Below are positions 1-64,000 of a stretch of DNA of 64,000 nt, piece by piece. The notes under the pieces were generated by a model. It was not told where the DNA came from and ran no database searches. It worked only from the letters and a program-made list of their open reading frames with translations. The stretch covers positions 1 through 64,000 of the forward strand of contig CALMZQ010000221.1 in the NCBI GenBank assembly GCA_937870915.1. Reading direction: 5' to 3'. Origin of the DNA: an uncultured Ignavibacteria bacterium. GTDB lineage: Bacteria; Bacteroidota; Ignavibacteria; Kapaibacteriales; Kapaibacteriaceae. The position numbers were made by a program, and so were the translations under genes. Every line of letters starts with the position of its first letter. Position 1 is the stretch's first letter.

Positions 1-110
1 CAAGCCGTTGAATTCCCTTAAAGACCCCCCGCCCCCCAATCCCCCTCCGCCAAACCCCCCCCCCCCTTTCACCCCCCCCCCCCCCAAAACAGCCCCCCCC
101 CCCCCCCTGA
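1..110. repeat. C-homopolymer-rich low-complexity stretch at window start
   Basis: Several runs of 6-15 consecutive C in the first ~110 nt, unlike the rest of the window. Confidence 0.8.
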
Positions 111-439
111 TTGATCTAATCCACTTAGGTACTCCAACAACTGCCTTGAGATATGGTGCGAAATTCATCGTGTTGCGCCTAGAATGAAAATGTTAGTTGC
201 GTTCGTTTCCTATGTGATTTTCTGATTGGTTCACGATGGCATGGGCGGTCATTACTGATCAAATCGGCTCGTACGTGAAAGTACTTATCTGTTGACCCTT
301 TCCCGATAACTCAAAACTTTAAAAAAAGTTTCAAACCGGCATCTTCACCCCGACGTCTAGCTTGCCGGGTGGGCTAGCCCCCGTGTATTCGTAAGAGGAC
401 TCTCGCCAATTCAGACATCATTTGATTTGTACCAAACAC

Positions 440-1495
440 CTAGTGCTCCTGCAATAACATGGCTATATGACGAAGCTTCGGAATTGACTCGCACAACACC
501 TTGATCATCGCCATCACGGGCACGGCTAGAATCGCACCTACTGCTCCCCAAAGCCACGTAAAGAAGAGGAAGGCGAGGATTACGACTACAGGGGCAAGAT
601 CCATACTCTTGCCCATGATACGGGGCTCTGCAACACGCTCAATGATCATATCACCGGCAAGCAAGGCGATTACGATTCCGATCAACATTCCGCCGGCACC
701 GAACTGTAAATACGCAAAGGCCATCGGTAGCACTAATGCAGCGATACCGCCGATAACGGGAACGAATGTGAAAAAGAACGTGAGTACACCAAACACAATG
801 GCGAGGTCTAGACCAAACGCAAGACCGATAATAGCAGTGATTATTCCCGAGAGGAGATTGACTAGTGACTTTGATACGAGGAACCGACGCATTTTTTCGT
901 CTGTTTCGTGAACCACGGCGAGGATTTTCTTGTGTCTTTCCCTTCCATACGCAGCAAGCACCGCATTGCTGAAGGAGTCACCGGCACCAAGGATCATCAG
1001 CACGAGAATGAAGATCATGAAGCTCGTGGAAAGCGCAGTCATCGTTGAGCCAAGAGCTCCTGTTACCATTGCAATAATCTTCTCAGCATCGAGAAGTTTT
1101 GAAGGCTCAGAGAATGTTGTACTCGACCCTCCAATTGTACCCAAGAATTCTGCCACAAGGTCTTGAAGGTCGTGGATAGAATTGGCTATTGCTGGTGCAT
1201 ATCCCGGAATCACTTCGGCCACCTGTACGCCACAGTAGCCTAGTACTGCGCCTACGCCAGCTGCAAATAGGGCGCAGATAACAGAGACGATAAGAATGGA
1301 TAGCGCATGGGGGATTCCCTTTTTCGTGAGCTTCGTTACGTATGGACGTAGTAACCGGGCAATGAGGAAGCTCACAAAGACTGGTAGGATCAGTTCGCTT
1401 AGCGACTTCGCAACCCAAACAAGCACAACAAACGCGAGAATGCCTGTGAACCACGTCAGCATACGCACGTCCATTCGTACCTTGGATTCGATCAT
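440..1495 (-). CDS. AI-2E family transporter (multi-pass membrane protein)
   Basis: 351-aa ORF with many hydrophobic segments; overall pattern matches the AI-2E/PerM family. Confidence 0.85.
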   Translation of the reverse strand: MIESKVRMDVRMLTWFTGILAFVVLVWVAKSLSELILPVFVSFLIARLLRPYVTKLTKKGIPHALSILIVSVICALFAAGVGAVLGYCGVQVAEVIPGYAPAIANSIHDLQDLVAEFLGTIGGSSTTFSEPSKLLDAEKIIAMVTGALGSTMTALSTSFMIFILVLMILGAGDSFSNAVLAAYGRERHKKILAVVHETDEKMRRFLVSKSLVNLLSGIITAIIGLAFGLDLAIVFGVLTFFFTFVPVIGGIAALVLPMAFAYLQFGAGGMLIGIVIALLAGDMIIERVAEPRIMGKSMDLAPVVVILAFLFFTWLWGAVGAILAVPVMAMIKVLCESIPKLRHIAMLLQEH

Positions 1496-1548
1496 TTGAG
1501 CCCCTTTCAGTTCGTGGTCTACATTCGATCGCAGTGCAATGTAAACGA

Positions 1549-1576
1549 AAAAGCCTCGGCAGTTGCCGAGGCTTTT
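1549..1576 (-). terminator. Rho-independent terminator downstream of rpmG
   Basis: AAAGCCTCGGCA-GT-TGCCGAGGCTTT hairpin followed by a T-rich tract on the minus strand. Confidence 0.8.
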
Positions 1577-1606
1577 GAACGTTGACTTTGAGAGAAAAAC
1601 CGCTGG

Positions 1607-1786
1607 TTAGCGGATTTCCTTATGTACAGTGTGACGCTTGAGGTACGGATTGTACTTCTTGATCTCCAAGCGTTCTGTTGTGTTTTGCTTGTTCTTCATC
1701 GTTGAATACCGCGATGCAGGCTTGCCTTCTTTTTTGGCTTCCGTGCATTCTAGCGTGATGATGACGCGTGCGCCCTTTTTGGCCAT
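1607..1786 (-). CDS. rpmG: 50S ribosomal protein L33 (59 aa, below the ORF-track length cut-off)
   Basis: Manual translation [59 protein letters not shown]. Confidence 0.9.
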
Positions 1787-1863
1787 GACATTACTCCGTG
1801 TTTCTCGATTGCATTTTTGGGGACGACAAATCTACGGCAATGTGACGTAAACTCCAAACAAGG

Positions 1864-4341
1864 TTACCGCTTACGTGTCGTTTTAGCCGGAACCTTTTTG
1901 GAAACAGGACTACGAAATGCAACAGGAATAGCCTCGGTAATGGTGCCTACATAGACAATCGTTAGACCCTCTGTGACCATTGGCGAGAGCTCCTGTACAT
2001 CTTTCTTGTTGTCTTTAGGTACCATTACGGTAGTCATTCCGGCCCTTTTTGCAGCAAGCAGCTTCTCGTTCAAACCACCAATCGGGAGCACGTTGCCGCG
2101 CAAGGTTACCTCACCCGTCATGGCAACATCTCCACGAAGGGGCTTGCCACTCGCTGCAGACAATAGCGCCAACGTCATCGTGATACCGGCCGATGGGCCA
2201 TCCTTAGGAATGGCACCTTCCGGAACGTGGATGTGGATCTCCTTGCCCTTGGCGAAATCGGGGTCGAGTTCGAAACGAGCGGCATTGCTGCGCAGAAATG
2301 ACAGGGCGGCCATGGCGGACTCCTTCATCACGTCGCCGAGTTTCCCCGTTAACGTCAGACGTTCTACGCCGGGCATGAAAGTAACTTCAACCGGTAGCGT
2401 ATCACCACCCATTGACGTCCAAGCAAGCCCCGTAGCAACTCCAATCTTATCGCTGATCTCTTCTTCTTTTTCCTTGTATTTGGCTACGCGGAGAAGGCGT
2501 TCAATAGCCTTTTCATCTACCTTCCACGACCGTTGTTTAACGATCTTGGCATATGCCTTACTTGAACGGACGTCGTCAACCTTGGTCTTGCCGGACCTCT
2601 TGCTCACGTCACCAACGATGTCCATGGCAAGTTTGCGCATCACACTTGCGATCTCGCGTTCAAGACTCCGTACTCCTGCTTCGCGCGTGTATTCTCGCAC
2701 GATCTTCAACAAAGCGGCATCGGTGAAGGTGATGTTGAAATCCTGGAGTCCGTGACGTTCGATCTGCTTTGGAATGATGTACTGCTTAGCAATCTGAACC
2801 TTATCTGGCTCCAGATAACTCGATAGCTCGATCACTTCAAGTCGATCAAGTAGGGGGCCTGGAATATCGTACTTCACATTCGCCGTTGCGATGAAGAGAA
2901 CGTTCGATAGATCGTAGTCCACTTCGAGATAATGATCACTAAATGTGCTGTTCTGTTCCGGATCCAATACTTCAAGAAGGGCTGCACTTGGATCACCACG
3001 GAAATCCATGGACATCTTATCGATCTCATCGAGCAAGATCACAGGATTTGTAGACCCGGCACGCTTCATCGACTGAATAATCTTGCCCGGCATCGCGCCG
3101 ATATATGTTCTTCTGTGTCCGCGGATCTCGGCTTCATCTCGTACTCCACCAAGCGACATGCGAACAAAGTTTCTGCCAAGGGCCCGTGCAATAGACTTTG
3201 CAAGGGAAGTTTTCCCAACTCCCGGAGGTCCAACAAAACACAGAATCTGGCCACGCATTGCACCAACGAGGTTCAATACGGAGATGTATTCTAGAATGCG
3301 TTCCTTGGGCTTTTCAAGATCGTAGTGGTCCGTGTTGAGTATGCCTTGAACATGATTGATGTCGAGGTCATCAGCTGTGCGTGCAGACCACGGTACATTG
3401 GCAATCCATTCTAGCCATGTGCGATTCACGCTGAATTCAGGAGACATCGACGGCGTGCGTTTTAGCCTGTCGAATTCTTCGAATACCTTGGACTTTGTTG
3501 GCTCCGGCAGCTCAGCTTTTTCTAGGAGCTCACGAAGCGGACCGAGCTCTGTTCCACCATCATCTTCATCTCCGAGCTCTGTTTGTAGTGCTCGAATCTG
3601 TTCCTGAATGAAATATTTACGCTGGGATTTTTGGATCTGATCCTGAACCTTAGAGTCAATCTCTACTTCAAGGCGAAGCAGTTCGAGCTCGTTGGACAAC
3701 ATCTGAACAAGCTCATAATATTGGCTCTTCACATCCGGTGCGTCAAGAATCCGTTGTTTCACCTCAACCTTTTGAGAAACATTGGCCGCAGCGTAATACA
3801 GCTTACGCATAGGATCTTCAATGTTCTGGAATGCGCCAAGCACCTCAGGAGGGAGATTCCGATTGTCCTTTACGTACTCTTCAAAGAGTTCCGTGGCATG
3901 ACGTATGAGCGCCTTGAGATTCCTATCTCGTTCATTCACCACCGGCGCAATCGTCTCCACCTCTGCTTCCAGGTATGGTTCGGTGCGGGACGGACCAACG
4001 ATTTTGGCCGTAACAGCACCTTCAACAAGTACCTTTAGAAGGTTGTTCGGAAGCCTCATCACCTGAAGGATCTTGGCGACTGTGCCTACCTTATGGATGT
4101 CGTCAAAACCTGCGTCTTCGGTGGACGCATGTCGCTGAGAAGTAACCAGTATGAACTTGTCCCGCTCCAGCGCTTCGGCAACCGCCTTGAGCGAAGAAGC
4201 CCGTCCTATAAGGACAGGAAAGATCATATACGGGTAGATAACGATATCCCGTAGGGGGAGAACCGGCATCTGCGTGGGGATGGCTGGGGCTCGTTTTTCG
4301 GCCTGTTCAATAGAGTCGAGGACGTCGGATTGGTCGATCAT
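1864..4341 (-). CDS. lon: ATP-dependent Lon protease
   Basis: 825 aa; Walker A GPPGVGKTSLAKSIA and catalytic PKDGPSAGITM. Confidence 0.97.
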   Translation of the reverse strand: MIDQSDVLDSIEQAEKRAPAIPTQMPVLPLRDIVIYPYMIFPVLIGRASSLKAVAEALERDKFILVTSQRHASTEDAGFDDIHKVGTVAKILQVMRLPNNLLKVLVEGAVTAKIVGPSRTEPYLEAEVETIAPVVNERDRNLKALIRHATELFEEYVKDNRNLPPEVLGAFQNIEDPMRKLYYAAANVSQKVEVKQRILDAPDVKSQYYELVQMLSNELELLRLEVEIDSKVQDQIQKSQRKYFIQEQIRALQTELGDEDDGGTELGPLRELLEKAELPEPTKSKVFEEFDRLKRTPSMSPEFSVNRTWLEWIANVPWSARTADDLDINHVQGILNTDHYDLEKPKERILEYISVLNLVGAMRGQILCFVGPPGVGKTSLAKSIARALGRNFVRMSLGGVRDEAEIRGHRRTYIGAMPGKIIQSMKRAGSTNPVILLDEIDKMSMDFRGDPSAALLEVLDPEQNSTFSDHYLEVDYDLSNVLFIATANVKYDIPGPLLDRLEVIELSSYLEPDKVQIAKQYIIPKQIERHGLQDFNITFTDAALLKIVREYTREAGVRSLEREIASVMRKLAMDIVGDVSKRSGKTKVDDVRSSKAYAKIVKQRSWKVDEKAIERLLRVAKYKEKEEEISDKIGVATGLAWTSMGGDTLPVEVTFMPGVERLTLTGKLGDVMKESAMAALSFLRSNAARFELDPDFAKGKEIHIHVPEGAIPKDGPSAGITMTLALLSAASGKPLRGDVAMTGEVTLRGNVLPIGGLNEKLLAAKRAGMTTVMVPKDNKKDVQELSPMVTEGLTIVYVGTITEAIPVAFRSPVSKKVPAKTTRKR

Positions 4342-4481
4342 GGGGTCTGAAGACGTGGACAGAACGGAAAAATTACGAAGGATATTCGTTAAAGCCAGCC
4401 GGACGTTTGGACGTAACCCCTTTTAACCCCTATCTTTGCGTTCTTTCCAAGAAGCTCAATTCACTGTAACCGAAGGTCCGT

Positions 4482-5147
4482 TTGAGGCGTCCGTATATCC
4501 CGCCGCAAGGTCCGCGTCAGGAACCCCAAAGAAAACACAAGATCAATGACGAGATCACAGCTGCTGATCTTCGAGTTGTTGATGCACAAGGTGCGCCGCT
4601 AGGCGTAATGCCGCGTCGCGAAGCATTGCGGATCGCACTTGAGCGTGAAGCAGATCTTGTTGAGATCGCACCACAGGCAAATCCACCTGTTTGTAAGATC
4701 ATTGATTATGGGAAGTTCATCTATGAACAGACCAAGCGTGATAAGCAACAGAAGAAGCAGCAAACGCAGACAACGTTGAAGGAAGTTCGGTTCAAGGCAG
4801 GAACAGACACGCATGACTTTGACTTCAAGACGAGACATGCGCGTGAGTTTCTGGAAGAAGGCCACAAGGTAAAGGCAACGGTGATGTTCAAGGGCCGCGA
4901 GATTCTTCACAAGGAACTCGGTGAAGTGCTTTTGCAACGATTCATCGATGCATTGGTGGAGGTCTCAAAGGTAGACCAGCCAATGCGCATGGAAGGTCGG
5001 TTCCTTGGTGTGATGCTTGCACCGGATATCAAGAAACCGGTCAAGAAGAAGGAGCCAAAACCAAAAACTGACGAGGCAGCTCCAAAGGCTGCGGCGCCAA
5101 CGGAAGAAGCTCAACCCGAAGCAGAACAACAATCAGTTCAGGAGTAA
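4482..5147 (+). CDS. infC: Translation initiation factor IF-3, apparent TTG start
   Basis: Conserved INDEI and [10 protein letters not shown] motifs; position immediately upstream of rpmI-rplT. Confidence 0.95.
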
Positions 5148-5151
5148 TGTA

Positions 5152-5349
5152 ATGCCGAAGATGAAAACGAATTCCGGAGCCAAGAAGCGATTCAAGGTCA
5201 CCGGGTCAGGTGCGATCAAGCGTCAAAAAGCTAATCGCAGCCACATCCTCACAAGCAAGAATCGCAAGCGCAAGCGTAACCTCCGTCAGGATACACTTGT
5301 ACACCCGGCAGATATGCCGAACGTGTTGCATTGCCTCGCAATGCGTTAA
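5152..5349 (+). CDS. rpmI: 50S ribosomal protein L35
   Basis: [33 protein letters not shown], in the expected locus; true start is inside the longer ORF-track entry. Confidence 0.95.
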
Positions 5350-5369
5350 GCGAACTCTCGCTTTTTTTT
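5348..5369 (+). terminator. Terminator/attenuator hairpin between rpmI and rplT
   Basis: AAGCGA-ACTC-TCGCTT followed by a T run, overlapping the rpmI stop codon. Confidence 0.65.
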
Positions 5370-5424
5370 CTCACGTCGTTCAGGGACACAGCCGTTCTCC
5401 TGACGACAAACAAAGGAGTTTGAC

Positions 5425-5766
5425 ATGCCAAGAAGTGTCAATAAAGTAGCGGCGCACCAGCGGAAGAAGAAATACTTCAAGCTCGCAAAGGGCTACTGGG
5501 GCGCAAGGTCAAAAGTATGGACAGTAGCGAAGCACCACGTTGAAAAGGGTCTTCAATATGCCTACAGAGACCGCCGTAATAAAAAGCGTACGTTCCGCTC
5601 ACTGTGGATCATTCGTATCAATGCTGCAGCCCGCCTCAATGGCACAACGTATTCGCGTTTGATGCACGGTTTGAAGCTGAAGAACATCCAGATCAATCGC
5701 AAGGTCCTTGCAGACATCGCGATGAATCACCCAGCGGTGTTTTCAACAATCGTAAAATCGGTGTAA
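5425..5766 (+). CDS. rplT: 50S ribosomal protein L20
   Basis: [62 protein letters not shown]. Confidence 0.97.
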
Positions 5767-5809
5767 GGCAACGGTAGCAGAAGATCGTCAGATCTTCGAG
5801 AACTTTTCG

Positions 5810-5850
5810 AACGGCGGTGATGACTTCGGTCGTCACCGCCGTTTCTTCTT
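5810..5850 (+). terminator. Hairpin terminator after rplT
   Basis: AACGGCGGTGATGAC-TTCG-GTCGTCACCGCCGTT followed by TCTTCTTC; TTCG tetraloop. Confidence 0.7.
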
Positions 5851-5865
5851 CCTAGATTTGCATCT

Positions 5866-6888
5866 ATGACGCTCATCGACCAAATATCTGCTCTCCGCTC
5901 GGAGATCGAACACGAGATCCCCACGATCGATTCAGCGGATGCTGCTGAACGCTTCCGGCTAAAGCACCTTGTGAAGAAGGGGACCATTCAATCCTGCGTT
6001 GAAGGTCTTCGAATGGTTCCGCGCGAGGAGAAGCCCCTTGTTGGAAAAGCACTCAATGAATTGCGTGCACTTGCCGAAGGAGCATTTGCCCATGCTCAAG
6101 AACAGTTCGGAAAACGTTCTTCAACTCCGCATCTCGATCTTACACTTCCTCCTCGTGGGCAACGCCGTGGAGCAGTACATCCTATCACGCAAACTGTTGA
6201 CAAACTCGTCAGCATCTTCTCGTCCATGGGGTTCGAAGTTGCTGAGGGGCCGGATGTTGAAGACGACACGCATAACTTCGGTAAGCTGAATTTTGCTGCC
6301 GACCATCCTGCTCGCGATATGCAGGATACCTTCTTCATCGACGATGAGGCTCGGGCAGATCTTCTCCTGCGTACACACACATCGAGTGTACAGGTACGTG
6401 TTATGGAGAACATGAAACCACCAATTCGCTGCATCATGCCGGGTAGGGTCTATCGTAATGAGGCGGTGAGTGCACGATCGCTGGCAGAGTTCCACCAGAT
6501 TGAAGGACTGTATATCGATAAGGGTGTGAGCATGGCCGATCTTAAGGGTACGATCATGGCCTTTGCCCGTCGGTTCTACGATGAAAACGCTGAGTTCCGT
6601 TTCCGCACCTCCTACTTCCCATTCACTGAACCGAGTTGCGAGATCGACATGTCATGTTTCCTCTGTAAGGGAGACGGGTGTCGCATTTGTAAACATTCCG
6701 GATGGTTGGAGATCTGCGGTGCCGGTATGGTCCATCCCAATGTTCTCTCGGCATGCGGAATCGATCCAAATGAATATTCAGGCTTTGCCTTTGGCTTTGG
6801 TGTTGAGAGAGTTGTGTTGATGCTAACGGGGATCGATGATATTCGACTCCTGTATGATAATGACATTCGTGTCCTATCGCAGTTCTGA
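5866..6888 (+). CDS. pheS: Phenylalanyl-tRNA synthetase alpha subunit
   Basis: LRTHTSSVQVR, FHQIEGLYID and FGFGVERVVLML class II aaRS motifs. Confidence 0.96.
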   Translation: MTLIDQISALRSEIEHEIPTIDSADAAERFRLKHLVKKGTIQSCVEGLRMVPREEKPLVGKALNELRALAEGAFAHAQEQFGKRSSTPHLDLTLPPRGQRRGAVHPITQTVDKLVSIFSSMGFEVAEGPDVEDDTHNFGKLNFAADHPARDMQDTFFIDDEARADLLLRTHTSSVQVRVMENMKPPIRCIMPGRVYRNEAVSARSLAEFHQIEGLYIDKGVSMADLKGTIMAFARRFYDENAEFRFRTSYFPFTEPSCEIDMSCFLCKGDGCRICKHSGWLEICGAGMVHPNVLSACGIDPNEYSGFAFGFGVERVVLMLTGIDDIRLLYDNDIRVLSQF

Positions 6889-6890
6889 TC

Positions 6891-7589
6891 ATGCCCCTTC
6901 TAACGGCAACAGATATCCACAAGTCGTATCGCAGAACGGGTCAGGCAGACACCGAAGTGCTGCGAGGCGCATCCCTCATAGTAGAAGCCGGCGAGGTGGT
7001 GGCATTGGTTGGTCCAAGTGGGGCAGGCAAGAGTACGATGTTGCATATCATGGCGTCGTTGGATTCTGCTGATAGTGGAACGGTCCTTCTCAAGATCGAA
7101 GGTCAAGACACCAACCTTGCCAAACTCTCACCGTCGGCTCTTGCTATCATCCGTGCGAATAGCATCGGCATGGTCTTTCAGTTTCATCATTTGCTGCCGG
7201 AATTCACTGCTCTTGAGAATGTTGCCATGCCTGCGTTGGTTGCCGGACTGTCAAGTAAGGCTGCCAATGCAAAAGCCAATACCTTGCTTGAGCAAGTAGG
7301 GATGTTGCATCGTGCCGGACATATGCCAATGGAAATGTCTGGGGGTGAACAGCAACGTGTGGCGATTGCCCGTGCGTTAATCAACGAGCCGTCCATCGTA
7401 TTCGCAGATGAGCCAACAGGCAATCTGGATACTGATAATGCTTCGTCCGTTGCAGAACTGTTGCTGGGACTACGAGAAACACGCAACGTAGCCTGTGTTA
7501 TCGCAACTCATAGTCTCGAGCTGGCGCATAGAGCACATCGCGTTGTGCAGATGGTTGATGGCAGATGTATTGGGCCGGGAAATGCATAG
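6891..7589 (+). CDS. ABC transporter ATP-binding protein, LolD-type
   Basis: [23 protein letters not shown]-type signature [24 protein letters not shown]. Confidence 0.9.
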
Positions 7590-7941
7590 GCGACTCGGAA
7601 TGATGCTCATTGGCTACGGAGTGTTCCTTGTAGCAACCGGCGTTTTGGGATTCGTCCTTACGCGGGAAACAAGTGTATCGTCGCTATTCAACGGTGGGAT
7701 ATTTGGAACTCTCCTCATAGTGCTTGGAGTAATGCATCAACAGGGGAGAATGTGGACACATCCTGCTAGCCTGTCTGCTTCCGCGATCTTCACACTTACG
7801 TTTCTGTGGAGAGCTGCACTTCAATGGTATGAAATAGCGAACGGCGATGTCACACGAGTGAACATCGCCGTTCTGTTGTCTGTTATGTCTCTGGTGAGCC
7901 TCGCCGTTGTGCTCGTGCTCTTCAAGCACTACAGACACTAG
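7582..7941 (+). CDS. Small multi-pass membrane protein, unknown function
   Basis: ATG at 7582 ([13 protein letters not shown]) overlaps the upstream stop; hydrophobic segments. Confidence 0.6.
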   Translation: MHRRLGMMLIGYGVFLVATGVLGFVLTRETSVSSLFNGGIFGTLLIVLGVMHQQGRMWTHPASLSASAIFTLTFLWRAALQWYEIANGDVTRVNIAVLLSVMSLVSLAVVLVLFKHYRH

Positions 7942-7948
7942 GAGCCCC

Positions 7949-8587
7949 TTATAGCTTGAAGACCAATCCGCCACCAAGGCTGAATTGGAAGAGCTGGATC
8001 ATCGTTGATACACCGTAGCCACTACCACCCGTTCCAAGGTAGAAGCCGGCACCGCCAAACACCATGGGCATGTTAAGATTCGCATTGAGTCGAACACCGA
8101 TCTTCTCATTCAACCAGATCTTTGCGCCACCAGTAACGGAACCAAGAAAACGTGTCTCAGAATCGTAGGCACTATTGACCGGAGCAAAGATCTCCATGCC
8201 AAAAAGCAAACCCCCAAACATCGTTACCTTGTCGTTTACATCCTTGTGATAGAGTCCGCCGATCTGAATGAAGTGATTGTTGATTTCACTGCCATTGTCT
8301 CCCGGCATACCCATATAACCCTCGATGCGAACAGACGTAGGCTGAAATGCATATTGCAGCTCGAGCATCACGTTGTTTCGGAGATCAACGTCAATAGCAC
8401 CACCGTATACGATGGAAGGCTCGAAATAGAGATTGCCGTTATAGTTGTTGTAATAGTAGTCATTCGACGCACCGAACATGTAGTTCGCAAAGGCATTGAG
8501 TTCTACCTTTTGGGCGCTCACGGTAGAAGCAGCAAGAACAAGGGCAAGGCACGTTGTTACAAGGTGTTTCATAGAGATCTTTCGCAT
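7949..8587 (-). CDS. Secreted/outer membrane beta-barrel-like protein
   Basis: Signal peptide (VLAASTVSAQ) and alternating beta-like strands. Confidence 0.65.
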   Translation of the reverse strand: MRKISMKHLVTTCLALVLAASTVSAQKVELNAFANYMFGASNDYYYNNYNGNLYFEPSIVYGGAIDVDLRNNVMLELQYAFQPTSVRIEGYMGMPGDNGSEINNHFIQIGGLYHKDVNDKVTMFGGLLFGMEIFAPVNSAYDSETRFLGSVTGGAKIWLNEKIGVRLNANLNMPMVFGGAGFYLGTGGSGYGVSTMIQLFQFSLGGGLVFKL

Positions 8588-8614
8588 GTGGGAAGTGGGT
8601 GATATGTTGAGAAT

Positions 8615-9892
8615 CTACTGTACTTGACCGAAGAGGTCGAACTCTGCAGCATCGTCGATCACTACGTTGACAAAGGAGCCAGGGCTAAGTGTGGTATTTG
8701 AACGAATATAGACGTCATTATCTACTTCCGGTGCATCGGCCTCGGTTCTTCCGCGGTACTCTCCGTTAAGGTCTTCTTCGATGAGAACACGTTGCCTTGT
8801 GCCAACCTTTGCAAGGTTTTTGGCGAGCGATATACTTCCTTGCAGGTCCATAACACGTTGAACGCGGGCGTCCTTTACGTCATCCGGGATTGGATCACCG
8901 AGAATGTAGGCATAGGTGTCGTCTTCCTGCGAATACTTGAACACACCAACGCGGTCGAGTTGTTGTTGCTCCAAGAACTCAACAAGTTCATCAACATCTG
9001 ATTCGGTCTCGCTCGGATAGCCGATGATAAACGTGCTACGGAGCGTGATGTCCGGTACTTGTTGGCGAATGGCGTCGAGTAGTTCTTCCGTGGTTTTGCG
9101 TGTTATGCCCCTTCTCATATTCTTCAACACATTGGTAGATGCATGTTGAAGAGGCATATCGAGATAATTGCAGATATTCTTTCGATCACGGATGACCGGA
9201 AGAATGTCGTGGGGGAATTTGGCCGGATAGGCATACATGCAGCGGATCCACTCAGCACCACTTTCGTCTGAGAGAGCCATGAGTAAATCAGCAAGCCTGC
9301 GTTTGTCATAGATATCCAGACCATAATACGTTAGGTCTTGGGCCACAAGTACGATCTCTTTCACGCCTTGCGAAACAAGATTCTGAGCATTCTTTACGAC
9401 TGTCTCAATGGGCGTACTACGATGTGTTCCGCGCATGATCGGGATGGCGCAGAACGAACACGGATTGTCGCATCCTTCGGAAATCTTGAGATAGGCGTAG
9501 TGTTGTGGAGTTGAGAGAATGCGGTCTCCCAGCAAGGAATATTTGAGGTCGGGAGATATGGCCTTGATGATCTGTTCATAGGCCTCAGTACCGAAGAAGT
9601 GATCTACTTCCGGTATCTCCTTGCGTAGGTCATCTCCGTAGCGTTCAGAAAGGCAACCGGCCACAACAAGCTGACGAAGCGAACCGTCTTTTCGGAGCTG
9701 GGCTGCTTCGAGGATCATGTTAACGCTTTCTTCCTTTGCCGTATCGATAAAGCCACACGTATTGATCACAAGGGTATCGGCATCTTCAACAGAATCTGCC
9801 AACTCCATGTGATTGGCCGTGAGATGTCCAGCCAGCGTTTCGCTGTCCACAGTGTTCTTGCTGCAACCCAGGGTGATAATGTGGACCTTCAT
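8615..9892 (-). CDS. rimO: Ribosomal protein S12 methylthiotransferase
   Basis: LGCSKNTVDSE and radical-SAM CDNPCSFCAIP motifs. Confidence 0.95.
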   Translation of the reverse strand: MKVHIITLGCSKNTVDSETLAGHLTANHMELADSVEDADTLVINTCGFIDTAKEESVNMILEAAQLRKDGSLRQLVVAGCLSERYGDDLRKEIPEVDHFFGTEAYEQIIKAISPDLKYSLLGDRILSTPQHYAYLKISEGCDNPCSFCAIPIMRGTHRSTPIETVVKNAQNLVSQGVKEIVLVAQDLTYYGLDIYDKRRLADLLMALSDESGAEWIRCMYAYPAKFPHDILPVIRDRKNICNYLDMPLQHASTNVLKNMRRGITRKTTEELLDAIRQQVPDITLRSTFIIGYPSETESDVDELVEFLEQQQLDRVGVFKYSQEDDTYAYILGDPIPDDVKDARVQRVMDLQGSISLAKNLAKVGTRQRVLIEEDLNGEYRGRTEADAPEVDNDVYIRSNTTLSPGSFVNVVIDDAAEFDLFGQVQ

Positions 9893-10368
9893 GCGAATCT
9901 ATTCTTCATACGTTCTGCCACGATCTCGGGCACAAACTCGGTGATGTTCTGATCATATCTCCCCAGCTCTCGAATGATACTGGAGTTGAGATAGGTGAAA
10001 CGTTCGTGGGGCATCATGAAGATGGTCGTCACGTCGGGCTGGAGCTTGCGGTTCATAAGGGCAATCTGGAACTCATATTCGAAGTCGCTTACAGCACGGA
10101 GTCCACGCACAATAACGTCCACGCCATTCTCGCGGGCAAAGTCCACAACGAGTCCGGCATAAACCGTTACTCGCACATTGGGAAGATGGACAAGTGAGGC
10201 CGCGGCCATCTCCAAACGTTCGGTTTCGTCAAAAAGTGGGGTCTTCTTACTGTTCTTGGCAACAACAACGGTAACCGTCTCGAACATCTGGGCTGCACGT
10301 TCGATCACATCTACGTGACCGTTCGTGATAGGATCGAATGATCCCGGATACATGGCGTGTTTGGACAT
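9889..10368 (-). CDS. coaD: Phosphopantetheine adenylyltransferase
   Basis: YPGSFDPITNGHVDVIERA; SSIIREL near C-terminus. Confidence 0.97.
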   Translation of the reverse strand: MSKHAMYPGSFDPITNGHVDVIERAAQMFETVTVVVAKNSKKTPLFDETERLEMAAASLVHLPNVRVTVYAGLVVDFARENGVDVIVRGLRAVSDFEYEFQIALMNRKLQPDVTTIFMMPHERFTYLNSSIIRELGRYDQNITEFVPEIVAERMKNRFA

Positions 10369-10378
10369 AGACTACAAA

Positions 10379-10939
10379 TTACGGCAAGGGGCGTTCATAG
10401 CGCAGAACATCGATTACCGTAGAGCCCCTTTCCTTGTGCCAAAGGAGGGAAACACCGTCCGGTACGATCACTGCTTCTTGATCACCGTGTTCGAGAACAA
10501 CTATGGCACTCGGAGCAAGGATAGGACTTGTTGTAAGTATCTCGGCGATATGATTGCACAACTTGAGTGCATATGGTGGGTCGGCAACGATCACGTCAAA
10601 AGGTCCGGCAATGCCATTGCGTAGGAATCCAAGGACATCGGCCTTGATAATGGTAACCTGTGGATCGTATCCGAATTCCTTCGACACTGACCGGAGGTGC
10701 CTACATACGAGGGCAGAGGCATCAACCATGGTGGCATGTGCCGATCCTCTGCTGAGCATCTCAAAACTAAGCTGCCCGCTGCCTGCGCAAAGGTCCAAAA
10801 CACGTTTTCCGGCGAAATCAATGTGGTGGGTAAGAACACTGAAGAGACTCTCTTTCAGAACGTCTGTTGTTGGTCTGGTATCAGACCCCGGGGGCTGTGG
10901 GACCAGCCTACCTTTCAGAGTACCACCGATGATCCTCAT
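10379..10939 (-). CDS. rsmD: 16S rRNA (guanine966-N2)-methyltransferase
   Basis: MRIIGGTLKGRLV, VLDLCAGSG, VADPPYAL. Confidence 0.93.
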   Translation of the reverse strand: MRIIGGTLKGRLVPQPPGSDTRPTTDVLKESLFSVLTHHIDFAGKRVLDLCAGSGQLSFEMLSRGSAHATMVDASALVCRHLRSVSKEFGYDPQVTIIKADVLGFLRNGIAGPFDVIVADPPYALKLCNHIAEILTTSPILAPSAIVVLEHGDQEAVIVPDGVSLLWHKERGSTVIDVLRYERPLP

Positions 10940-11781
10940 GGAGGGAGGAGTTCGCTTGTTACAGAGGACAATGCTGGTGCAACAAGTGGTCCGAGCAGAT
11001 GAGCCTTAGCCAACAATGATGACTTTGTGCTCTGATCCACATTGGCGATCACGCGTCGAAACGGTTGTAACCGTCCTGAACGGACCTCGAGGGGCGCAAC
11101 AGCTGCGGCGATATCTGCGTAGACGGATTTCGTGAGATGGTCTCCGAACAACAAAACTTTATCAATGAATGTCCCGGTGGCAGATCGGAGATCAAGTATG
11201 CTCGTATGGACAACAGAGTCTGGTGTTTCGTCAGCGTCTACGGGTACACATGTAAGGGACTGGAGTGCATGGTCAGCTCCGATCACGGCGCGATACCAGC
11301 TTAAACCTCTGCGCCCCATGAGCAACCATGGAGTTTGTTGCTGCGCAACTGTAGCCCGAGCGATCTCGATGTCGAGTTCGATATCGGAAATGAATATGGC
11401 GTCCTGATGGACTCTCCGATGAATCGACTCAATCACATCCTTGTTGATAATCAGGAGACCGTGCCATTGAGTACGGTGCATACGTGCAGGCATCGTTACA
11501 TCGTGTACCACGTCTACACCTTCCCGAACGTTAGGTAGACACGTAGACAGCTCAAACGAACGCCTCTGGCGTGCGTCTTCATTCGGATCTACCGGATATG
11601 CGTGATAGGTTATGGAAGACCCATGAACAGCAACCGTTATGTCCTGTGCCTTGCTGACGAGGTCGTCAAGGGACTCATCGGGGTTGCGTTCAACATAGGC
11701 CTCTAGGACCGGGACAGCATTGTCCGCAGACCATTGAGCTACTACAGTTCGTTGAGGATGAAGATAGACCGTTACGCGCAT
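10936..11781 (-). CDS. DUF3822-like hypothetical protein
   Basis: 281-aa ORF overlapping rsmD; the rsmD/coaD neighbourhood is typical for DUF3822; family call is tentative. Confidence 0.45.
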   Translation of the reverse strand: MRVTVYLHPQRTVVAQWSADNAVPVLEAYVERNPDESLDDLVSKAQDITVAVHGSSITYHAYPVDPNEDARQRRSFELSTCLPNVREGVDVVHDVTMPARMHRTQWHGLLIINKDVIESIHRRVHQDAIFISDIELDIEIARATVAQQQTPWLLMGRRGLSWYRAVIGADHALQSLTCVPVDADETPDSVVHTSILDLRSATGTFIDKVLLFGDHLTKSVYADIAAAVAPLEVRSGRLQPFRRVIANVDQSTKSSLLAKAHLLGPLVAPALSSVTSELLPP

Positions 11782-11791
11782 GTGTCTGAAT

Positions 11792-12274
11792 TTACGGCAC
11801 CTTGGCGTATGGTAGAAGTTTTGCGAGTTTCTTCTCTCCGATACCCTTCACATTGAGGAGGTCTTCTACGGACGTAAATCGGCGTCGCGTACGTGCCTCA
11901 ATGATACGTTGTGCCATCGCCGGACCTATACCAGGCAGGGTTTCGAGCTGTGATGCCGATGCTGAATTCAGATCAACGATCCTGTGCGAATTCTTTTTCT
12001 CAGGAACCTGGGGCAGTGTTGTCCCGGTATCAGCTCTCTGCTCTGGTTGATAGGGGGCTTGGTGGTTACCGTCTACCACAAACCGCTCTGCTTCGAGAGA
12101 ATCCAGTATCTGGGCGATTCGTTGAGCCGAAGCATGCTCGTGCAGGGACGTAACCGGTACGAGCCTCGTTCCCACAGTACCAACTGTGAGGATTGTTGCC
12201 ACAAACGTAACTGCGATAGCCTCTGACCGGGTGATGCCGAGGTGCTTCTGAATGGTCGTGATAAAACGCTTCAT
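11792..12274 (-). CDS. ComEA-like helix-hairpin-helix protein
   Basis: VDLNSASASQLETLPGIGPAMAQRIIEAR...FTSVEDLLNVKGIGEKKLAKL; N-terminal TM segment. Confidence 0.9.
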   Translation of the reverse strand: MKRFITTIQKHLGITRSEAIAVTFVATILTVGTVGTRLVPVTSLHEHASAQRIAQILDSLEAERFVVDGNHQAPYQPEQRADTGTTLPQVPEKKNSHRIVDLNSASASQLETLPGIGPAMAQRIIEARTRRRFTSVEDLLNVKGIGEKKLAKLLPYAKVP

Positions 12275-12304
12275 GGTTTACTCCCTGAAGCGCTCTACGA
12301 AAAC

Positions 12305-13453
12305 TCAGGAGAACGCTTCCTTGATCTTATCGAAGAAGTGTGACTCTACGCGTTGATCCTTCGGCTTGAAGTGATCACTAGTTGCCAAATCCTTCAGAAC
12401 CGACTTTTCTTTCGACGAAAGTTTTGTTGGTACGTGAACATTGAACCGTACAAGCTGATCGCCACTTCCGCGCGCATTGAGGTGTGGAATGCCCTTACCC
12501 TTCATGCGGAGCACGGCTCCTGGCTGGGTACCTGGTTCGATCTTTAAGGAAGCTTCTCCGAACAACGTCTGGACATTCACTTCTCCACCAAGTGCGGCGG
12601 TTGGGAAGTCTACCACAACATCCATATAGACGTCGTCTTCATCTCGCTCAAAGATCTCGTGTTCTGTCTGTTCAATAACCACAATCGCATCGCCAGACTC
12701 ACCACCCCTGCGTCCTGCATGCCCCTTGCCAGTGACGGTGAGATAATTACCAGTGTGTACACCGGCAGGAATCGTGACTTTTACGGTGGTTTCACCTTCT
12801 ACTCGACCTTCACCCTCGCATGTGTCGCATCGGTCCTTGAGGATCTCTCCGGTGCCACCACACGTGGTGCATGGCGCAATGTTGATGAACTGCCCAAACA
12901 CACTTCGTGATACTTGACGGATCTCTCCGGACCCTTCGCATACCGTACACGTAGAAAAGCCCGATCCTTCCTTGGCGCCGGACCCGTTGCATGTACCACA
13001 GGCCTTCCAATGGCGGAGTTTGATCGTCCGCTCCACTCCGGTGGCTATGTCTTCCAGGGATAATGGCATGCGCACTCTAAGATCAGCACCCGGCTCTCGT
13101 TGCGAGCGTTTGCGCCCACCACGTTGTTGTTGACCAAACATGTCGCCGAAGATGGACTGACCAAAGATGTCGCCGAATGCACTGAAGATGTCGTTGATAT
13201 TCGAATACTGGTGATAGTCTTGGCCACCACGCATGCCGGCATGACCATACTGGTCATATCGAGCACGCTTGTTTTGATCGCTAAGCACCTCATATGCTTC
13301 AGCGGCCTCTTTGAATTTGCCTTCGGCCGAGGGATCGTCTGGGTTGCGATCGGGATGATATTGCATGGCCATCTTGCGATAGGCAGACTTGATCTCGTCG
13401 GCCGACGCAGACTTACCAACACCAAGGATCTCGTAATAGTCACGTTCCGTCAT
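12305..13453 (-). CDS. dnaJ: Chaperone DnaJ
   Basis: [33 protein letters not shown]; CxxCxG zinc repeats. Confidence 0.97.
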
Positions 13454-13965
13454 GTTCTCTCTTCCGTTGTTTCGTTATGCGCAGGTAGTCCGGCCGATGT
13501 GATCACTTTTGCGTGGCGGATCACCTTCTCATGGAGCTGGTAGCCGCGTTGTACGTTTTGCACCACATGACCCTCCGGATGTTCGGAAGCGGTGTGCATG
13601 AGGGCTTCGTGGAATGCCACATTAAAGGGTTCTCCAACACCCGCCTCAATGACGTTTACGCCGGATTCTTCAAAGATCTTCACAGCCTTTGCATAGATCA
13701 TTTCGATGCCGGTCTTCAGTGGCGATTCGTCCACCGACTTGCGAGCGGCTTCCACCGCCGCATGCAGATCGTCGAGCACCGGCAACATCTTTGTGATGAC
13801 ATGCTCAGAGGCATAGACCATCAGGTCCTGACGTTCCTGTTGCGTTCTGCGTTGAATGTTCGCGATCTCTGCGGACCGCCGATGAGCAAGATCCTTCCAC
13901 TCTTCTACTTGAAGTTGAAGGGCCTCAATCTGCTCTTCTAGGGTAAGTTCTTCTTCGTTTTCCAT
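13450..13965 (-). CDS. grpE: Nucleotide exchange factor GrpE
   Basis: Position between hrcA and dnaJ; coiled-coil N-terminus and GrpE-like C-terminal domain. Confidence 0.93.
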
Positions 13966-13974
13966 GTTGGCTAT

Positions 13975-15060
13975 TTAGGGTTGGTTTTCGGAGTCATCGG
14001 GCGATTGACGAACATCTCCGAGAGTACGTGTAAGAACGCTTGACATCAATTGCACGATCGAGATCATCCGACCATAATCCATCCTACGTGGACCGATAAT
14101 TCCAAGAGATCCTGTGGCATGTCCTGCACGGTAGGTTGTAGCGATCATTGCATAATCTCGCATGTCGGTCTCGGCAAACTCGTTGCCTATGGTCACCGAA
14201 ACCCGCCCTGGTTCTGTTGCAGATCCAAGGAGGTGAACGATAACGTCCTCATTCTCCACAAGTTCGATAACGCTACGGAGTCGATCCGGGGCTTCAAACT
14301 CAGGCTGTGTGATCAGATTCTGCGCACCGGATATATGCACCATGCCACCCGCCTTTGTGGAGACAAGATTCCCAACCTGCTCCACGAACAACCTGAACAG
14401 CGATGGGGTAGGGTTTGAGGAGGGGGCAAGCAGTTCGGAGAGCATTGCTGTGATCGATGAGAGTGGTCTGCCTGCCAATCTCTCGTTGAGCTGACGGGAT
14501 ACAGCCTCTACCGTGCCATGCTCGATCAACTCATTTGTCTCGAGAGTGAGCGTGCGGACGATGTCGCTGTCAAGGGCTATAACAACGAGCAGTCGCTCGC
14601 TTGACAGAGGAATCAATTCCACTCGCTGCACAAGGGCTTCACGAAGTAATGGAAGCTGAACCATGGCAAGGTGTCGGCTCAACGAACCGAGAATCCGCGA
14701 AGCATCGCGCATCACACTCTCCCGCGGGAGCGCGAGTAGGTCAGAAACCACCTGATCGGTCTCGTGGGTTGGTAGCCGGCCAATATCCACAAGGGAATCA
14801 ACGTAGAATCGATACCCTAGATCTGTGGGCATTCTTCCTGCTGAGGTATGGGGATGTGTGATATATCCCATCGCCTCGAGGTCCGACATGGTGTTGCGTA
14901 TTGTTGCCGGACTCAGGGGTAGAGAACGTTCCAAATACCGAGAAACAACACGCGACCCTACTGGTGTAGCATGAAGGATAAAGAGCTGAACGATCGCACG
15001 CAGGATCGCACGCTCTCGGTCGTTCAATTCTCGATGGTCCGCCGGAACGATTACAGACAT
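13975..15060 (-). CDS. hrcA: Heat-inducible transcriptional repressor HrcA
   Basis: PVGSRVVSRYLERSLPLSPATIRNTMSDLEAMGYI; IIGPRRMDYGRMISIV. Confidence 0.95.
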   Translation of the reverse strand: MSVIVPADHRELNDRERAILRAIVQLFILHATPVGSRVVSRYLERSLPLSPATIRNTMSDLEAMGYITHPHTSAGRMPTDLGYRFYVDSLVDIGRLPTHETDQVVSDLLALPRESVMRDASRILGSLSRHLAMVQLPLLREALVQRVELIPLSSERLLVVIALDSDIVRTLTLETNELIEHGTVEAVSRQLNERLAGRPLSSITAMLSELLAPSSNPTPSLFRLFVEQVGNLVSTKAGGMVHISGAQNLITQPEFEAPDRLRSVIELVENEDVIVHLLGSATEPGRVSVTIGNEFAETDMRDYAMIATTYRAGHATGSLGIIGPRRMDYGRMISIVQLMSSVLTRTLGDVRQSPDDSENQP

Positions 15061-15069
15061 CGCGTTCCC

Positions 15070-17664
15070 TTAGGCCGAAACAACAGAGAAGTAGAACCTG
15101 ACAAATGAGAAGGCATCATAGGACGCATTCCACGAGATCAGGATGGCAACGAGTGCAACAGCTACTAAACCGAGTCCGATCGAATACACAATCGTTGATG
15201 GCACGTCGAAAACAACCGATGTGGCTCGCAGCGTACGCATAAGAGACCAAATCGTGAGTGCTATCACTAGCAAGGGAACCCACAAGGACAAGGCGTCGGT
15301 ACTCAATGCCTGATAGAGGGCCACACCAATAGGGAGTAATACCACAAGTGGCAAGGCCGACCAAACAACTATCGTGAGTGTGTCGCGGAAATAGATCCGT
15401 GCCTTAATGAACATCGAGCCCACACGGAGGAGGAATGCAGCGAAAACGAAGAGCCCCATAACTACTGCAGACCACAGGGGGACAGCAAGTGTTGGTCTCC
15501 ACGAAACAAACCGAACAATGTCATAGGCAACATTGGAGGGAATGAGTAGGTGGAGCAGGTATTCGATCTCGGCATCAACCCGCACATAATACAGCAGTGA
15601 TGAAATGACTAGTCCTACGCAGCTGGCAATAACGATACCCAGGAACGATGTCTGAACCGCAGACAGAATACGCTGATCTCGAATATCTGCATAGAAATTG
15701 TACGGACGGGCAATGGCACGAAGCAGGTACTCGCGGAATCGGCGAGAGCGATTGATCAAGAAGGTCATGATCAATGCAAGGATGATACCCGCAGCAATGA
15801 ATACGAGTGGTGTGTCAAAGGCGGCATCACGAGCTTGAAGAAGGGGCTCCTTCTCATCGTTGATGAGTGACTTTAACATTGCATAAGAAATGCGTGGTTG
15901 GCGCCATACATCGAGAAGTCCGGATGTGCAGACATAGGCGTCATAGTGGTCAACCAACATCGTTGGACGCTCAAGCGAAAAGTCTACAAAGGACCAAATC
16001 ATCACTCCAGCTAGTCCGGCAGACATCGAGGCACGGAAACAATCGCGCACAACAAGAGCCTGCGCCTCATTTGAGAGTGGGTCACTGAAACCATTGGTGT
16101 TGCTTGGTGAGAGGCGAGAGCCAAATTCTGTGAGAACAGCAGCGGAGCGAAAGGCTTTTGGCAGCGCTTGAACGATGCGCTCGAAACGTGTGCGGTCCTG
16201 TGTTGTACTGAACCTGACAACGATGATGTCGAATCCGCCTTCGCTCGTACGATCGTAAAGTCCAGCGGGTACAACCTTGAACAACATCTTTGTGGACAGT
16301 TTCCGATACAACTGCACAAGATCGGCGTGGTACTGAGCAACGGCATCAGAACCTTCTTCGAGTCCGTCACTTAGACCAATGGCTATCACAGAGGGATGTG
16401 TGTCGAGGTACGAGATAGACCGCTCAGATGCATTTCGATAACGAGCAAGGAGTTCTTCTTGGAGGATCATGTCCGATGGAACGTCAGATGTTGGCAGCTC
16501 CGCCATTACCATAAGTCCGTATCTGTCGCAAAGGCTGAGGAAATACGGGTGAGGGCTTCCATTGCGGACACGTACTACATTCACCCCAAGGGTCTTCATC
16601 AACGAAACGTCGAGTTCCATCTGACGCCATGACATCGATGGTCCGCGGTTGGGATAGTCGTCAACATAATCAACGGCATAGATCGGTATGATCGAATCGT
16701 TGATCGAGATCTGACGTCCGCGGTCGGTGCTAACAACTCCGATAGAGCGGAATCCGACTGGTGTTTCATAGATATCTATAAGCTGACCGTCTCTCTCGAT
16801 CCTGACAACAAGGTCGTAGAGATTCGGTGAAGCAACACTCCATCGCTGTGGATTGGAAACCGACATCTGAAAACTGACAATCTGCTGTCTGGAACGTTCG
16901 ATCGTTACCGAGGACGATCCCGTCCGCGCTACCACCTGTCCGCCATCGCGTGATCTCAGCATGGCCTCAACAGAAACCGTCGTCTTCCCCTGCGCAAGTG
17001 CATCACCGCCCAGGGTAGAGCCAAGTAGACGTTCTACAGTTCCGCCAACAATTGTGGCCTTAACATTCATCGACCCTACACCCGACGTTATCGTGCTCCG
17101 CGTTCGAACGTCATTGGTCCATACATGCGGAGTGCCGACAAGAAACACTTCCCGCAGGAGCCCCATGTGGCGAGATCTCGATGACCGTGCAAATCCTTCC
17201 ACAAGTGCGGTGAGTTCGCTCGTGGGTGACACAACAAGCTCAACAGTATTTGTGCCGGGGACTAAAACTCTGTCCGGAATGCGAATCCCAAATGGCACCA
17301 TGCCACCCGGATATCGCATGATGAATCTCCCATTAACCCGAAGCTCTATCTCATCAACCACCCCGAGGACTTGAAGATGCCAGGTGTGTTTGCCTAGTGT
17401 AGCCTGTTCGATGCGAATTGTCCGCCGAAGGATCACCGGTGATCGAGCATCCAAGGAACCCGGTATAGAAACCGTTTCCAAGGGAACCCCATCATTCATT
17501 CGTTGCCACTGTCCACTTAAGTTGATGATCGTTCGTGTCTCAGAAGGCATGAACGTGGCTACCTGTTGGGGACCAAGTTGCGTGTACTCAGAAAAATCCG
17601 CTGCCAACAGACAGAGTGAGGAGATGGAGAGAAAGAGGAGGACGAGGGCGTATCGTTGCGTCAT
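15070..17664 (-). CDS. GH2-like secreted protein fused to a C-terminal multi-TM domain
   Basis: Signal peptide MTQRYALVLLFLSISSLCLLA; GH2-type jelly-roll and TIM-barrel features; five or more C-terminal hydrophobic segments. Confidence 0.7.
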   Translation of the reverse strand: MTQRYALVLLFLSISSLCLLAADFSEYTQLGPQQVATFMPSETRTIINLSGQWQRMNDGVPLETVSIPGSLDARSPVILRRTIRIEQATLGKHTWHLQVLGVVDEIELRVNGRFIMRYPGGMVPFGIRIPDRVLVPGTNTVELVVSPTSELTALVEGFARSSRSRHMGLLREVFLVGTPHVWTNDVRTRSTITSGVGSMNVKATIVGGTVERLLGSTLGGDALAQGKTTVSVEAMLRSRDGGQVVARTGSSSVTIERSRQQIVSFQMSVSNPQRWSVASPNLYDLVVRIERDGQLIDIYETPVGFRSIGVVSTDRGRQISINDSIIPIYAVDYVDDYPNRGPSMSWRQMELDVSLMKTLGVNVVRVRNGSPHPYFLSLCDRYGLMVMAELPTSDVPSDMILQEELLARYRNASERSISYLDTHPSVIAIGLSDGLEEGSDAVAQYHADLVQLYRKLSTKMLFKVVPAGLYDRTSEGGFDIIVVRFSTTQDRTRFERIVQALPKAFRSAAVLTEFGSRLSPSNTNGFSDPLSNEAQALVVRDCFRASMSAGLAGVMIWSFVDFSLERPTMLVDHYDAYVCTSGLLDVWRQPRISYAMLKSLINDEKEPLLQARDAAFDTPLVFIAAGIILALIMTFLINRSRRFREYLLRAIARPYNFYADIRDQRILSAVQTSFLGIVIASCVGLVISSLLYYVRVDAEIEYLLHLLIPSNVAYDIVRFVSWRPTLAVPLWSAVVMGLFVFAAFLLRVGSMFIKARIYFRDTLTIVVWSALPLVVLLPIGVALYQALSTDALSLWVPLLVIALTIWSLMRTLRATSVVFDVPSTIVYSIGLGLVAVALVAILISWNASYDAFSFVRFYFSVVSA

Positions 17665-17841
17665 GCAGTACACAATAGGATTGCAGGTGGTTCGTGCGAA
17701 TTGCAAAACTAACCCACGATGTATCTTTGTACATCATAAACTCACACGGAGAGGGCGTATACTCACCATTTGGTACGTTGCTTGCATGACCATGTTGGAA
17801 TGCAGATCCGGTTTTTTTAGTCCATAGGTGAGCTGCCCGAC

Positions 17842-20800
17842 GTGTTCGAGGGTTCTAAACGAACATCTTTGACGGCTTTGGTTCTGGTGACATGCCTTTG
17901 CATGGTCGCCTTTTCCACGTCCGTTTTTGCCACATCCCGGCCCAATGCCGTGGGTGAGCCTCTGCATATGGCCTGTGTTCAGGCTGCATCGTGGACAATA
18001 TCCGCGTATATCTTGCCCCTTTTGCAGGATACGACCAAGCCGCCGGTAGTTATTGACCGATATGATTCGGGCGATCCAAACAATACAGACCTGCCGAGAT
18101 ACTACCCAACAACGACGATCAAGCGATATGGGACTAGTCCGGCTCAGCGCAGGGACAGAACGATCCCGATCCCGAAGGGGTATTCCTCGTTTGGATATGT
18201 AGACTCTCTGCTCGGTAGTGTAACCCTGCGCGAGATGCTCGATGGTGTAGATGTGGGGACGATGGTTCCGATCACGATGGAGGGCTACCTTGAACAGCAG
18301 CGTGAGGCAATGGCGCGAAAACTGCGTGATTCCTCACTTTTGGCCTACGAGATGAAGAAACCTATGTCTTCTGCAGAGCTTACAAAGCTTATCGATCAGG
18401 CCACAAACATTACAATCCCTCTGCCTCAGAACGCCATCTTCGGGATTTTCGGGAAACCAGAGGTATCCATCAACGTCAATGGCGAAGTGAATGTTCAGGC
18501 GGGCTGGCGGTGGGATACGCAGCGATTGGGAACAGCCTCGGTCCTTGGACAGACACAATCAGCCCCGATCTTCAACCAGAATATTCAGGTAAATGTTAGT
18601 GGTCGGATCGGCGACAAGTTCCGCATGAACGTAGACTGGAACACTCTCAATCAGTTTGAGTTCAACAATAGATTTAAGGTTGGCTACGAAGGTTATGATG
18701 ATGATATCATCAAGCGGGTTGAGTTTGGCAATGTGAACTTGGAGACACAAAGTACCCTCATCGGTGGGGGACAGACACTTTTTGGTGTCCGTGCAGACTT
18801 CCAGTTTGGCCCCCTCTACCTCAAGACGATTGCATCACAACGTCGCGGCGAACGCAAGGTCATCAATGCCCGGGGCGGTTCTGCTCGTCAAATGTTCACC
18901 GTGCGAGCCTATGATTACACACGCAACCACTTCTTCCTCGATACTGCATATCTGCCAATCTGGCGTGCTTACTTCCGATCCACAACGCCGGTTATTCCCC
19001 CAGAAGGGGCTCCATTAGTGGTTAAAGAGATTGAGGTATGGGAGTCAACCACGGATTTGCGCGAAGTACAAGCTAACGAGGCAATTGCTATCGCAGATCT
19101 AGCACCCATTCGTGCTCTGCAAGGGGAAACATATCCGGTATCTGTCAAGAGTCAGGAGATCAAGGCCGGTACAATCGAGCGTGGTAGATTCACGCGCCTC
19201 GACAACAAACGTTACGAAATCGACTATAACCTTGGTACTCTAACCATCCTGAATCTTCGGACCGATCGGTTTTATGCCGTAGGATATCGCACAGAAGGTC
19301 CAACCACGGACAACAGGGATGACTTCTATCATGGCACGTTGACAAATACAGTGAATGAGAAGGATACACTGATCCTGAAGCTCATCGCCCGTCCGCAGAT
19401 GCAACCCGGATTCAAGCTTCTCTGGAAACGGTTGATGAAGAACATCTACAACATTGGCGTTGCCAACGTAAACCCACAGGACGCAAAGATCGGTATGTGG
19501 TATTACCGATCTACGAACGACTCCACTGATGTTCTCGAAGGGGCTCCCGATAAGATCCCAACGATCTTCCGCATCGATCAGGTCAACAATGGAACGGGTG
19601 CCGCTCCGCCTGACGGTGTGTTTGACGCACGCCCACCGGTCTTCAACTCTCAACGTGGTGAGGTTACGTTCCCAAGTCTAGAGCCATTTAGGGAAGGTAT
19701 TCGCGAATATTTTGCCTCAAAGGGAAATGCGCAGCTCGCCGAGCAGTATGTCTTTAATGAAGTTTATGACACAACAGATGCAGCAGCCCGACTCGTAACG
19801 GCAAAGGACCGATTCTTGTTAGTTGGTGAAGCTGCCGGTACGGCAACCGGCAATCGCATTCCACTGGCATATCAACTCGCTCCGGGTAGTGTACGCGTTA
19901 CTCTGGACGGTGCTCCGCTCCGTGAGGGCGTAGATTATACCGTTGACTACTATACCGGAACGATGTCGCTTCTGAATGCTCGCGCCTCACTGCCGAATGC
20001 CAATTTGAATATTGAATACGAGCAAAACGACATCTTCAATCTCACAACGAGAACGTTGCTCGGTATGCGTGCTGATATGGTTCTGTTCAACAAACGTCGG
20101 ATGAACGGATCTATCGGCATGACGATGATGAACTACGATCAAGCTGCGATCGTAGACCGTGTTATGCCGGGCCAAGAGCCAAACTCGAACTTCATGATGG
20201 GATTCGATGCAAAATTCAATGCAGAACTGCCGTGGTTAACACGGGCTCTTGATGCATTACCGGGCCTAGATACAAAGGAAAAGTCAACGTGGACGTTTAC
20301 GGGTGAATGGGCAATGGTTTCTCCCACACCGAACAAACGGACTTCCACTGTTGCCAGTGATGCAGGCAAGGCCGTTGCCTATGTTGATGACTTCGAAAGT
20401 GCTCGCCGATATCTATCGTTCGGTCTTACTCCTACAGTTTGGCAACATTCATCTCCTTCTAAAGATGAAACACTGTGGGATCATGACACAAATGCAGTGA
20501 AGTTCAAAGGCAAGACCTTCTGGTACCAGAAATTCGTTCCCGATGTGCCACAGGCAGATGTCTACCCTAATCGTGCTCGTGCGCAAGGTAGGAACAACAT
20601 CAATCCTATCAGATTGGTGTTTGAACCTCGCGAACGTGGGATCTACAATCCCAATCCGGAGTTCCTTGATCCAAAGAATCCACGTTGGAATGATGCAGAT
20701 TCGCTTGCTGTGAGGGCATTCACGCAGAGCTATATCGAACAGAATCGACCAAAGATCTGGGGCGGTATGCTCAGGTTGCTCTCTCCATTCAATACGAACT

Positions 20801-23800
20801 TTGACAACGATAACATCGACTACATCGAGATCATGATGAAGATCGATGCCTATGAACAAGGCTCTCGAATGTTCATCGATCTCGGTCAGATCAGTGAAGA
20901 TATCATTCCCAATCAGCGCCTCAACACTGAAGACAATCCCCCTGCAAACAACCTCATTGATGTAGGTGAAGACAGAGGTATCGATACCCTTGCCAATGAT
21001 CGAGAGAAGGTCGTCTATCCAGATCCACTCAATCGAGAATCCGACCCAGCGCGGGATGACTATTCATTTGACTTTAACGCAGACCGTCAAAATCAGAATG
21101 AGTCTCAGTTTGTTCAATACAACAACTTTGAAGGAAACTCCACGCAGTCGGAACTTGGACAGTTCCCGGACACTGAGATCCTCAATAAAAACAACGGTCA
21201 GACAATCTCTCTTGATAACAGCTATTTCCGCTACGAAGTCCAACTCAACCCTAATCCATCCACAAATCCCCAGATAGTAGGGGGCAATCCTGCTGCCGGG
21301 TGGTATCTCTTCCGTATCCCAGTCAGACGTCCGGATACCGTGGTAGGTAACCCGCTCTTTACAAACATCCAATACGCGCGCGTCCACTTCCAAGGTGGCA
21401 CGGTAAAGGTCTCCATCGCTGACTGGGGTGTTGTTGGTTCGTATTGGCTGCGCAATCACCAGTTTCAGCCAAATGTTTCATCCAATGACTCTGTACTCCA
21501 AGTAGCATACGTGAACCGTGAGGAAAACCAGAGCGCACCAGACTTCTATACAATGCCGCCGGGTGTTCAACCACCCCAACAACTTCAGAATCCGGATCCG
21601 TACCAACAGCTCTATCTCAATGAACAGTCCTTGGTGATCAAGGCTCGAAATCTTCGTTATGGTGAAGAACGATTTGCTGCGCGGATATTTCGGCCGTGGG
21701 ATCTTTTCTATTACAAAGAAGTTGCCTTCTTCATCTATGGCGACAATACGATGCCAAGTAGCGTCACCGAAGGCTCAACGCCACCTGCATACGCATTTGT
21801 GCGCTACGGTGTGGACTCTGCGAACTATTACGAATACAGGCGCCCCTTACTTCGCGGATGGCAGGATCTTCGGATCAAGATCTCCGACCTAACAGCTATC
21901 AAGGAACGCAGGGACCAAAGCAGAACAAATGACAGACAGGAGTTCTCTGTTCCGGGAGACCCGCAAGGGACCTTTGCGATCAAGGGTAATCCGATCATGA
22001 CGCGTGTTACCTTCTTTGGTTTTGGTATCGCTAATCCGGCGGAGAGGTATCCGAACGAGCTTTCAACAACCATGTGGGTGGATGAACTCCGTGTGGTTGA
22101 TCCTACCAATGACAATGACTGGGCAGGTCTTGCAAGCACCACATTAAAGCTTGCCGATGTTGGAGATATCACAGCGTCGATCAATCATACTACTCCCAAC
22201 TATCACCGACTCGAAGACAGATTTGGCAATCGTTTGCAAGCAACGGCCTGGAATGCAACTGTTCAGCTTGGCCTGGAGAAATTTCTTCCGAAAGAACTGA
22301 AAGAGACCCGGATCCCCGTGACGTATACGCACACGGAGCTGGCGGAGACGCCGAAATATCAGGCGCAGAATGATGTGGAATTGGACGCAGCCGCGGCTGC
22401 AGCTGCGCAGGACACGTTGGATAAGGGTGGTACTGCAGAGGCAGCTGCGCAGGCATCGGATAATGTGAAAACACGGTCGCAGCGTGTTCGCGTACAAGAT
22501 CAATGGGCTCTTACCGGATTGCGACTTGGCATTCCTACTAAGGCTTGGTATGTGGATGACACGTTCAACAAACTCACGTTCAACTTTGCCTATGCTCAAG
22601 AGTTTGAACGGTCGCAGGTTGTTCAACAACGTTTTGATTGGCGCTGGCGATTGCGGATCGACTATGCTGTGACACTCCCGGCTAAATACGATGTAAGTCC
22701 CCTCAAATTTCTAGCCGAAGTATGGGGCCTAAAGGCGTACAAGGACATGAAGATCAATTTCCTTCCGCAGACAATTACCGCAAACCTGGGGATGACCAGA
22801 GCCCGGACAACGGAACAGTCGAGATTCCTCCTGCAACCAAGCCCTATCATCCGCGAGTTTGTGGCGGAAAAGACGTTCGGCTTTAATTGGCGTGTTGTTG
22901 AAAATGGTTTCCTTAGTCCGGTGATCGACTATAAGGTTATCTCCTCTTCTACAATGGTGCCACTGGAACTTGATGAGAACGGTCGCCAGCGTACGGGTAG
23001 TCAGATCGCAGATCAGATGTTCTTTAACAATGGCCAGCTATTCAACTTCGGGCCGGATAATAACTTTGGTCAGACCATCACGCTCTCATTCAGACCAAAG
23101 TTCCCCGATATCTTCGGACTCAATAGGCTGTTAGAGACCACGGGTTCGTACAATGTGGTCTATGGCATCTTTGACCCGCTACAGCCCGATCCGGCGCAAC
23201 GTGATGTAGTTCGTACGGCTCGCTATACATCCAATTTCCGGTTGAGTCCGGTGTTCCGCTGGCGTCAATTCGGTGCAGAGATCTTTGGCCCTTCAACAAA
23301 GGGATCTGGTAATATCGGTACCATCCTGCAGGACATATTCTTCGGATTTGAAAATTTCACCTTTACATTCAACCAGACGAACACGGCACTGAATAACGGT
23401 GTCTTGGGGGGAAGCGGAATCACCAATCTTTGGGCCCGATCGCTGACATTCCGCGATAACGATCCTATGTGGGGTCCGAGCACCCCGTATCAATTGGGTC
23501 TAATCTCCAACCCTCACGGCTCATTGAACCTCACGGGCAGTTCGGCATTTCCGTTCTTCAAATTCGAGACCACCGAAGGTGTCCGTCCCTCTAATGCCGT
23601 GATGGTGGACGATTACACACAACGGTCAACATTCCAGTTCCAAACAAACCGTCCGCTTTGGCCAGGCGCTACGCTCGATCTTAACATGCGCACGGATGTT
23701 GGATATAGTCGTAATCAGCGCGTTGTGACAGATGCGGCCGGCATTCCAACGTTCACAAACATTAACAAACGTCAGACACTTGAGCGCAGCTTCATCAGTT

Positions 23801-24651
23801 TCCCGGACATGCCGTTCGGGTTGTTTAACGACAATGTTGAGAATGTGATCACGATTTATAATGAGCGCAAGGCCGTGATCGAGGCAGACCCAGATACCGT
23901 TGGACGGAACGCTAGACTTCTCGAGGCTCTTGCTACATCGTTCCGAGAAGGGTTTGAATCCTTGGATTTCATCTCTGGAGAGATAGGGCGGATACTTCCA
24001 GCTATCAACTGGACATTGAGGTGGGACGGCATCGAAAAGATTGCACCATTCCGAGGGATCGCACAACGGATCTTCCTTGAACATGCCTATCAATCCATGT
24101 ACACCGAGAATGCTCGTATCAATGACAATGGCCGTGTTATTGAAGTCCAGCAGATCAAATCCGGCTTTACACCACTCATAGGACTTAATCTCTCATTTGA
24201 CGAGCGCAAGCTCAATGGACTCCTCACTGCAACCGGTCGATACAGCGTAACAACAACGCACGGTCTGAACGCTTCGGCTCGAAGCGTGATCTCACGTGAA
24301 ACATCCCATGAGATTCAGATCCAAGCCTCATATCTCAGAAGGGGCGTGTCCTTGAAGATCTTGGGACTCGATCTCCAGAATGACATGGAGTTTACCTTTA
24401 ACACGCAGATTCGACGGAATCTCCGCTCACAATATGACGTGACGGACTTCAAGGGGGCTGATGGTTCCCTCGTAGACGGTACCACACAGATCATCATTGA
24501 GCCCCGTGCCCGATATACCATCAGCAACAGAGTAACCGCTTCTGCCTTCTTCAGATACGAAGGAAATTTCAGCGAAGGTGCTGCAAATCCGGGCTTTAGT
24601 ACAACTCAGGTTGGACTTGATATCCGTCTGTCCATCTCTGGTGGCCGATAG
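17842..24651 (+). CDS. sprA: Cell surface protein SprA (type IX secretion translocon)
   Basis: 2269-aa secreted ORF; PEVSINVNGEVNVQAGWR...FNQNIQVNVSGRIGDKFRMNVDWN and VAYVDDFESAR motifs typical of SprA. Confidence 0.93.
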   Translation: MFEGSKRTSLTALVLVTCLCMVAFSTSVFATSRPNAVGEPLHMACVQAASWTISAYILPLLQDTTKPPVVIDRYDSGDPNNTDLPRYYPTTTIKRYGTSPAQRRDRTIPIPKGYSSFGYVDSLLGSVTLREMLDGVDVGTMVPITMEGYLEQQREAMARKLRDSSLLAYEMKKPMSSAELTKLIDQATNITIPLPQNAIFGIFGKPEVSINVNGEVNVQAGWRWDTQRLGTASVLGQTQSAPIFNQNIQVNVSGRIGDKFRMNVDWNTLNQFEFNNRFKVGYEGYDDDIIKRVEFGNVNLETQSTLIGGGQTLFGVRADFQFGPLYLKTIASQRRGERKVINARGGSARQMFTVRAYDYTRNHFFLDTAYLPIWRAYFRSTTPVIPPEGAPLVVKEIEVWESTTDLREVQANEAIAIADLAPIRALQGETYPVSVKSQEIKAGTIERGRFTRLDNKRYEIDYNLGTLTILNLRTDRFYAVGYRTEGPTTDNRDDFYHGTLTNTVNEKDTLILKLIARPQMQPGFKLLWKRLMKNIYNIGVANVNPQDAKIGMWYYRSTNDSTDVLEGAPDKIPTIFRIDQVNNGTGAAPPDGVFDARPPVFNSQRGEVTFPSLEPFREGIREYFASKGNAQLAEQYVFNEVYDTTDAAARLVTAKDRFLLVGEAAGTATGNRIPLAYQLAPGSVRVTLDGAPLREGVDYTVDYYTGTMSLLNARASLPNANLNIEYEQNDIFNLTTRTLLGMRADMVLFNKRRMNGSIGMTMMNYDQAAIVDRVMPGQEPNSNFMMGFDAKFNAELPWLTRALDALPGLDTKEKSTWTFTGEWAMVSPTPNKRTSTVASDAGKAVAYVDDFESARRYLSFGLTPTVWQHSSPSKDETLWDHDTNAVKFKGKTFWYQKFVPDVPQADVYPNRARAQGRNNINPIRLVFEPRERGIYNPNPEFLDPKNPRWNDADSLAVRAFTQSYIEQNRPKIWGGMLRLLSPFNTNFDNDNIDYIEIMMKIDAYEQGSRMFIDLGQISEDIIPNQRLNTEDNPPANNLIDVGEDRGIDTLANDREKVVYPDPLNRESDPARDDYSFDFNADRQNQNESQFVQYNNFEGNSTQSELGQFPDTEILNKNNGQTISLDNSYFRYEVQLNPNPSTNPQIVGGNPAAGWYLFRIPVRRPDTVVGNPLFTNIQYARVHFQGGTVKVSIADWGVVGSYWLRNHQFQPNVSSNDSVLQVAYVNREENQSAPDFYTMPPGVQPPQQLQNPDPYQQLYLNEQSLVIKARNLRYGEERFAARIFRPWDLFYYKEVAFFIYGDNTMPSSVTEGSTPPAYAFVRYGVDSANYYEYRRPLLRGWQDLRIKISDLTAIKERRDQSRTNDRQEFSVPGDPQGTFAIKGNPIMTRVTFFGFGIANPAERYPNELSTTMWVDELRVVDPTNDNDWAGLASTTLKLADVGDITASINHTTPNYHRLEDRFGNRLQATAWNATVQLGLEKFLPKELKETRIPVTYTHTELAETPKYQAQNDVELDAAAAAAAQDTLDKGGTAEAAAQASDNVKTRSQRVRVQDQWALTGLRLGIPTKAWYVDDTFNKLTFNFAYAQEFERSQVVQQRFDWRWRLRIDYAVTLPAKYDVSPLKFLAEVWGLKAYKDMKINFLPQTITANLGMTRARTTEQSRFLLQPSPIIREFVAEKTFGFNWRVVENGFLSPVIDYKVISSSTMVPLELDENGRQRTGSQIADQMFFNNGQLFNFGPDNNFGQTITLSFRPKFPDIFGLNRLLETTGSYNVVYGIFDPLQPDPAQRDVVRTARYTSNFRLSPVFRWRQFGAEIFGPSTKGSGNIGTILQDIFFGFENFTFTFNQTNTALNNGVLGGSGITNLWARSLTFRDNDPMWGPSTPYQLGLISNPHGSLNLTGSSAFPFFKFETTEGVRPSNAVMVDDYTQRSTFQFQTNRPLWPGATLDLNMRTDVGYSRNQRVVTDAAGIPTFTNINKRQTLERSFISFPDMPFGLFNDNVENVITIYNERKAVIEADPDTVGRNARLLEALATSFREGFESLDFISGEIGRILPAINWTLRWDGIEKIAPFRGIAQRIFLEHAYQSMYTENARINDNGRVIEVQQIKSGFTPLIGLNLSFDERKLNGLLTATGRYSVTTTHGLNASARSVISRETSHEIQIQASYLRRGVSLKILGLDLQNDMEFTFNTQIRRNLRSQYDVTDFKGADGSLVDGTTQIIIEPRARYTISNRVTASAFFRYEGNFSEGAANPGFSTTQVGLDIRLSISGGR
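24288..24303. promoter_or_regulatory. Degenerate parS-like site inside the sprA 3' end
   Basis: GATCTCACGTGAAACA matches 13/16 of parS consensus TGTTTCACGTGAAACA. Confidence 0.35.
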
Positions 24652-24779
24652 CGTGGAACGCCCATGAAACATAGGTTTCCCGGAGACGAGGTGGGTTCGT
24701 ACCTTTGTAACCCCGACTCGAGAACTTCGAGCGGAAACATCACCACTCACGTAGCAGCGTCGAGGGAGTCCGAATAGAC

Positions 24780-25568
24780 ATGGGTAAGATCATCGCGGTC
24801 GCCAATCAAAAAGGCGGAGTAGGGAAGACAACAACGGCCGTTAACCTAGCGGCCTCATTGGCTGCTGCAGAGCAAAAGACACTCCTTGTAGACATAGACC
24901 CTCAGGCAAACGCATCACACGGTTACGGCGTAGAGACAGCTCAACTCGATCGAACCATTTACGAAGTGCTTGTGAATGGACTCTCGATCAACAGCGTTGT
25001 TGTGAAAACACAAATGCCGTTTCTCGATCTCGTTCCATCGCACATCAACCTCGTAGGCGCAGAGATCGAATTGGTTGAAGTGCCTCATCGAGAGCACCTG
25101 CTCAAAAAGGTGTTGGATACGATCAAGGATCAGTATGACTTCATCGTTATCGACTGTCCACCGTCACTCGGACTTCTTACGTTGAATTCGCTCACAGCCG
25201 CGGACTCTGTACTCGTTCCGGTGCAATGTGAGTTCTATGCACTTGAAGGTCTCGGACAGCTTCTCAACACGATTTCGATCGTGCGCCGTACAACAAATCC
25301 GCAACTTGAAATCGAAGGCGTCTTGCTGACGATGTATGACTCGCGTCTACGCCTCTCCAATCAAGTGGTTGACGAAGTTCGCAGGCACTTTGAAGACAAG
25401 GCATGTAGAACGGTTATTTCCCGCAACGTCAGACTCTCAGAGGCTCCAAGCCACGGAAAGCCGGCTTTGCTCTACGATGCATCGAGTATCGGTGCACAGA
25501 ACTATCTCGAGCTCGCAACGGAGATCCTCACAAAAAATGGTGTGATCCCCGGGGCCGTGGCAGAATAA
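24780..25568 (+). CDS. parA: Chromosome partitioning protein ParA/Soj
   Basis: [28 protein letters not shown]. Confidence 0.97.
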
Positions 25569-25583
25569 CAAAAGGACCACAGC

Positions 25584-26552
25584 GTGAAGCAAGGGTTAGG
25601 ACTAGGTAAGGGCATCGGAGCACTCATTCCCAAAGAGCTTCTCAGAGCCGAATCAACAGCACAACAGCCCCTTTCCGACACTTCGGAAGAGGTCCTTGGC
25701 GTTGCACTGATCGATATCGAGAGGATCAGCACGAATCCCGTGCAGCCCCGTCACCATTTTGATGAGGGGGCTCTCCAGGAACTCGCTCAATCTATCGCCG
25801 TTCATGGCGTGATAACACCCATCACCGTACGACCACACTTTGACGGATACGAGCTCATCAGCGGAGAACGTCGTTTGCGTGCCTCTAAGATGGCAGGACT
25901 TACGTCCATACCTGCCTACGTGATGAATGTAGGTTCAGATGGACAAATGTTGGAGATCGCCCTCGTAGAAAACCTCCAACGCGAAGACCTTAATCCGCTA
26001 GAGGTTGCACTTGGCTATCAACGTTTGATTGAAGAATGTAACCTGCGCCAAGATGATGTAGCCGTGAAGGTCGGAAAGGATCGGAGTACTGTTGCTAACT
26101 TCCTTCGACTCCTCAAGCTCCCGCCCGACGCTCAGTCTGCCCTTCGAACGCGGCGGATCACAATGGGGCATGCACGAGCGCTCCTCGCACTGTCCTCCGA
26201 TCACTTGCAACTCGTGGTCCTACGTGAGATTATAAAGCGAGAACTCTCTGTCAGGAAAACCGAGGCCCTCGTAAAGGATCTCGAACTCGGCCGGAAGGAA
26301 CTGATCAAAGGCGGGGAGATTAAGTCCACGGCAACGCCGAACAGTGGCGTACGTTCAATCGACAAGAACGGTCCATCCAATTCAGTATCTGAGATCGAAA
26401 ACTCCCTCCGTCACCTCTTCGCCACCCAGGTCCGGGTTCGCATGAAGGCCGATGATTCTGGCTCGGTAGAGATTGAATTTTACTCTCTTGAGGAACTCGA
26501 GCGATTGCTCGAGTTGATGCTGTCCATGAATGATCAGGGCAATTCCAGATGA
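25584..26552 (+). CDS. parB: Chromosome partitioning protein ParB/Spo0J (GTG start)
   Basis: LGLGKGIGALIP, NPVQPRHHFDEGALQELAQSI, GERRLRASKMAG. Confidence 0.96.
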   Translation: MKQGLGLGKGIGALIPKELLRAESTAQQPLSDTSEEVLGVALIDIERISTNPVQPRHHFDEGALQELAQSIAVHGVITPITVRPHFDGYELISGERRLRASKMAGLTSIPAYVMNVGSDGQMLEIALVENLQREDLNPLEVALGYQRLIEECNLRQDDVAVKVGKDRSTVANFLRLLKLPPDAQSALRTRRITMGHARALLALSSDHLQLVVLREIIKRELSVRKTEALVKDLELGRKELIKGGEIKSTATPNSGVRSIDKNGPSNSVSEIENSLRHLFATQVRVRMKADDSGSVEIEFYSLEELERLLELMLSMNDQGNSR

Positions 26553-26974
26553 CTGCCACCATCGTACATCATACCGACTACCGTGTGCGTTACAGTGACA
26601 CGGACAAGATGGGTGTGGTGTATTATGGAAATTACATGAGGCTCTTTGAGATCGGGAGGACAGAATTGCTTCGTTCAGCCGGTCTGCCATACGCAGAGCT
26701 CGAAGCAGATGGCTACCTTATGCCGGTTCTAGAAGCACATGCTCAGTATATGCTGCCGGCACGATACGATGATATAGTGACGATCGAGACCAGGTATACC
26801 ATGGAGCACTCTCCGGTGTTGATGCTACAATATGAACTTCGCAGGGGAGTGGACACACTCGCCAGCGGCTGGACACGTCACAGTTTTGTATCGGCCACCG
26901 AGTTCAAACCCGTGCGGCCGCCGCGACGTTTTTTCGATGCTATGGCATCGTATAACCAATCTCCCGGCGCATGA
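26549..26974 (+). CDS. YbgC/FadM-type acyl-CoA thioesterase
   Basis: YRVRYSDTDKMGVVYYGNYMRLFEIGRTELLR hotdog motif. Confidence 0.92.
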   Translation: MTATIVHHTDYRVRYSDTDKMGVVYYGNYMRLFEIGRTELLRSAGLPYAELEADGYLMPVLEAHAQYMLPARYDDIVTIETRYTMEHSPVLMLQYELRRGVDTLASGWTRHSFVSATEFKPVRPPRRFFDAMASYNQSPGA

Positions 26975-27918
26975 AGTTCAAACGTATCATCCTCGTATTC
27001 GCCATCGTGTTCACACCTGTATTTGTGTACGCGCAAGAGGCCACGATCTTCCCCTTCCTACGTGGTATGATGAGCGCTCGTATGGCCGGGCTAGGGGGCT
27101 CAACAGTCGCTATGCCGAATGATCCGCACAACGTTGTGCTCAACCCCGCGGTTTTGCCAACACTAGAACAACGGAGAGTTGCCGGTACATTCATCAAACA
27201 TGTTCTCGACATCAACGCCGGGTATGCCACGTATAATCAAGAATTGGAAGATCTCGGCACATTTGCCGTTACTGCGTCATTCACGAGTTATGGATCATTC
27301 GATCGTGCCGACCAACTCGGGACTGTATCTGGAACCTTTGGTGCCAGTGACGTTGTTTTCGGTGTGTCGTTCGCACGCGAACTTGATACTCTCATCACGT
27401 ACGGAGTAACAGCTAAGGTCTTGCATTCTTCGCTCGATGATATGGCCTCTACGGCTCTGGCGCTAGATGCCGGACTCCTTTTTCGTTTCCCGGCCCAGCG
27501 AACGAACTTGGGAGTAAGCATCCTCAATGTTGGCGGTCAACTGTCAACGTATGATGGAACACACGATGTTCTGCCCCTTGACATGAGGCTTGGAGTGAAC
27601 CACCGTCTACGCGGACTTCCATTATTGGTGAATCTCTCCTTGAATCACCTCACAGACGATGTAGCGTCATTCTTCGATAGATTCTTGAACTTCTCCATTG
27701 GTGGAGAATTGTATCTCGGTAAGGTTGTCCAAGTTCGCGTTGGCTATGACAATTCAACACGAAACACAAGTGGTGTGAACGTGGCAACTCAGCTCACTGG
27801 ACTGAGCGCCGGTATTGGACTCGACCTTCCAGCTCTTGACTTTGATTACGCATTGAGCTCATTAGGCGCATCTGCATTACTACATCGCGTAAGTGTGGCC
27901 GTGAGGATAGACGGATAA
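26971..27918 (+). CDS. PorQ/PorV-like outer membrane protein, probable type IX secretion component
   Basis: Signal peptide; ARMAGLGGSTVAMPNDPHNVVLNPAVL; beta-rich to C-terminus. Confidence 0.7.
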   Translation: MKFKRIILVFAIVFTPVFVYAQEATIFPFLRGMMSARMAGLGGSTVAMPNDPHNVVLNPAVLPTLEQRRVAGTFIKHVLDINAGYATYNQELEDLGTFAVTASFTSYGSFDRADQLGTVSGTFGASDVVFGVSFARELDTLITYGVTAKVLHSSLDDMASTALALDAGLLFRFPAQRTNLGVSILNVGGQLSTYDGTHDVLPLDMRLGVNHRLRGLPLLVNLSLNHLTDDVASFFDRFLNFSIGGELYLGKVVQVRVGYDNSTRNTSGVNVATQLTGLSAGIGLDLPALDFDYALSSLGASALLHRVSVAVRIDG

Positions 27919-29861
27919 TGCTACAGCCCATCCACATACAGAACGTTGAACTGCTCAAAGAAGCAGAGGGACTTGTTCGCAGAGATCCACAGCTTGCCAT
28001 CGAGATGCTGCAGCCGATACTCGTTGACGAGAACTGCATTGAAAGTGATCGCGTTCGCGCCTTACTCCTCATAGCACGCGCCTGTCTGTTTATTGGAAGA
28101 GTAGCAGAAGGGGAAGGGTTCGCACGGCAAGCGCTTGAGATATCTCGTCAGAACGGACTGCGCCGATATGAAGGGCTATCTCAAAACGAGATTGGGATAT
28201 ACCGTTTTATAGCAGCCGATTATGAAGGCGCTCTAGGACACTATGCCGTTGCTGAGCAGTTGCTAAAGGAAAATGGGACTGAGCTAGATCTTAGCAAGGT
28301 CTATCTCAACATGGGTAACGTGTATAACAGGTCCAATGATGAGATCCTCGCCATCGAAATGTATGAGAGGGTGCTGGTGATCGTTGAACGTACGGGGGAT
28401 ACGCTTACAGAAGCAAAGGTCTCAACGAACCTCTCCGGGATGTATGGAACCGTGCTTTATGACAACGAGACTGCGATACGTTATTCTCGTCGTGCCATAG
28501 AGCTCTATGAAAAGCTTGATGATCTGATTGGACTTGGCAAGGCCTATGTGAACCTTGCCGGTCAATTGCGTGAAGTAGGTCGTGAGAAAGAGGCTGTTGA
28601 GTATTATTTGAAATCGAAAGAGCTCAGGAGATTTAATGTTGAGCCAACCGACTTCTTCTCGATGTATCGTGGGCTCATTACATCGACGATTCAATTAGGT
28701 GATATCAAAAAGGCTCGAGAACTGTTTGAAGAGGCATGCGAGCATCCGTATTCCAAGGAAGAGCTGCCAGGAATAGCGTTTCTCAAACAAGTAGAAGCCT
28801 CCCTACTTGTATGTGAAGGGAGGCACGAGGAGGCACTCGAAGCTATCGACAGCCTAATCAGTTGGATCGATGAGCACCAGGCAGAGGAGATGCGCGGCGA
28901 TATGTTGTGGCTGAAGACGGCCAGTCTGCGCGGCGTTGGAAGGACGGACGAAGCCTTTGATACACTAGAGGCACTCCTGAATGACATTTCTCGAAATACG
29001 AGACGCAGAGCTGAACACAGACTAGTACAGGTGCGTGCACATTACGACCTTGTGCAAGCTCGTAATCATGCTGAGATGGAGCGCTTACGAAATGTTGAAC
29101 TTGCAGCGGCTCTCGAGGACGCAACCAGATTACAACGTCAGAACGAAGAGTACCTGGCCTTTATGGCCCATGAGCTGAAGAGCCCCCTCACAACAATTCG
29201 ATCCATCGCCAACATGCTTAAATCAGAAGCCCATGTAAGCGATGCAGATAGAGTGACGTACAGCCTTGAAGTGTTTGATATTTCTACACGTATGTTCGAC
29301 CTCATCAATCAGGTCTTAGAACGTGGTCGGGAGGTTGTTCAGAAGACTGCAAGCAAGGTAGATGTGGCAACTATTTGGGGACACGTGCTGGGGATGTGGA
29401 GACACAGAGTAGCCGAGAAGCAGATCCATCTTGACACTACCTTGATCGAAGGCCCTGTCTATGTCTCCGGCGCTGAAGGTAGTATGGTCTCCATCCTAGA
29501 CAACTTGATCTCTAACGCTGTGAAGTTTTCCCATGTTGGTTCACATATCGAAGTAGCCACACGTGGAATTCCGAGTACCTCCGATCCAACAAGCGTTTTA
29601 CTCTCTGTTCGTGATCAGGGACCTGGACTCACGGCATTAGATCTGTCGAAACTCTTCACTCCCTTTGGTAGACTGTCTGCTAAGCCCACATCCGGTGAAG
29701 ATTCAACCGGACTAGGATTACTTATTGTAAAGAGGGAAGCTGAAGCACTTGGTGGACGAGTATGGTGCGAGAGCATCGCTGACCAGGGTGCAACGTTTTT
29801 TGTTGAGCTTCCGCTAGCGTCAACTTCGGAATATGCAGTAGATGTGAAACGCACGTCATGA
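27918..29861 (+). CDS. TPR-repeat histidine kinase without obvious TM segments
   Basis: N-terminal TPRs; HisKA FMAHELKSPLTTIRS; HATPase DNLISNAVKFS, DQGPGL, STGLGLLIVK. Confidence 0.9.
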   Translation: MLQPIHIQNVELLKEAEGLVRRDPQLAIEMLQPILVDENCIESDRVRALLLIARACLFIGRVAEGEGFARQALEISRQNGLRRYEGLSQNEIGIYRFIAADYEGALGHYAVAEQLLKENGTELDLSKVYLNMGNVYNRSNDEILAIEMYERVLVIVERTGDTLTEAKVSTNLSGMYGTVLYDNETAIRYSRRAIELYEKLDDLIGLGKAYVNLAGQLREVGREKEAVEYYLKSKELRRFNVEPTDFFSMYRGLITSTIQLGDIKKARELFEEACEHPYSKEELPGIAFLKQVEASLLVCEGRHEEALEAIDSLISWIDEHQAEEMRGDMLWLKTASLRGVGRTDEAFDTLEALLNDISRNTRRRAEHRLVQVRAHYDLVQARNHAEMERLRNVELAAALEDATRLQRQNEEYLAFMAHELKSPLTTIRSIANMLKSEAHVSDADRVTYSLEVFDISTRMFDLINQVLERGREVVQKTASKVDVATIWGHVLGMWRHRVAEKQIHLDTTLIEGPVYVSGAEGSMVSILDNLISNAVKFSHVGSHIEVATRGIPSTSDPTSVLLSVRDQGPGLTALDLSKLFTPFGRLSAKPTSGEDSTGLGLLIVKREAEALGGRVWCESIADQGATFFVELPLASTSEYAVDVKRTS

Positions 29862-30586
29862 TGACGTATCGAGGTTTTCACCTTCGTTGGACCATCCCAT
29901 TGTCGATCGTCTGCCTGATCGTCTGGCTGGCCTCTGGGTCTCCAATTCAGTCGCTCGTGACGATCTTTGGCCTTTGTGTTGTGGTAGTGGCCTTTACCTT
30001 TCCATGGGACAACTGGGCCGTGTCAAAGGGCATCTGGGACTTTCCGTCGGACCGTGTCCTCTTTAGAATCCGTCACCTTCCGATTGAAGAGATTTTCTTC
30101 TTCGTTGTGCAAACGATCCACGTTGGTTTACTGACTGCTGCATTGTCCGCACATTTTCCGGTTGAAGCTGCTGATGAAGCCGATCTCGGTCTAGCGTCAC
30201 TGATTGTTCTGGGAGTCATTGGCACGGTTTGGATCAGTCTGTGGTTCATCACGCGGCGATGGCGTCAGTCGCATACCTCAGCAATGTATGCATGGCATCT
30301 GCTCTATTGGTTTCTTCCCATTATTGCCATGCAGTGGACGTTTGGGTGGCCAATTCTTGCTCCGCGGATAGTAACGATGCTTGCAGCATCTTTATCCGTT
30401 GGTACCGTTCTTGTATTCTCGGATCTGTGGGCTGTGCGCAAAGGGATATGGTATTTTGACGAGAGAATGATCACAGGTCATAAAGCCTTTAGGGTGTTAC
30501 CGTGGGAAGAAATTGCATTCTTCTACATCACCAGCATCCTCGTTTCCCAGAGTACATTGTTGTTATTGTCTTCGTCAGCTCGATGA
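29858..30586 (+). CDS. Lycopene cyclase domain protein (CrtYc/CrtYd-type)
   Basis: Two repeated halves: FPWDNWAVSKGIWDFP...LPIEEIFFF and FSDLWAVRKGIWYFDE...LPWEEIAFF; multi-TM. Confidence 0.88.
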   Translation: MMTYRGFHLRWTIPLSIVCLIVWLASGSPIQSLVTIFGLCVVVVAFTFPWDNWAVSKGIWDFPSDRVLFRIRHLPIEEIFFFVVQTIHVGLLTAALSAHFPVEAADEADLGLASLIVLGVIGTVWISLWFITRRWRQSHTSAMYAWHLLYWFLPIIAMQWTFGWPILAPRIVTMLAASLSVGTVLVFSDLWAVRKGIWYFDERMITGHKAFRVLPWEEIAFFYITSILVSQSTLLLLSSSAR

Positions 30587-30636
30587 TGTTTGACGGAGAA
30601 GTTCTTCATTTCTGATGCAGTAGGTGATATCACTTC

Positions 30637-32814
30637 ATGGAGCATTTCCGATTCGATCTTGCAGCCGGTCCTTGGTGGATGTACATGCTTCTGGTGTTGG
30701 CAGCCATCACACTCGCGGCTATTACCTATTCACGAACAAATCCGCCCCTTTCAACACCATGGCGGATGATGTTCGTTTCTTTGCGTACGGTAGGATTAGC
30801 GTGTTTGCTGCTACTGCTATTTGAGCCACTCATTCGTTTGGTTCGAAGTGAAACGACTACTCCGCGTGTGGCTATAGCATTGGACGTCTCAAGGTCCATG
30901 ACCATTACGGACCTTTCCGGCGATCGGGCCGGCTTGGCAAGGAACATCGTCCAGACTCTACGGGACGGATTTGGTGATGATGCCGAGCTCTTCTTTTTTG
31001 ATGAAGGACTGCGAGAAGCAGGAGATGCTCCATCGGATTCGATTCGTTTTACGGGGTTCAGAACCAATATCGCACATGCGATCTCCGGAATCTCAAACCG
31101 ATCGCTCGATGCAGCATCGTACGGTGCCGTGATCCTCGTATCAGATGGAAACCATAACGCAGAAGATGTGCCTGTGCACGTTGCCGAGCGTTCCGGTATG
31201 GGAGTGTATTCCATTGGAATCGGAGACACGGTTCCACCAAAGGACATTCATGCCGCAAGTATTCTCGTGAATGGTATTGCTGTAGTTGGCGAGCCCCTTC
31301 CCGTTACTGTTGAGATCTTGCAAACAAACATGGAAGATCAGGATGTTGACGTAATCTTTGAGGACAACTCCAAGGAAGTGGGCCGAGAGCGAATTTCACT
31401 CCGTAGGGGAATAGGGAAGCAGTCTATCACGTTCGTTTGGACCCCTTCAGCAGATGGTATTCGTAAGGTGAGTGCACGAGTTGCACCGGTGCAAGGTGAA
31501 TTCACACAGCGCAATAACCTTGTGCAGGACTTCGTTTCTGTCCGCAAAGACAAACGTCGTGTGGTGATCATTGCCGGATCTCCTAGCCCGGATGTGACGT
31601 TCATAAAGACGGCACTCGCTCACGATCCGTCGGTTACCATTCAAACATTCGTCCAGAAACAGGGTGCTGAGTTTTATGAAGGGGCTTTGCCCGCCAATGC
31701 ATTGGATGACGTAGAAGCAGTTGTACTTATCGGTTATCCAACGCAGTCGTCATCGCGTGACGTTATTGAGCGTATTGCCTCGGCATGCGCTAAGGGTCGG
31801 TCCTTGATGTTCATTCCTTCACTTCAAACAGACTACACCAAACTGGGTCCATTTGAAAAGATCCTTCCATTCCGCGTAGGAGGATCACGACCACAGGAAT
31901 TCCTCGTAACGCCGGACGTATCTCGGGGTGCCTCAGCTGATCCGATCATTAAACTGAGCGGAACTGAGTCTGACATGGCAGTATGGAACAATCTGCCACC
32001 AATCTATAGAACAGAAACGTTTGTAGAACCAGCGCCTGGGGCCGTTACCCTGGCAACAATTCGTGTAGGGAATGCACCGTTGGACGAGCCCCTTCTCATG
32101 AAGAGGGAGGATGGAAACATCCGATCTTTGGCATTATTAGGATATGGCATCTACCGGTGGAAGCTTATGGGAGACGGACCTTCGGCATCCCGTGGAGGAG
32201 CAGTAACCGACGTCTTGCAGACCTTTATGGGGAATTCACTCAAATGGCTTAGCGTGCGTGACGATGCGAAGCGAATTCGCATCCGAAGCACGCATCCATT
32301 TTATGCCGCAGGAGAGCACGTTGGGTTTAATGCCTCGGTCCAGGACCAGACGTTTGCTCCTGTAGATGATGCTGAGGTGAGGGTTGTTGTAGAAGGGGCT
32401 TCCGGCCGCCGAGATGTGATCCTCACCGGACAAGGCAATGGTCGCTACGGATTTGATATCGGTTCGTTGGCCCCTGGCGACTATTCCTATAACGGTGTTG
32501 TAACGAGTAGGGGTATTCAGATCGGAGTAGATAAGGGGCGATTCACCGTGGGTGATCTTGGGATTGAAGAAAGCGCTTCAACGCGTAATATCTCACTCCT
32601 GCAAACACTTGCGCTTCGAACGGGTGCTATGGCCGTATCCGCCCCAAGTATCAACGAGTTGATCGCTGCGGTTAAGGCTGACCCACGGCTTCGTCCGGTA
32701 GCCAGAACACATGAACGCGAATTCCCACTCTACCACCTGCCGTGGTTGATCATGGCAGGTATAGGGGCCTTTGCATTAGAATGGTTCTTGCGTAAGCGCA
32801 GGGGGCTTGTGTAA
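30637..32814 (+). CDS. VWA-domain membrane protein
   Basis: N-terminal TM pair; ALDVSRSMTITDLSGDRAG MIDAS-like; C-terminal TM. Confidence 0.75.
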   Translation: MEHFRFDLAAGPWWMYMLLVLAAITLAAITYSRTNPPLSTPWRMMFVSLRTVGLACLLLLLFEPLIRLVRSETTTPRVAIALDVSRSMTITDLSGDRAGLARNIVQTLRDGFGDDAELFFFDEGLREAGDAPSDSIRFTGFRTNIAHAISGISNRSLDAASYGAVILVSDGNHNAEDVPVHVAERSGMGVYSIGIGDTVPPKDIHAASILVNGIAVVGEPLPVTVEILQTNMEDQDVDVIFEDNSKEVGRERISLRRGIGKQSITFVWTPSADGIRKVSARVAPVQGEFTQRNNLVQDFVSVRKDKRRVVIIAGSPSPDVTFIKTALAHDPSVTIQTFVQKQGAEFYEGALPANALDDVEAVVLIGYPTQSSSRDVIERIASACAKGRSLMFIPSLQTDYTKLGPFEKILPFRVGGSRPQEFLVTPDVSRGASADPIIKLSGTESDMAVWNNLPPIYRTETFVEPAPGAVTLATIRVGNAPLDEPLLMKREDGNIRSLALLGYGIYRWKLMGDGPSASRGGAVTDVLQTFMGNSLKWLSVRDDAKRIRIRSTHPFYAAGEHVGFNASVQDQTFAPVDDAEVRVVVEGASGRRDVILTGQGNGRYGFDIGSLAPGDYSYNGVVTSRGIQIGVDKGRFTVGDLGIEESASTRNISLLQTLALRTGAMAVSAPSINELIAAVKADPRLRPVARTHEREFPLYHLPWLIMAGIGAFALEWFLRKRRGLV

Positions 32815-32816
32815 AC

Positions 32817-33446
32817 GTGAAGCCGATGTTGCCAGAAGATCTGCAGGATCTATATCGAGTTCGTAAGGCTGAAATACGTCAACGACTTGCTGAATTTGCT
32901 TCAGTCAATGCGGAAGATAGATTCTACGAGTTATGTTTCTGTCTCCTAACACCGCAATCTTCTGCGCTTCACGCCAATCACGTTGTTAACGAACTCAAGT
33001 CTATTGATTATCAATCATTTGGCCAGAACGTTTTACATCTACTTCGACAGCCAACGTCATACATTCGATTTCATAATGTTAAGCATGCCAGACTGGCACA
33101 GGCGCGACTAGAGTGGCCAACGATATCCAACGTTATTGAACGCACCCACATAACCCCACAACAACGAAGAGACATGTTGGCGTCAACAGTAAATGGCTTT
33201 GGATTGAAGGAATCGAGCCATTTTCTACGCAACATCGGAGTACGTGGGCTAGCGATTATAGACCGCCATTTACTTACGAACCTCGTGCATTGTGGCGTTT
33301 ATTCTGAGGTGCCAACTCTAGGCTCAAAACGAGCATATCATGACGTAGAGAAACGGTTCTTAGAATACTGCACAGACATCGGAATCGACATTGATGAAGT
33401 GGATCTTCTGTTCTGGTGTGCACAAACTGGACATATTCTCAAATAG
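32817..33446 (+). CDS. Ogg2-family N-glycosylase/DNA lyase (8-oxoguanine)
   Basis: LLTPQSSALHANHVVNEL, GFGLKESSHFLRNIG..GLAIIDRHLL. Confidence 0.85.
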   Translation: MKPMLPEDLQDLYRVRKAEIRQRLAEFASVNAEDRFYELCFCLLTPQSSALHANHVVNELKSIDYQSFGQNVLHLLRQPTSYIRFHNVKHARLAQARLEWPTISNVIERTHITPQQRRDMLASTVNGFGLKESSHFLRNIGVRGLAIIDRHLLTNLVHCGVYSEVPTLGSKRAYHDVEKRFLEYCTDIGIDIDEVDLLFWCAQTGHILK

Positions 33447-33644
33447 TTTTGTTAACACAGAATACTCGTAAGTGTATTAATAGCAAGTGCTTAGCAGTAA
33501 TAGTAGATGTTACCTCAATGTCTCTACGTAGTAACACGCAAGAAAGTACTTGACATTAGGTAGTCTTACGCATAAGTTAGCCCCCGTTGAACATGTGGTC
33601 GTGTTATCACGTACGCATATACCATCAAATTCAAGGGAGCACCC

Positions 33645-35057
33645 ATGGACAGGAAAAGCTCAGTCATGATCAGCGTTGTAATGATGCTCGTTGTGGCAAT
33701 GTCCTTCCAAACGGTTGCGGCCGGCGGACTAGATCCGATCATGCCGAACAGCACACCTAGTGTGGCTGCTGTTTCTACAGTACGTGATCTTGTTACGTCA
33801 GGTCAAGCTCGCTATCAGCTTGTTGAGCGAAAGGTGTTTGCTGAGCGAACGGAGATTGAACTTGTACTTACCGATCAGAAGGGGAATACGATTGGCGGCT
33901 ATGCTCCACCGTATCTCCAATCAGAAGACGAAGCTCGCCAATTATGGAAGGACTTCGTTACCGCTAATCTTGGCATGTCTGCTGTGGCTGACCAAATCTC
34001 CATCCGTGAAGATCGCAAGAGTGAATCAGAGTCGTTTGCAGTGGCCTTCGCACTTGACCACAGCCCATCAATGACCATCCCGCGTGCAATTCGCATGCAG
34101 AAGGCTATACAGCAAGCACTGAACTCGTTTAATGCCAACGACTATGTATCCATTGTGAAGTTTACTGGTAGAGTTACAACAGAAGTTGAGCTCACCAATG
34201 AGCGGTCGGAGTATCTCTCAGACTTTAAGGTCAATGGACTTAATCTACGCTCAAACGGAACGGCTATCTACGACGGTGCCATTGAGGCACTCAAACAGCT
34301 TGACCAAGCTCCGCAGGCTACAAAGCGTATCCTTATCGTCTTTACAGACGGCGAAGACAATTCCTCATCGGCGTCAAGCGAAGATGTGCTTGAGTATGCA
34401 AAACGCACAAACACCATCATCCATACGGTTGTGTATGGCGTTTCAAATGATGCACCTGTAACTCAGCTCTCAACGGAAACAGGCGGAAAGAACTTTAGAC
34501 TGACAGATGTGTATGAGTTCGACCGTGTATTCCTTGGTATCTATACAGCACTTCGTCATTCGTATGTATTAACTGTCAACATGAAGGCAGATCGCGAACT
34601 CGAGTCTTCCGCTGGTGGTGTGCTTACGGCTGCAGGCAGCTCCGCAGGTTCAATCCGCTCCAATGAAATGATGGTTCTTCTTCCTAGAAACCGGGTTGAA
34701 GTGTCGAAGTATTCAACAGATGATGCCCTTGTCATGAACGTTGATCTGTCATTCGACGCTGAAAATGGAGAGGTGACGCAAAGCGATCTTAACCTTCTTG
34801 ATTCTGTTGCGACGGTCCTTGTTCAACGGAATGATGTGGGCTTGGATATCGTTTCTGCTACGGGAGCAAACACAGGCTCGCACGAAGAGGTAGAGATCTC
34901 ACAGAAACGTGTTCGTTCTATCCGCGATCTGCTGATTCGTCGTGGTATCAATCCTGCCCGCATTCAGAGTTATGCAAACAGAGCTGCATCGTCCAACCCG
35001 ATGCTTCAACGTGTGGCGTCCCCTACAAAGACCACGTTCGTCTTTACGAAGCTGTAG
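33645..35057 (+). CDS. Secreted VWA-domain protein with OmpA-like C-terminus
   Basis: Signal peptide; FALDHSPSMTIPRA VWA; ISQKRVRSIRDLLIRRGINPARIQSYA OmpA-like. Confidence 0.8.
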   Translation: MDRKSSVMISVVMMLVVAMSFQTVAAGGLDPIMPNSTPSVAAVSTVRDLVTSGQARYQLVERKVFAERTEIELVLTDQKGNTIGGYAPPYLQSEDEARQLWKDFVTANLGMSAVADQISIREDRKSESESFAVAFALDHSPSMTIPRAIRMQKAIQQALNSFNANDYVSIVKFTGRVTTEVELTNERSEYLSDFKVNGLNLRSNGTAIYDGAIEALKQLDQAPQATKRILIVFTDGEDNSSSASSEDVLEYAKRTNTIIHTVVYGVSNDAPVTQLSTETGGKNFRLTDVYEFDRVFLGIYTALRHSYVLTVNMKADRELESSAGGVLTAAGSSAGSIRSNEMMVLLPRNRVEVSKYSTDDALVMNVDLSFDAENGEVTQSDLNLLDSVATVLVQRNDVGLDIVSATGANTGSHEEVEISQKRVRSIRDLLIRRGINPARIQSYANRAASSNPMLQRVASPTKTTFVFTKL

Positions 35058-35074
35058 GCCGTAAAATCACCAGA

Positions 35075-35479
35075 CTACATTTCCGCCTGCTTGCATCGTT
35101 CTGCAAGAGATGCCGAACTCATAAGAACTTGACCCTGAGTACCCTCCGCTAGGAGGGTACTCGTTTTTTGTGCCACCACTTGGATGGTACACAGAACATG
35201 GCGCCCCTTAACCGATGATACTAGCGCAGTTATCCGTACAAGCGCGCCGATTCCTGCCATAGCCTTGTGGTTTATATGTATGGAGCTACCTACGGCGTTG
35301 TCTCCCTCTTGGAAGTAGGGCTCTATTGCGCGTCGGGCTGCCAATTCCGCATGATAGGCAAGCCAAAATGTCGAGTACACAGGGTGGATGAGTTTACCAT
35401 CCAGCCTTGCGGTCATGTCCGGCGTTACCGTAATCTCAACAATGCCGATGCCGTTTTCAATACCGGGTTTCATACTCAA
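35075..35479 (-). CDS. Hotdog-fold thioesterase family protein
   Basis: 134 aa with HINHKAMAGIGALVRITALV; resembles fluoroacetyl-CoA-specific thioesterase-like proteins. Confidence 0.7.
   Translation of the reverse strand: MSMKPGIENGIGIVEITVTPDMTARLDGKLIHPVYSTFWLAYHAELAARRAIEPYFQEGDNAVGSSIHINHKAMAGIGALVRITALVSSVKGRHVLCTIQVVAQKTSTLLAEGTQGQVLMSSASLAERCKQAEM
35137..35168 (+). terminator. Rho-independent terminator for the upstream plus-strand gene, inside a convergent CDS
   Basis: GAGTACCCTCC-GCTA-GGAGGGTACTC (11-bp perfect stem) followed by GTTTTTTG. Confidence 0.8.
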
Positions 35480-35520
35480 TGATACGAAGGTCTACACGTT
35501 CGATGCCGTACATTTGTTGA

Positions 35521-36873
35521 ATGCGCATTGCTCTTCATACGCTTGGGTGCAAGCTGAACTATAGCGAAACAGCCACCATACGAGAAGATCTCGTACAGCG
35601 TGGACATGAGATCGTCCCATTTTCGGCAGAAGCAGACGTGTTGTTGGTCAATACATGTTCAGTAACCGAGAATGCAGATATAGAGTGCCGAAAGATCGTT
35701 CGAAGGGGGCTTCGCACCTCGCCCAATGCGTCTGTCGTAGTCACGGGCTGTTATGCGCAGCTGCAACCGGAAGAGATTGCCAGCATTGATGGCGTTAAGG
35801 CTGTGATCGGGATGACGCAGAAGTTCAGCATCGGGGAAAAGATCGATGAGATTCTGTCGAGCGTATCACCTCGTATCTACGTAGATGAGATTTCTACGGC
35901 TACGGTGTTCAATGGATCTCGTACCGGACGTGGTGACTCTCGAACGCGATCGTTCTTGAAGATCCAGGATGGATGCGACTACTCATGTACATTCTGCACG
36001 ATCCCACGTGCACGTGGTCCCGCTCGCGCCATGCCCCTTTCATCCATCCAACAGAATCTGGAATCCATCGCTAAGGAAGGATACCACGAAGTGGTACTCT
36101 CGGGGATCAACCTCGGAGAATACCGAGGGGAAAACGGCGAGAGATTTATCGATGTCGTGAACATGATCGAAGAAATGGCACCACCATTTCGTGTTCGTAT
36201 TTCATCCATCGAACCCAACACGCTCACGGCGGAGATCATTGACCTGATCTCTGTTTCTCAAACCTTCGTACCACATCTTCATGTTCCGCTGCAGAGTGGG
36301 TCTGCAGACGTGCTGCGTGACATGCGCCGTAGATATAGTCCAGCCATGTATGCAAAAATGGCCGACCGCGTTTCCAGCTCAATGCCCCATGCAGCGCTTG
36401 GGATAGACGTGATCGTAGGATTCCCGGGTGAAACGGATGCACACTTCGAAGAGACGGTTTCGTTTTTGGAAGGGATTCCATTTACCTACCTACATGTGTT
36501 CACCTACTCTGAGCGAGAGAATACTCCGGCAAGTACGATGCATGGCCAGGTTGACATTCCAGTACGCAGACTTAGAACGCAGAGACTTCGCGCTTTATCT
36601 CAGATCCGCACAATAGAGTTTCATAAGGGGCAGTGTGGTAGTCGTAGAGTAATGATCCCAGAAGGGTACGATCCAACTACCGGACGGTGGGACGGGTGGA
36701 CGGAAAATCATGTCTACGTTTCACTTGAGGCCCCTTCAACTTTGCGTAAACGTCCGTACAGTGTTGATCTGCTTTACATGGAGCAAGATGCCGTGCGTGT
36801 TTCTCCGATCGAACCACTTGAATTCACAGAGCCCTCTCTTCTACCGATCTTGAATCACACGGAATTTCAATGA
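35521..36873 (+). CDS. mtaB: tRNA t6A37 methylthiotransferase MtaB
   Basis: LGCKLNYSETATI, radical-SAM CDYSCTFCTIPRARG. Confidence 0.93.
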   Translation: MRIALHTLGCKLNYSETATIREDLVQRGHEIVPFSAEADVLLVNTCSVTENADIECRKIVRRGLRTSPNASVVVTGCYAQLQPEEIASIDGVKAVIGMTQKFSIGEKIDEILSSVSPRIYVDEISTATVFNGSRTGRGDSRTRSFLKIQDGCDYSCTFCTIPRARGPARAMPLSSIQQNLESIAKEGYHEVVLSGINLGEYRGENGERFIDVVNMIEEMAPPFRVRISSIEPNTLTAEIIDLISVSQTFVPHLHVPLQSGSADVLRDMRRRYSPAMYAKMADRVSSSMPHAALGIDVIVGFPGETDAHFEETVSFLEGIPFTYLHVFTYSERENTPASTMHGQVDIPVRRLRTQRLRALSQIRTIEFHKGQCGSRRVMIPEGYDPTTGRWDGWTENHVYVSLEAPSTLRKRPYSVDLLYMEQDAVRVSPIEPLEFTEPSLLPILNHTEFQ

Positions 36874-37718
36874 AGATCTTTATTGCGGCAGATTTAGAAG
36901 GCGCTACTGGTGTGGTTCACCACGATCAGCTTATGCCCGAAGGAAGAGGCTATGCAGCTGCACAGCGGTTACTTACAGCAGACGTCAACGCTGCTATTGA
37001 AGGAGTGCTGCGTGTTTCGCCTTCATCAACCTTTGTAGTGGGGGATGGACATGGTCCAATGCGGAACATCATCTTGGAGGAACTACACGACGCGGCTGAA
37101 CTTGTCATTGGATCTGCAAAGCCGCAGAACAAGCCCCTTTGTCAGCTTCAAGGAATAGATGAATCGTTTGATTTGGCATGTATGGTGGGATATCACAGCA
37201 AGGCCGGAACACCATCCGGACTTCTCGCACACACCTATATCGGCAGCCTCGTGCGAGAATGGCGACTCAATGGTATGGCAGTAGGCGAGGTACAGATGAA
37301 TGCTGCAGTCCTTGGTTCGTTTGGTGTACCGGTTGGACTGATTGTTGGCAATAGCGATCTGGAACCGGAAGTGCGCGCGTGGGACAGAAACGTTGAATTC
37401 GTTTCAACGAAACGAACACTTGGACCTACAGCCGCTATCTGTGCCACGCCCGGTCGCACGCATTCATTGATCGCAGATGCTGCTGCAAAAGTTGTATCTC
37501 AGAATATTCATGCGGATCTCTACAACATTGGTCATACCCGAATAGAGGTTGACACGTATCGTAGGGAGCAGTGTGATAAAGCGTCGTCTGTACCTGGTAT
37601 CACAACGTCAGGCGAATTCACAATCGTGGCCGAGGCCGACACGGCAGCCAAGGCCTTTCAACTCATGTGGAGCGCTTGTACGCGAGCACTAGATGAGACC
37701 CCTAGTTGGCTCGCGTAA
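36870..37718 (+). CDS. M55 family D-aminopeptidase (DppA-like)
   Basis: MKIFIAADLEGATGVVH, GDGHGPMRNI, GYHSKAG. Confidence 0.88.
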   Translation: MKIFIAADLEGATGVVHHDQLMPEGRGYAAAQRLLTADVNAAIEGVLRVSPSSTFVVGDGHGPMRNIILEELHDAAELVIGSAKPQNKPLCQLQGIDESFDLACMVGYHSKAGTPSGLLAHTYIGSLVREWRLNGMAVGEVQMNAAVLGSFGVPVGLIVGNSDLEPEVRAWDRNVEFVSTKRTLGPTAAICATPGRTHSLIADAAAKVVSQNIHADLYNIGHTRIEVDTYRREQCDKASSVPGITTSGEFTIVAEADTAAKAFQLMWSACTRALDETPSWLA

Positions 37719-37728
37719 TTGTACGGAC

Positions 37729-38538
37729 CTATAGCGACCTTTTGAACTCAGTGTAGGCGCGCGTGTTGAGCTGGGCTTCAGTTGGTGGCGGAATATTCGC
37801 CTTTTTCAACCGTGAGTTTGTATCATCGATACGGTCTTGTGGCAGGGGATGAGTGCTGAGGAGTCTCTCGATAGACGAACCACTTCGCCCCTTGACCTTA
37901 TCAAAGAAATAGAGGATTCCCCCGGGGAACCATTGTGTTGACCGAAGGTAACGGAAGGAAAAGTCATCTGCTTCCTCTTCGTCTGACCTGCTGTTCTTGA
38001 GCAGACCTAGTCCCGCAAATGCATTGGCAGCTAGTTCAATGTGCTGATTCTTGTTGTTTCCCAATGCAATATCCATCATAGTCTGGATGCCAAGCTGCGT
38101 GGTCATGCGATCTGTTGAATGGCGTTGTTCGGCATGAGCAATCTCGTGTCCGAGCACTCCGGCAAGTGTTGCCTCATTATCGATTGCTTTGAGCAGTCCA
38201 GTGTACACATAGATGTATCCGCCTGGAGTACAGAAGGCATTGATCATCGCATCGTCCTTGATCAGCTGCACCTTATAAGAGAACTTTCCGCGGTACTTCA
38301 CATCAGGAGATTGTATGATCTTGTCGATGATGCTTTGTACGTATTGTTGTGCTTTTGCATTTACATAGGGCGGATATTGCTTTGCATCGGCCTTGATCTC
38401 TTTATCGAATTGTGCGCCAAGGCGTTGGTCTTCACTTACCGGAAAGACATTGATGGCTCCACAATACGTGAGGACCAGAGCTGACGTGATGCCTAGAGCA
38501 ATGGTGGCGACAAGGCGGAGGTTCATGTATACCTGCAT
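37729..38538 (-). CDS. M48 family metallopeptidase, probable lipoprotein
   Basis: HEIAHAEQRHSTDR zinc motif; LVLTYCGA lipobox-like. Confidence 0.9.
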   Translation of the reverse strand: MQVYMNLRLVATIALGITSALVLTYCGAINVFPVSEDQRLGAQFDKEIKADAKQYPPYVNAKAQQYVQSIIDKIIQSPDVKYRGKFSYKVQLIKDDAMINAFCTPGGYIYVYTGLLKAIDNEATLAGVLGHEIAHAEQRHSTDRMTTQLGIQTMMDIALGNNKNQHIELAANAFAGLGLLKNSRSDEEEADDFSFRYLRSTQWFPGGILYFFDKVKGRSGSSIERLLSTHPLPQDRIDDTNSRLKKANIPPPTEAQLNTRAYTEFKRSL

Positions 38539-38548
38539 GTGATTTCAG

Positions 38549-39319
38549 TCAAAAGAAGGATTCGTTGTCAAAAATACCATTTGCGTAGCGGACGTGGTTG
38601 AGGACCAGTCCTTGTGGTGGTGCAAGGGGCGCCTGTCCAGACCGAACGCCTGATGCTAACATTGATTCAGCATCTACGAGCTCGATCTTCCTCCGAGCAA
38701 CTGTCATTGCCGTTCCGATGATAGAACGGCACATGCCATAGACAAATCGATCTGCTCGAATCCGAATGAGTAGACGATCGTGGGACTCCTCAACTCTGCA
38801 TGATTCCACCCGGCACATATACGATGCCGTGGATGGATTATGTTTCGAGATTGCGGTAAAATCATGAAGTCCTTCAAAAACACGAGTGGCCTGAGCAAAT
38901 CTCTCAATACTGAAAGGGAGCTCGGGAGTCCATGCAAACGTGTCAGTGAAAACAGACCCAGACTTCGTGATCACGTACACATACTCGCGAGAACACGCAT
39001 CAAATCGAGCATGGAATCCTTCATGGACTCTGACGGCAGCGCGAACCCTGATATCTCGAGGTAGGCGAGTATTCAGTGCTATATGGACCTTGTCTATTGG
39101 GATCTGATGGGCCCCTTCCGGTAAGTGTACATGTGCTACTTGGCCACGAGCGTGTACGCCGGAATCCGTTCGCCCGGAACCTATTACCGGCTCGGCTACT
39201 CCAAAGGATTCTTTGATCGCATGTTCGATTGCCTGTTGTACTGACTGACCATTTGGTTGGTTCTGCCAGCCAACATAATGAGTACCTTCGTATTCGATCA
39301 AGAGGGCAAGTGGGGTCAT
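38549..39319 (-). CDS. truA: tRNA pseudouridine synthase A; internal start at MTPLALLIEYEG
   Basis: YEGTHYVGWQNQPNGQSVQQAIE, SGRTDSGVHARGQVAH. Confidence 0.93.
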   Translation of the reverse strand: MTPLALLIEYEGTHYVGWQNQPNGQSVQQAIEHAIKESFGVAEPVIGSGRTDSGVHARGQVAHVHLPEGAHQIPIDKVHIALNTRLPRDIRVRAAVRVHEGFHARFDACSREYVYVITKSGSVFTDTFAWTPELPFSIERFAQATRVFEGLHDFTAISKHNPSTASYMCRVESCRVEESHDRLLIRIRADRFVYGMCRSIIGTAMTVARRKIELVDAESMLASGVRSGQAPLAPPQGLVLNHVRYANGIFDNESFF

Positions 39320-39344
39320 TTCACAAAAGTAGGGAGTTGGGACT

Positions 39345-39788
39345 ATGAAGATCGTACAAAGCTTGATCCTCTCGGCAACGGTGTTGGGGGTTATGGTGTC
39401 TGCTCCGGCAACATTTGCCCAGCAAGATGGGGGCACCGCTGTTGGTGTTCAGTTCGGATATCCGGGTAATGTGGGGTTGTCAATGCGGTTCGACCGTATT
39501 GCCATTGGTGCTGCATGGCACCTAGGCGATAATGGCTATCTGCACGTAACGGCTGATTATTGGCTGCTCAAGAGCACTATCGTTAAGAATCTTGATTGGT
39601 ATCTCGGTCCTGGTGTAAACCTTGGGATTGGTGATCCATTTGCCTTTGGCGTTCGGCTCCCAATTGGCCTTCAATGGATTCCATTCAAACATTTAGAGCT
39701 TTTTGGAGAAGTTGCACCATGCCTTTGGCTCATCAATGCTGTTGATCTTGATTTCAACGGTGCTGTAGGTATTCGCTACATTTTCTAA
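39345..39788 (+). CDS. Small secreted beta-barrel-like protein
   Basis: Signal peptide (APATFAQQ); glycine/aromatic beta-strand pattern. Confidence 0.6.
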   Translation: MKIVQSLILSATVLGVMVSAPATFAQQDGGTAVGVQFGYPGNVGLSMRFDRIAIGAAWHLGDNGYLHVTADYWLLKSTIVKNLDWYLGPGVNLGIGDPFAFGVRLPIGLQWIPFKHLELFGEVAPCLWLINAVDLDFNGAVGIRYIF

Positions 39789-39812
39789 GCCATTAACGCT
39801 GATGATGAGAGC

Positions 39813-39843
39813 AAGGGTCGGTATTCATTGAGTACTGACCCTT
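39813..39843 (+). terminator. Imperfect terminator hairpin overlapping the dnaE2 3' end
   Basis: AAGGGTCGGTA...TACTGACCCTT followed by ACGTTTT. Confidence 0.5.
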
Positions 39844-42800
39844 ACGTTTTCCTCAACTCCTATCTCGCGTGTATCTGTACCACCGGCATAGGAGAGATGT
39901 CCATGATATCCTCCGATGACATTCGTTAGCACACGTACGTCTTCTACCATCACTCCTCGCCAGTGAGCGGTTCCATGCAAAGTGCCCTTTACAACAAGTG
40001 ATGCATTACGAAGATCAGTACGGAAGAGATCGCGGATCTCCGGACGTACTACACACTGAAGAAAGCCTGTCTCATCTTCGATAGTCACAAAGAGCATACC
40101 GTGTGCTGTTGCGGGCGCTTGACGTAATATGACGATCCCTGCGGTTGTAACGCGGAGTCCAGGTGTTACGGCCAAACGTTTGATCACTTCAATCGGACGT
40201 ACTTCAAGATCAGTAAGCCCCCTTCGATAGAGCGTCATAGGATGCAACCTCGCTGCTCCATGGGTGATGTAGTCATATGCAAGTCGTTCCTGTGCACGCA
40301 ACTCGGGAAGTAGTGGTATGTCCTCTTCATGAAGCAATGGAGAGTGTATCAGTGGTGTGGGATTACCTGATGCTCGTCGTTTGACAACACCCACCATCCA
40401 CATAGCTCTACGTGCATCGGCTTCCCAGGGCTCCATAGCACCAGCGAGTGCAAGTGCATCAAGAGCATCACGTGGCACGTCAGGTAGGCGAACTACAATG
40501 TCCTCGATGCTGGTAAATGGTGCGCGAGAACGCTCCCAGACGATCATTCGTGCTACATGTTCACTTACATGTGAAACACTGGTAAGGGGCTTGCGGATTG
40601 CCGTTGTTCCGTCGGGCATGGTTTCGAGTGCATAGCGCATACCGGAGTAGATCATGTTGGGAAGTAGAACGTTCACGCCACAACGGCGTGATTCTTCCTC
40701 CAAGGTCATAAGGTTATACATACCCGGACGATGTTGCATGAAGGCCGCCATGTATGCGGCTGCATGATGAGTTTTAAGCCATGCACTCTGGTAGACGATC
40801 TTGGCAAATGCAGCAGCATGAGATCTACAGAAGCCATACCCTACAAAGTGCGAGACCTTTTCATAGACATTCTCTGCGCTGATACGGTCTACACCACGCA
40901 ACATCGCTCCTTGAATGAATCGCTCTCTCATAGCCTCCATGAGGACACGGTCGCGATTCTTAGATACCAGTGCACGAAAGTCATCGGCTTCATCAAGAGG
41001 CATACCGGCAAACTTGTGAGCAATCTCCAGTACCTGTTCTTGAAAGAGGACAATGCCTAGAGTGTCCTTCAGTATGGGTTCTAGGTCCGGGTGGAGGTAG
41101 GTGATAGGTTGTATGCCTTTACGTCGTGCGATGTACGGATGTACCATTCCGCCTTGGAGCGGACCCGGACGGAACAGTGCTACTTCCGTCACAAGGTCGT
41201 CAAAAGATTCCGGTTGATGTTTCGCTAACAGGTGCATTTGACCCTGAGACTCTATTTGAAACACGCCTAATGTGCGACCGCTGCGAATAAGGTCAAATGT
41301 GGCGGGGTCATCTAAAGGAAGTTCATCAACATCGAGTGTCTCGCCGGTATGCTGCATGAAAAGTTCAATGGTCTCGCTTATGCAGGCTAACATCCTGAGT
41401 CCTAGCACATCGAATTTCACAAGCCCCATTGCCTCAACATCATCTTTGTCGAATTGAACAACGGCAACACCATTGGCCGAGCGTTGTACCGGTGTGAGAT
41501 CCGTAAGTGGACGGGAAGAGAGGATCATGCCTCCGGAATGAAGGCCAAGATGACGTGGATGATCAAGAAGCAGATGAACAGCACGCATGAGGACATCGAG
41601 CAGGGGGATATCTCCGCATACAGCTGCGAGATCTGCACGATACTCCGTCACATCCTTGTTTGTCCACGACGGTACACATTTCGATAGTTTGTTCACAGTC
41701 TCCATTGGCCAACCAAGCGCCTTTGCAGCATCACGTACGGCCATACGAGCACGGTACATGATCAGCGTGGCTGTCATGGCTGTCCTGTTCGTTCCAAATC
41801 GTTCTTCCATCCACGCAATCACTTCATCCCGTCTGTCGCTATCAAAGTCAACATCGATATCTGGTGTACCCTTTCGCCCCCTATGAAGAAATCGTTCAAA
41901 GAGGAGGTGATGTTTGATGGGGCATACGCCGGTGATACCAAGGAGGTAGGCTACGATTGAGTTGGCTGCAGAGCCACGCCCGGAACATCGGATGCCGCGA
42001 CGTTTTGACTCGTCGACTACTTCCTTCACCACAAGAAAGAAGTCCGACAGTTGTAGATCGCCTATCACACGCAGCTCATGTTCAAGCAACGTTCTGGCCT
42101 TCTCTTCACGTCCGGTGTATCGTAGTGGAAATGTTATCTCACACGCATTTCGTAGCACTTCATGAGCAACCTCCCCGGGCTTCAATTGAGCTGAAGGGGG
42201 CGTAATGTGCTCCGGAATTATGTTGAATGAACATTGTTGAATGATATCACGAACATGCTCGAATGCCTCTGGCCAAGGAAGGAGCGAACGCAATTCATCT
42301 TCGCTCCGTAGACAATGCCTGTCATTGACTGGACGTTGAGGATGGGGCTCATGGATCGTGATGCCATGGCGTATGCACGTCATTAGGTCATGCGTTGCAT
42401 ATCTATCGCGGACAGCATACCTAACATCCTGAGCGATCACACATGGAAGCGAATGCACCTTAGCCAGTTCTACGATTTGTGCTGCACGGCGCCTAGCCCA
42501 TGGCCTTCCATCGTGTCCAATTCCAACATACGTCAGCTTCTTGGGGAGTTTCTGAAGTACTTCTTCCACCACTACACGTTCAGCCGAAAGCCCGTGCAGA
42601 ATGAGAATACACCGATTAAGTATTGATAGCCTGTTATAGATCTCGCAATCATCTTCAGCGCGAAGCACAGTTACAAGCTCACAGATCTCTGCGTATCCTT
42701 TCTGATCCTTAGCGAGTACTGTTACTACTGTGCCGTTACACTCCAGATCCGTTCCAATGATCGGCTGTAAACCGTACTCAATACATGCCTGCTGAAGTCG

Positions 42801-42941
42801 TACCGCTGCAAACACCCCCAATGTGTCGGTTAGAGCCAATGCCACATGGCCAAGTCGTACAGATTCTACTACATACTCTTCCGGAGACGAAGCACCGTCT
42901 AGAAAGGAGAAATGTGAACGGGTGTGGAGGGAAGCAAACAT
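39825..42941 (-). CDS. dnaE2: Error-prone DNA polymerase III alpha subunit (DnaE2/ImuC-type)
   Basis: Probable start MFASLHTRSHFSFLDGASSPEEYV; PHP and DnaE motifs (GRGSAANSIVAYLLGIT, TPDIDVDFDSDRRDEVI); C-terminal OB-type region. Confidence 0.88.
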   Translation of the reverse strand: MFASLHTRSHFSFLDGASSPEEYVVESVRLGHVALALTDTLGVFAAVRLQQACIEYGLQPIIGTDLECNGTVVTVLAKDQKGYAEICELVTVLRAEDDCEIYNRLSILNRCILILHGLSAERVVVEEVLQKLPKKLTYVGIGHDGRPWARRRAAQIVELAKVHSLPCVIAQDVRYAVRDRYATHDLMTCIRHGITIHEPHPQRPVNDRHCLRSEDELRSLLPWPEAFEHVRDIIQQCSFNIIPEHITPPSAQLKPGEVAHEVLRNACEITFPLRYTGREEKARTLLEHELRVIGDLQLSDFFLVVKEVVDESKRRGIRCSGRGSAANSIVAYLLGITGVCPIKHHLLFERFLHRGRKGTPDIDVDFDSDRRDEVIAWMEERFGTNRTAMTATLIMYRARMAVRDAAKALGWPMETVNKLSKCVPSWTNKDVTEYRADLAAVCGDIPLLDVLMRAVHLLLDHPRHLGLHSGGMILSSRPLTDLTPVQRSANGVAVVQFDKDDVEAMGLVKFDVLGLRMLACISETIELFMQHTGETLDVDELPLDDPATFDLIRSGRTLGVFQIESQGQMHLLAKHQPESFDDLVTEVALFRPGPLQGGMVHPYIARRKGIQPITYLHPDLEPILKDTLGIVLFQEQVLEIAHKFAGMPLDEADDFRALVSKNRDRVLMEAMRERFIQGAMLRGVDRISAENVYEKVSHFVGYGFCRSHAAAFAKIVYQSAWLKTHHAAAYMAAFMQHRPGMYNLMTLEEESRRCGVNVLLPNMIYSGMRYALETMPDGTTAIRKPLTSVSHVSEHVARMIVWERSRAPFTSIEDIVVRLPDVPRDALDALALAGAMEPWEADARRAMWMVGVVKRRASGNPTPLIHSPLLHEEDIPLLPELRAQERLAYDYITHGAARLHPMTLYRRGLTDLEVRPIEVIKRLAVTPGLRVTTAGIVILRQAPATAHGMLFVTIEDETGFLQCVVRPEIRDLFRTDLRNASLVVKGTLHGTAHWRGVMVEDVRVLTNVIGGYHGHLSYAGGTDTREIGVEENVRVSTQ

Positions 42942-42949
42942 GGAACAGC

Positions 42950-43122
42950 GAACATTAACAGCGAACGCAGAACAGCGAACAGCGAACCTTAGTGAATAGG
43001 GGAAACGTAGAAGAAATATACAAAATGTACATCCTTCATTCTCTACGCAATTCGCTGTTCTGGATTCGCTGTTCGCTGTTAACATTCTCTATTCGCTATT
43101 CGCTATTCTCTATTCGCTATTC
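42950..43122. repeat. Degenerate (AACAGCGAAC / TTCGCTATTC) tandem and inverted repeats between paralog 1 and dnaE2
   Basis: AACAGCGAACAGCGAA at 42971-42986 and its exact reverse complement at 43065-43080; further TTCGCTATTC copies to 43122. Confidence 0.85.
43015..43029 (-). promoter_or_regulatory. Putative SOS-like box upstream of dnaE2
   Basis: AATATACAAAATGTA, identical 15-mer to 49332-49346 upstream of the S24 repressor. Confidence 0.5.
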
Positions 43123-44024
43123 TTCATCCACGTCCGTTCCAACACAGAAGTAGCGATGTAGTCAACTTTCAGCCCATTATTTGTTACCATTCTGTTCGTT
43201 GTGCTGAAAGCTCTCATGTATCCGCGGTTTACATATCGCTCCATAGTTGCATGAGAGATTGATATAGTGCCGTACGCAGGGATACGTTTCATCGTTACGG
43301 CCATATAGGCTATCTGATCGTTGCCGGTTCCTGAAAGTGAATCCACACGAACTGTTCGAAAAAGCGTATCAAGCTTCTCGTTCATAACAACGGTCTTCTC
43401 TGGGCCGAATGTATGGCCGATATTCTGTATGGCTGAGCGAAGAGATAACGTATCAGTATAGGACTTGCCAATCATGGTCATAGTCTCGCCCCTTGCAAAT
43501 GGAGCTAACAATGCAAATTCTGTAGGAAAGGTCATTACAAGTGACGTTTGTGCCTCTGAGTCCATTGTTCTGGAGATCACACTTCCTAGGCTATTACCAT
43601 CGTCCGTGGATGACATCATGTCATGACTAGCCATCATTATGCGTCCATAAGGATCTAACGTGGCTTCATACTGAGGGGAAGCCCATGCCAATCGAACGCC
43701 CGTGATGCTCATTTCACCCTTCTTAGAGAAGAGGAGGGTGTCAGATTTCAGCAGGTCTCGCATGGTTCTCATTTTTACAGCTACACGAACGTTGCCCACT
43801 TCGTCGCGGTCTATGATCTCCAACTGGTATACAGCAGGCACACATACACCTTTGTCATTCATCACATGCTGGTCAATTCGCAGGTGATAGGAGAGTATCC
43901 TACCAATAGCAAGGTCGCTCGTACCTTGATCTTGCACCATGCCCGGTCCCGATTGTTCATTCTGTCCACTTGCAACCTGGTAGATCAAGAGAGCAAGGAC
44001 AGAGACACACAGGAAGTTCTTCAT
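43110..44024 (-). CDS. Secreted protein, four-member paralog family, member 1
   Basis: Signal peptide MKNFLCVSVLALLIYQVASGQ; shared core ILSYHLRIDQHVMNDKGVCVPAVYQLEIIDRDEVGNVRV. Confidence 0.75.
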   Translation of the reverse strand: MKNFLCVSVLALLIYQVASGQNEQSGPGMVQDQGTSDLAIGRILSYHLRIDQHVMNDKGVCVPAVYQLEIIDRDEVGNVRVAVKMRTMRDLLKSDTLLFSKKGEMSITGVRLAWASPQYEATLDPYGRIMMASHDMMSSTDDGNSLGSVISRTMDSEAQTSLVMTFPTEFALLAPFARGETMTMIGKSYTDTLSLRSAIQNIGHTFGPEKTVVMNEKLDTLFRTVRVDSLSGTGNDQIAYMAVTMKRIPAYGTISISHATMERYVNRGYMRAFSTTNRMVTNNGLKVDYIATSVLERTWMKNSE

Positions 44025-44041
44025 CTCGCCACCTCTTTGTA

Positions 44042-44063
44042 ATTCGGACAAGACAGTCCGAAT
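44042..44063. promoter_or_regulatory. Perfect 8-bp inverted repeat upstream of paralog 1
   Basis: ATTCGGAC-AAGACA-GTCCGAAT. Confidence 0.45.
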
Positions 44064-44147
44064 ATATGACGACGCCTTATAGATAGCAAGGAAAAGTTTT
44101 CATACGTGAAAAAACGTATACTAGAGGTAGAATTAGTGAGTAGGGGG

Positions 44148-45083
44148 CTACTTTTTCACTGTACTCGAATCCAATATCGAGGTAGCGATGTATTCAGGAA
44201 TCAAGCCGGGTATGCCTTCCTTACGGCTAGTAGTTTCAAAGGTCTTCATATACCCCTTTTTTACATACCGTTGCATAATGGACGTGGCAATGGAATGTAC
44301 ACCATAGACCGGGTGGCGCTCCATCCGAACCGTCATATGAGCAACCTCATCGTCACCACTACCAGAAAGTGAGTCTATGGTGACTGCTCGAATGATTGTA
44401 TCCTGGTTCAAGCGTGGTTGTTTCTCTGATTCTGACCCAGTTGTATGACCGATCTTTTGGATCGTCGATGTGATCAAAAGGGTGTCTACATATGCCGTAC
44501 CAATAATGAACGAATTTGATTCGCGTAGATATGGGGCCAAAAGCGCATACTCCGTAGGTATGGTAGAGAGTACTTGCGTCATTGCATCGGAGTCTGTTAT
44601 GCGCGGCAGAACTGTCCCCATGGTGATCGTTTCTGGAGTTGTAGACTCGAACTGTGCGTTAGTAAACATAACCCTGCCATACGCGTCGAGGGTGGCTTCG
44701 TATCTAGGAATTGTAAATGCAAGGCGTACACCAATGATCTTCAATTCTCTAGACTTTGTCATAAAGAGCGTATCGGATGATATCAATTCACCAGCCGATC
44801 TCATTTGAACAGATACGCGTGAATTGCCAGCCTCATCTCGGTCAAGAATTGTAATCGTATACGTGGCAGGTATACATACCCCTCTACCGTTCACAACGTG
44901 CTGATCAACTCTGAGCCGGTAGGTCAGAACCCTGCCAGGCACCAATTCCGTGTATGCTTTGTCATTGAGTATCCCTGGCCCCACACGAACATCCGGACCA
45001 TTGTCTCCATTCTGACCTCGACTCACATTGGCAGAAAGAATGAAGACGCACAAAACAAATGGTAAAGAGACGGTCTTGATCAT
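44148..45083 (-). CDS. Secreted protein, four-member paralog family, member 2
   Basis: Signal peptide; VLTYRLRVDQHVVNGRGVCIPATYTITILDRDEAGNSRVSVQMRS. Confidence 0.75.
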   Translation of the reverse strand: MIKTVSLPFVLCVFILSANVSRGQNGDNGPDVRVGPGILNDKAYTELVPGRVLTYRLRVDQHVVNGRGVCIPATYTITILDRDEAGNSRVSVQMRSAGELISSDTLFMTKSRELKIIGVRLAFTIPRYEATLDAYGRVMFTNAQFESTTPETITMGTVLPRITDSDAMTQVLSTIPTEYALLAPYLRESNSFIIGTAYVDTLLITSTIQKIGHTTGSESEKQPRLNQDTIIRAVTIDSLSGSGDDEVAHMTVRMERHPVYGVHSIATSIMQRYVKKGYMKTFETTSRKEGIPGLIPEYIATSILDSSTVKK

Positions 45084-45205
45084 GGCATCACCTCAGAGTA
45101 GATGGTTTGACGACGTCAGATCAGCTATCACGAACTTCTACACAAGAACAGTAGTGTGGTAATGTTCGGGTGTACGAGTGCCGTAAGTAATATAGCGTAT
45201 GAAAC

Positions 45206-46138
45206 TCACCTATCCATCGTACTCGTATCGAGAATGGAGGTTGCGATGTATTCAGGAATGGGGCTGGTAGATCCCACCTTCCTACTGGTGGTAACAAAGG
45301 ACTTCATATAGCCCTTTTTTATGTAGCGTTCCATAACCGAGATCGCAACCGAAGGCATTCCGTAAACAGGGTAACGCTCCATACGAACGGTCATATGTGC
45401 GAGCTCATCGTTACCACTTCCAGAGACTGAATCGATCGTCACCGTTCGAATGATAGTATCCTGAGCCTCTTTCGGCTGGGGCCTTGTCTCGGTTCCTATA
45501 GTTCTGCCAATCTTTTGGATTGCAGAGGTAAATAGTATTGTGTCTTTATACGGTCTTCCTACGAGAATGGAGGTTGCCCCTTGTAGATACGGTGCCATGA
45601 GGGCGTATTCTGTTGGGATAGTGGAAAGGACGTTTGCCATTGCATCCGAGTCCGTTATCCGAGACTCAACGTTACCCATCGTACTTGATTCTTGGGACAT
45701 TGCGTCTAATTGTTCATTTGTATATAGAACCCTGCCATTTACGTCCAAGGTTGCTTCATACTTGGGAATTGCAAAAGCAAGGCGCACCCCAACGATCTTC
45801 ATCACCGTTGACTTTGAGAGAAAGATCGTGTCAGACGCAATGAGCTCGCCTGCGGATCGCATTTCAACTGAAACACGTGAGTTGCCAGCAGCATCTCTAT
45901 CGAGTATTGCTATCGAATATATAGCTGGTATACATACGCCTCTTCCATGTACAACATGTTGGTCAACCCTGAGTTTATACGTTAGGACTCTACCAGGAGT
46001 AAGCTCTGTGTATGCCTTGTCGTTGAGAACTTCAGGCCCTACCTGAATAATCGGTGTATCGCTGGTGTCTTGCCCCTTACTCACGCCAATTGAGATAAAG
46101 ATCAAACAGAAATGGACCGTCAAGGCAAGTAGTTTCAT
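45206..46138 (-). CDS. Secreted protein, four-member paralog family, member 3
   Basis: Signal peptide; VLTYKLRVDQHVVHGRGVCIPAIYSIAILDRDAAGNSRVSVEMRS. Confidence 0.75.
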   Translation of the reverse strand: MKLLALTVHFCLIFISIGVSKGQDTSDTPIIQVGPEVLNDKAYTELTPGRVLTYKLRVDQHVVHGRGVCIPAIYSIAILDRDAAGNSRVSVEMRSAGELIASDTIFLSKSTVMKIVGVRLAFAIPKYEATLDVNGRVLYTNEQLDAMSQESSTMGNVESRITDSDAMANVLSTIPTEYALMAPYLQGATSILVGRPYKDTILFTSAIQKIGRTIGTETRPQPKEAQDTIIRTVTIDSVSGSGNDELAHMTVRMERYPVYGMPSVAISVMERYIKKGYMKSFVTTSRKVGSTSPIPEYIATSILDTSTMDR

Positions 46139-46275
46139 TACGTTTACTCGAGTCAGATGCCGACAGTAAGCAAAACTACTTACTTCCGTTCTACGCGAGA
46201 AGGTACTTTATAGTTTCCTCCAATTCTATTTCTGGTGAAATACTTTAAAAAGAACTCTCTTTGAGCCGTTTAAGG

Positions 46276-47205
46276 CTATTTGGTGTCTTCTAAGGAATTG
46301 TTAATCCAGGAACGTTCAAGTACGGTGGTTGCCACGTAGTCCAGCCGTAAACCTTTATTCGTGACCAAGTTGTTTGTTGTTTTGAATGACTTCATATAGC
46401 CGCGGCTTACGTAGCGTTCCATGGTTGCTTGGACGATAGATTCTGCTCCGTGTGAGGAAGATCGATTCATAACAACCTTCATATACGCGATCTGGTCAGG
46501 CCCTGCACCTGAGAGCGAGTCGACACGAACTTTCCTGATCACTATATCGTGTATCTCCTTTACGCTTGAAGTGCTATCGGGGCCATATGTATGACCGATT
46601 GCTTGCATGCTCGATCGAATGGTGAGAGTATCAACATATTCTTTACCAACCTCTGTCATAAATGCCCCGTGTTGATAGGGGGCTAACAATGCTAACTCAG
46701 TAGGGAATGTTACTGCAACTGAAGAAACGGCCTCATAGTCAGTTGTGCGGGAAAGTACTGACCCCATAGTTCTTGCGGCTTCAGTGTGTCCGGGTAGTTC
46801 GTCACGTGCACGTAACAGACGGCCGAATTTGTCGAGTGTAGCTTCGTATTTCGGTGATATCCACGCCATTCGAAAACCCACGATCTTCAGTTCTCCACTT
46901 TGCGAAGCAAAGAGAGTATCAGTAGTTAAGAGCTCTCTCATTGTTCGTACTTGTACCCCAACACGAACGTTACCTGCGGCATCGCGATCTAATACCTCTA
47001 ACTGATAGACTGCCGGGATACATACACCTTTATCTTTAACCACACTTTGGTCTACCCGCAAATGATACGTAAGAACTCTGCCGGGTACGAGTTCTGATTC
47101 AGCGTTCATCTTGCTGCTGTGCGATTCCATTCGCTCAGTCTGTGCGCTCGCCTCTACTGTCAAGAACAAAGAGACGCAATGAAGAAGTACGAGAGCTTTC
47201 ATCAT
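46276..47205 (-). CDS. Secreted protein, four-member paralog family, member 4
   Basis: Signal peptide; VLTYHLRVDQSVVKDKGVCIPAVYQLEVLDRDAAGNVRVGVQVRT. Confidence 0.75.
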   Translation of the reverse strand: MMKALVLLHCVSLFLTVEASAQTERMESHSSKMNAESELVPGRVLTYHLRVDQSVVKDKGVCIPAVYQLEVLDRDAAGNVRVGVQVRTMRELLTTDTLFASQSGELKIVGFRMAWISPKYEATLDKFGRLLRARDELPGHTEAARTMGSVLSRTTDYEAVSSVAVTFPTELALLAPYQHGAFMTEVGKEYVDTLTIRSSMQAIGHTYGPDSTSSVKEIHDIVIRKVRVDSLSGAGPDQIAYMKVVMNRSSSHGAESIVQATMERYVSRGYMKSFKTTNNLVTNKGLRLDYVATTVLERSWINNSLEDTK

Positions 47206-47276
47206 GTCACCTCTGTTTGGTGCGGAGAATTACGTACGAAGATGTAGCATTGCCGAATTATTACCAAATATTAATT

Positions 47277-47513
47277 TCAATCGAATATTCTCGATAAAAT
47301 CCAGGAGTTCTGGCCGCTTTTATAGACCTCCATTACACCGGAAGTGGTCTCGAGGAGGATATAGTCACGCATTTCATCAATACCCCACCAAGGGCCCCTA
47401 CTCGACCATGCATCGAGCACTCGTTCCACGTCGTAAGCACCCCCACGCCAGCATACAACATATGGTGTATTGTTGCGGCACCCAACATCTATCGGTTCTA
47501 GCAGGAGTTTCAT
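47277..47513 (-). CDS. DUF6504-like small protein
   Basis: IDV...CWRGGAYDVERVLDAWSSRGPWWGIDEMRDYILLETTSGVMEVYK..NSWILSRIFD pattern; overlaps the imuB stop. Confidence 0.75.
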   Translation of the reverse strand: MKLLLEPIDVGCRNNTPYVVCWRGGAYDVERVLDAWSSRGPWWGIDEMRDYILLETTSGVMEVYKSGQNSWILSRIFD

Positions 47514-48466
47514 TCATTCCCTCTGCGTTCTTGGGAATAGCCTGTAATCCGTGCATATGACTCGGGAACTATGGACCATGGATCTAGGATCTCGATACGC
47601 TTCATCACGGAGGAATAGCGTGGAATCATAGCTAAGGAGACATCTAGAGCTGTTTTCCGCTCGATGAACAGCTGTGTTTGAATAACACTTGGTTGGGTAA
47701 GTGAAGCCAGCCGTAGCCGCAGACCCCACCAGAGTCGTACTGGGCCTTGTAGATCGCGCAGTAAGGCGCGTGCATGGACCAAGATGGTATCATATGTTGT
47801 GGCACCCTGACGTAGTACTCTACTGCGCTGCGCGCACACGTCATCGGCTCTATCCAGTACTGCAAGCTCAATACGCCAGCAGAGTTTTGGTACAAGTTCT
47901 GATATCACACGAGCACAACATTCTCGCAAGGCTGAGTCTAGGACACCGGGCTCACATTGCACATCATCGAATCGCTCTGAAGAGACGATGGCAGGGGGCG
48001 GAACATAGAGTGGAAGGGGAGGAAATTCTTGTACAAGGAAGGTGTGGAGTTTACTGCCGGCCGTTCCAAACTGAACACGGAGATGACGTTCCTCCAGCTG
48101 CTGCAGGTCTCCTATGGTGCGGATACCAAAGAGCCGTAAGCGTTCTGCGTCGCGTTCATCTAAAGAGAGCTCAGGTATTCGCAGGAGCACGGAGCTAGGT
48201 ACATCCTTCGCATTTGCGTAGGCGTCCAAACGTCCTGCCGTTCCGTTGAGTGCACAGAGAAATGCACTTATTCTATCGGGTGCCAACGCAGATAATGCCT
48301 TGGTTCTACGCACGAGCTCACGAAGTCCATTCAGATCATCAGTGCCGGCAAATAGCCTACCATGCCCGGACACTACAAGAAGTGGGGTACAAGCATGTAC
48401 CCGTTCAACAACGGCATCCCATCGGGCGGAGGAGAGAGCCCCTTCCATAACAACGCAGAGAATCAT
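47510..48466 (-). CDS. imuB: Compact ImuB-like protein (Y-family polymerase homolog)
   Basis: 318 aa; LRLFGIRTIGDLQQL helix-hairpin-helix; little-finger-like C-terminal half; context with DnaE2 and DUF6504. Confidence 0.65.
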   Translation of the reverse strand: MILCVVMEGALSSARWDAVVERVHACTPLLVVSGHGRLFAGTDDLNGLRELVRRTKALSALAPDRISAFLCALNGTAGRLDAYANAKDVPSSVLLRIPELSLDERDAERLRLFGIRTIGDLQQLEERHLRVQFGTAGSKLHTFLVQEFPPLPLYVPPPAIVSSERFDDVQCEPGVLDSALRECCARVISELVPKLCWRIELAVLDRADDVCAQRSRVLRQGATTYDTILVHARALLRDLQGPVRLWWGLRLRLASLTQPSVIQTQLFIERKTALDVSLAMIPRYSSVMKRIEILDPWSIVPESYARITGYSQERRGNE

Positions 48467-48472
48467 CTGCGA

Positions 48473-48490
48473 TTCTACGAAATGTCAAAT
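48473..48490 (-). promoter_or_regulatory. Putative SOS-like box upstream of imuB
   Basis: TTCTACGAAATGTCAAAT; minus strand GACATTTCGTAGAA resembles TACATTTTGTATAT at dnaE2 and the repressor. Confidence 0.4.
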
Positions 48491-48525
48491 GAATTGACAA
48501 AGCAGATGTGGGCTGGGGGATAAGT

Positions 48526-49296
48526 TTAGAGTTTCTTGATGCAACTGCGAACCACACCAACTATCGTAAAGTCCATGTCGGCTGTGATGGCAATGTCCTT
48601 ATACCGTCTGTTTTCAGCCCGCAGAACTGGACGCCCTTCGGCCTTGATATATCGTTTAACGGTGAGTTCGCCGTAGACCTTTGCAATGACGATCTGACCA
48701 GAACGTGGCTGGATGGCACAATCAACGATAAGAGTGTCTCCATCACTGATTCCTGCGTCAGTCATTGAATCTCCCACCACCCGAATAAAATAGGTGCTTT
48801 CGGGATGTTCAAGAAGCATATCGGCCAGATCAATCTCACGCTCGATCGTGTCATCGGAAGCAGTAGGGAGGCCGGCACTAACTCCCAATGACAACATCGG
48901 AATACGTGGCCCGCGAGCCCCCTTCACTGAACGAGCAGGTGCTACAACAAGGGGCGATTGTGACTTGAGTTCGGCAATTACAGAACGAATGGCTTGCACT
49001 TGCTCTTCGAGACGGTCTAAAGCGGTTTTTGCCTCGCTGGGAATCGAGTGATGATCAGGGCCTGATGTTCCAAGTGTTGGAGAGCCGGTTCCGGTCAAGA
49101 GCCAACCGGAAGAAATCCCGTAGCGTTTTTCGAGGATGGCCAATACATCCTGGGGTACAGATGTGCGACCAGATTCCCACGAATACACGGTAGGTACCTT
49201 TACCTGCATATGCTTTGCATAGTCAGCCACAGACATCTGAAGGACAGATTCGCGGATCTGACGATGACGGGTGCCGAGCTGGATCTTGGTTTGCAT
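48526..49296 (-). CDS. XRE-family HTH plus S24 peptidase domain repressor (LexA/CI/UmuD-like)
   Basis: Start MQTKIQLGTRHRQIRES; HTH; VSAGLPTASDD cleavage-like site; VVGDSMTDAGISDGDTLIVD. Confidence 0.88.
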   Translation of the reverse strand: MQTKIQLGTRHRQIRESVLQMSVADYAKHMQVKVPTVYSWESGRTSVPQDVLAILEKRYGISSGWLLTGTGSPTLGTSGPDHHSIPSEAKTALDRLEEQVQAIRSVIAELKSQSPLVVAPARSVKGARGPRIPMLSLGVSAGLPTASDDTIEREIDLADMLLEHPESTYFIRVVGDSMTDAGISDGDTLIVDCAIQPRSGQIVIAKVYGELTVKRYIKAEGRPVLRAENRRYKDIAITADMDFTIVGVVRSCIKKL

Positions 49297-49331
49297 AGGA
49301 ATACCGTATTCAATTGTGGAAACATGTGGAC

Positions 49332-49346
49332 AATATACAAAATGTA
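49332..49346 (-). promoter_or_regulatory. Putative SOS-like box upstream of the S24 repressor
   Basis: AATATACAAAATGTA, identical to the box upstream of dnaE2. Confidence 0.5.
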
Positions 49347-49377
49347 AAGGTATTTGCATTTATTATGGAGTAGGGGG

Positions 49378-50898
49378 CTATGTGGTGGTGGACTTCTCGA
49401 CTGTTTTCAATAGGGACTCGAACATCACTTCGAAGGGGATGAGCTCATTTGTTTCAGAGGGCATGGGATCATGCGAGGAGGCAACAAGCTCCTCGTAAAT
49501 GTCCTTTGTGTTCTTGCGGATCTCGGATGGAATAAACGAGTGTTTGGGAAAACTTTGAATGAGGCGTAAGAATATCCGGACCCTATTGAAGTGCTTTTCT
49601 TTGAGATAGCGCGAGGAATAGACTCGCAGATAGTCGATCCGTTTTTCAGCCGTATCGTAGTCACCATTGATCATGAGGTAGAATACGTGAGACACTATGA
49701 TCAATACGTTATAGACCTTCTTTGACTTTGATTCTTCCGGTAGGGAATTCAGATACGTTGAAAGGCGAAACGTCTTTGCGCGACTCTGTTGCGGTGCATA
49801 CAGACCGAGCTGTTCAGCGAGCAAAAGGTAGGCGCCGTAGATGATCCAGCGCTCCCTTGTATTCTCGGAGAGCATGTTGTACTTGCGATGGGTTGTTGCC
49901 CTCGTGTAGAGGAGTTCAGCCTTTTCATAATCCTGGATATTGATAGCAGCTACAAAGGCAAGGTCAGATGCAAAGTACCAGTTGTTACCTGCTACAGTGA
50001 ATGAATCAATACACTTGTCTGAAAGGGTGAAGGCCTCACTATAGCGTCGTAGGTAGAGTGCCGCCGTCATTTTCTGAAGCATGAACTCACCGTGACGTGC
50101 TCGTTGAGACAGATGAGGAACCGAATTCAGGTATTCAATGGCACTGTCACATTCATTGATAACCCCGGAAAAATCCTCAACAAAATCGAAGTAGTTCACC
50201 GCGGCGCGGAAACTGCTCAACCGCAGGCCATGCGTATTGTGTTCCTTACGCATCGTCTCAACCTTTACCATGGCGTCTTTATGTAGGTCGATCAAATAGG
50301 ACCGTTTGCGACTCGTTACCGTCATCTCCATTTTTAAATGGTCGAGCAAAAAGTCTGCATCATATTCACATTTCAATGCGCTCATATGTCGTACCGCTTC
50401 TCGATGATGATGCAGAAACGTGGTGCGCTTGTTCCAAACGGCAGCAGATTCTCGTAACATCACTGCAAGCGAGACGCAGATATCGGTGAACTGATACTTT
50501 TGAGCAATGGTCAGAGTCTTCAACGCTATCGCATAACCAGCACGACGAGATGCAAATCGCATCAAGGTCTGAGCTGCGATCTGGTTGCGCATACATTTGT
50601 AATAGTAGCTCAGGTATTCCGAGTGCTCTGGCTGTTTTACCTGTAAAAAGAGCACGGAGTGCATCAATCGCTCGTACGTACGCGACTTTAGCGTTCGGTA
50701 ACGCTGGTCGCTAGATCCCGTTCCATAAAGATCAAGTGCGGCTTCATCATCGTTGGCATATTGATCACTGGCAATACCGATTAGATACCGCCCTGCCAGT
50801 GATGAGGCTGCCTCATCACCCTCGACGAGCTCAGGAAAGACCTTGGCTTTGTCGGATTTCGTTGTAACAATCCGCAATATTTCTTTAAGAATTTCCAT
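49378..50898 (-). CDS. Hypothetical 506-aa alpha-helical/TPR-like protein
   Basis: Long ORF with helix-rich composition; no family recognised. Confidence 0.65.
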   Translation of the reverse strand: MEILKEILRIVTTKSDKAKVFPELVEGDEAASSLAGRYLIGIASDQYANDDEAALDLYGTGSSDQRYRTLKSRTYERLMHSVLFLQVKQPEHSEYLSYYYKCMRNQIAAQTLMRFASRRAGYAIALKTLTIAQKYQFTDICVSLAVMLRESAAVWNKRTTFLHHHREAVRHMSALKCEYDADFLLDHLKMEMTVTSRKRSYLIDLHKDAMVKVETMRKEHNTHGLRLSSFRAAVNYFDFVEDFSGVINECDSAIEYLNSVPHLSQRARHGEFMLQKMTAALYLRRYSEAFTLSDKCIDSFTVAGNNWYFASDLAFVAAINIQDYEKAELLYTRATTHRKYNMLSENTRERWIIYGAYLLLAEQLGLYAPQQSRAKTFRLSTYLNSLPEESKSKKVYNVLIIVSHVFYLMINGDYDTAEKRIDYLRVYSSRYLKEKHFNRVRIFLRLIQSFPKHSFIPSEIRKNTKDIYEELVASSHDPMPSETNELIPFEVMFESLLKTVEKSTTT

Positions 50899-51080
50899 GG
50901 CAAAAACACCTAAAGTGCCTTATAGTAGGGACTTGCATTGCAACTCCAATATACAGTATTGCCAGTAATGCCCTGTAACAATTTCAATTTATTTGTAACA
51001 GAGTATCAATTCTATTCATACCATTTTCGCTCTACAGGCAACGGACCGGGGTTATACCCGTGCCGTGGTGCCTCGCGTCG

Positions 51081-51109
51081 CACAATGCCCGGCAAATGCC
51101 GGTGTTGTG
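51081..51109. promoter_or_regulatory. Strong hairpin in the leader of the micro-ORF cluster
   Basis: CACAA-TGC-CCGGC-AAAT-GCCGG-TG-TTGTG. Confidence 0.5.
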
Positions 51110-51288
51110 ATCGTACATATGCATTGATCTGTCCAATAACATGGACGGTTCATCTGTATCTGGTCAAACATAACCTATCCGTTGTGGTGGGGTAGGTTTG
51201 GGTTGGTTGATGCAGAGATATATGGAGTCACAAAAATGAAGATCAACTACAAACATCATTTGTTCAAACCAATACAAGGGTTTCCGCC

Positions 51289-51474
51289 ATGGAACTACTC
51301 ATCGCAATCATGTGCTTCTTCGGACTCGTTAGCTACGAGGATGCCGGTATTACGCAACCTGAGGCCAATCTTCTGTTGCAGAACAATCAGTCGACGGTCC
51401 AGTATTACTACGATAATCCGGACTCACTCGCCGTATTGCCACAACGCGTCAACATTGATAGAGCAGAAGATTAA
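51289..51474 (+). CDS. Small peptide family A, copy 1 (61 aa)
   Basis: MELLIAIMCFFGLVSYEDAGITQPEANLLLQNNQSTVQYYYDNPDSLAVLPQRVNIDRAED; paralog at 51743. Confidence 0.75.
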   Translation: MELLIAIMCFFGLVSYEDAGITQPEANLLLQNNQSTVQYYYDNPDSLAVLPQRVNIDRAED

Positions 51475-51526
51475 TGTCTGTCTGAACTAACAAATCACTT
51501 CAAAAACAATTTCAAGCGAGAACATC

Positions 51527-51580
51527 ATGCGTACAACACGCCAACACCCATACTCGATCGATCGCGGCGAAGAAAACTAA
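51527..51580 (+). CDS. Micro-ORF family B, copy 1 (17 aa)
   Basis: MRTTRQHPYSIDRGEEN; synonymous-only differences from copy 2 in the coding codons. Confidence 0.65.
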   Translation: MRTTRQHPYSIDRGEEN

Positions 51581-51609
51581 TTCAAACAACTCCTTAACAC
51601 GAGAACATC

Positions 51610-51663
51610 ATGCGCACAACACGTCAACACCCATACTCGATCGATCGCGGCGAAGAGAACTGA
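51610..51663 (+). CDS. Micro-ORF family B, copy 2 (17 aa)
   Basis: MRTTRQHPYSIDRGEEN; same GAGAACATC-ATG context as copy 1. Confidence 0.65.
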   Translation: MRTTRQHPYSIDRGEEN

Positions 51664-51742
51664 GCTGCAAAGAGTCCTCGAGTCTTTGTCGAAGTCAAGA
51701 ACAACCACAAATCAAACAACACAAAAATCGAAAGTCAACACC

Positions 51743-51931
51743 ATGGAACTCCTCATCGCAATCATGTGCTTTTTCGGAATCGTCAGCTATGAAGATGCTG
51801 GTATCAGCCAGACCGACGCGAGATACCTCCTTCAAAGCAATCAGACAACAGTTCAGTACTACTACCAGAACCCAGATGAACTAACAGGCCTCGTACCACA
51901 ACGCGCACAGATCGACCGTGCTGAAGACTGA
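51743..51931 (+). CDS. Small peptide family A, copy 2 (62 aa)
   Basis: MELLIAIMCFFGIVSYEDAGISQTDARYLLQSNQTTVQYYYQNPDELTGLVPQRAQIDRAED. Confidence 0.75.
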   Translation: MELLIAIMCFFGIVSYEDAGISQTDARYLLQSNQTTVQYYYQNPDELTGLVPQRAQIDRAED

Positions 51932-51938
51932 AGTTAGA

Positions 51939-51970
51939 GTGCTAGTGTGCTAGAATGCTAGAATGCTAGA
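51939..51970. repeat. Four tandem degenerate 8-mers (RTGCTAGW)
   Basis: GTGCTAGT GTGCTAGA ATGCTAGA ATGCTAGA. Confidence 0.85.
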
Positions 51971-52032
51971 GAAGGCGAAGCGGTCACATGAAACTCAACA
52001 CGAACAACAACAAGAACACAAAAGGAAACATC

Positions 52033-52086
52033 ATGAAAACCAACCGTCAACACCCGTACTCGATCGATCGCGGCGAAGAGAACTAA
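52033..52086 (+). CDS. Micro-ORF family B, copy 3 (17 aa)
   Basis: MKTNRQHPYSIDRGEEN with AAAGGA-AACATC-ATG ribosome-binding context. Confidence 0.65.
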   Translation: MKTNRQHPYSIDRGEEN

Positions 52087-52137
52087 GAAGTCCGTGGACT
52101 TGAACCAATATATTTTTTGAACTCAAAGGAGAACGTC

Positions 52138-52494
52138 ATGTTGCAAGCAATGCCCGTTCAGAACTGCATGCACTTCCTGATGCCGATCAGCTTGGATGAT
52201 TGGAAGTCGTATGACGTCCCCGGTGTAGTGGGAATCCTCCGCAAAGGCGAATCAGGGCAATATGAGCTAGTCGATGCCTTTGATTGTGACCAGATCCCAG
52301 GAGCCAACGAGCTCACGCTTCATGAGAAGTATGGTCAATGGTTGAATGCAGCAGGCAGCCAAGAGCTCATGCGTTTCGATGTCTTCCTCATGCCTCAGGC
52401 AAACAAGACACGCAGAAATGATGTGATTGCACTTATTGAGCGCAGCTGTGGCATTATTCTGCCTTCTAGATCAGCCTACGTGAATGCCGCATAG
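52138..52494 (+). CDS. 118-aa protein of unknown function
   Basis: ATG preceded by AAAGGAGAACGTC; the ORF-track start at 52117 is an upstream TTG. Confidence 0.75.
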   Translation: MLQAMPVQNCMHFLMPISLDDWKSYDVPGVVGILRKGESGQYELVDAFDCDQIPGANELTLHEKYGQWLNAAGSQELMRFDVFLMPQANKTRRNDVIALIERSCGIILPSRSAYVNAA

Positions 52495-52501
52495 CGTAAA
52501 A

Positions 52502-53152
52502 CTATTTACGTGTGATCTTGACAAGTTTTGAAGTAGTAGCACCGAATGGTGGCCCGTCCGTAGTAGTTCCAGCCCACAGCTGAGATTCATCTGTGATGAT
52601 GCCAAGAGACGGGCTTACAAACGATAGAGATTTCGTAACAACCACACCAACGCCATCGGTTAACGTTGGTACTGACAATGCCTGGAAAACGGCGCAGCGA
52701 ATAGAACCCGCAGGCGTCGTTAAGGTGGTGTCCGCATGTACTGTTGTTACAACCTTCTCATAGATCTGCAGAGTTGAACCTGAAGGATTCCTTAGTGTAT
52801 CCAAAACGTGGATCACTGTATCTCCTACTGTTGTAGGGAATCGGGCGATCTTCACTGCCGTCTCTGTTCCTCGATAGGTTTCAAGATAGCCGCCCCTCAT
52901 CCTATACGTGTAGTCTTCGCGTAAGAGTACTTGAGCTCCCGGAGCTCCTGAAACTCCAATAACCAATACCGTTGTAACGGTGGTACTGTCTGGTTGCGTA
53001 GTTGACGTAGATTCGAAATCCAATTTATCTCCTGCCTTAAGGTCAAAGGTGGAGAGTGTGAATGTAGGTTCTTGAGGAACTGGATCTGTGGTAGATGCGC
53101 ACGATGAAATCAAGAGCGCAGTGCAGATCAAGGAAATGAATGTCTTTATCAT
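52502..53152 (-). CDS. Lipoprotein, unknown function
   Basis: Lipobox ALLISSCAS. Confidence 0.7.
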   Translation of the reverse strand: MIKTFISLICTALLISSCASTTDPVPQEPTFTLSTFDLKAGDKLDFESTSTTQPDSTTVTTVLVIGVSGAPGAQVLLREDYTYRMRGGYLETYRGTETAVKIARFPTTVGDTVIHVLDTLRNPSGSTLQIYEKVVTTVHADTTLTTPAGSIRCAVFQALSVPTLTDGVGVVVTKSLSFVSPSLGIITDESQLWAGTTTDGPPFGATTSKLVKITRK

Positions 53153-54924
53153 GGGATCACCAAGGTTAGGCGTGATACAACGGCACTGTTAGATTTGACC
53201 GTTAGCACATAGATGCCAGGGGAAACATTGTTTATCAGTTCAACTGGTATAATTGTCCGACCAGCATCAATACGATGCATGCCCAAATCGCTTGTTGAGC
53301 CACTCATGTCAACAAGAGCCAAGGATACCATTTCGGCATTTGGTGCTGTCACCTCGAACACGCTTGCGTTTGTGACAGGATGAGGTGTTACATGAAGTTC
53401 CCAACCGCTTTCTTTGAACTCCGCAACACTCGTTACAGTTAATGTGAATGCAGCTGGTGTAGACCACCCGCCATTACCACAAGAATTCTTAGCACGCACC
53501 TCCCAAGTGAAACTGCCGGCACCAATGGACGTGACCGAAACGTTTGTTGTTGTTCCCGAGACGAGTGAATCTTCGAATACCACTGCAAATGGTGACGTGG
53601 AATTTTTCACTCTCAGATGGTATTGGGTTGCATCGGTTGCAGCAGACCAGGAGAATCGTACAGAGCCCGTATTGTCTGCGGATTGGGCGCCTTTCGGTGA
53701 TGTTGCCGTGGTGGAGGTAGGGAGCTTCCCACCTGTTGTGAACGTGAAGGGGGCCGACCATTGACCGTTACCAACGCTGTTCACGCCACGCACGCGCCAA
53801 TAGTGTTTGGTGTTGCACAGTGCAAGGATAACGCTGGCACTCGTTCCGCTTGGTGTTCCTGTGGCCACGATACTATTAGCTGCAAAGTTCTGCGTAGTTG
53901 CAACCTGATATTCATATGAATCAGCCATGGCGGCAGATGCCCATTCAAGTGTAACGTCTAATGGTCTACCAGTTGCGCTATTGGCTGGCAAGCGAAGCGT
54001 AACATTGCCCGGACCTTGTGACGCCGGAATGAAGTCAACCTTCAGATTCTCACCGTTGAAATCCACGGTCTTTACTACTGGTGCAGACAAGCCCCCTTCA
54101 GAAGCCGTAACTACAACAGATCCGCTCCCAGTGAAAGGGATTGCATAACCACCGGAAGTGCTTGTAACAGCATAATAGGTTCCGCGATTGGGTTTAACGG
54201 AGACGCCTCCAAGGCCTTCACCAATATCATAGAAGCCGTTAGAGTTTTTGTCATTGTACACAACTCCGGTAATGTAACGCACACTGCGAAGACCAAAGTC
54301 TTGGGTGATGACGTATGGACCAACGTGACTGGTCTGAAGCCCTTGATTATTCTTGATGATCCCGATACCGATCTCTGTAAACAGATAGTTCGAAATGTTC
54401 ATGATGTTGGTGCGGTGTCCAAGCTGTATTTGGTTCTCTTCTCCCCAGTCTACGTTAAGTCCACAGTGACCATACCATACAGACTCGCTATAAGCCGCAA
54501 CGTTTTCACCATAGGTCCCCATCGATGCGTAGCTCACCTTTGCGTACCGATCTCCAAGATCGTCACCATTGCTACTAGTGTGGCCTTGGAAATTGTTGTC
54601 ATCCATATCCTTTGAATGTGCCGCAGCTGCGGTCATCAGTGCCGGATGAAATGCAAGAGGCGGACGTTGAGCATACGTTGTAAATGCTTGCTTCGTAGCG
54701 CTCTTGTTGATCTGCCAGAAGGAGTAGGCTTGTTGTACACTGGCATCATCAGTATCCATCAAGCGAATGCCTTCCTCAGTTGGATTGGCACGAGCTCTGT
54801 TGATCATTTCCAACATCAACTGTTCTTCAGGTGATGGATCGCCATGACTATACGTCTGCGTTGGTTGAGCTGATGCGCGCATCGAAATGAGTGCTACAAA
54901 AAGCACGATAAACACCTTGGTCAT
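53149..54924 (-). CDS. Secreted CAP/SCP-domain protein with FN3-like repeats and a type IX C-terminal sorting domain
   Basis: MLEMINRARANPTEEG, HSKDMDDNNFQGHTSSNGDDLGDR CAP motifs; C-terminal PGIYVLTVKSNSAVVSRLTLV. Confidence 0.85.
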   Translation of the reverse strand: MTKVFIVLFVALISMRASAQPTQTYSHGDPSPEEQLMLEMINRARANPTEEGIRLMDTDDASVQQAYSFWQINKSATKQAFTTYAQRPPLAFHPALMTAAAAHSKDMDDNNFQGHTSSNGDDLGDRYAKVSYASMGTYGENVAAYSESVWYGHCGLNVDWGEENQIQLGHRTNIMNISNYLFTEIGIGIIKNNQGLQTSHVGPYVITQDFGLRSVRYITGVVYNDKNSNGFYDIGEGLGGVSVKPNRGTYYAVTSTSGGYAIPFTGSGSVVVTASEGGLSAPVVKTVDFNGENLKVDFIPASQGPGNVTLRLPANSATGRPLDVTLEWASAAMADSYEYQVATTQNFAANSIVATGTPSGTSASVILALCNTKHYWRVRGVNSVGNGQWSAPFTFTTGGKLPTSTTATSPKGAQSADNTGSVRFSWSAATDATQYHLRVKNSTSPFAVVFEDSLVSGTTTNVSVTSIGAGSFTWEVRAKNSCGNGGWSTPAAFTLTVTSVAEFKESGWELHVTPHPVTNASVFEVTAPNAEMVSLALVDMSGSTSDLGMHRIDAGRTIIPVELINNVSPGIYVLTVKSNSAVVSRLTLVIP

Positions 54925-55646
54925 TACAGATCTCCACGTTGAGGTCGAATGAGAATTTCTTCAAATTGTATGCGTGGGTTGTTGTACGATGAAACGATCA
55001 TCTGTACAGCTTCGGCCACGTCTTCTGATTGCATCATGCGCTCGCCTAACAAAGCCCGCTCTTCTATTCCCCATATGTCCGTCTCTGTGGCTCCCACAAT
55101 CACGTCAGCAATCTTAATGTGTTTGCTGCGCACTTCATTTCGAAGGGAACGAGTAAGAGCAAGTGCTCCAGCCTTTGAGGCACCATAGCCGGTACATCCG
55201 GAGAAAGCTGATATTGCGGCTACAGAATTGATCGTGATGATCATACCCTTTTGCTGGCTTAACATGTATGGTAGTACGGACTTGATGCCAAGAAATACTC
55301 CACGCAGGTTTATAGCCACTTGATCGTCAAAGGCATCCACTGTCATGTTGACAAGATCTGTGAAAACAGCGACCCCGGCATTGTTGATCAGGACATCAAC
55401 CGGGCCAAACAACTGTGTGGCTGCCGCGTGTGCAATGGCCACGCTGTGTTCATCGGCCACATCACAGGGAATAACAGCAGCATTTCCTCCTGGAAGCATA
55501 TTCTCGATCTGACGAAGAGATGCCTCATTACGCCCACTCAAGGAAATGCGATGTTTTGTGCCTAAATGTTGGGCGATCGCTGCGCCAATTCCACGGCCAG
55601 CGCCAGTGATCCAGATGTGTAGAGATGCGGACATATTAGCCCGCAA
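54924..55646 (-). CDS. Short-chain dehydrogenase/reductase
   Basis: GAGRGIGAAIA, NNAGVAVF, YGASKAGALAL. Confidence 0.93.
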   Translation of the reverse strand: MRANMSASLHIWITGAGRGIGAAIAQHLGTKHRISLSGRNEASLRQIENMLPGGNAAVIPCDVADEHSVAIAHAAATQLFGPVDVLINNAGVAVFTDLVNMTVDAFDDQVAINLRGVFLGIKSVLPYMLSQQKGMIITINSVAAISAFSGCTGYGASKAGALALTRSLRNEVRSKHIKIADVIVGATETDIWGIEERALLGERMMQSEDVAEAVQMIVSSYNNPRIQFEEILIRPQRGDL

Positions 55647-56784
55647 GATAGCGCAAAAGGGCTTCAGTTTCCTGTCCGAGCACGATGTTGCGCCGGGCCA
55701 TTACAGTGCGAGCAACCTCTACAGCCTTATCGGTATCATAGGTGTCGTTGAGCCAACGAAAAGAGCCGATTGACTTGGTAGGAGCCCCTTGCGTAACAAT
55801 GTTACTGCTCACGCCACAAACTGTGCCTGTTGAAAATCGTGTTCCGATAGCGGATTTACTGTGATCACCCATGAGGAGCCCAAGGAATGTCCTCTGTGAA
55901 TCTTCCTTGCCCCAAGGTAGCTCTACATTGACATGATCATAATTGTTCTTGAGATCGGACGTTGTTGTTCCGGCACCAAGATTGACCCATTCACCTAGGT
56001 AGGAATGGCCAAGGAATCCGTCATGTTGCTTATTGCTATAGCCATGGATAACCGAGTCTTCGATCTCTCCGGCGATCTTACACCATGGACCGATAACCGA
56101 TGTCCCGACGGTTGTTAAAGGCTTAACGATTGTATCAGAACCAATGGCTACTGGACCTGACAAAATGCAATACGGTCCAATTGTGACGTTTTCATCGATC
56201 ATCACCGGGCCATTTGTTTCGTCGATGACCACTGTTGGATGGATCTTGGCCGATGGCGCAATTGTCTGCCGACGTAGTGAAACATCCCATGAAATCGAGT
56301 CTGCAATGTGATCCAGTGCCTGCCACTGCCTATGAAGGACATGACCACTGCATTCAACAGCTTGGATCACATCAGGATCATAGGAAGCAAGTATCTCACT
56401 TGCATCATCAGGTTTTGACATGGCTGTAGGTATATACGCCCCCACAATATGTCCACTGCACGTAACGAGGAAGGCCTCGGTGCGCTGTTCGCAGGTAGCT
56501 ACCAATTTTCGTATCACATCAGGCGATAAGACAACATTTCCCGCAATGAGTAGGGAGGGGGCCGACGAAAATGTAGCCGTATGCGGATAACGTTCTACGA
56601 ATGACCTGACATGTTTGTCGCGGTGGGAAACTACGCTCACGGCGCTGTGGCCGAGTGTCTGTTGCCAGCGTTCCAAGATCGTATAGAGCCCGGTACGGAT
56701 CTCCCACGAACAATGAGTTGCCGTAAAAGGATAAAGTCCTTCTACATCATCATGTTCGAGGAGGAGGATCTGCACCGGACCCAT
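55636..56784 (-). CDS. GlmU-like sugar nucleotidyltransferase/acyltransferase
   Basis: Left-handed beta-helix hexapeptides and HDGFLGHSYLGEWVNLGAGTTTSDLKNNY. Confidence 0.85.
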   Translation of the reverse strand: MGPVQILLLEHDDVEGLYPFTATHCSWEIRTGLYTILERWQQTLGHSAVSVVSHRDKHVRSFVERYPHTATFSSAPSLLIAGNVVLSPDVIRKLVATCEQRTEAFLVTCSGHIVGAYIPTAMSKPDDASEILASYDPDVIQAVECSGHVLHRQWQALDHIADSISWDVSLRRQTIAPSAKIHPTVVIDETNGPVMIDENVTIGPYCILSGPVAIGSDTIVKPLTTVGTSVIGPWCKIAGEIEDSVIHGYSNKQHDGFLGHSYLGEWVNLGAGTTTSDLKNNYDHVNVELPWGKEDSQRTFLGLLMGDHSKSAIGTRFSTGTVCGVSSNIVTQGAPTKSIGSFRWLNDTYDTDKAVEVARTVMARRNIVLGQETEALLRYLAG

Positions 56785-58395
56785 TTACAACTTCTCCAGA
56801 GCATGAGCCAGCGAAGCCTTAATGAACGAGACAAACAATGGGTGACCTGTTACGGCACGTGACTTCAGTTCTGGATGGAACTGTACGCCAACAAACCATG
56901 GATGATTGGGCAGCTCTACAACTTCAACAAGCCGACCATCAGGAGATGTGCCGCTGATACGGAGCCCCTTGCTCTCAAGAATCTCTCTGAAATCATTATT
57001 GAACTCATAGCGATGACGATGTCGTTCGCTGATGTGTTCACTCTTATAGGCAGCAAATGCCTTGGTCCGCTTTTCAAGGTGACACGGATAAGCGCCCAGT
57101 CTCATGGTACCGCCCTTTTCCGTCACCTTACGTTGCTCAGGTAGGAGGTCTATCACATTGAACTTGTTCTTCTTGAACTCAGACGAGTTGGCAAGAGCTA
57201 GTCCGGCAACATTACGAGCGAATTCAATCACAGAACACTGCATTCCAAGACAAATTCCAAAGAATGGAATGTTGTGTGTTCGAACGTATTCAATGGCGTT
57301 AATTTTGCCTTCAATTCCGCGCGAACCAAACCCTGGAGCCACGAGGATACCATCAACATCTGAGAGGAGTTCCTGTACGTTGTCCTTGGTGATCCCTTCG
57401 GAATCGAGCCAACGTAGGTTCACCCTCGTGTTGTTGATTGCACCTGCGTGGATGAAGGCTTCTGTAATACTCTTGTAGCTGTCAGGGTACTTGTTGTACT
57501 TACCAACAAGGCCAATGGTGATGTTGTGCTTCGGAGCTTTGATGCGATGGACAAATCGCGACCATGTATCGAGGTTGAGCTTCGACTTTTTTAAATGAAG
57601 TTTCTCACAAACGATCTCGTCGAGCTTGTGCTTGGCGAACATCATCGGTACTTCATAGATCGTATCGGCATCAAGGGCTTCAATAACACTACGTTCTTCA
57701 ACGTTGCAGAAGAGGGCGATCTTGGCGCGAATGTCCTTGTCGAGACTCATCTCTGCCCTACATAGAAGTAGGTCGGGTGTGATGCCGAACTCCATCAATG
57801 TCTTTACCGAGTGCTGCGTTGGTTTTGTCTTCAGTTCACCGGCGCTCTTGATATAGGGCACATAGGTGAGGTGAATATCGAGCACGTTGCCTCTTCCTAC
57901 TTCATGGCGTAGCTGACGGCACGCCTCGAGAAAGGGAAGCGACTCAATGTCGCCAACGGTACCACCGATCTCAATGATGATCACATCAAATTTGCCTTCA
58001 AAGGCCCTCATTCGACGTTTGATCTCGTCCGTGATGTGTGGGACAACTTGAACAGTTTTACCCAGGTATGCGCCTTGACGCTCCCGAGTGATAACGTCAA
58101 AGTAGACCTGTCCGGCTGTTGCAGTATTCGAACGCGACATGCTTACATCGAGATACCGCTCGTAATGGCCTAAGTCGAGATCAGTCTCAGCGCCGTCATC
58201 GGTCACAAAGACCTCACCGTGCTGATACGGATTCATCGTACCGGGATCGACGTTGATGTAGGGGTCTAGCTTCTGTACCGTTACGGAAAAACCGCGCTGA
58301 CGGAGGAGGAGACCGATGGAAGAAGAAGCAATGCCCTTTCCTAAAGAGGAAAGAACCCCGCCCGTAATGAAGATGTACTTTGACGTCTTCGGCAC
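56785..58395 (-). CDS. pyrG: CTP synthase, probable GTG start at [13 protein letters not shown]
   Basis: [24 protein letters not shown] amidotransferase motif. Confidence 0.96.
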
Positions 58396-58481
58396 TGGAC
58401 ACCCGGAAGATGAAGTAATGGACGGGCTCAAAACTACGGATAGTAGCGCGAATGGACAACGCGTTTGCGTAGCTTCGTCGC

Positions 58482-59717
58482 ATGAATACTCGATATCACC
58501 TGCAGTTCGCCTCATTTTGTTCGATCTGCGCAGTTATTCTCTTGAGCAGTTGTGGCGGTGGAGAGACGCCTGCAACATCCACCCGCACCATCCGATTCTG
58601 GCACTTTTGGAGTGAACCGGGACAAAAGGCCGTTTTACAGGAATTGGTCACGGAGTTCGAAAAGGCGAACAACGCCAAAGTTGAGCTCACCGAACTTTCA
58701 TGGAACGACGGGAAGGTGAAGCTCCAAGCGGCATTCAACTCGGGTGCTCCTCCGGATGTAATTGAATTGGGCTCTGACTGGGTAGCGCAATTCTCAAGTT
58801 CGGGAGTGCTCCTTGCTCTTCCGGGTGATGCCAATGCCCTCGGACGATTTGTTTCGTATTCCGTGGCACCGGCTATGTGGCAGGGAAGAGCATATGCATA
58901 TCCGTGGACTCTGGACACACGTGTACTCTACATGAATTCTTCTCTTGTTCAAAAGAGTGGGTGGAGTTCTCCTATCGTCACAATGACGGACTTAGTAAAG
59001 GCTGCTGAGGCTGTCCAAGAGTCTGGGGCTAATGGTTGGGGAGCAAACGGTGCTGATGCCCACCGGTTGTACAAGAAGATTCTGCCGTTCATGTGGACGT
59101 TTGGAGGCGATGTTCTGGATGCTAACGGCAGACCAGTCCTTAACAGTCAGGAAAATGTAAAGGCTTTGTTGACCTATGCGCAGCTAGCACGTGCGGGCTT
59201 TGTTGAGACGCAACGTCAGCTCGATGCCGCATTCATCCAGGGTAAGGTTGCCTTTTGGAATTCCGGTTCATGGCTCACCAAGAAGATCAATGCAGCAACC
59301 ACGCTAAAGGTCACACCTATCCTTATGCCGGGTCTTACGGGCGAGCCCGGCATCTCATTTGCCGGTGGCGAATATCTAGCGGTTAGTGCTACAACAAAGA
59401 ACACACAACTTTCGCGAGACTTCGTACTCTTTCTCACAAAGGGCACAAACGCCGTGCGATTCTGCGCAATGGTCCCAGAGGCCGGTTTTCCGGCCGAAAA
59501 GGGTTCATATGCAGATCCTTCTTTGATAGCCGACCCAATGAAGGCTGTTTTTGCTCAACAACTTGAGCACGCACGTATGACACCCGTCCATCCACGTTGG
59601 TTGGATCTCGAAGCAGTGCTCGAAGACGCCGTTGTGCGTGTTTTGCTCGGTGAGTCAACACCGGAAGAGGCATTAAACACCGCCCAACAGGAAGCACTTC
59701 ATATTGTAGGGGGCTGA
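58482..59717 (+). CDS. Extracellular solute-binding lipoprotein (sugar ABC type)
   Basis: Lipobox VILLSSCGG; family-1 solute-binding fold motifs. Confidence 0.85.
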
Positions 59718-59721
59718 ATCC

Positions 59722-62133
59722 ATGCGCACCCTTTGGTGCCTTGTGGTGTTTGTTGCGTCTCTGAGCCTATCACCGGCACAGGGCGACGTAACATTGCGAG
59801 GGTCCGTGTTCGATACAGATTCAAGTGGTCCACTTCGATTTGTGAGCGTTCGCGTTCTAGAATCACGTTCGGCCACAATGACCGATCGTAGAGGAGCATT
59901 TCTTCTGCGAATCCCTCAAGCACAACTGCGCAACCTAAGAACATTGACGGTTGTTTTTTCCTTGGTTGGATATGCTCCAGATACGGTGCGTAGGCCTGTA
60001 ACCGATGCAGTGTTCGCAGTTGGACTGCGGGAGAGGGCGTTCACGGGTGCCGAGGTTGTGGTTTCGGCTGAAGATCCTGCAGTACAAATCATGAGGCGCG
60101 TCCTTGCCCGAAAGGCTCGGCAACGAGACTCGCTGGATAGGTACTCGTACATGCTCTACACAAAGTTTGTTGTCAACACAGATACAGCAACCGCATCTCG
60201 CAGTTCCGGTCGAGGAGACACAACGGTTTTCAGCATCCTTGAATCATTCTCTCGTGGCTATTATGCCAAACCGGGACGGTATTTCAACGAGATCATACAA
60301 CGGCGACAGACGGCAAACATTCCACCCCAGGCAAATTTTGTCTCCTTCGGAACAAACCTCAATGCCTATGACGATGCTGTAACGATTCTGAATGAGGAGA
60401 TCCAATCGCCCCTTCATCCCAATGCAATCGACGATTACGAATTTGTGTTAAAGAGTAGTGTTGAGGATGACACAGTGCTCATTGACGTATCACCAAAAAG
60501 TGCAGCTCGAAGGGCATTCACGGGCACCATCTATGTTGATCAACGCAATAACGTTCCGCTCGAAGTGCGACTTACTCCAAACAGATCAGTGAACCTACCA
60601 TTTGATGCTTCACTTCAATACCGACAGAGTTTCATCGTGTCAGAAGGGGTCGTGGTCCCCGAAGCACTCTCCATACAATCTTCGCTCGTCGCAGAGATAT
60701 TCTTTCTCTTCGCTCCGAGACTTGATATCGAGATTGAGACCTTCTGTTATGACTATCTCATCAATGCACCCATCGAAAATGATCTTTTCGAACAACGTCG
60801 CGTTGAGATATCCGAGCAGGCAAACACGTTCGATTCCACCTTTTGGAATGTGAATCAGAAACTTCCTCTACGCAAGGAAGAGGCTAGTGCGTACGCAGAG
60901 ATCCAGAACCTGATTGATAATCCTGATAGTCTCCAGACAACGTTTCTCGATCGATATATTGGTCCGGTAACGCGTACTCTTGCTCGATTAGGCAGGCGCC
61001 CCTTCTCGGGATTTGAAGACATCTTCCGATACAATCGGATCCACGGTCCATACCTAGGACTTGGTATGCGTTTTCGTCCCGACACTGTTCTAGAGATAGA
61101 GGCATCAGCAGGATATGGTTTTATGGACAAACAGGGGTTCGGTTCTGCTAAGTCCACATGGTTCATCGGAGAACGTCAAAAGTGGACCATTGACGGGGCG
61201 TTGTACAAGGTACTGCAGAGGCGAGACGACCCAAATGTTGTGAGAACGGGGCTTATCACGTTCACAAGTCTTCTCTTCGGCAACGACTATGGGGACTACT
61301 ACTACCGCACGGGTGGAGAGGCAGGAATTGGATATACATGGGGACAGTTGCGTTTCATTCGTAACGATCTGTGGTCGCGTCCAAGTGGCATACGGTTGTT
61401 CGTAAGATCCGATGATCATCGATCGGCAACATCTGTGCCGGCGTGGTCATTGTTCAAACCGAATGCAGACTTGAGAGAGAATCCGGCAATTTTCGATGGC
61501 ACCATGCGAACGATCGGCATGACGCTGACATTGGACTATTCACCAATCCGCTTGATCTCGAGAACGGGGACGTGGTTGAACGTGGAAACATCGCGACCAG
61601 GGATCCTCGCTTCGAGCTATGATTTCACCAAGGCCTCGTGGATAGGTGTGTTACGCTTAAAGACGCTACCATTGTGGACACTCGATGTTGTTGCAACTGC
61701 CGGTTGGTCGTGGGGTGCAGTGCCCCCTCAGAAATTCTCCAGTTTGGAGTCGAGCGTAAGCGGTCTTGTAGTTGGATCTGTGTTCCGCGGAATGAGTGTT
61801 AAAGAGTTCTATGGCGATCGATATGCAACCGTTTCCCTCAGTCATAACTTTGGTGAAGTGATACCCGGACTACTTCGCATCCCGGATATAGCCTCATTCG
61901 GTATTGAGTTTGTGGCCTTTGGAGGTGTGGGATGGACAACCTTCTCGCCTCAGACCCAAGAATACACTCGGACAACGTTGCCAACAACAGACCTAACGGC
62001 CGATAACACATATTATGAGGTGGGCCTAGGTATCAATCGCATTCTCCTCTTTTTCCGTCTCGACGTAAATGCACGCCTTTCACAAAAATCAACGCCAGAG
62101 TTCAGGATCACGTTATCAGGTGCAACCTTTTAG
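59722..62133 (+). CDS. DUF5686/carboxypeptidase-regulatory-like outer membrane protein
   Basis: Signal peptide; N-terminal CarboxypepD_reg-like domain; large beta-rich C-terminus. Confidence 0.8.
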   Translation: MRTLWCLVVFVASLSLSPAQGDVTLRGSVFDTDSSGPLRFVSVRVLESRSATMTDRRGAFLLRIPQAQLRNLRTLTVVFSLVGYAPDTVRRPVTDAVFAVGLRERAFTGAEVVVSAEDPAVQIMRRVLARKARQRDSLDRYSYMLYTKFVVNTDTATASRSSGRGDTTVFSILESFSRGYYAKPGRYFNEIIQRRQTANIPPQANFVSFGTNLNAYDDAVTILNEEIQSPLHPNAIDDYEFVLKSSVEDDTVLIDVSPKSAARRAFTGTIYVDQRNNVPLEVRLTPNRSVNLPFDASLQYRQSFIVSEGVVVPEALSIQSSLVAEIFFLFAPRLDIEIETFCYDYLINAPIENDLFEQRRVEISEQANTFDSTFWNVNQKLPLRKEEASAYAEIQNLIDNPDSLQTTFLDRYIGPVTRTLARLGRRPFSGFEDIFRYNRIHGPYLGLGMRFRPDTVLEIEASAGYGFMDKQGFGSAKSTWFIGERQKWTIDGALYKVLQRRDDPNVVRTGLITFTSLLFGNDYGDYYYRTGGEAGIGYTWGQLRFIRNDLWSRPSGIRLFVRSDDHRSATSVPAWSLFKPNADLRENPAIFDGTMRTIGMTLTLDYSPIRLISRTGTWLNVETSRPGILASSYDFTKASWIGVLRLKTLPLWTLDVVATAGWSWGAVPPQKFSSLESSVSGLVVGSVFRGMSVKEFYGDRYATVSLSHNFGEVIPGLLRIPDIASFGIEFVAFGGVGWTTFSPQTQEYTRTTLPTTDLTADNTYYEVGLGINRILLFFRLDVNARLSQKSTPEFRITLSGATF

Positions 62134-62200
62134 AGATAGTTGCCTTGTATACTTGTGACTATCTTTAGTGGTGTTATAACATTGTTCTGAGGGGTAAAAT

Positions 62201-62567
62201 ATGCAGCTGCGAGCTATTGCTTTTTGTGTAGTTGCGTTACTACTCTATGGCTCCATCTATACAAGCAGCCAAACACTTCATTGGACAGGTCATTGCATCA
62301 ACTGACGATGGAAGCACCTGGACAGTTCTAGAGTTACCTGAGCTTGGGAGTGAAGCGGTCAATAGTATGGATCTCATCGATTTAACGATCAATTGGAATG
62401 GCGGTGCAGCACAGCTCTATGTTGCTACGCCTGATGGTAGAACCGTTCTGGAACTGTCGATTACCGGACCAACGGAAAAGATCGACACGTCGCATCTTGC
62501 GCCCGGCGCATACGCAGTGTCGATCTCTTCAGAAAGAGGAACTGTAGGGGCTGTAGTGGTAAGATGA
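62201..62567 (+). pseudogene. Secreted protein split over two frames (signal peptide in one, mature domain in +1)
   Basis: ATG 62201 after GAGGGGT gives MQLRAIAFCVVALLLYGSIYTSSQTLHWTGHCIN*; +1 frame gives ...HFIGQVIASTDDGSTWTVLELPEL...HLAPGAYAVSISSERGTVGAVVVR. Confidence 0.5.
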
Positions 62568-62587
62568 ATGATCTTACGTGACCGCGA

Positions 62588-64000
62588 CTACTGTACGATC
62601 AGTCTCTGTACAGCACGCTCACCCTTGTCTGTAGTCATGGTAACAAGGTACATGCCCGGAAGAACGCCTTCTAGTGTAAAGGCAATCTGTCCGGACCCTG
62701 CTTGTTTACGCAAGCCAGAGGCTAGAGTAGCAACCTTGTTCCCAGCAAGATCATGGAGGTCGATCGAGATCTGTCGGTCACCGGTCAATTCATAGGAGAC
62801 TGTTGCACCACCATCCATCGTAGGATTGGGATAAATATTCTCCAAGCGCAGTGCTCCCGACTCAATCCTGTTTTCTTGTAGGTGAGAACCATCTACGTTT
62901 GGAATGATTGCCTTAGAAGACCCGCCCCTTCTGAGGATTATCACGCGAGTTTTGGTTGACATGCGTGCACAGGATGGCAATGTTGAGTCAAGGCTAGTCA
63001 ATATGTCGGCATCGGCAGTGATATGCGTTCCCATTCGCTTGATCTCGATCCGACGTTGCACCACTTTGCGCTGCCCGATCGAGGTGTCGGACTGTGTTAC
63101 CCAGGTCATGGACTTTGACTGCGTTGAATCAGTACCCCCATCCAGAACAATTGTTTTGATACTGGCCAACATCTCTCTGCTATGAGCATTCATCGTATCA
63201 AGCATCGGAATAGAGCGCACTAAGGAGTCGATGTTTAGGGAATGAATTTCAGCGAGTTCGCCGTCATTCATAACCTGGATGTCAAGATTGAGATCCTGAG
63301 TTCCTCGCTCCTTGCAAAGTTGTTTCTCCACGCCCTCCGGAAGCATCTGCATTACATCCTGAGTTGGGGAGAACCACATAAGCATCGTGCCATCAGACGA
63401 TGGGGCTTCAACAGGTATAAGTTCATTGGGATCGAATGAGCGAGACATCTCAATACGAACCACCTTGCCCCTTCCATCTGCAGAGGTGAACATCACCGGC
63501 ATCGGTCCCGGACCGTTGCGTAGGGCTACTTCTTGACGTTCACCATTCTTCCAGACACAGATTGTACCGTTGGCTGTTCTAGGCCGTGGCATACACTGCG
63601 CAAGGCTGTCGGCATGAGGTACCATTGTACGCAGTATTCCCAATGAAGCAACATCGATGTTTAGTTGTTGAAGGTCATCCGACTCGAGGGACAGTACAGC
63701 GATCGACATCGTCGATTCGCCCTCACGTTTTACAGACGTCTCTGTGATGTCATCTGATGGGCTATCTGCAGCCGGCTCGATAACACGAATCTCGCGAGTA
63801 GTAGGACGTGGTTCGGCAACGGCACCAAGGTTGTTTTGGGTTTGCTGTGGTGGTTCCGGAGATAGGATGTAGGCTGTTAGACCTGCAGCCATGGAGAGGG
63901 TGGCAACTGTAGTTGCGATGATGGCAGGCATAGATGTACTCGGTATAGGGGCTGACCCTACGCTCTCAACGATGGAACGCACATCATCGGAGGAGACCGG
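62588..64000 (-). CDS. TM-anchored protein with type IX-type C-terminal sorting domain, 5' end outside window
   Basis: LENIYPNPTMDGGATVSYEL...GMYLVTMTTDKGERAVQRLIV; reading frame stays open to the window edge. Confidence 0.7.
   Translation of the reverse strand, partial: PVSSDDVRSIVESVGSAPIPSTSMPAIIATTVATLSMAAGLTAYILSPEPPQQTQNNLGAVAEPRPTTREIRVIEPAADSPSDDITETSVKREGESTMSIAVLSLESDDLQQLNIDVASLGILRTMVPHADSLAQCMPRPRTANGTICVWKNGERQEVALRNGPGPMPVMFTSADGRGKVVRIEMSRSFDPNELIPVEAPSSDGTMLMWFSPTQDVMQMLPEGVEKQLCKERGTQDLNLDIQVMNDGELAEIHSLNIDSLVRSIPMLDTMNAHSREMLASIKTIVLDGGTDSTQSKSMTWVTQSDTSIGQRKVVQRRIEIKRMGTHITADADILTSLDSTLPSCARMSTKTRVIILRRGGSSKAIIPNVDGSHLQENRIESGALRLENIYPNPTMDGGATVSYELTGDRQISIDLHDLAGNKVATLASGLRKQAGSGQIAFTLEGVLPGMYLVTMTTDKGERAVQRLIVQ

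What the first reader, a model, noticed from the sequence alone, without database searches (positions are those of the whole stretch)
51289..52494. Cluster of tiny ORFs (A-B-B-A-B-C) with no recognised family
Seen directly: within 1.2 kb on the plus strand are two related 61/62-aa peptides (51289-51474, 51743-51931), three 17-aa peptides (51527-51580, 51610-51663, 52033-52086) and a 118-aa protein (52138-52494). The alternating A-B-B-A-B order suggests repeated duplication of an A+B module. The A peptides have a hydrophobic N-terminus (MELLIAIMCFFG) and a conserved YYY. Inference: this could be a peptide-based system (signalling, RiPP-like, toxin-like or interference peptides) with the 118-aa protein as partner. 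I recognise no described system.
Basis: partly seen in the sequence, partly recalled or inferred. Interest (0 to 1): 0.9.

Follow-up and report, generated by a model that had tools for sequence, protein, structure and literature searches.

The report
Peptide genes paired with TPR receptor
In the uncultured Kapabacteria, tiny peptide genes sit head-to-head with genes for helical-repeat (TPR) proteins at dozens of places, which looks like a peptide-sensing switch known so far mainly from Gram-positive bacteria and makes this cluster one member of a previously undescribed, testable family.

Summary
The A-B-B-A-B-C cluster is real and is selected at protein level: between the two A copies synonymous change is saturated and dN is 0.17. 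Close relatives carry the same genes in varied copy number. The constant partner is D (49378-50898, minus strand, 506 aa), transcribed divergently and just outside the reported interval; its confident structure model is a TPR superhelix. A belongs to a peptide family found almost only in the class that holds Kapabacteria. I read the flanks of 65 A loci. In 60, a TPR gene lies within 1 kb (57 head-to-head); the other five are cut by a contig end. In one family the partner is not D but a TPR histidine kinase. Between D and the peptides lies a tandem TGTAAC-type element, half-sites 20 bp apart, in 8 loci of this family. B is a 13-residue unit, RxxPYIIDRGE(E/N)N, in separate 17-aa genes or repeated in one gene. 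Best reading: a peptide-TPR receptor signalling module that works like Rap-Phr/RRNPP systems. Membership is not shown: no sequence homology, no canonical Sec signal. Binding, export and output are untested.

The parts
49378..50898 (-). D: 506-aa all-helical TPR-superhelix protein, proposed peptide receptor; divergent from the peptide genes
   Evidence: AF2 pLDDT 92.6, all alpha; Foldseek to TPR proteins incl. LGN, MalT domain III and Rap-CSF 4gyo; D family next to A in over 45 loci
50974..50998 (+). Tandem element TGTAAC-N14-TGTAA (half-sites 20 bp apart), proposed operator of the A/B/C transcript
   Evidence: same spacing at 8 f1 loci; null maximum 2 in 300 shuffles; TGTAACA 15 observed vs 0.68 expected
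51289..51474 (+). A1: 61-aa peptide, hydrophobic N-terminus, tail NIDRAED
   Evidence: A-family HMM; purifying selection
51527..51580 (+). B1: 17-aa peptide, one RxxPYSIDRGEEN unit
   Evidence: identical to B2 with synonymous changes only; unit conserved across f1
51610..51663 (+). B2: 17-aa peptide, one RxxPYSIDRGEEN unit
51743..51931 (+). A2: 62-aa peptide, tail QIDRAED
52033..52086 (+). B3: 17-aa peptide, one RxxPYSIDRGEEN unit
52138..52494 (+). C: 118-aa protein, GIY-YIG-like topology (low confidence) without the GIY/YIG tyrosines; accessory, f1 only
   Evidence: conserved in 7 genomes of f1 (alignment); AF2 pLDDT 70; Foldseek best fold UvrC GIY-YIG, prob 0.96, E 0.07

Best explanation
The cluster is the peptide arm of a two-part peptide-TPR receptor module. 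Shown: D is predicted with high confidence to be a TPR superhelix; it is head-to-head with A-family peptide genes in dozens of loci; in the f1 family a conserved tandem TGTAAC element lies between them; A and B are selected protein-coding ORFs that share the tail IDRxE(D/E). Inferred, in order of falling certainty: (1) A, and in f1 also B, is a ligand or precursor of a ligand for the TPR groove of its neighbour; (2) peptide binding switches the output of D, most likely control of the divergent promoter through the TGTAAC tandem, so that the peptides are autoregulated and, where present, downstream genes (C here; secreted Cys-rich and propeller proteins at other A loci) are switched with them; (3) B multiplies the active 13-residue unit, either as several 17-aa genes or as tandem repeats in one gene; (4) A reaches the cell envelope by its hydrophobic N-terminus and acts between cells or reports envelope state. 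The system would thus work like Rap-Phr/RRNPP quorum sensing, built from unrelated proteins.
For: 65 loci with A read; 60 have a TPR gene within 1 kb (57 head-to-head), the other 5 end within 81-387 bp of an A. 36 of the fetched loci were chosen because of A, not D, and all their untruncated strong hits have a TPR partner. The partner has three unlike forms: D, a distant D2, and a TPR-HisKA-HATPase kinase with an N-terminal hydrophobic segment and a TM after the TPRs. The common denominator is TPR plus A. A and D distances correlate (Mantel r 0.19, 68/5000 permutations as high; f8 paralogues r 0.40, 38/5000). D paralogues L075/L076 are 72-95% identical over residues 1-160 and mostly 18-52% after that, as expected for a fixed output part and a varied sensor part. 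A is best conserved at the N-terminus and varied at the tail. Up to 13 A and 12 D per genome. Tandem element. Unit structure of B. Rap-CSF among Foldseek matches of D.
Against: No binding, export or expression data. TPR superhelices bind many things, and Foldseek ranks LGN and MalT above Rap. A has no K/R in its first five residues in 28 of 28 cases, so a standard Sec signal is unlikely; SignalP was not available. No HTH family hit in D; DNA binding by D is inferred only from the co-located element. Some D genes have no A nearby (e.g. L075, L076, L107, L112), and a D+C copy in the same genome lacks A and B (C164). That kinase TPRs face the periplasm and D the cytoplasm is inferred from hydrophobicity, and would need the peptide to act on both sides of the membrane. 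The Mantel correlation is weak.
Confidence: 0.5

Rival explanations
1. A is a constitutive small protein subunit or membrane tether of the TPR protein: its hydrophobic N-terminus anchors D (or docks in its groove) and no signal is carried between cells.
For: The best conserved part of A is the hydrophobic N-terminus, not the tail; no canonical signal peptide; one-to-one head-to-head genes.
Against: Tandem copies of A and B per D; multimerised 13-residue units in B; tails varied between paralogues; tethering does not explain B, which has no hydrophobic part.
Confidence: 0.27
2. A and B are secreted bioactive peptides (RiPP or bacteriocin-like), D is their regulator and C an immunity or processing protein.
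For: Leader-plus-repeated-core look of B in L032, L035 and L078; other A loci have secreted Cys-rich and propeller proteins downstream.
Against: No modifying enzyme, protease or exporter recurs beside the unit; C is not tied to B (L078 and L088 have B without C).
Confidence: 0.09
3. Toxin-antitoxin or abortive system: A a small membrane-active toxin, D or C its antidote.
For: Short hydrophobic N-terminus of A; many paralogues per genome.
Against: Divergent rather than co-transcribed pair; acidic peptides (net -1 to -15); no PADLOC hit; pairing with sensor kinases does not fit.
Confidence: 0.06
4. Chance ORFs in a repeat region.
For: Very short ORFs; contigs of relatives often end near these genes.
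Against: Selection at codon level, cross-genus conservation and restricted location.
Confidence: 0.01

Closest known systems
RRNPP(A) quorum sensing, in particular Rap-Phr and PlcR-PapR
   Same: Small peptide gene directly next to a TPR protein gene; several pairs per genome; best conserved peptide N-terminus with varied tail; solo receptors; Rap-CSF (4gyo) among fold matches of D.
   Different: No sequence homology; Kapabacteria, not Firmicutes; D is 506 aa with no recognised HTH; peptides acidic without a basic n-region; short leaderless B units; the same peptide family also pairs with TPR histidine kinases.
Peptide-sensing two-component systems (ComD/AgrC type kinases)
   Same: A-family peptide gene next to a histidine kinase in f2.
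   Different: Sensor is a TPR array flanked by hydrophobic segments, not a polytopic membrane domain; the same peptide family also sits beside non-kinase TPR proteins.
GIY-YIG domain (UvrC N-terminus), for protein C
   Same: Predicted order strand-strand-helix-helix-strand-helix; the UvrC domain is the best-ranked match.
   Different: Foldseek E 0.07, TM 0.45-0.57; tyrosines of GIY and YIG not present in the alignment, so nuclease activity is not expected.
Multi-core peptide precursors (RiPPs)
   Same: Tandem 13-14-aa units in one ORF (L032, L035, L078).
   Different: No modifying enzyme found; units also exist as stand-alone 17-aa genes without leader.

Membership tests
RRNPP quorum-sensing systems (criteria as in PMC10075063) | propeptide of 10-100 aa | tested here: met
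   A about 57-75 aa, B 17 aa
RRNPP quorum-sensing systems (criteria as in PMC10075063) | Sec export signal on the propeptide (SignalP), PrgQ and SHP types excepted | tested here: inconclusive
   14-16 residue hydrophobic stretch but no K/R in the first 5 residues in 28/28; SignalP not available
RRNPP quorum-sensing systems (criteria as in PMC10075063) | receptor about 250-500 aa | tested here: inconclusive
   window D 506 aa, complete relatives mostly about 480-580 aa: at or above the upper limit
RRNPP quorum-sensing systems (criteria as in PMC10075063) | receptor matches TPR models | tested here: inconclusive
   window D no Pfam hit; 4 of 44 relatives match TPR_2, best 4.2e-5; confident TPR-like model
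RRNPP quorum-sensing systems (criteria as in PMC10075063) | receptor and peptide genes are direct neighbours | tested here: met
   60 of 60 assessable loci within 1 kb
RRNPP quorum-sensing systems (criteria as in PMC10075063) | HTH or Rap-type N-terminal output domain | tested here: inconclusive
   no HTH family hit; conserved basic helix RYRTLKSR at residues 66-73 and tandem element nearby
RRNPP quorum-sensing systems (criteria as in PMC10075063) | mature peptide binds the TPR groove | not testable with these tools
   needs co-folding or a binding assay
RRNPP quorum-sensing systems (criteria as in PMC10075063) | sequence homology to a known RRNPP receptor | tested here: not met
   no RRNPP receptor among PDB sequence matches of the D profile, only designed TPRs and similar
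RiPP biosynthesis locus | modifying enzyme next to the precursor | tested here: not met
   no such family recurs among neighbours
GIY-YIG nuclease (protein C) | GIY and YIG motif tyrosines | tested here: not met
   alignment A1: PGVVGVL...GQYELVDAF; no conserved tyrosine at either motif
Known anti-phage defence system | match to a PADLOC model | tested here: not met
   no hit for A, C, D

The most novel reading that the evidence does not exclude
A peptide signalling network in a Gram-negative lineage: one peptide family (A, with the B unit as amplified core in one family) is read by TPR sensors of unlike output type (D proteins and TPR histidine kinases), with up to a dozen pairs per genome, independent of Firmicutes RRNPP.
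Probability: 0.4. Interest if true: 0.9.

Novelty: new variant of a known kind. Interest (0 to 1): 0.77.

Why it matters
Paired peptide and intracellular TPR-receptor genes are described as a Firmicutes system (PMC10075063 surveyed Firmicutes genomes and viruses only). A recurrent peptide-TPR pairing in Kapabacteria, with up to a dozen pairs per genome and a second pairing with TPR histidine kinases, would extend the principle to a Gram-negative lineage and give defined ligand-receptor pairs to test. It also gives a first handle on many unannotated TPR proteins, and the 13-residue B unit is a ready-made candidate ligand.

Tried and rejected
tRNA and Rfam scans: nothing. Pfam, NCBIfam, PHROGs, PADLOC for A, C, D: nothing usable. 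RNA structure of the B region: no better than shuffles; no terminator. Regulon search with the tandem element in the own genome: 7 sites against 2 in the reversed control; of the five outside D loci only one (C210) lies in front of a gene start without overlapping coding sequence, so no regulon is claimed. Shared element in D-A regions outside f1: none found. Phage origin: no viral contig encodes a close relative of D; the wider profile was not searchable. Conserved operon partners: none shared by all; in f1 the S24/LexA-like and ImuB-like genes are frequent neighbours, taken as synteny. Search of papers for RRNPP in Bacteroidetes, Gram-negatives or Kapabacteria: no such system found among the listed papers of the held library.

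Full report
OBSERVATION. The window's genome is about 3.3 Mb in 233 contigs; related named records carrying C are Kapabacteria/Ignavibacteria MAGs (one record is labelled Bradyrhizobiaceae and one simply Bacteroidetes, presumably as deposited). A1 and A2 are 75% identical with dN 0.17 and saturated dS; B1 and B2 differ by three synonymous and no other changes; three A copies in G003 give dN 0.05-0.11 against dS 0.37-1.28. These are protein-coding genes under selection. A and B end alike: IDRAED and SIDRGEEN.

RELATIVES OF C AND THE FULL UNIT. C has homologues in seven genomes of the same family f1, own genome included. Reading these loci shows the same layout: a ~506-510-aa gene D on one strand; then, divergently, A, B and C. 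Copy number differs: A-B-B-A-B-A-B-C in G003, A-B-B-A-B-B-C-A-C in G012, A-B-C in G013 and G017. In G018, G019 and G014, B is one ORF holding three units. Aligned, the B unit is RxxPY(I/L/S)IDRGE(E/N)N. Many loci carry three or four units, either as separate 17-aa genes or as repeats in one gene; others have one or two. That unit, rather than the ORF, therefore looks like the product. In the 22 genomes scanned, the codon pattern of IDRGE-x-N occurs only at these loci, apart from one hit in G025.

D. D is a large family: 36 of 123 genomes of the order and 56 of 391 genomes of the class, up to 12 copies per genome. It has no Pfam hit in the window copy; a few relatives touch TPR models. From 44 relatives AlphaFold2 gives a confident all-helical superhelix (pLDDT 92.6). 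Foldseek finds TPR proteins: LGN, MalT domain III, Rap in complex with its peptide CSF. This supports a peptide-binding type of scaffold but does not single out Rap. Two D copies in G010 are 72-95% identical over the first 160 residues and mostly 18-52% after that: a constant N-terminal part and a varied TPR part.

A IS A WIDE FAMILY TIED TO TPR PROTEINS. An HMM of A found 32 strong hits among 8418 ORFs of the D loci; all but one (L092, same strand) lie divergent from a D gene, nearly all within about 800 nt of its start. A search for A itself, independent of D, found it in 45 of 391 genomes of the class at E <= 0.01, the last few of these weak, and essentially nowhere else in the phylum sample. 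I then read loci fetched because of A alone. Summed over 65 loci, 60 have a TPR gene within 1 kb, 57 head-to-head; the other five end within 81-387 bp of an A. Part of the 65 were fetched because of D, so the unbiased part is the A-selected loci (36 fetched); all of their untruncated strong hits have a TPR partner. In family f2 the partner is a TPR histidine kinase (Pfam TPR_12, HisKA, HATPase_c) with an N-terminal hydrophobic segment and a second one between TPRs and kinase, suggesting that the TPRs face the periplasm (inference). A and D distances correlate weakly but above permutation.

PROMOTER ELEMENT. In f1, TGTAACA is over-represented between D and the peptide operon (15 against 0.68 expected), and TGTAA half-sites stand 20 bp apart on the same strand at eight loci, where 300 shuffles never gave more than two for any spacing. 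In the window this is 50974-50998. It was not found outside f1, where the N-terminal part of D has also diverged. That D binds it is inference.

C AND OTHER OPERONS. C is modelled with moderate confidence as strand-strand-helix-helix-strand-helix, the order of GIY-YIG domains, with a weak match to UvrC but without the motif tyrosines. It is an accessory gene. At other A loci of the same genus the operon continues with a secreted Cys-rich protein and a secreted propeller or T9SS-sorted protein (secretion judged from N-terminal hydrophobic stretches and a Por_Secre_tail match). The peptide gene thus heads different operons, and the common core is TPR protein plus A.

MECHANISM. The most economical reading is a peptide-TPR switch: D (or the TPR kinase) senses the A product, in f1 also or mainly the B unit, and changes the output of the divergent promoter. 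Shown: gene pairing, selection, TPR fold prediction, conserved element. Inferred: binding, switching, export, cell-to-cell action. The main rival is a small structural subunit of D. RiPP, toxin and artefact readings fit worse.

COMPARISON. The criteria of RRNPP systems (PMC10075063) are met for peptide size and adjacency, open for export, receptor length, TPR models and output domain, and not met for homology. I therefore say it works like RRNPP and do not file it there.

Noticed in passing
window 47510-49359 (-): S24/LexA-like repressor and an ImuB-like polymerase fragment next to D; the same pair flanks D in six to seven f1 loci (L032, L075, L078, L079, L081, L082).
   Followed up: partly
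window 44148-47205 (-): Three tandem paralogues of 309-311 aa (PGRVLTYxLRVDQ...), with a relative about 3 kb from D in L033 (14140-15204).
   Followed up: no
L005 1757-4325 (own genome contig C164): Second D+C pair without A or B but with TGTAAC tandems between them; orphan receptor or relic.
   Followed up: partly
L123, L124, L164, L165, L167, L168: Operon A - secreted Cys-rich ~230 aa - secreted propeller/Por_Secre_tail 600-800 aa, head-to-head with D; possible surface output of the switch.
   Followed up: partly
L075/L076 (G010): D paralogues nearly identical over the first 160 residues and divergent after, suggesting gene conversion or modular swap of the sensor part.
   Followed up: partly
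G005:C58, G106:C87, G107:C11, G108:C56, G109:C220: Tandem A copies at contig ends: assemblies seem to break in A arrays, so true copy numbers are likely higher.
   Followed up: no
G000:C210:5419-5443 (L120): The only extra TGTAAC tandem clearly in front of a gene start in the own genome; the gene encodes a ~462-aa protein with a signal-like N-terminus.
   Followed up: no
L079 nt ~150-230 upstream of D: Two B units (PYIIDRGEGN) in an open frame without an ATG and without A or C: apparent decaying copy.
   Followed up: no
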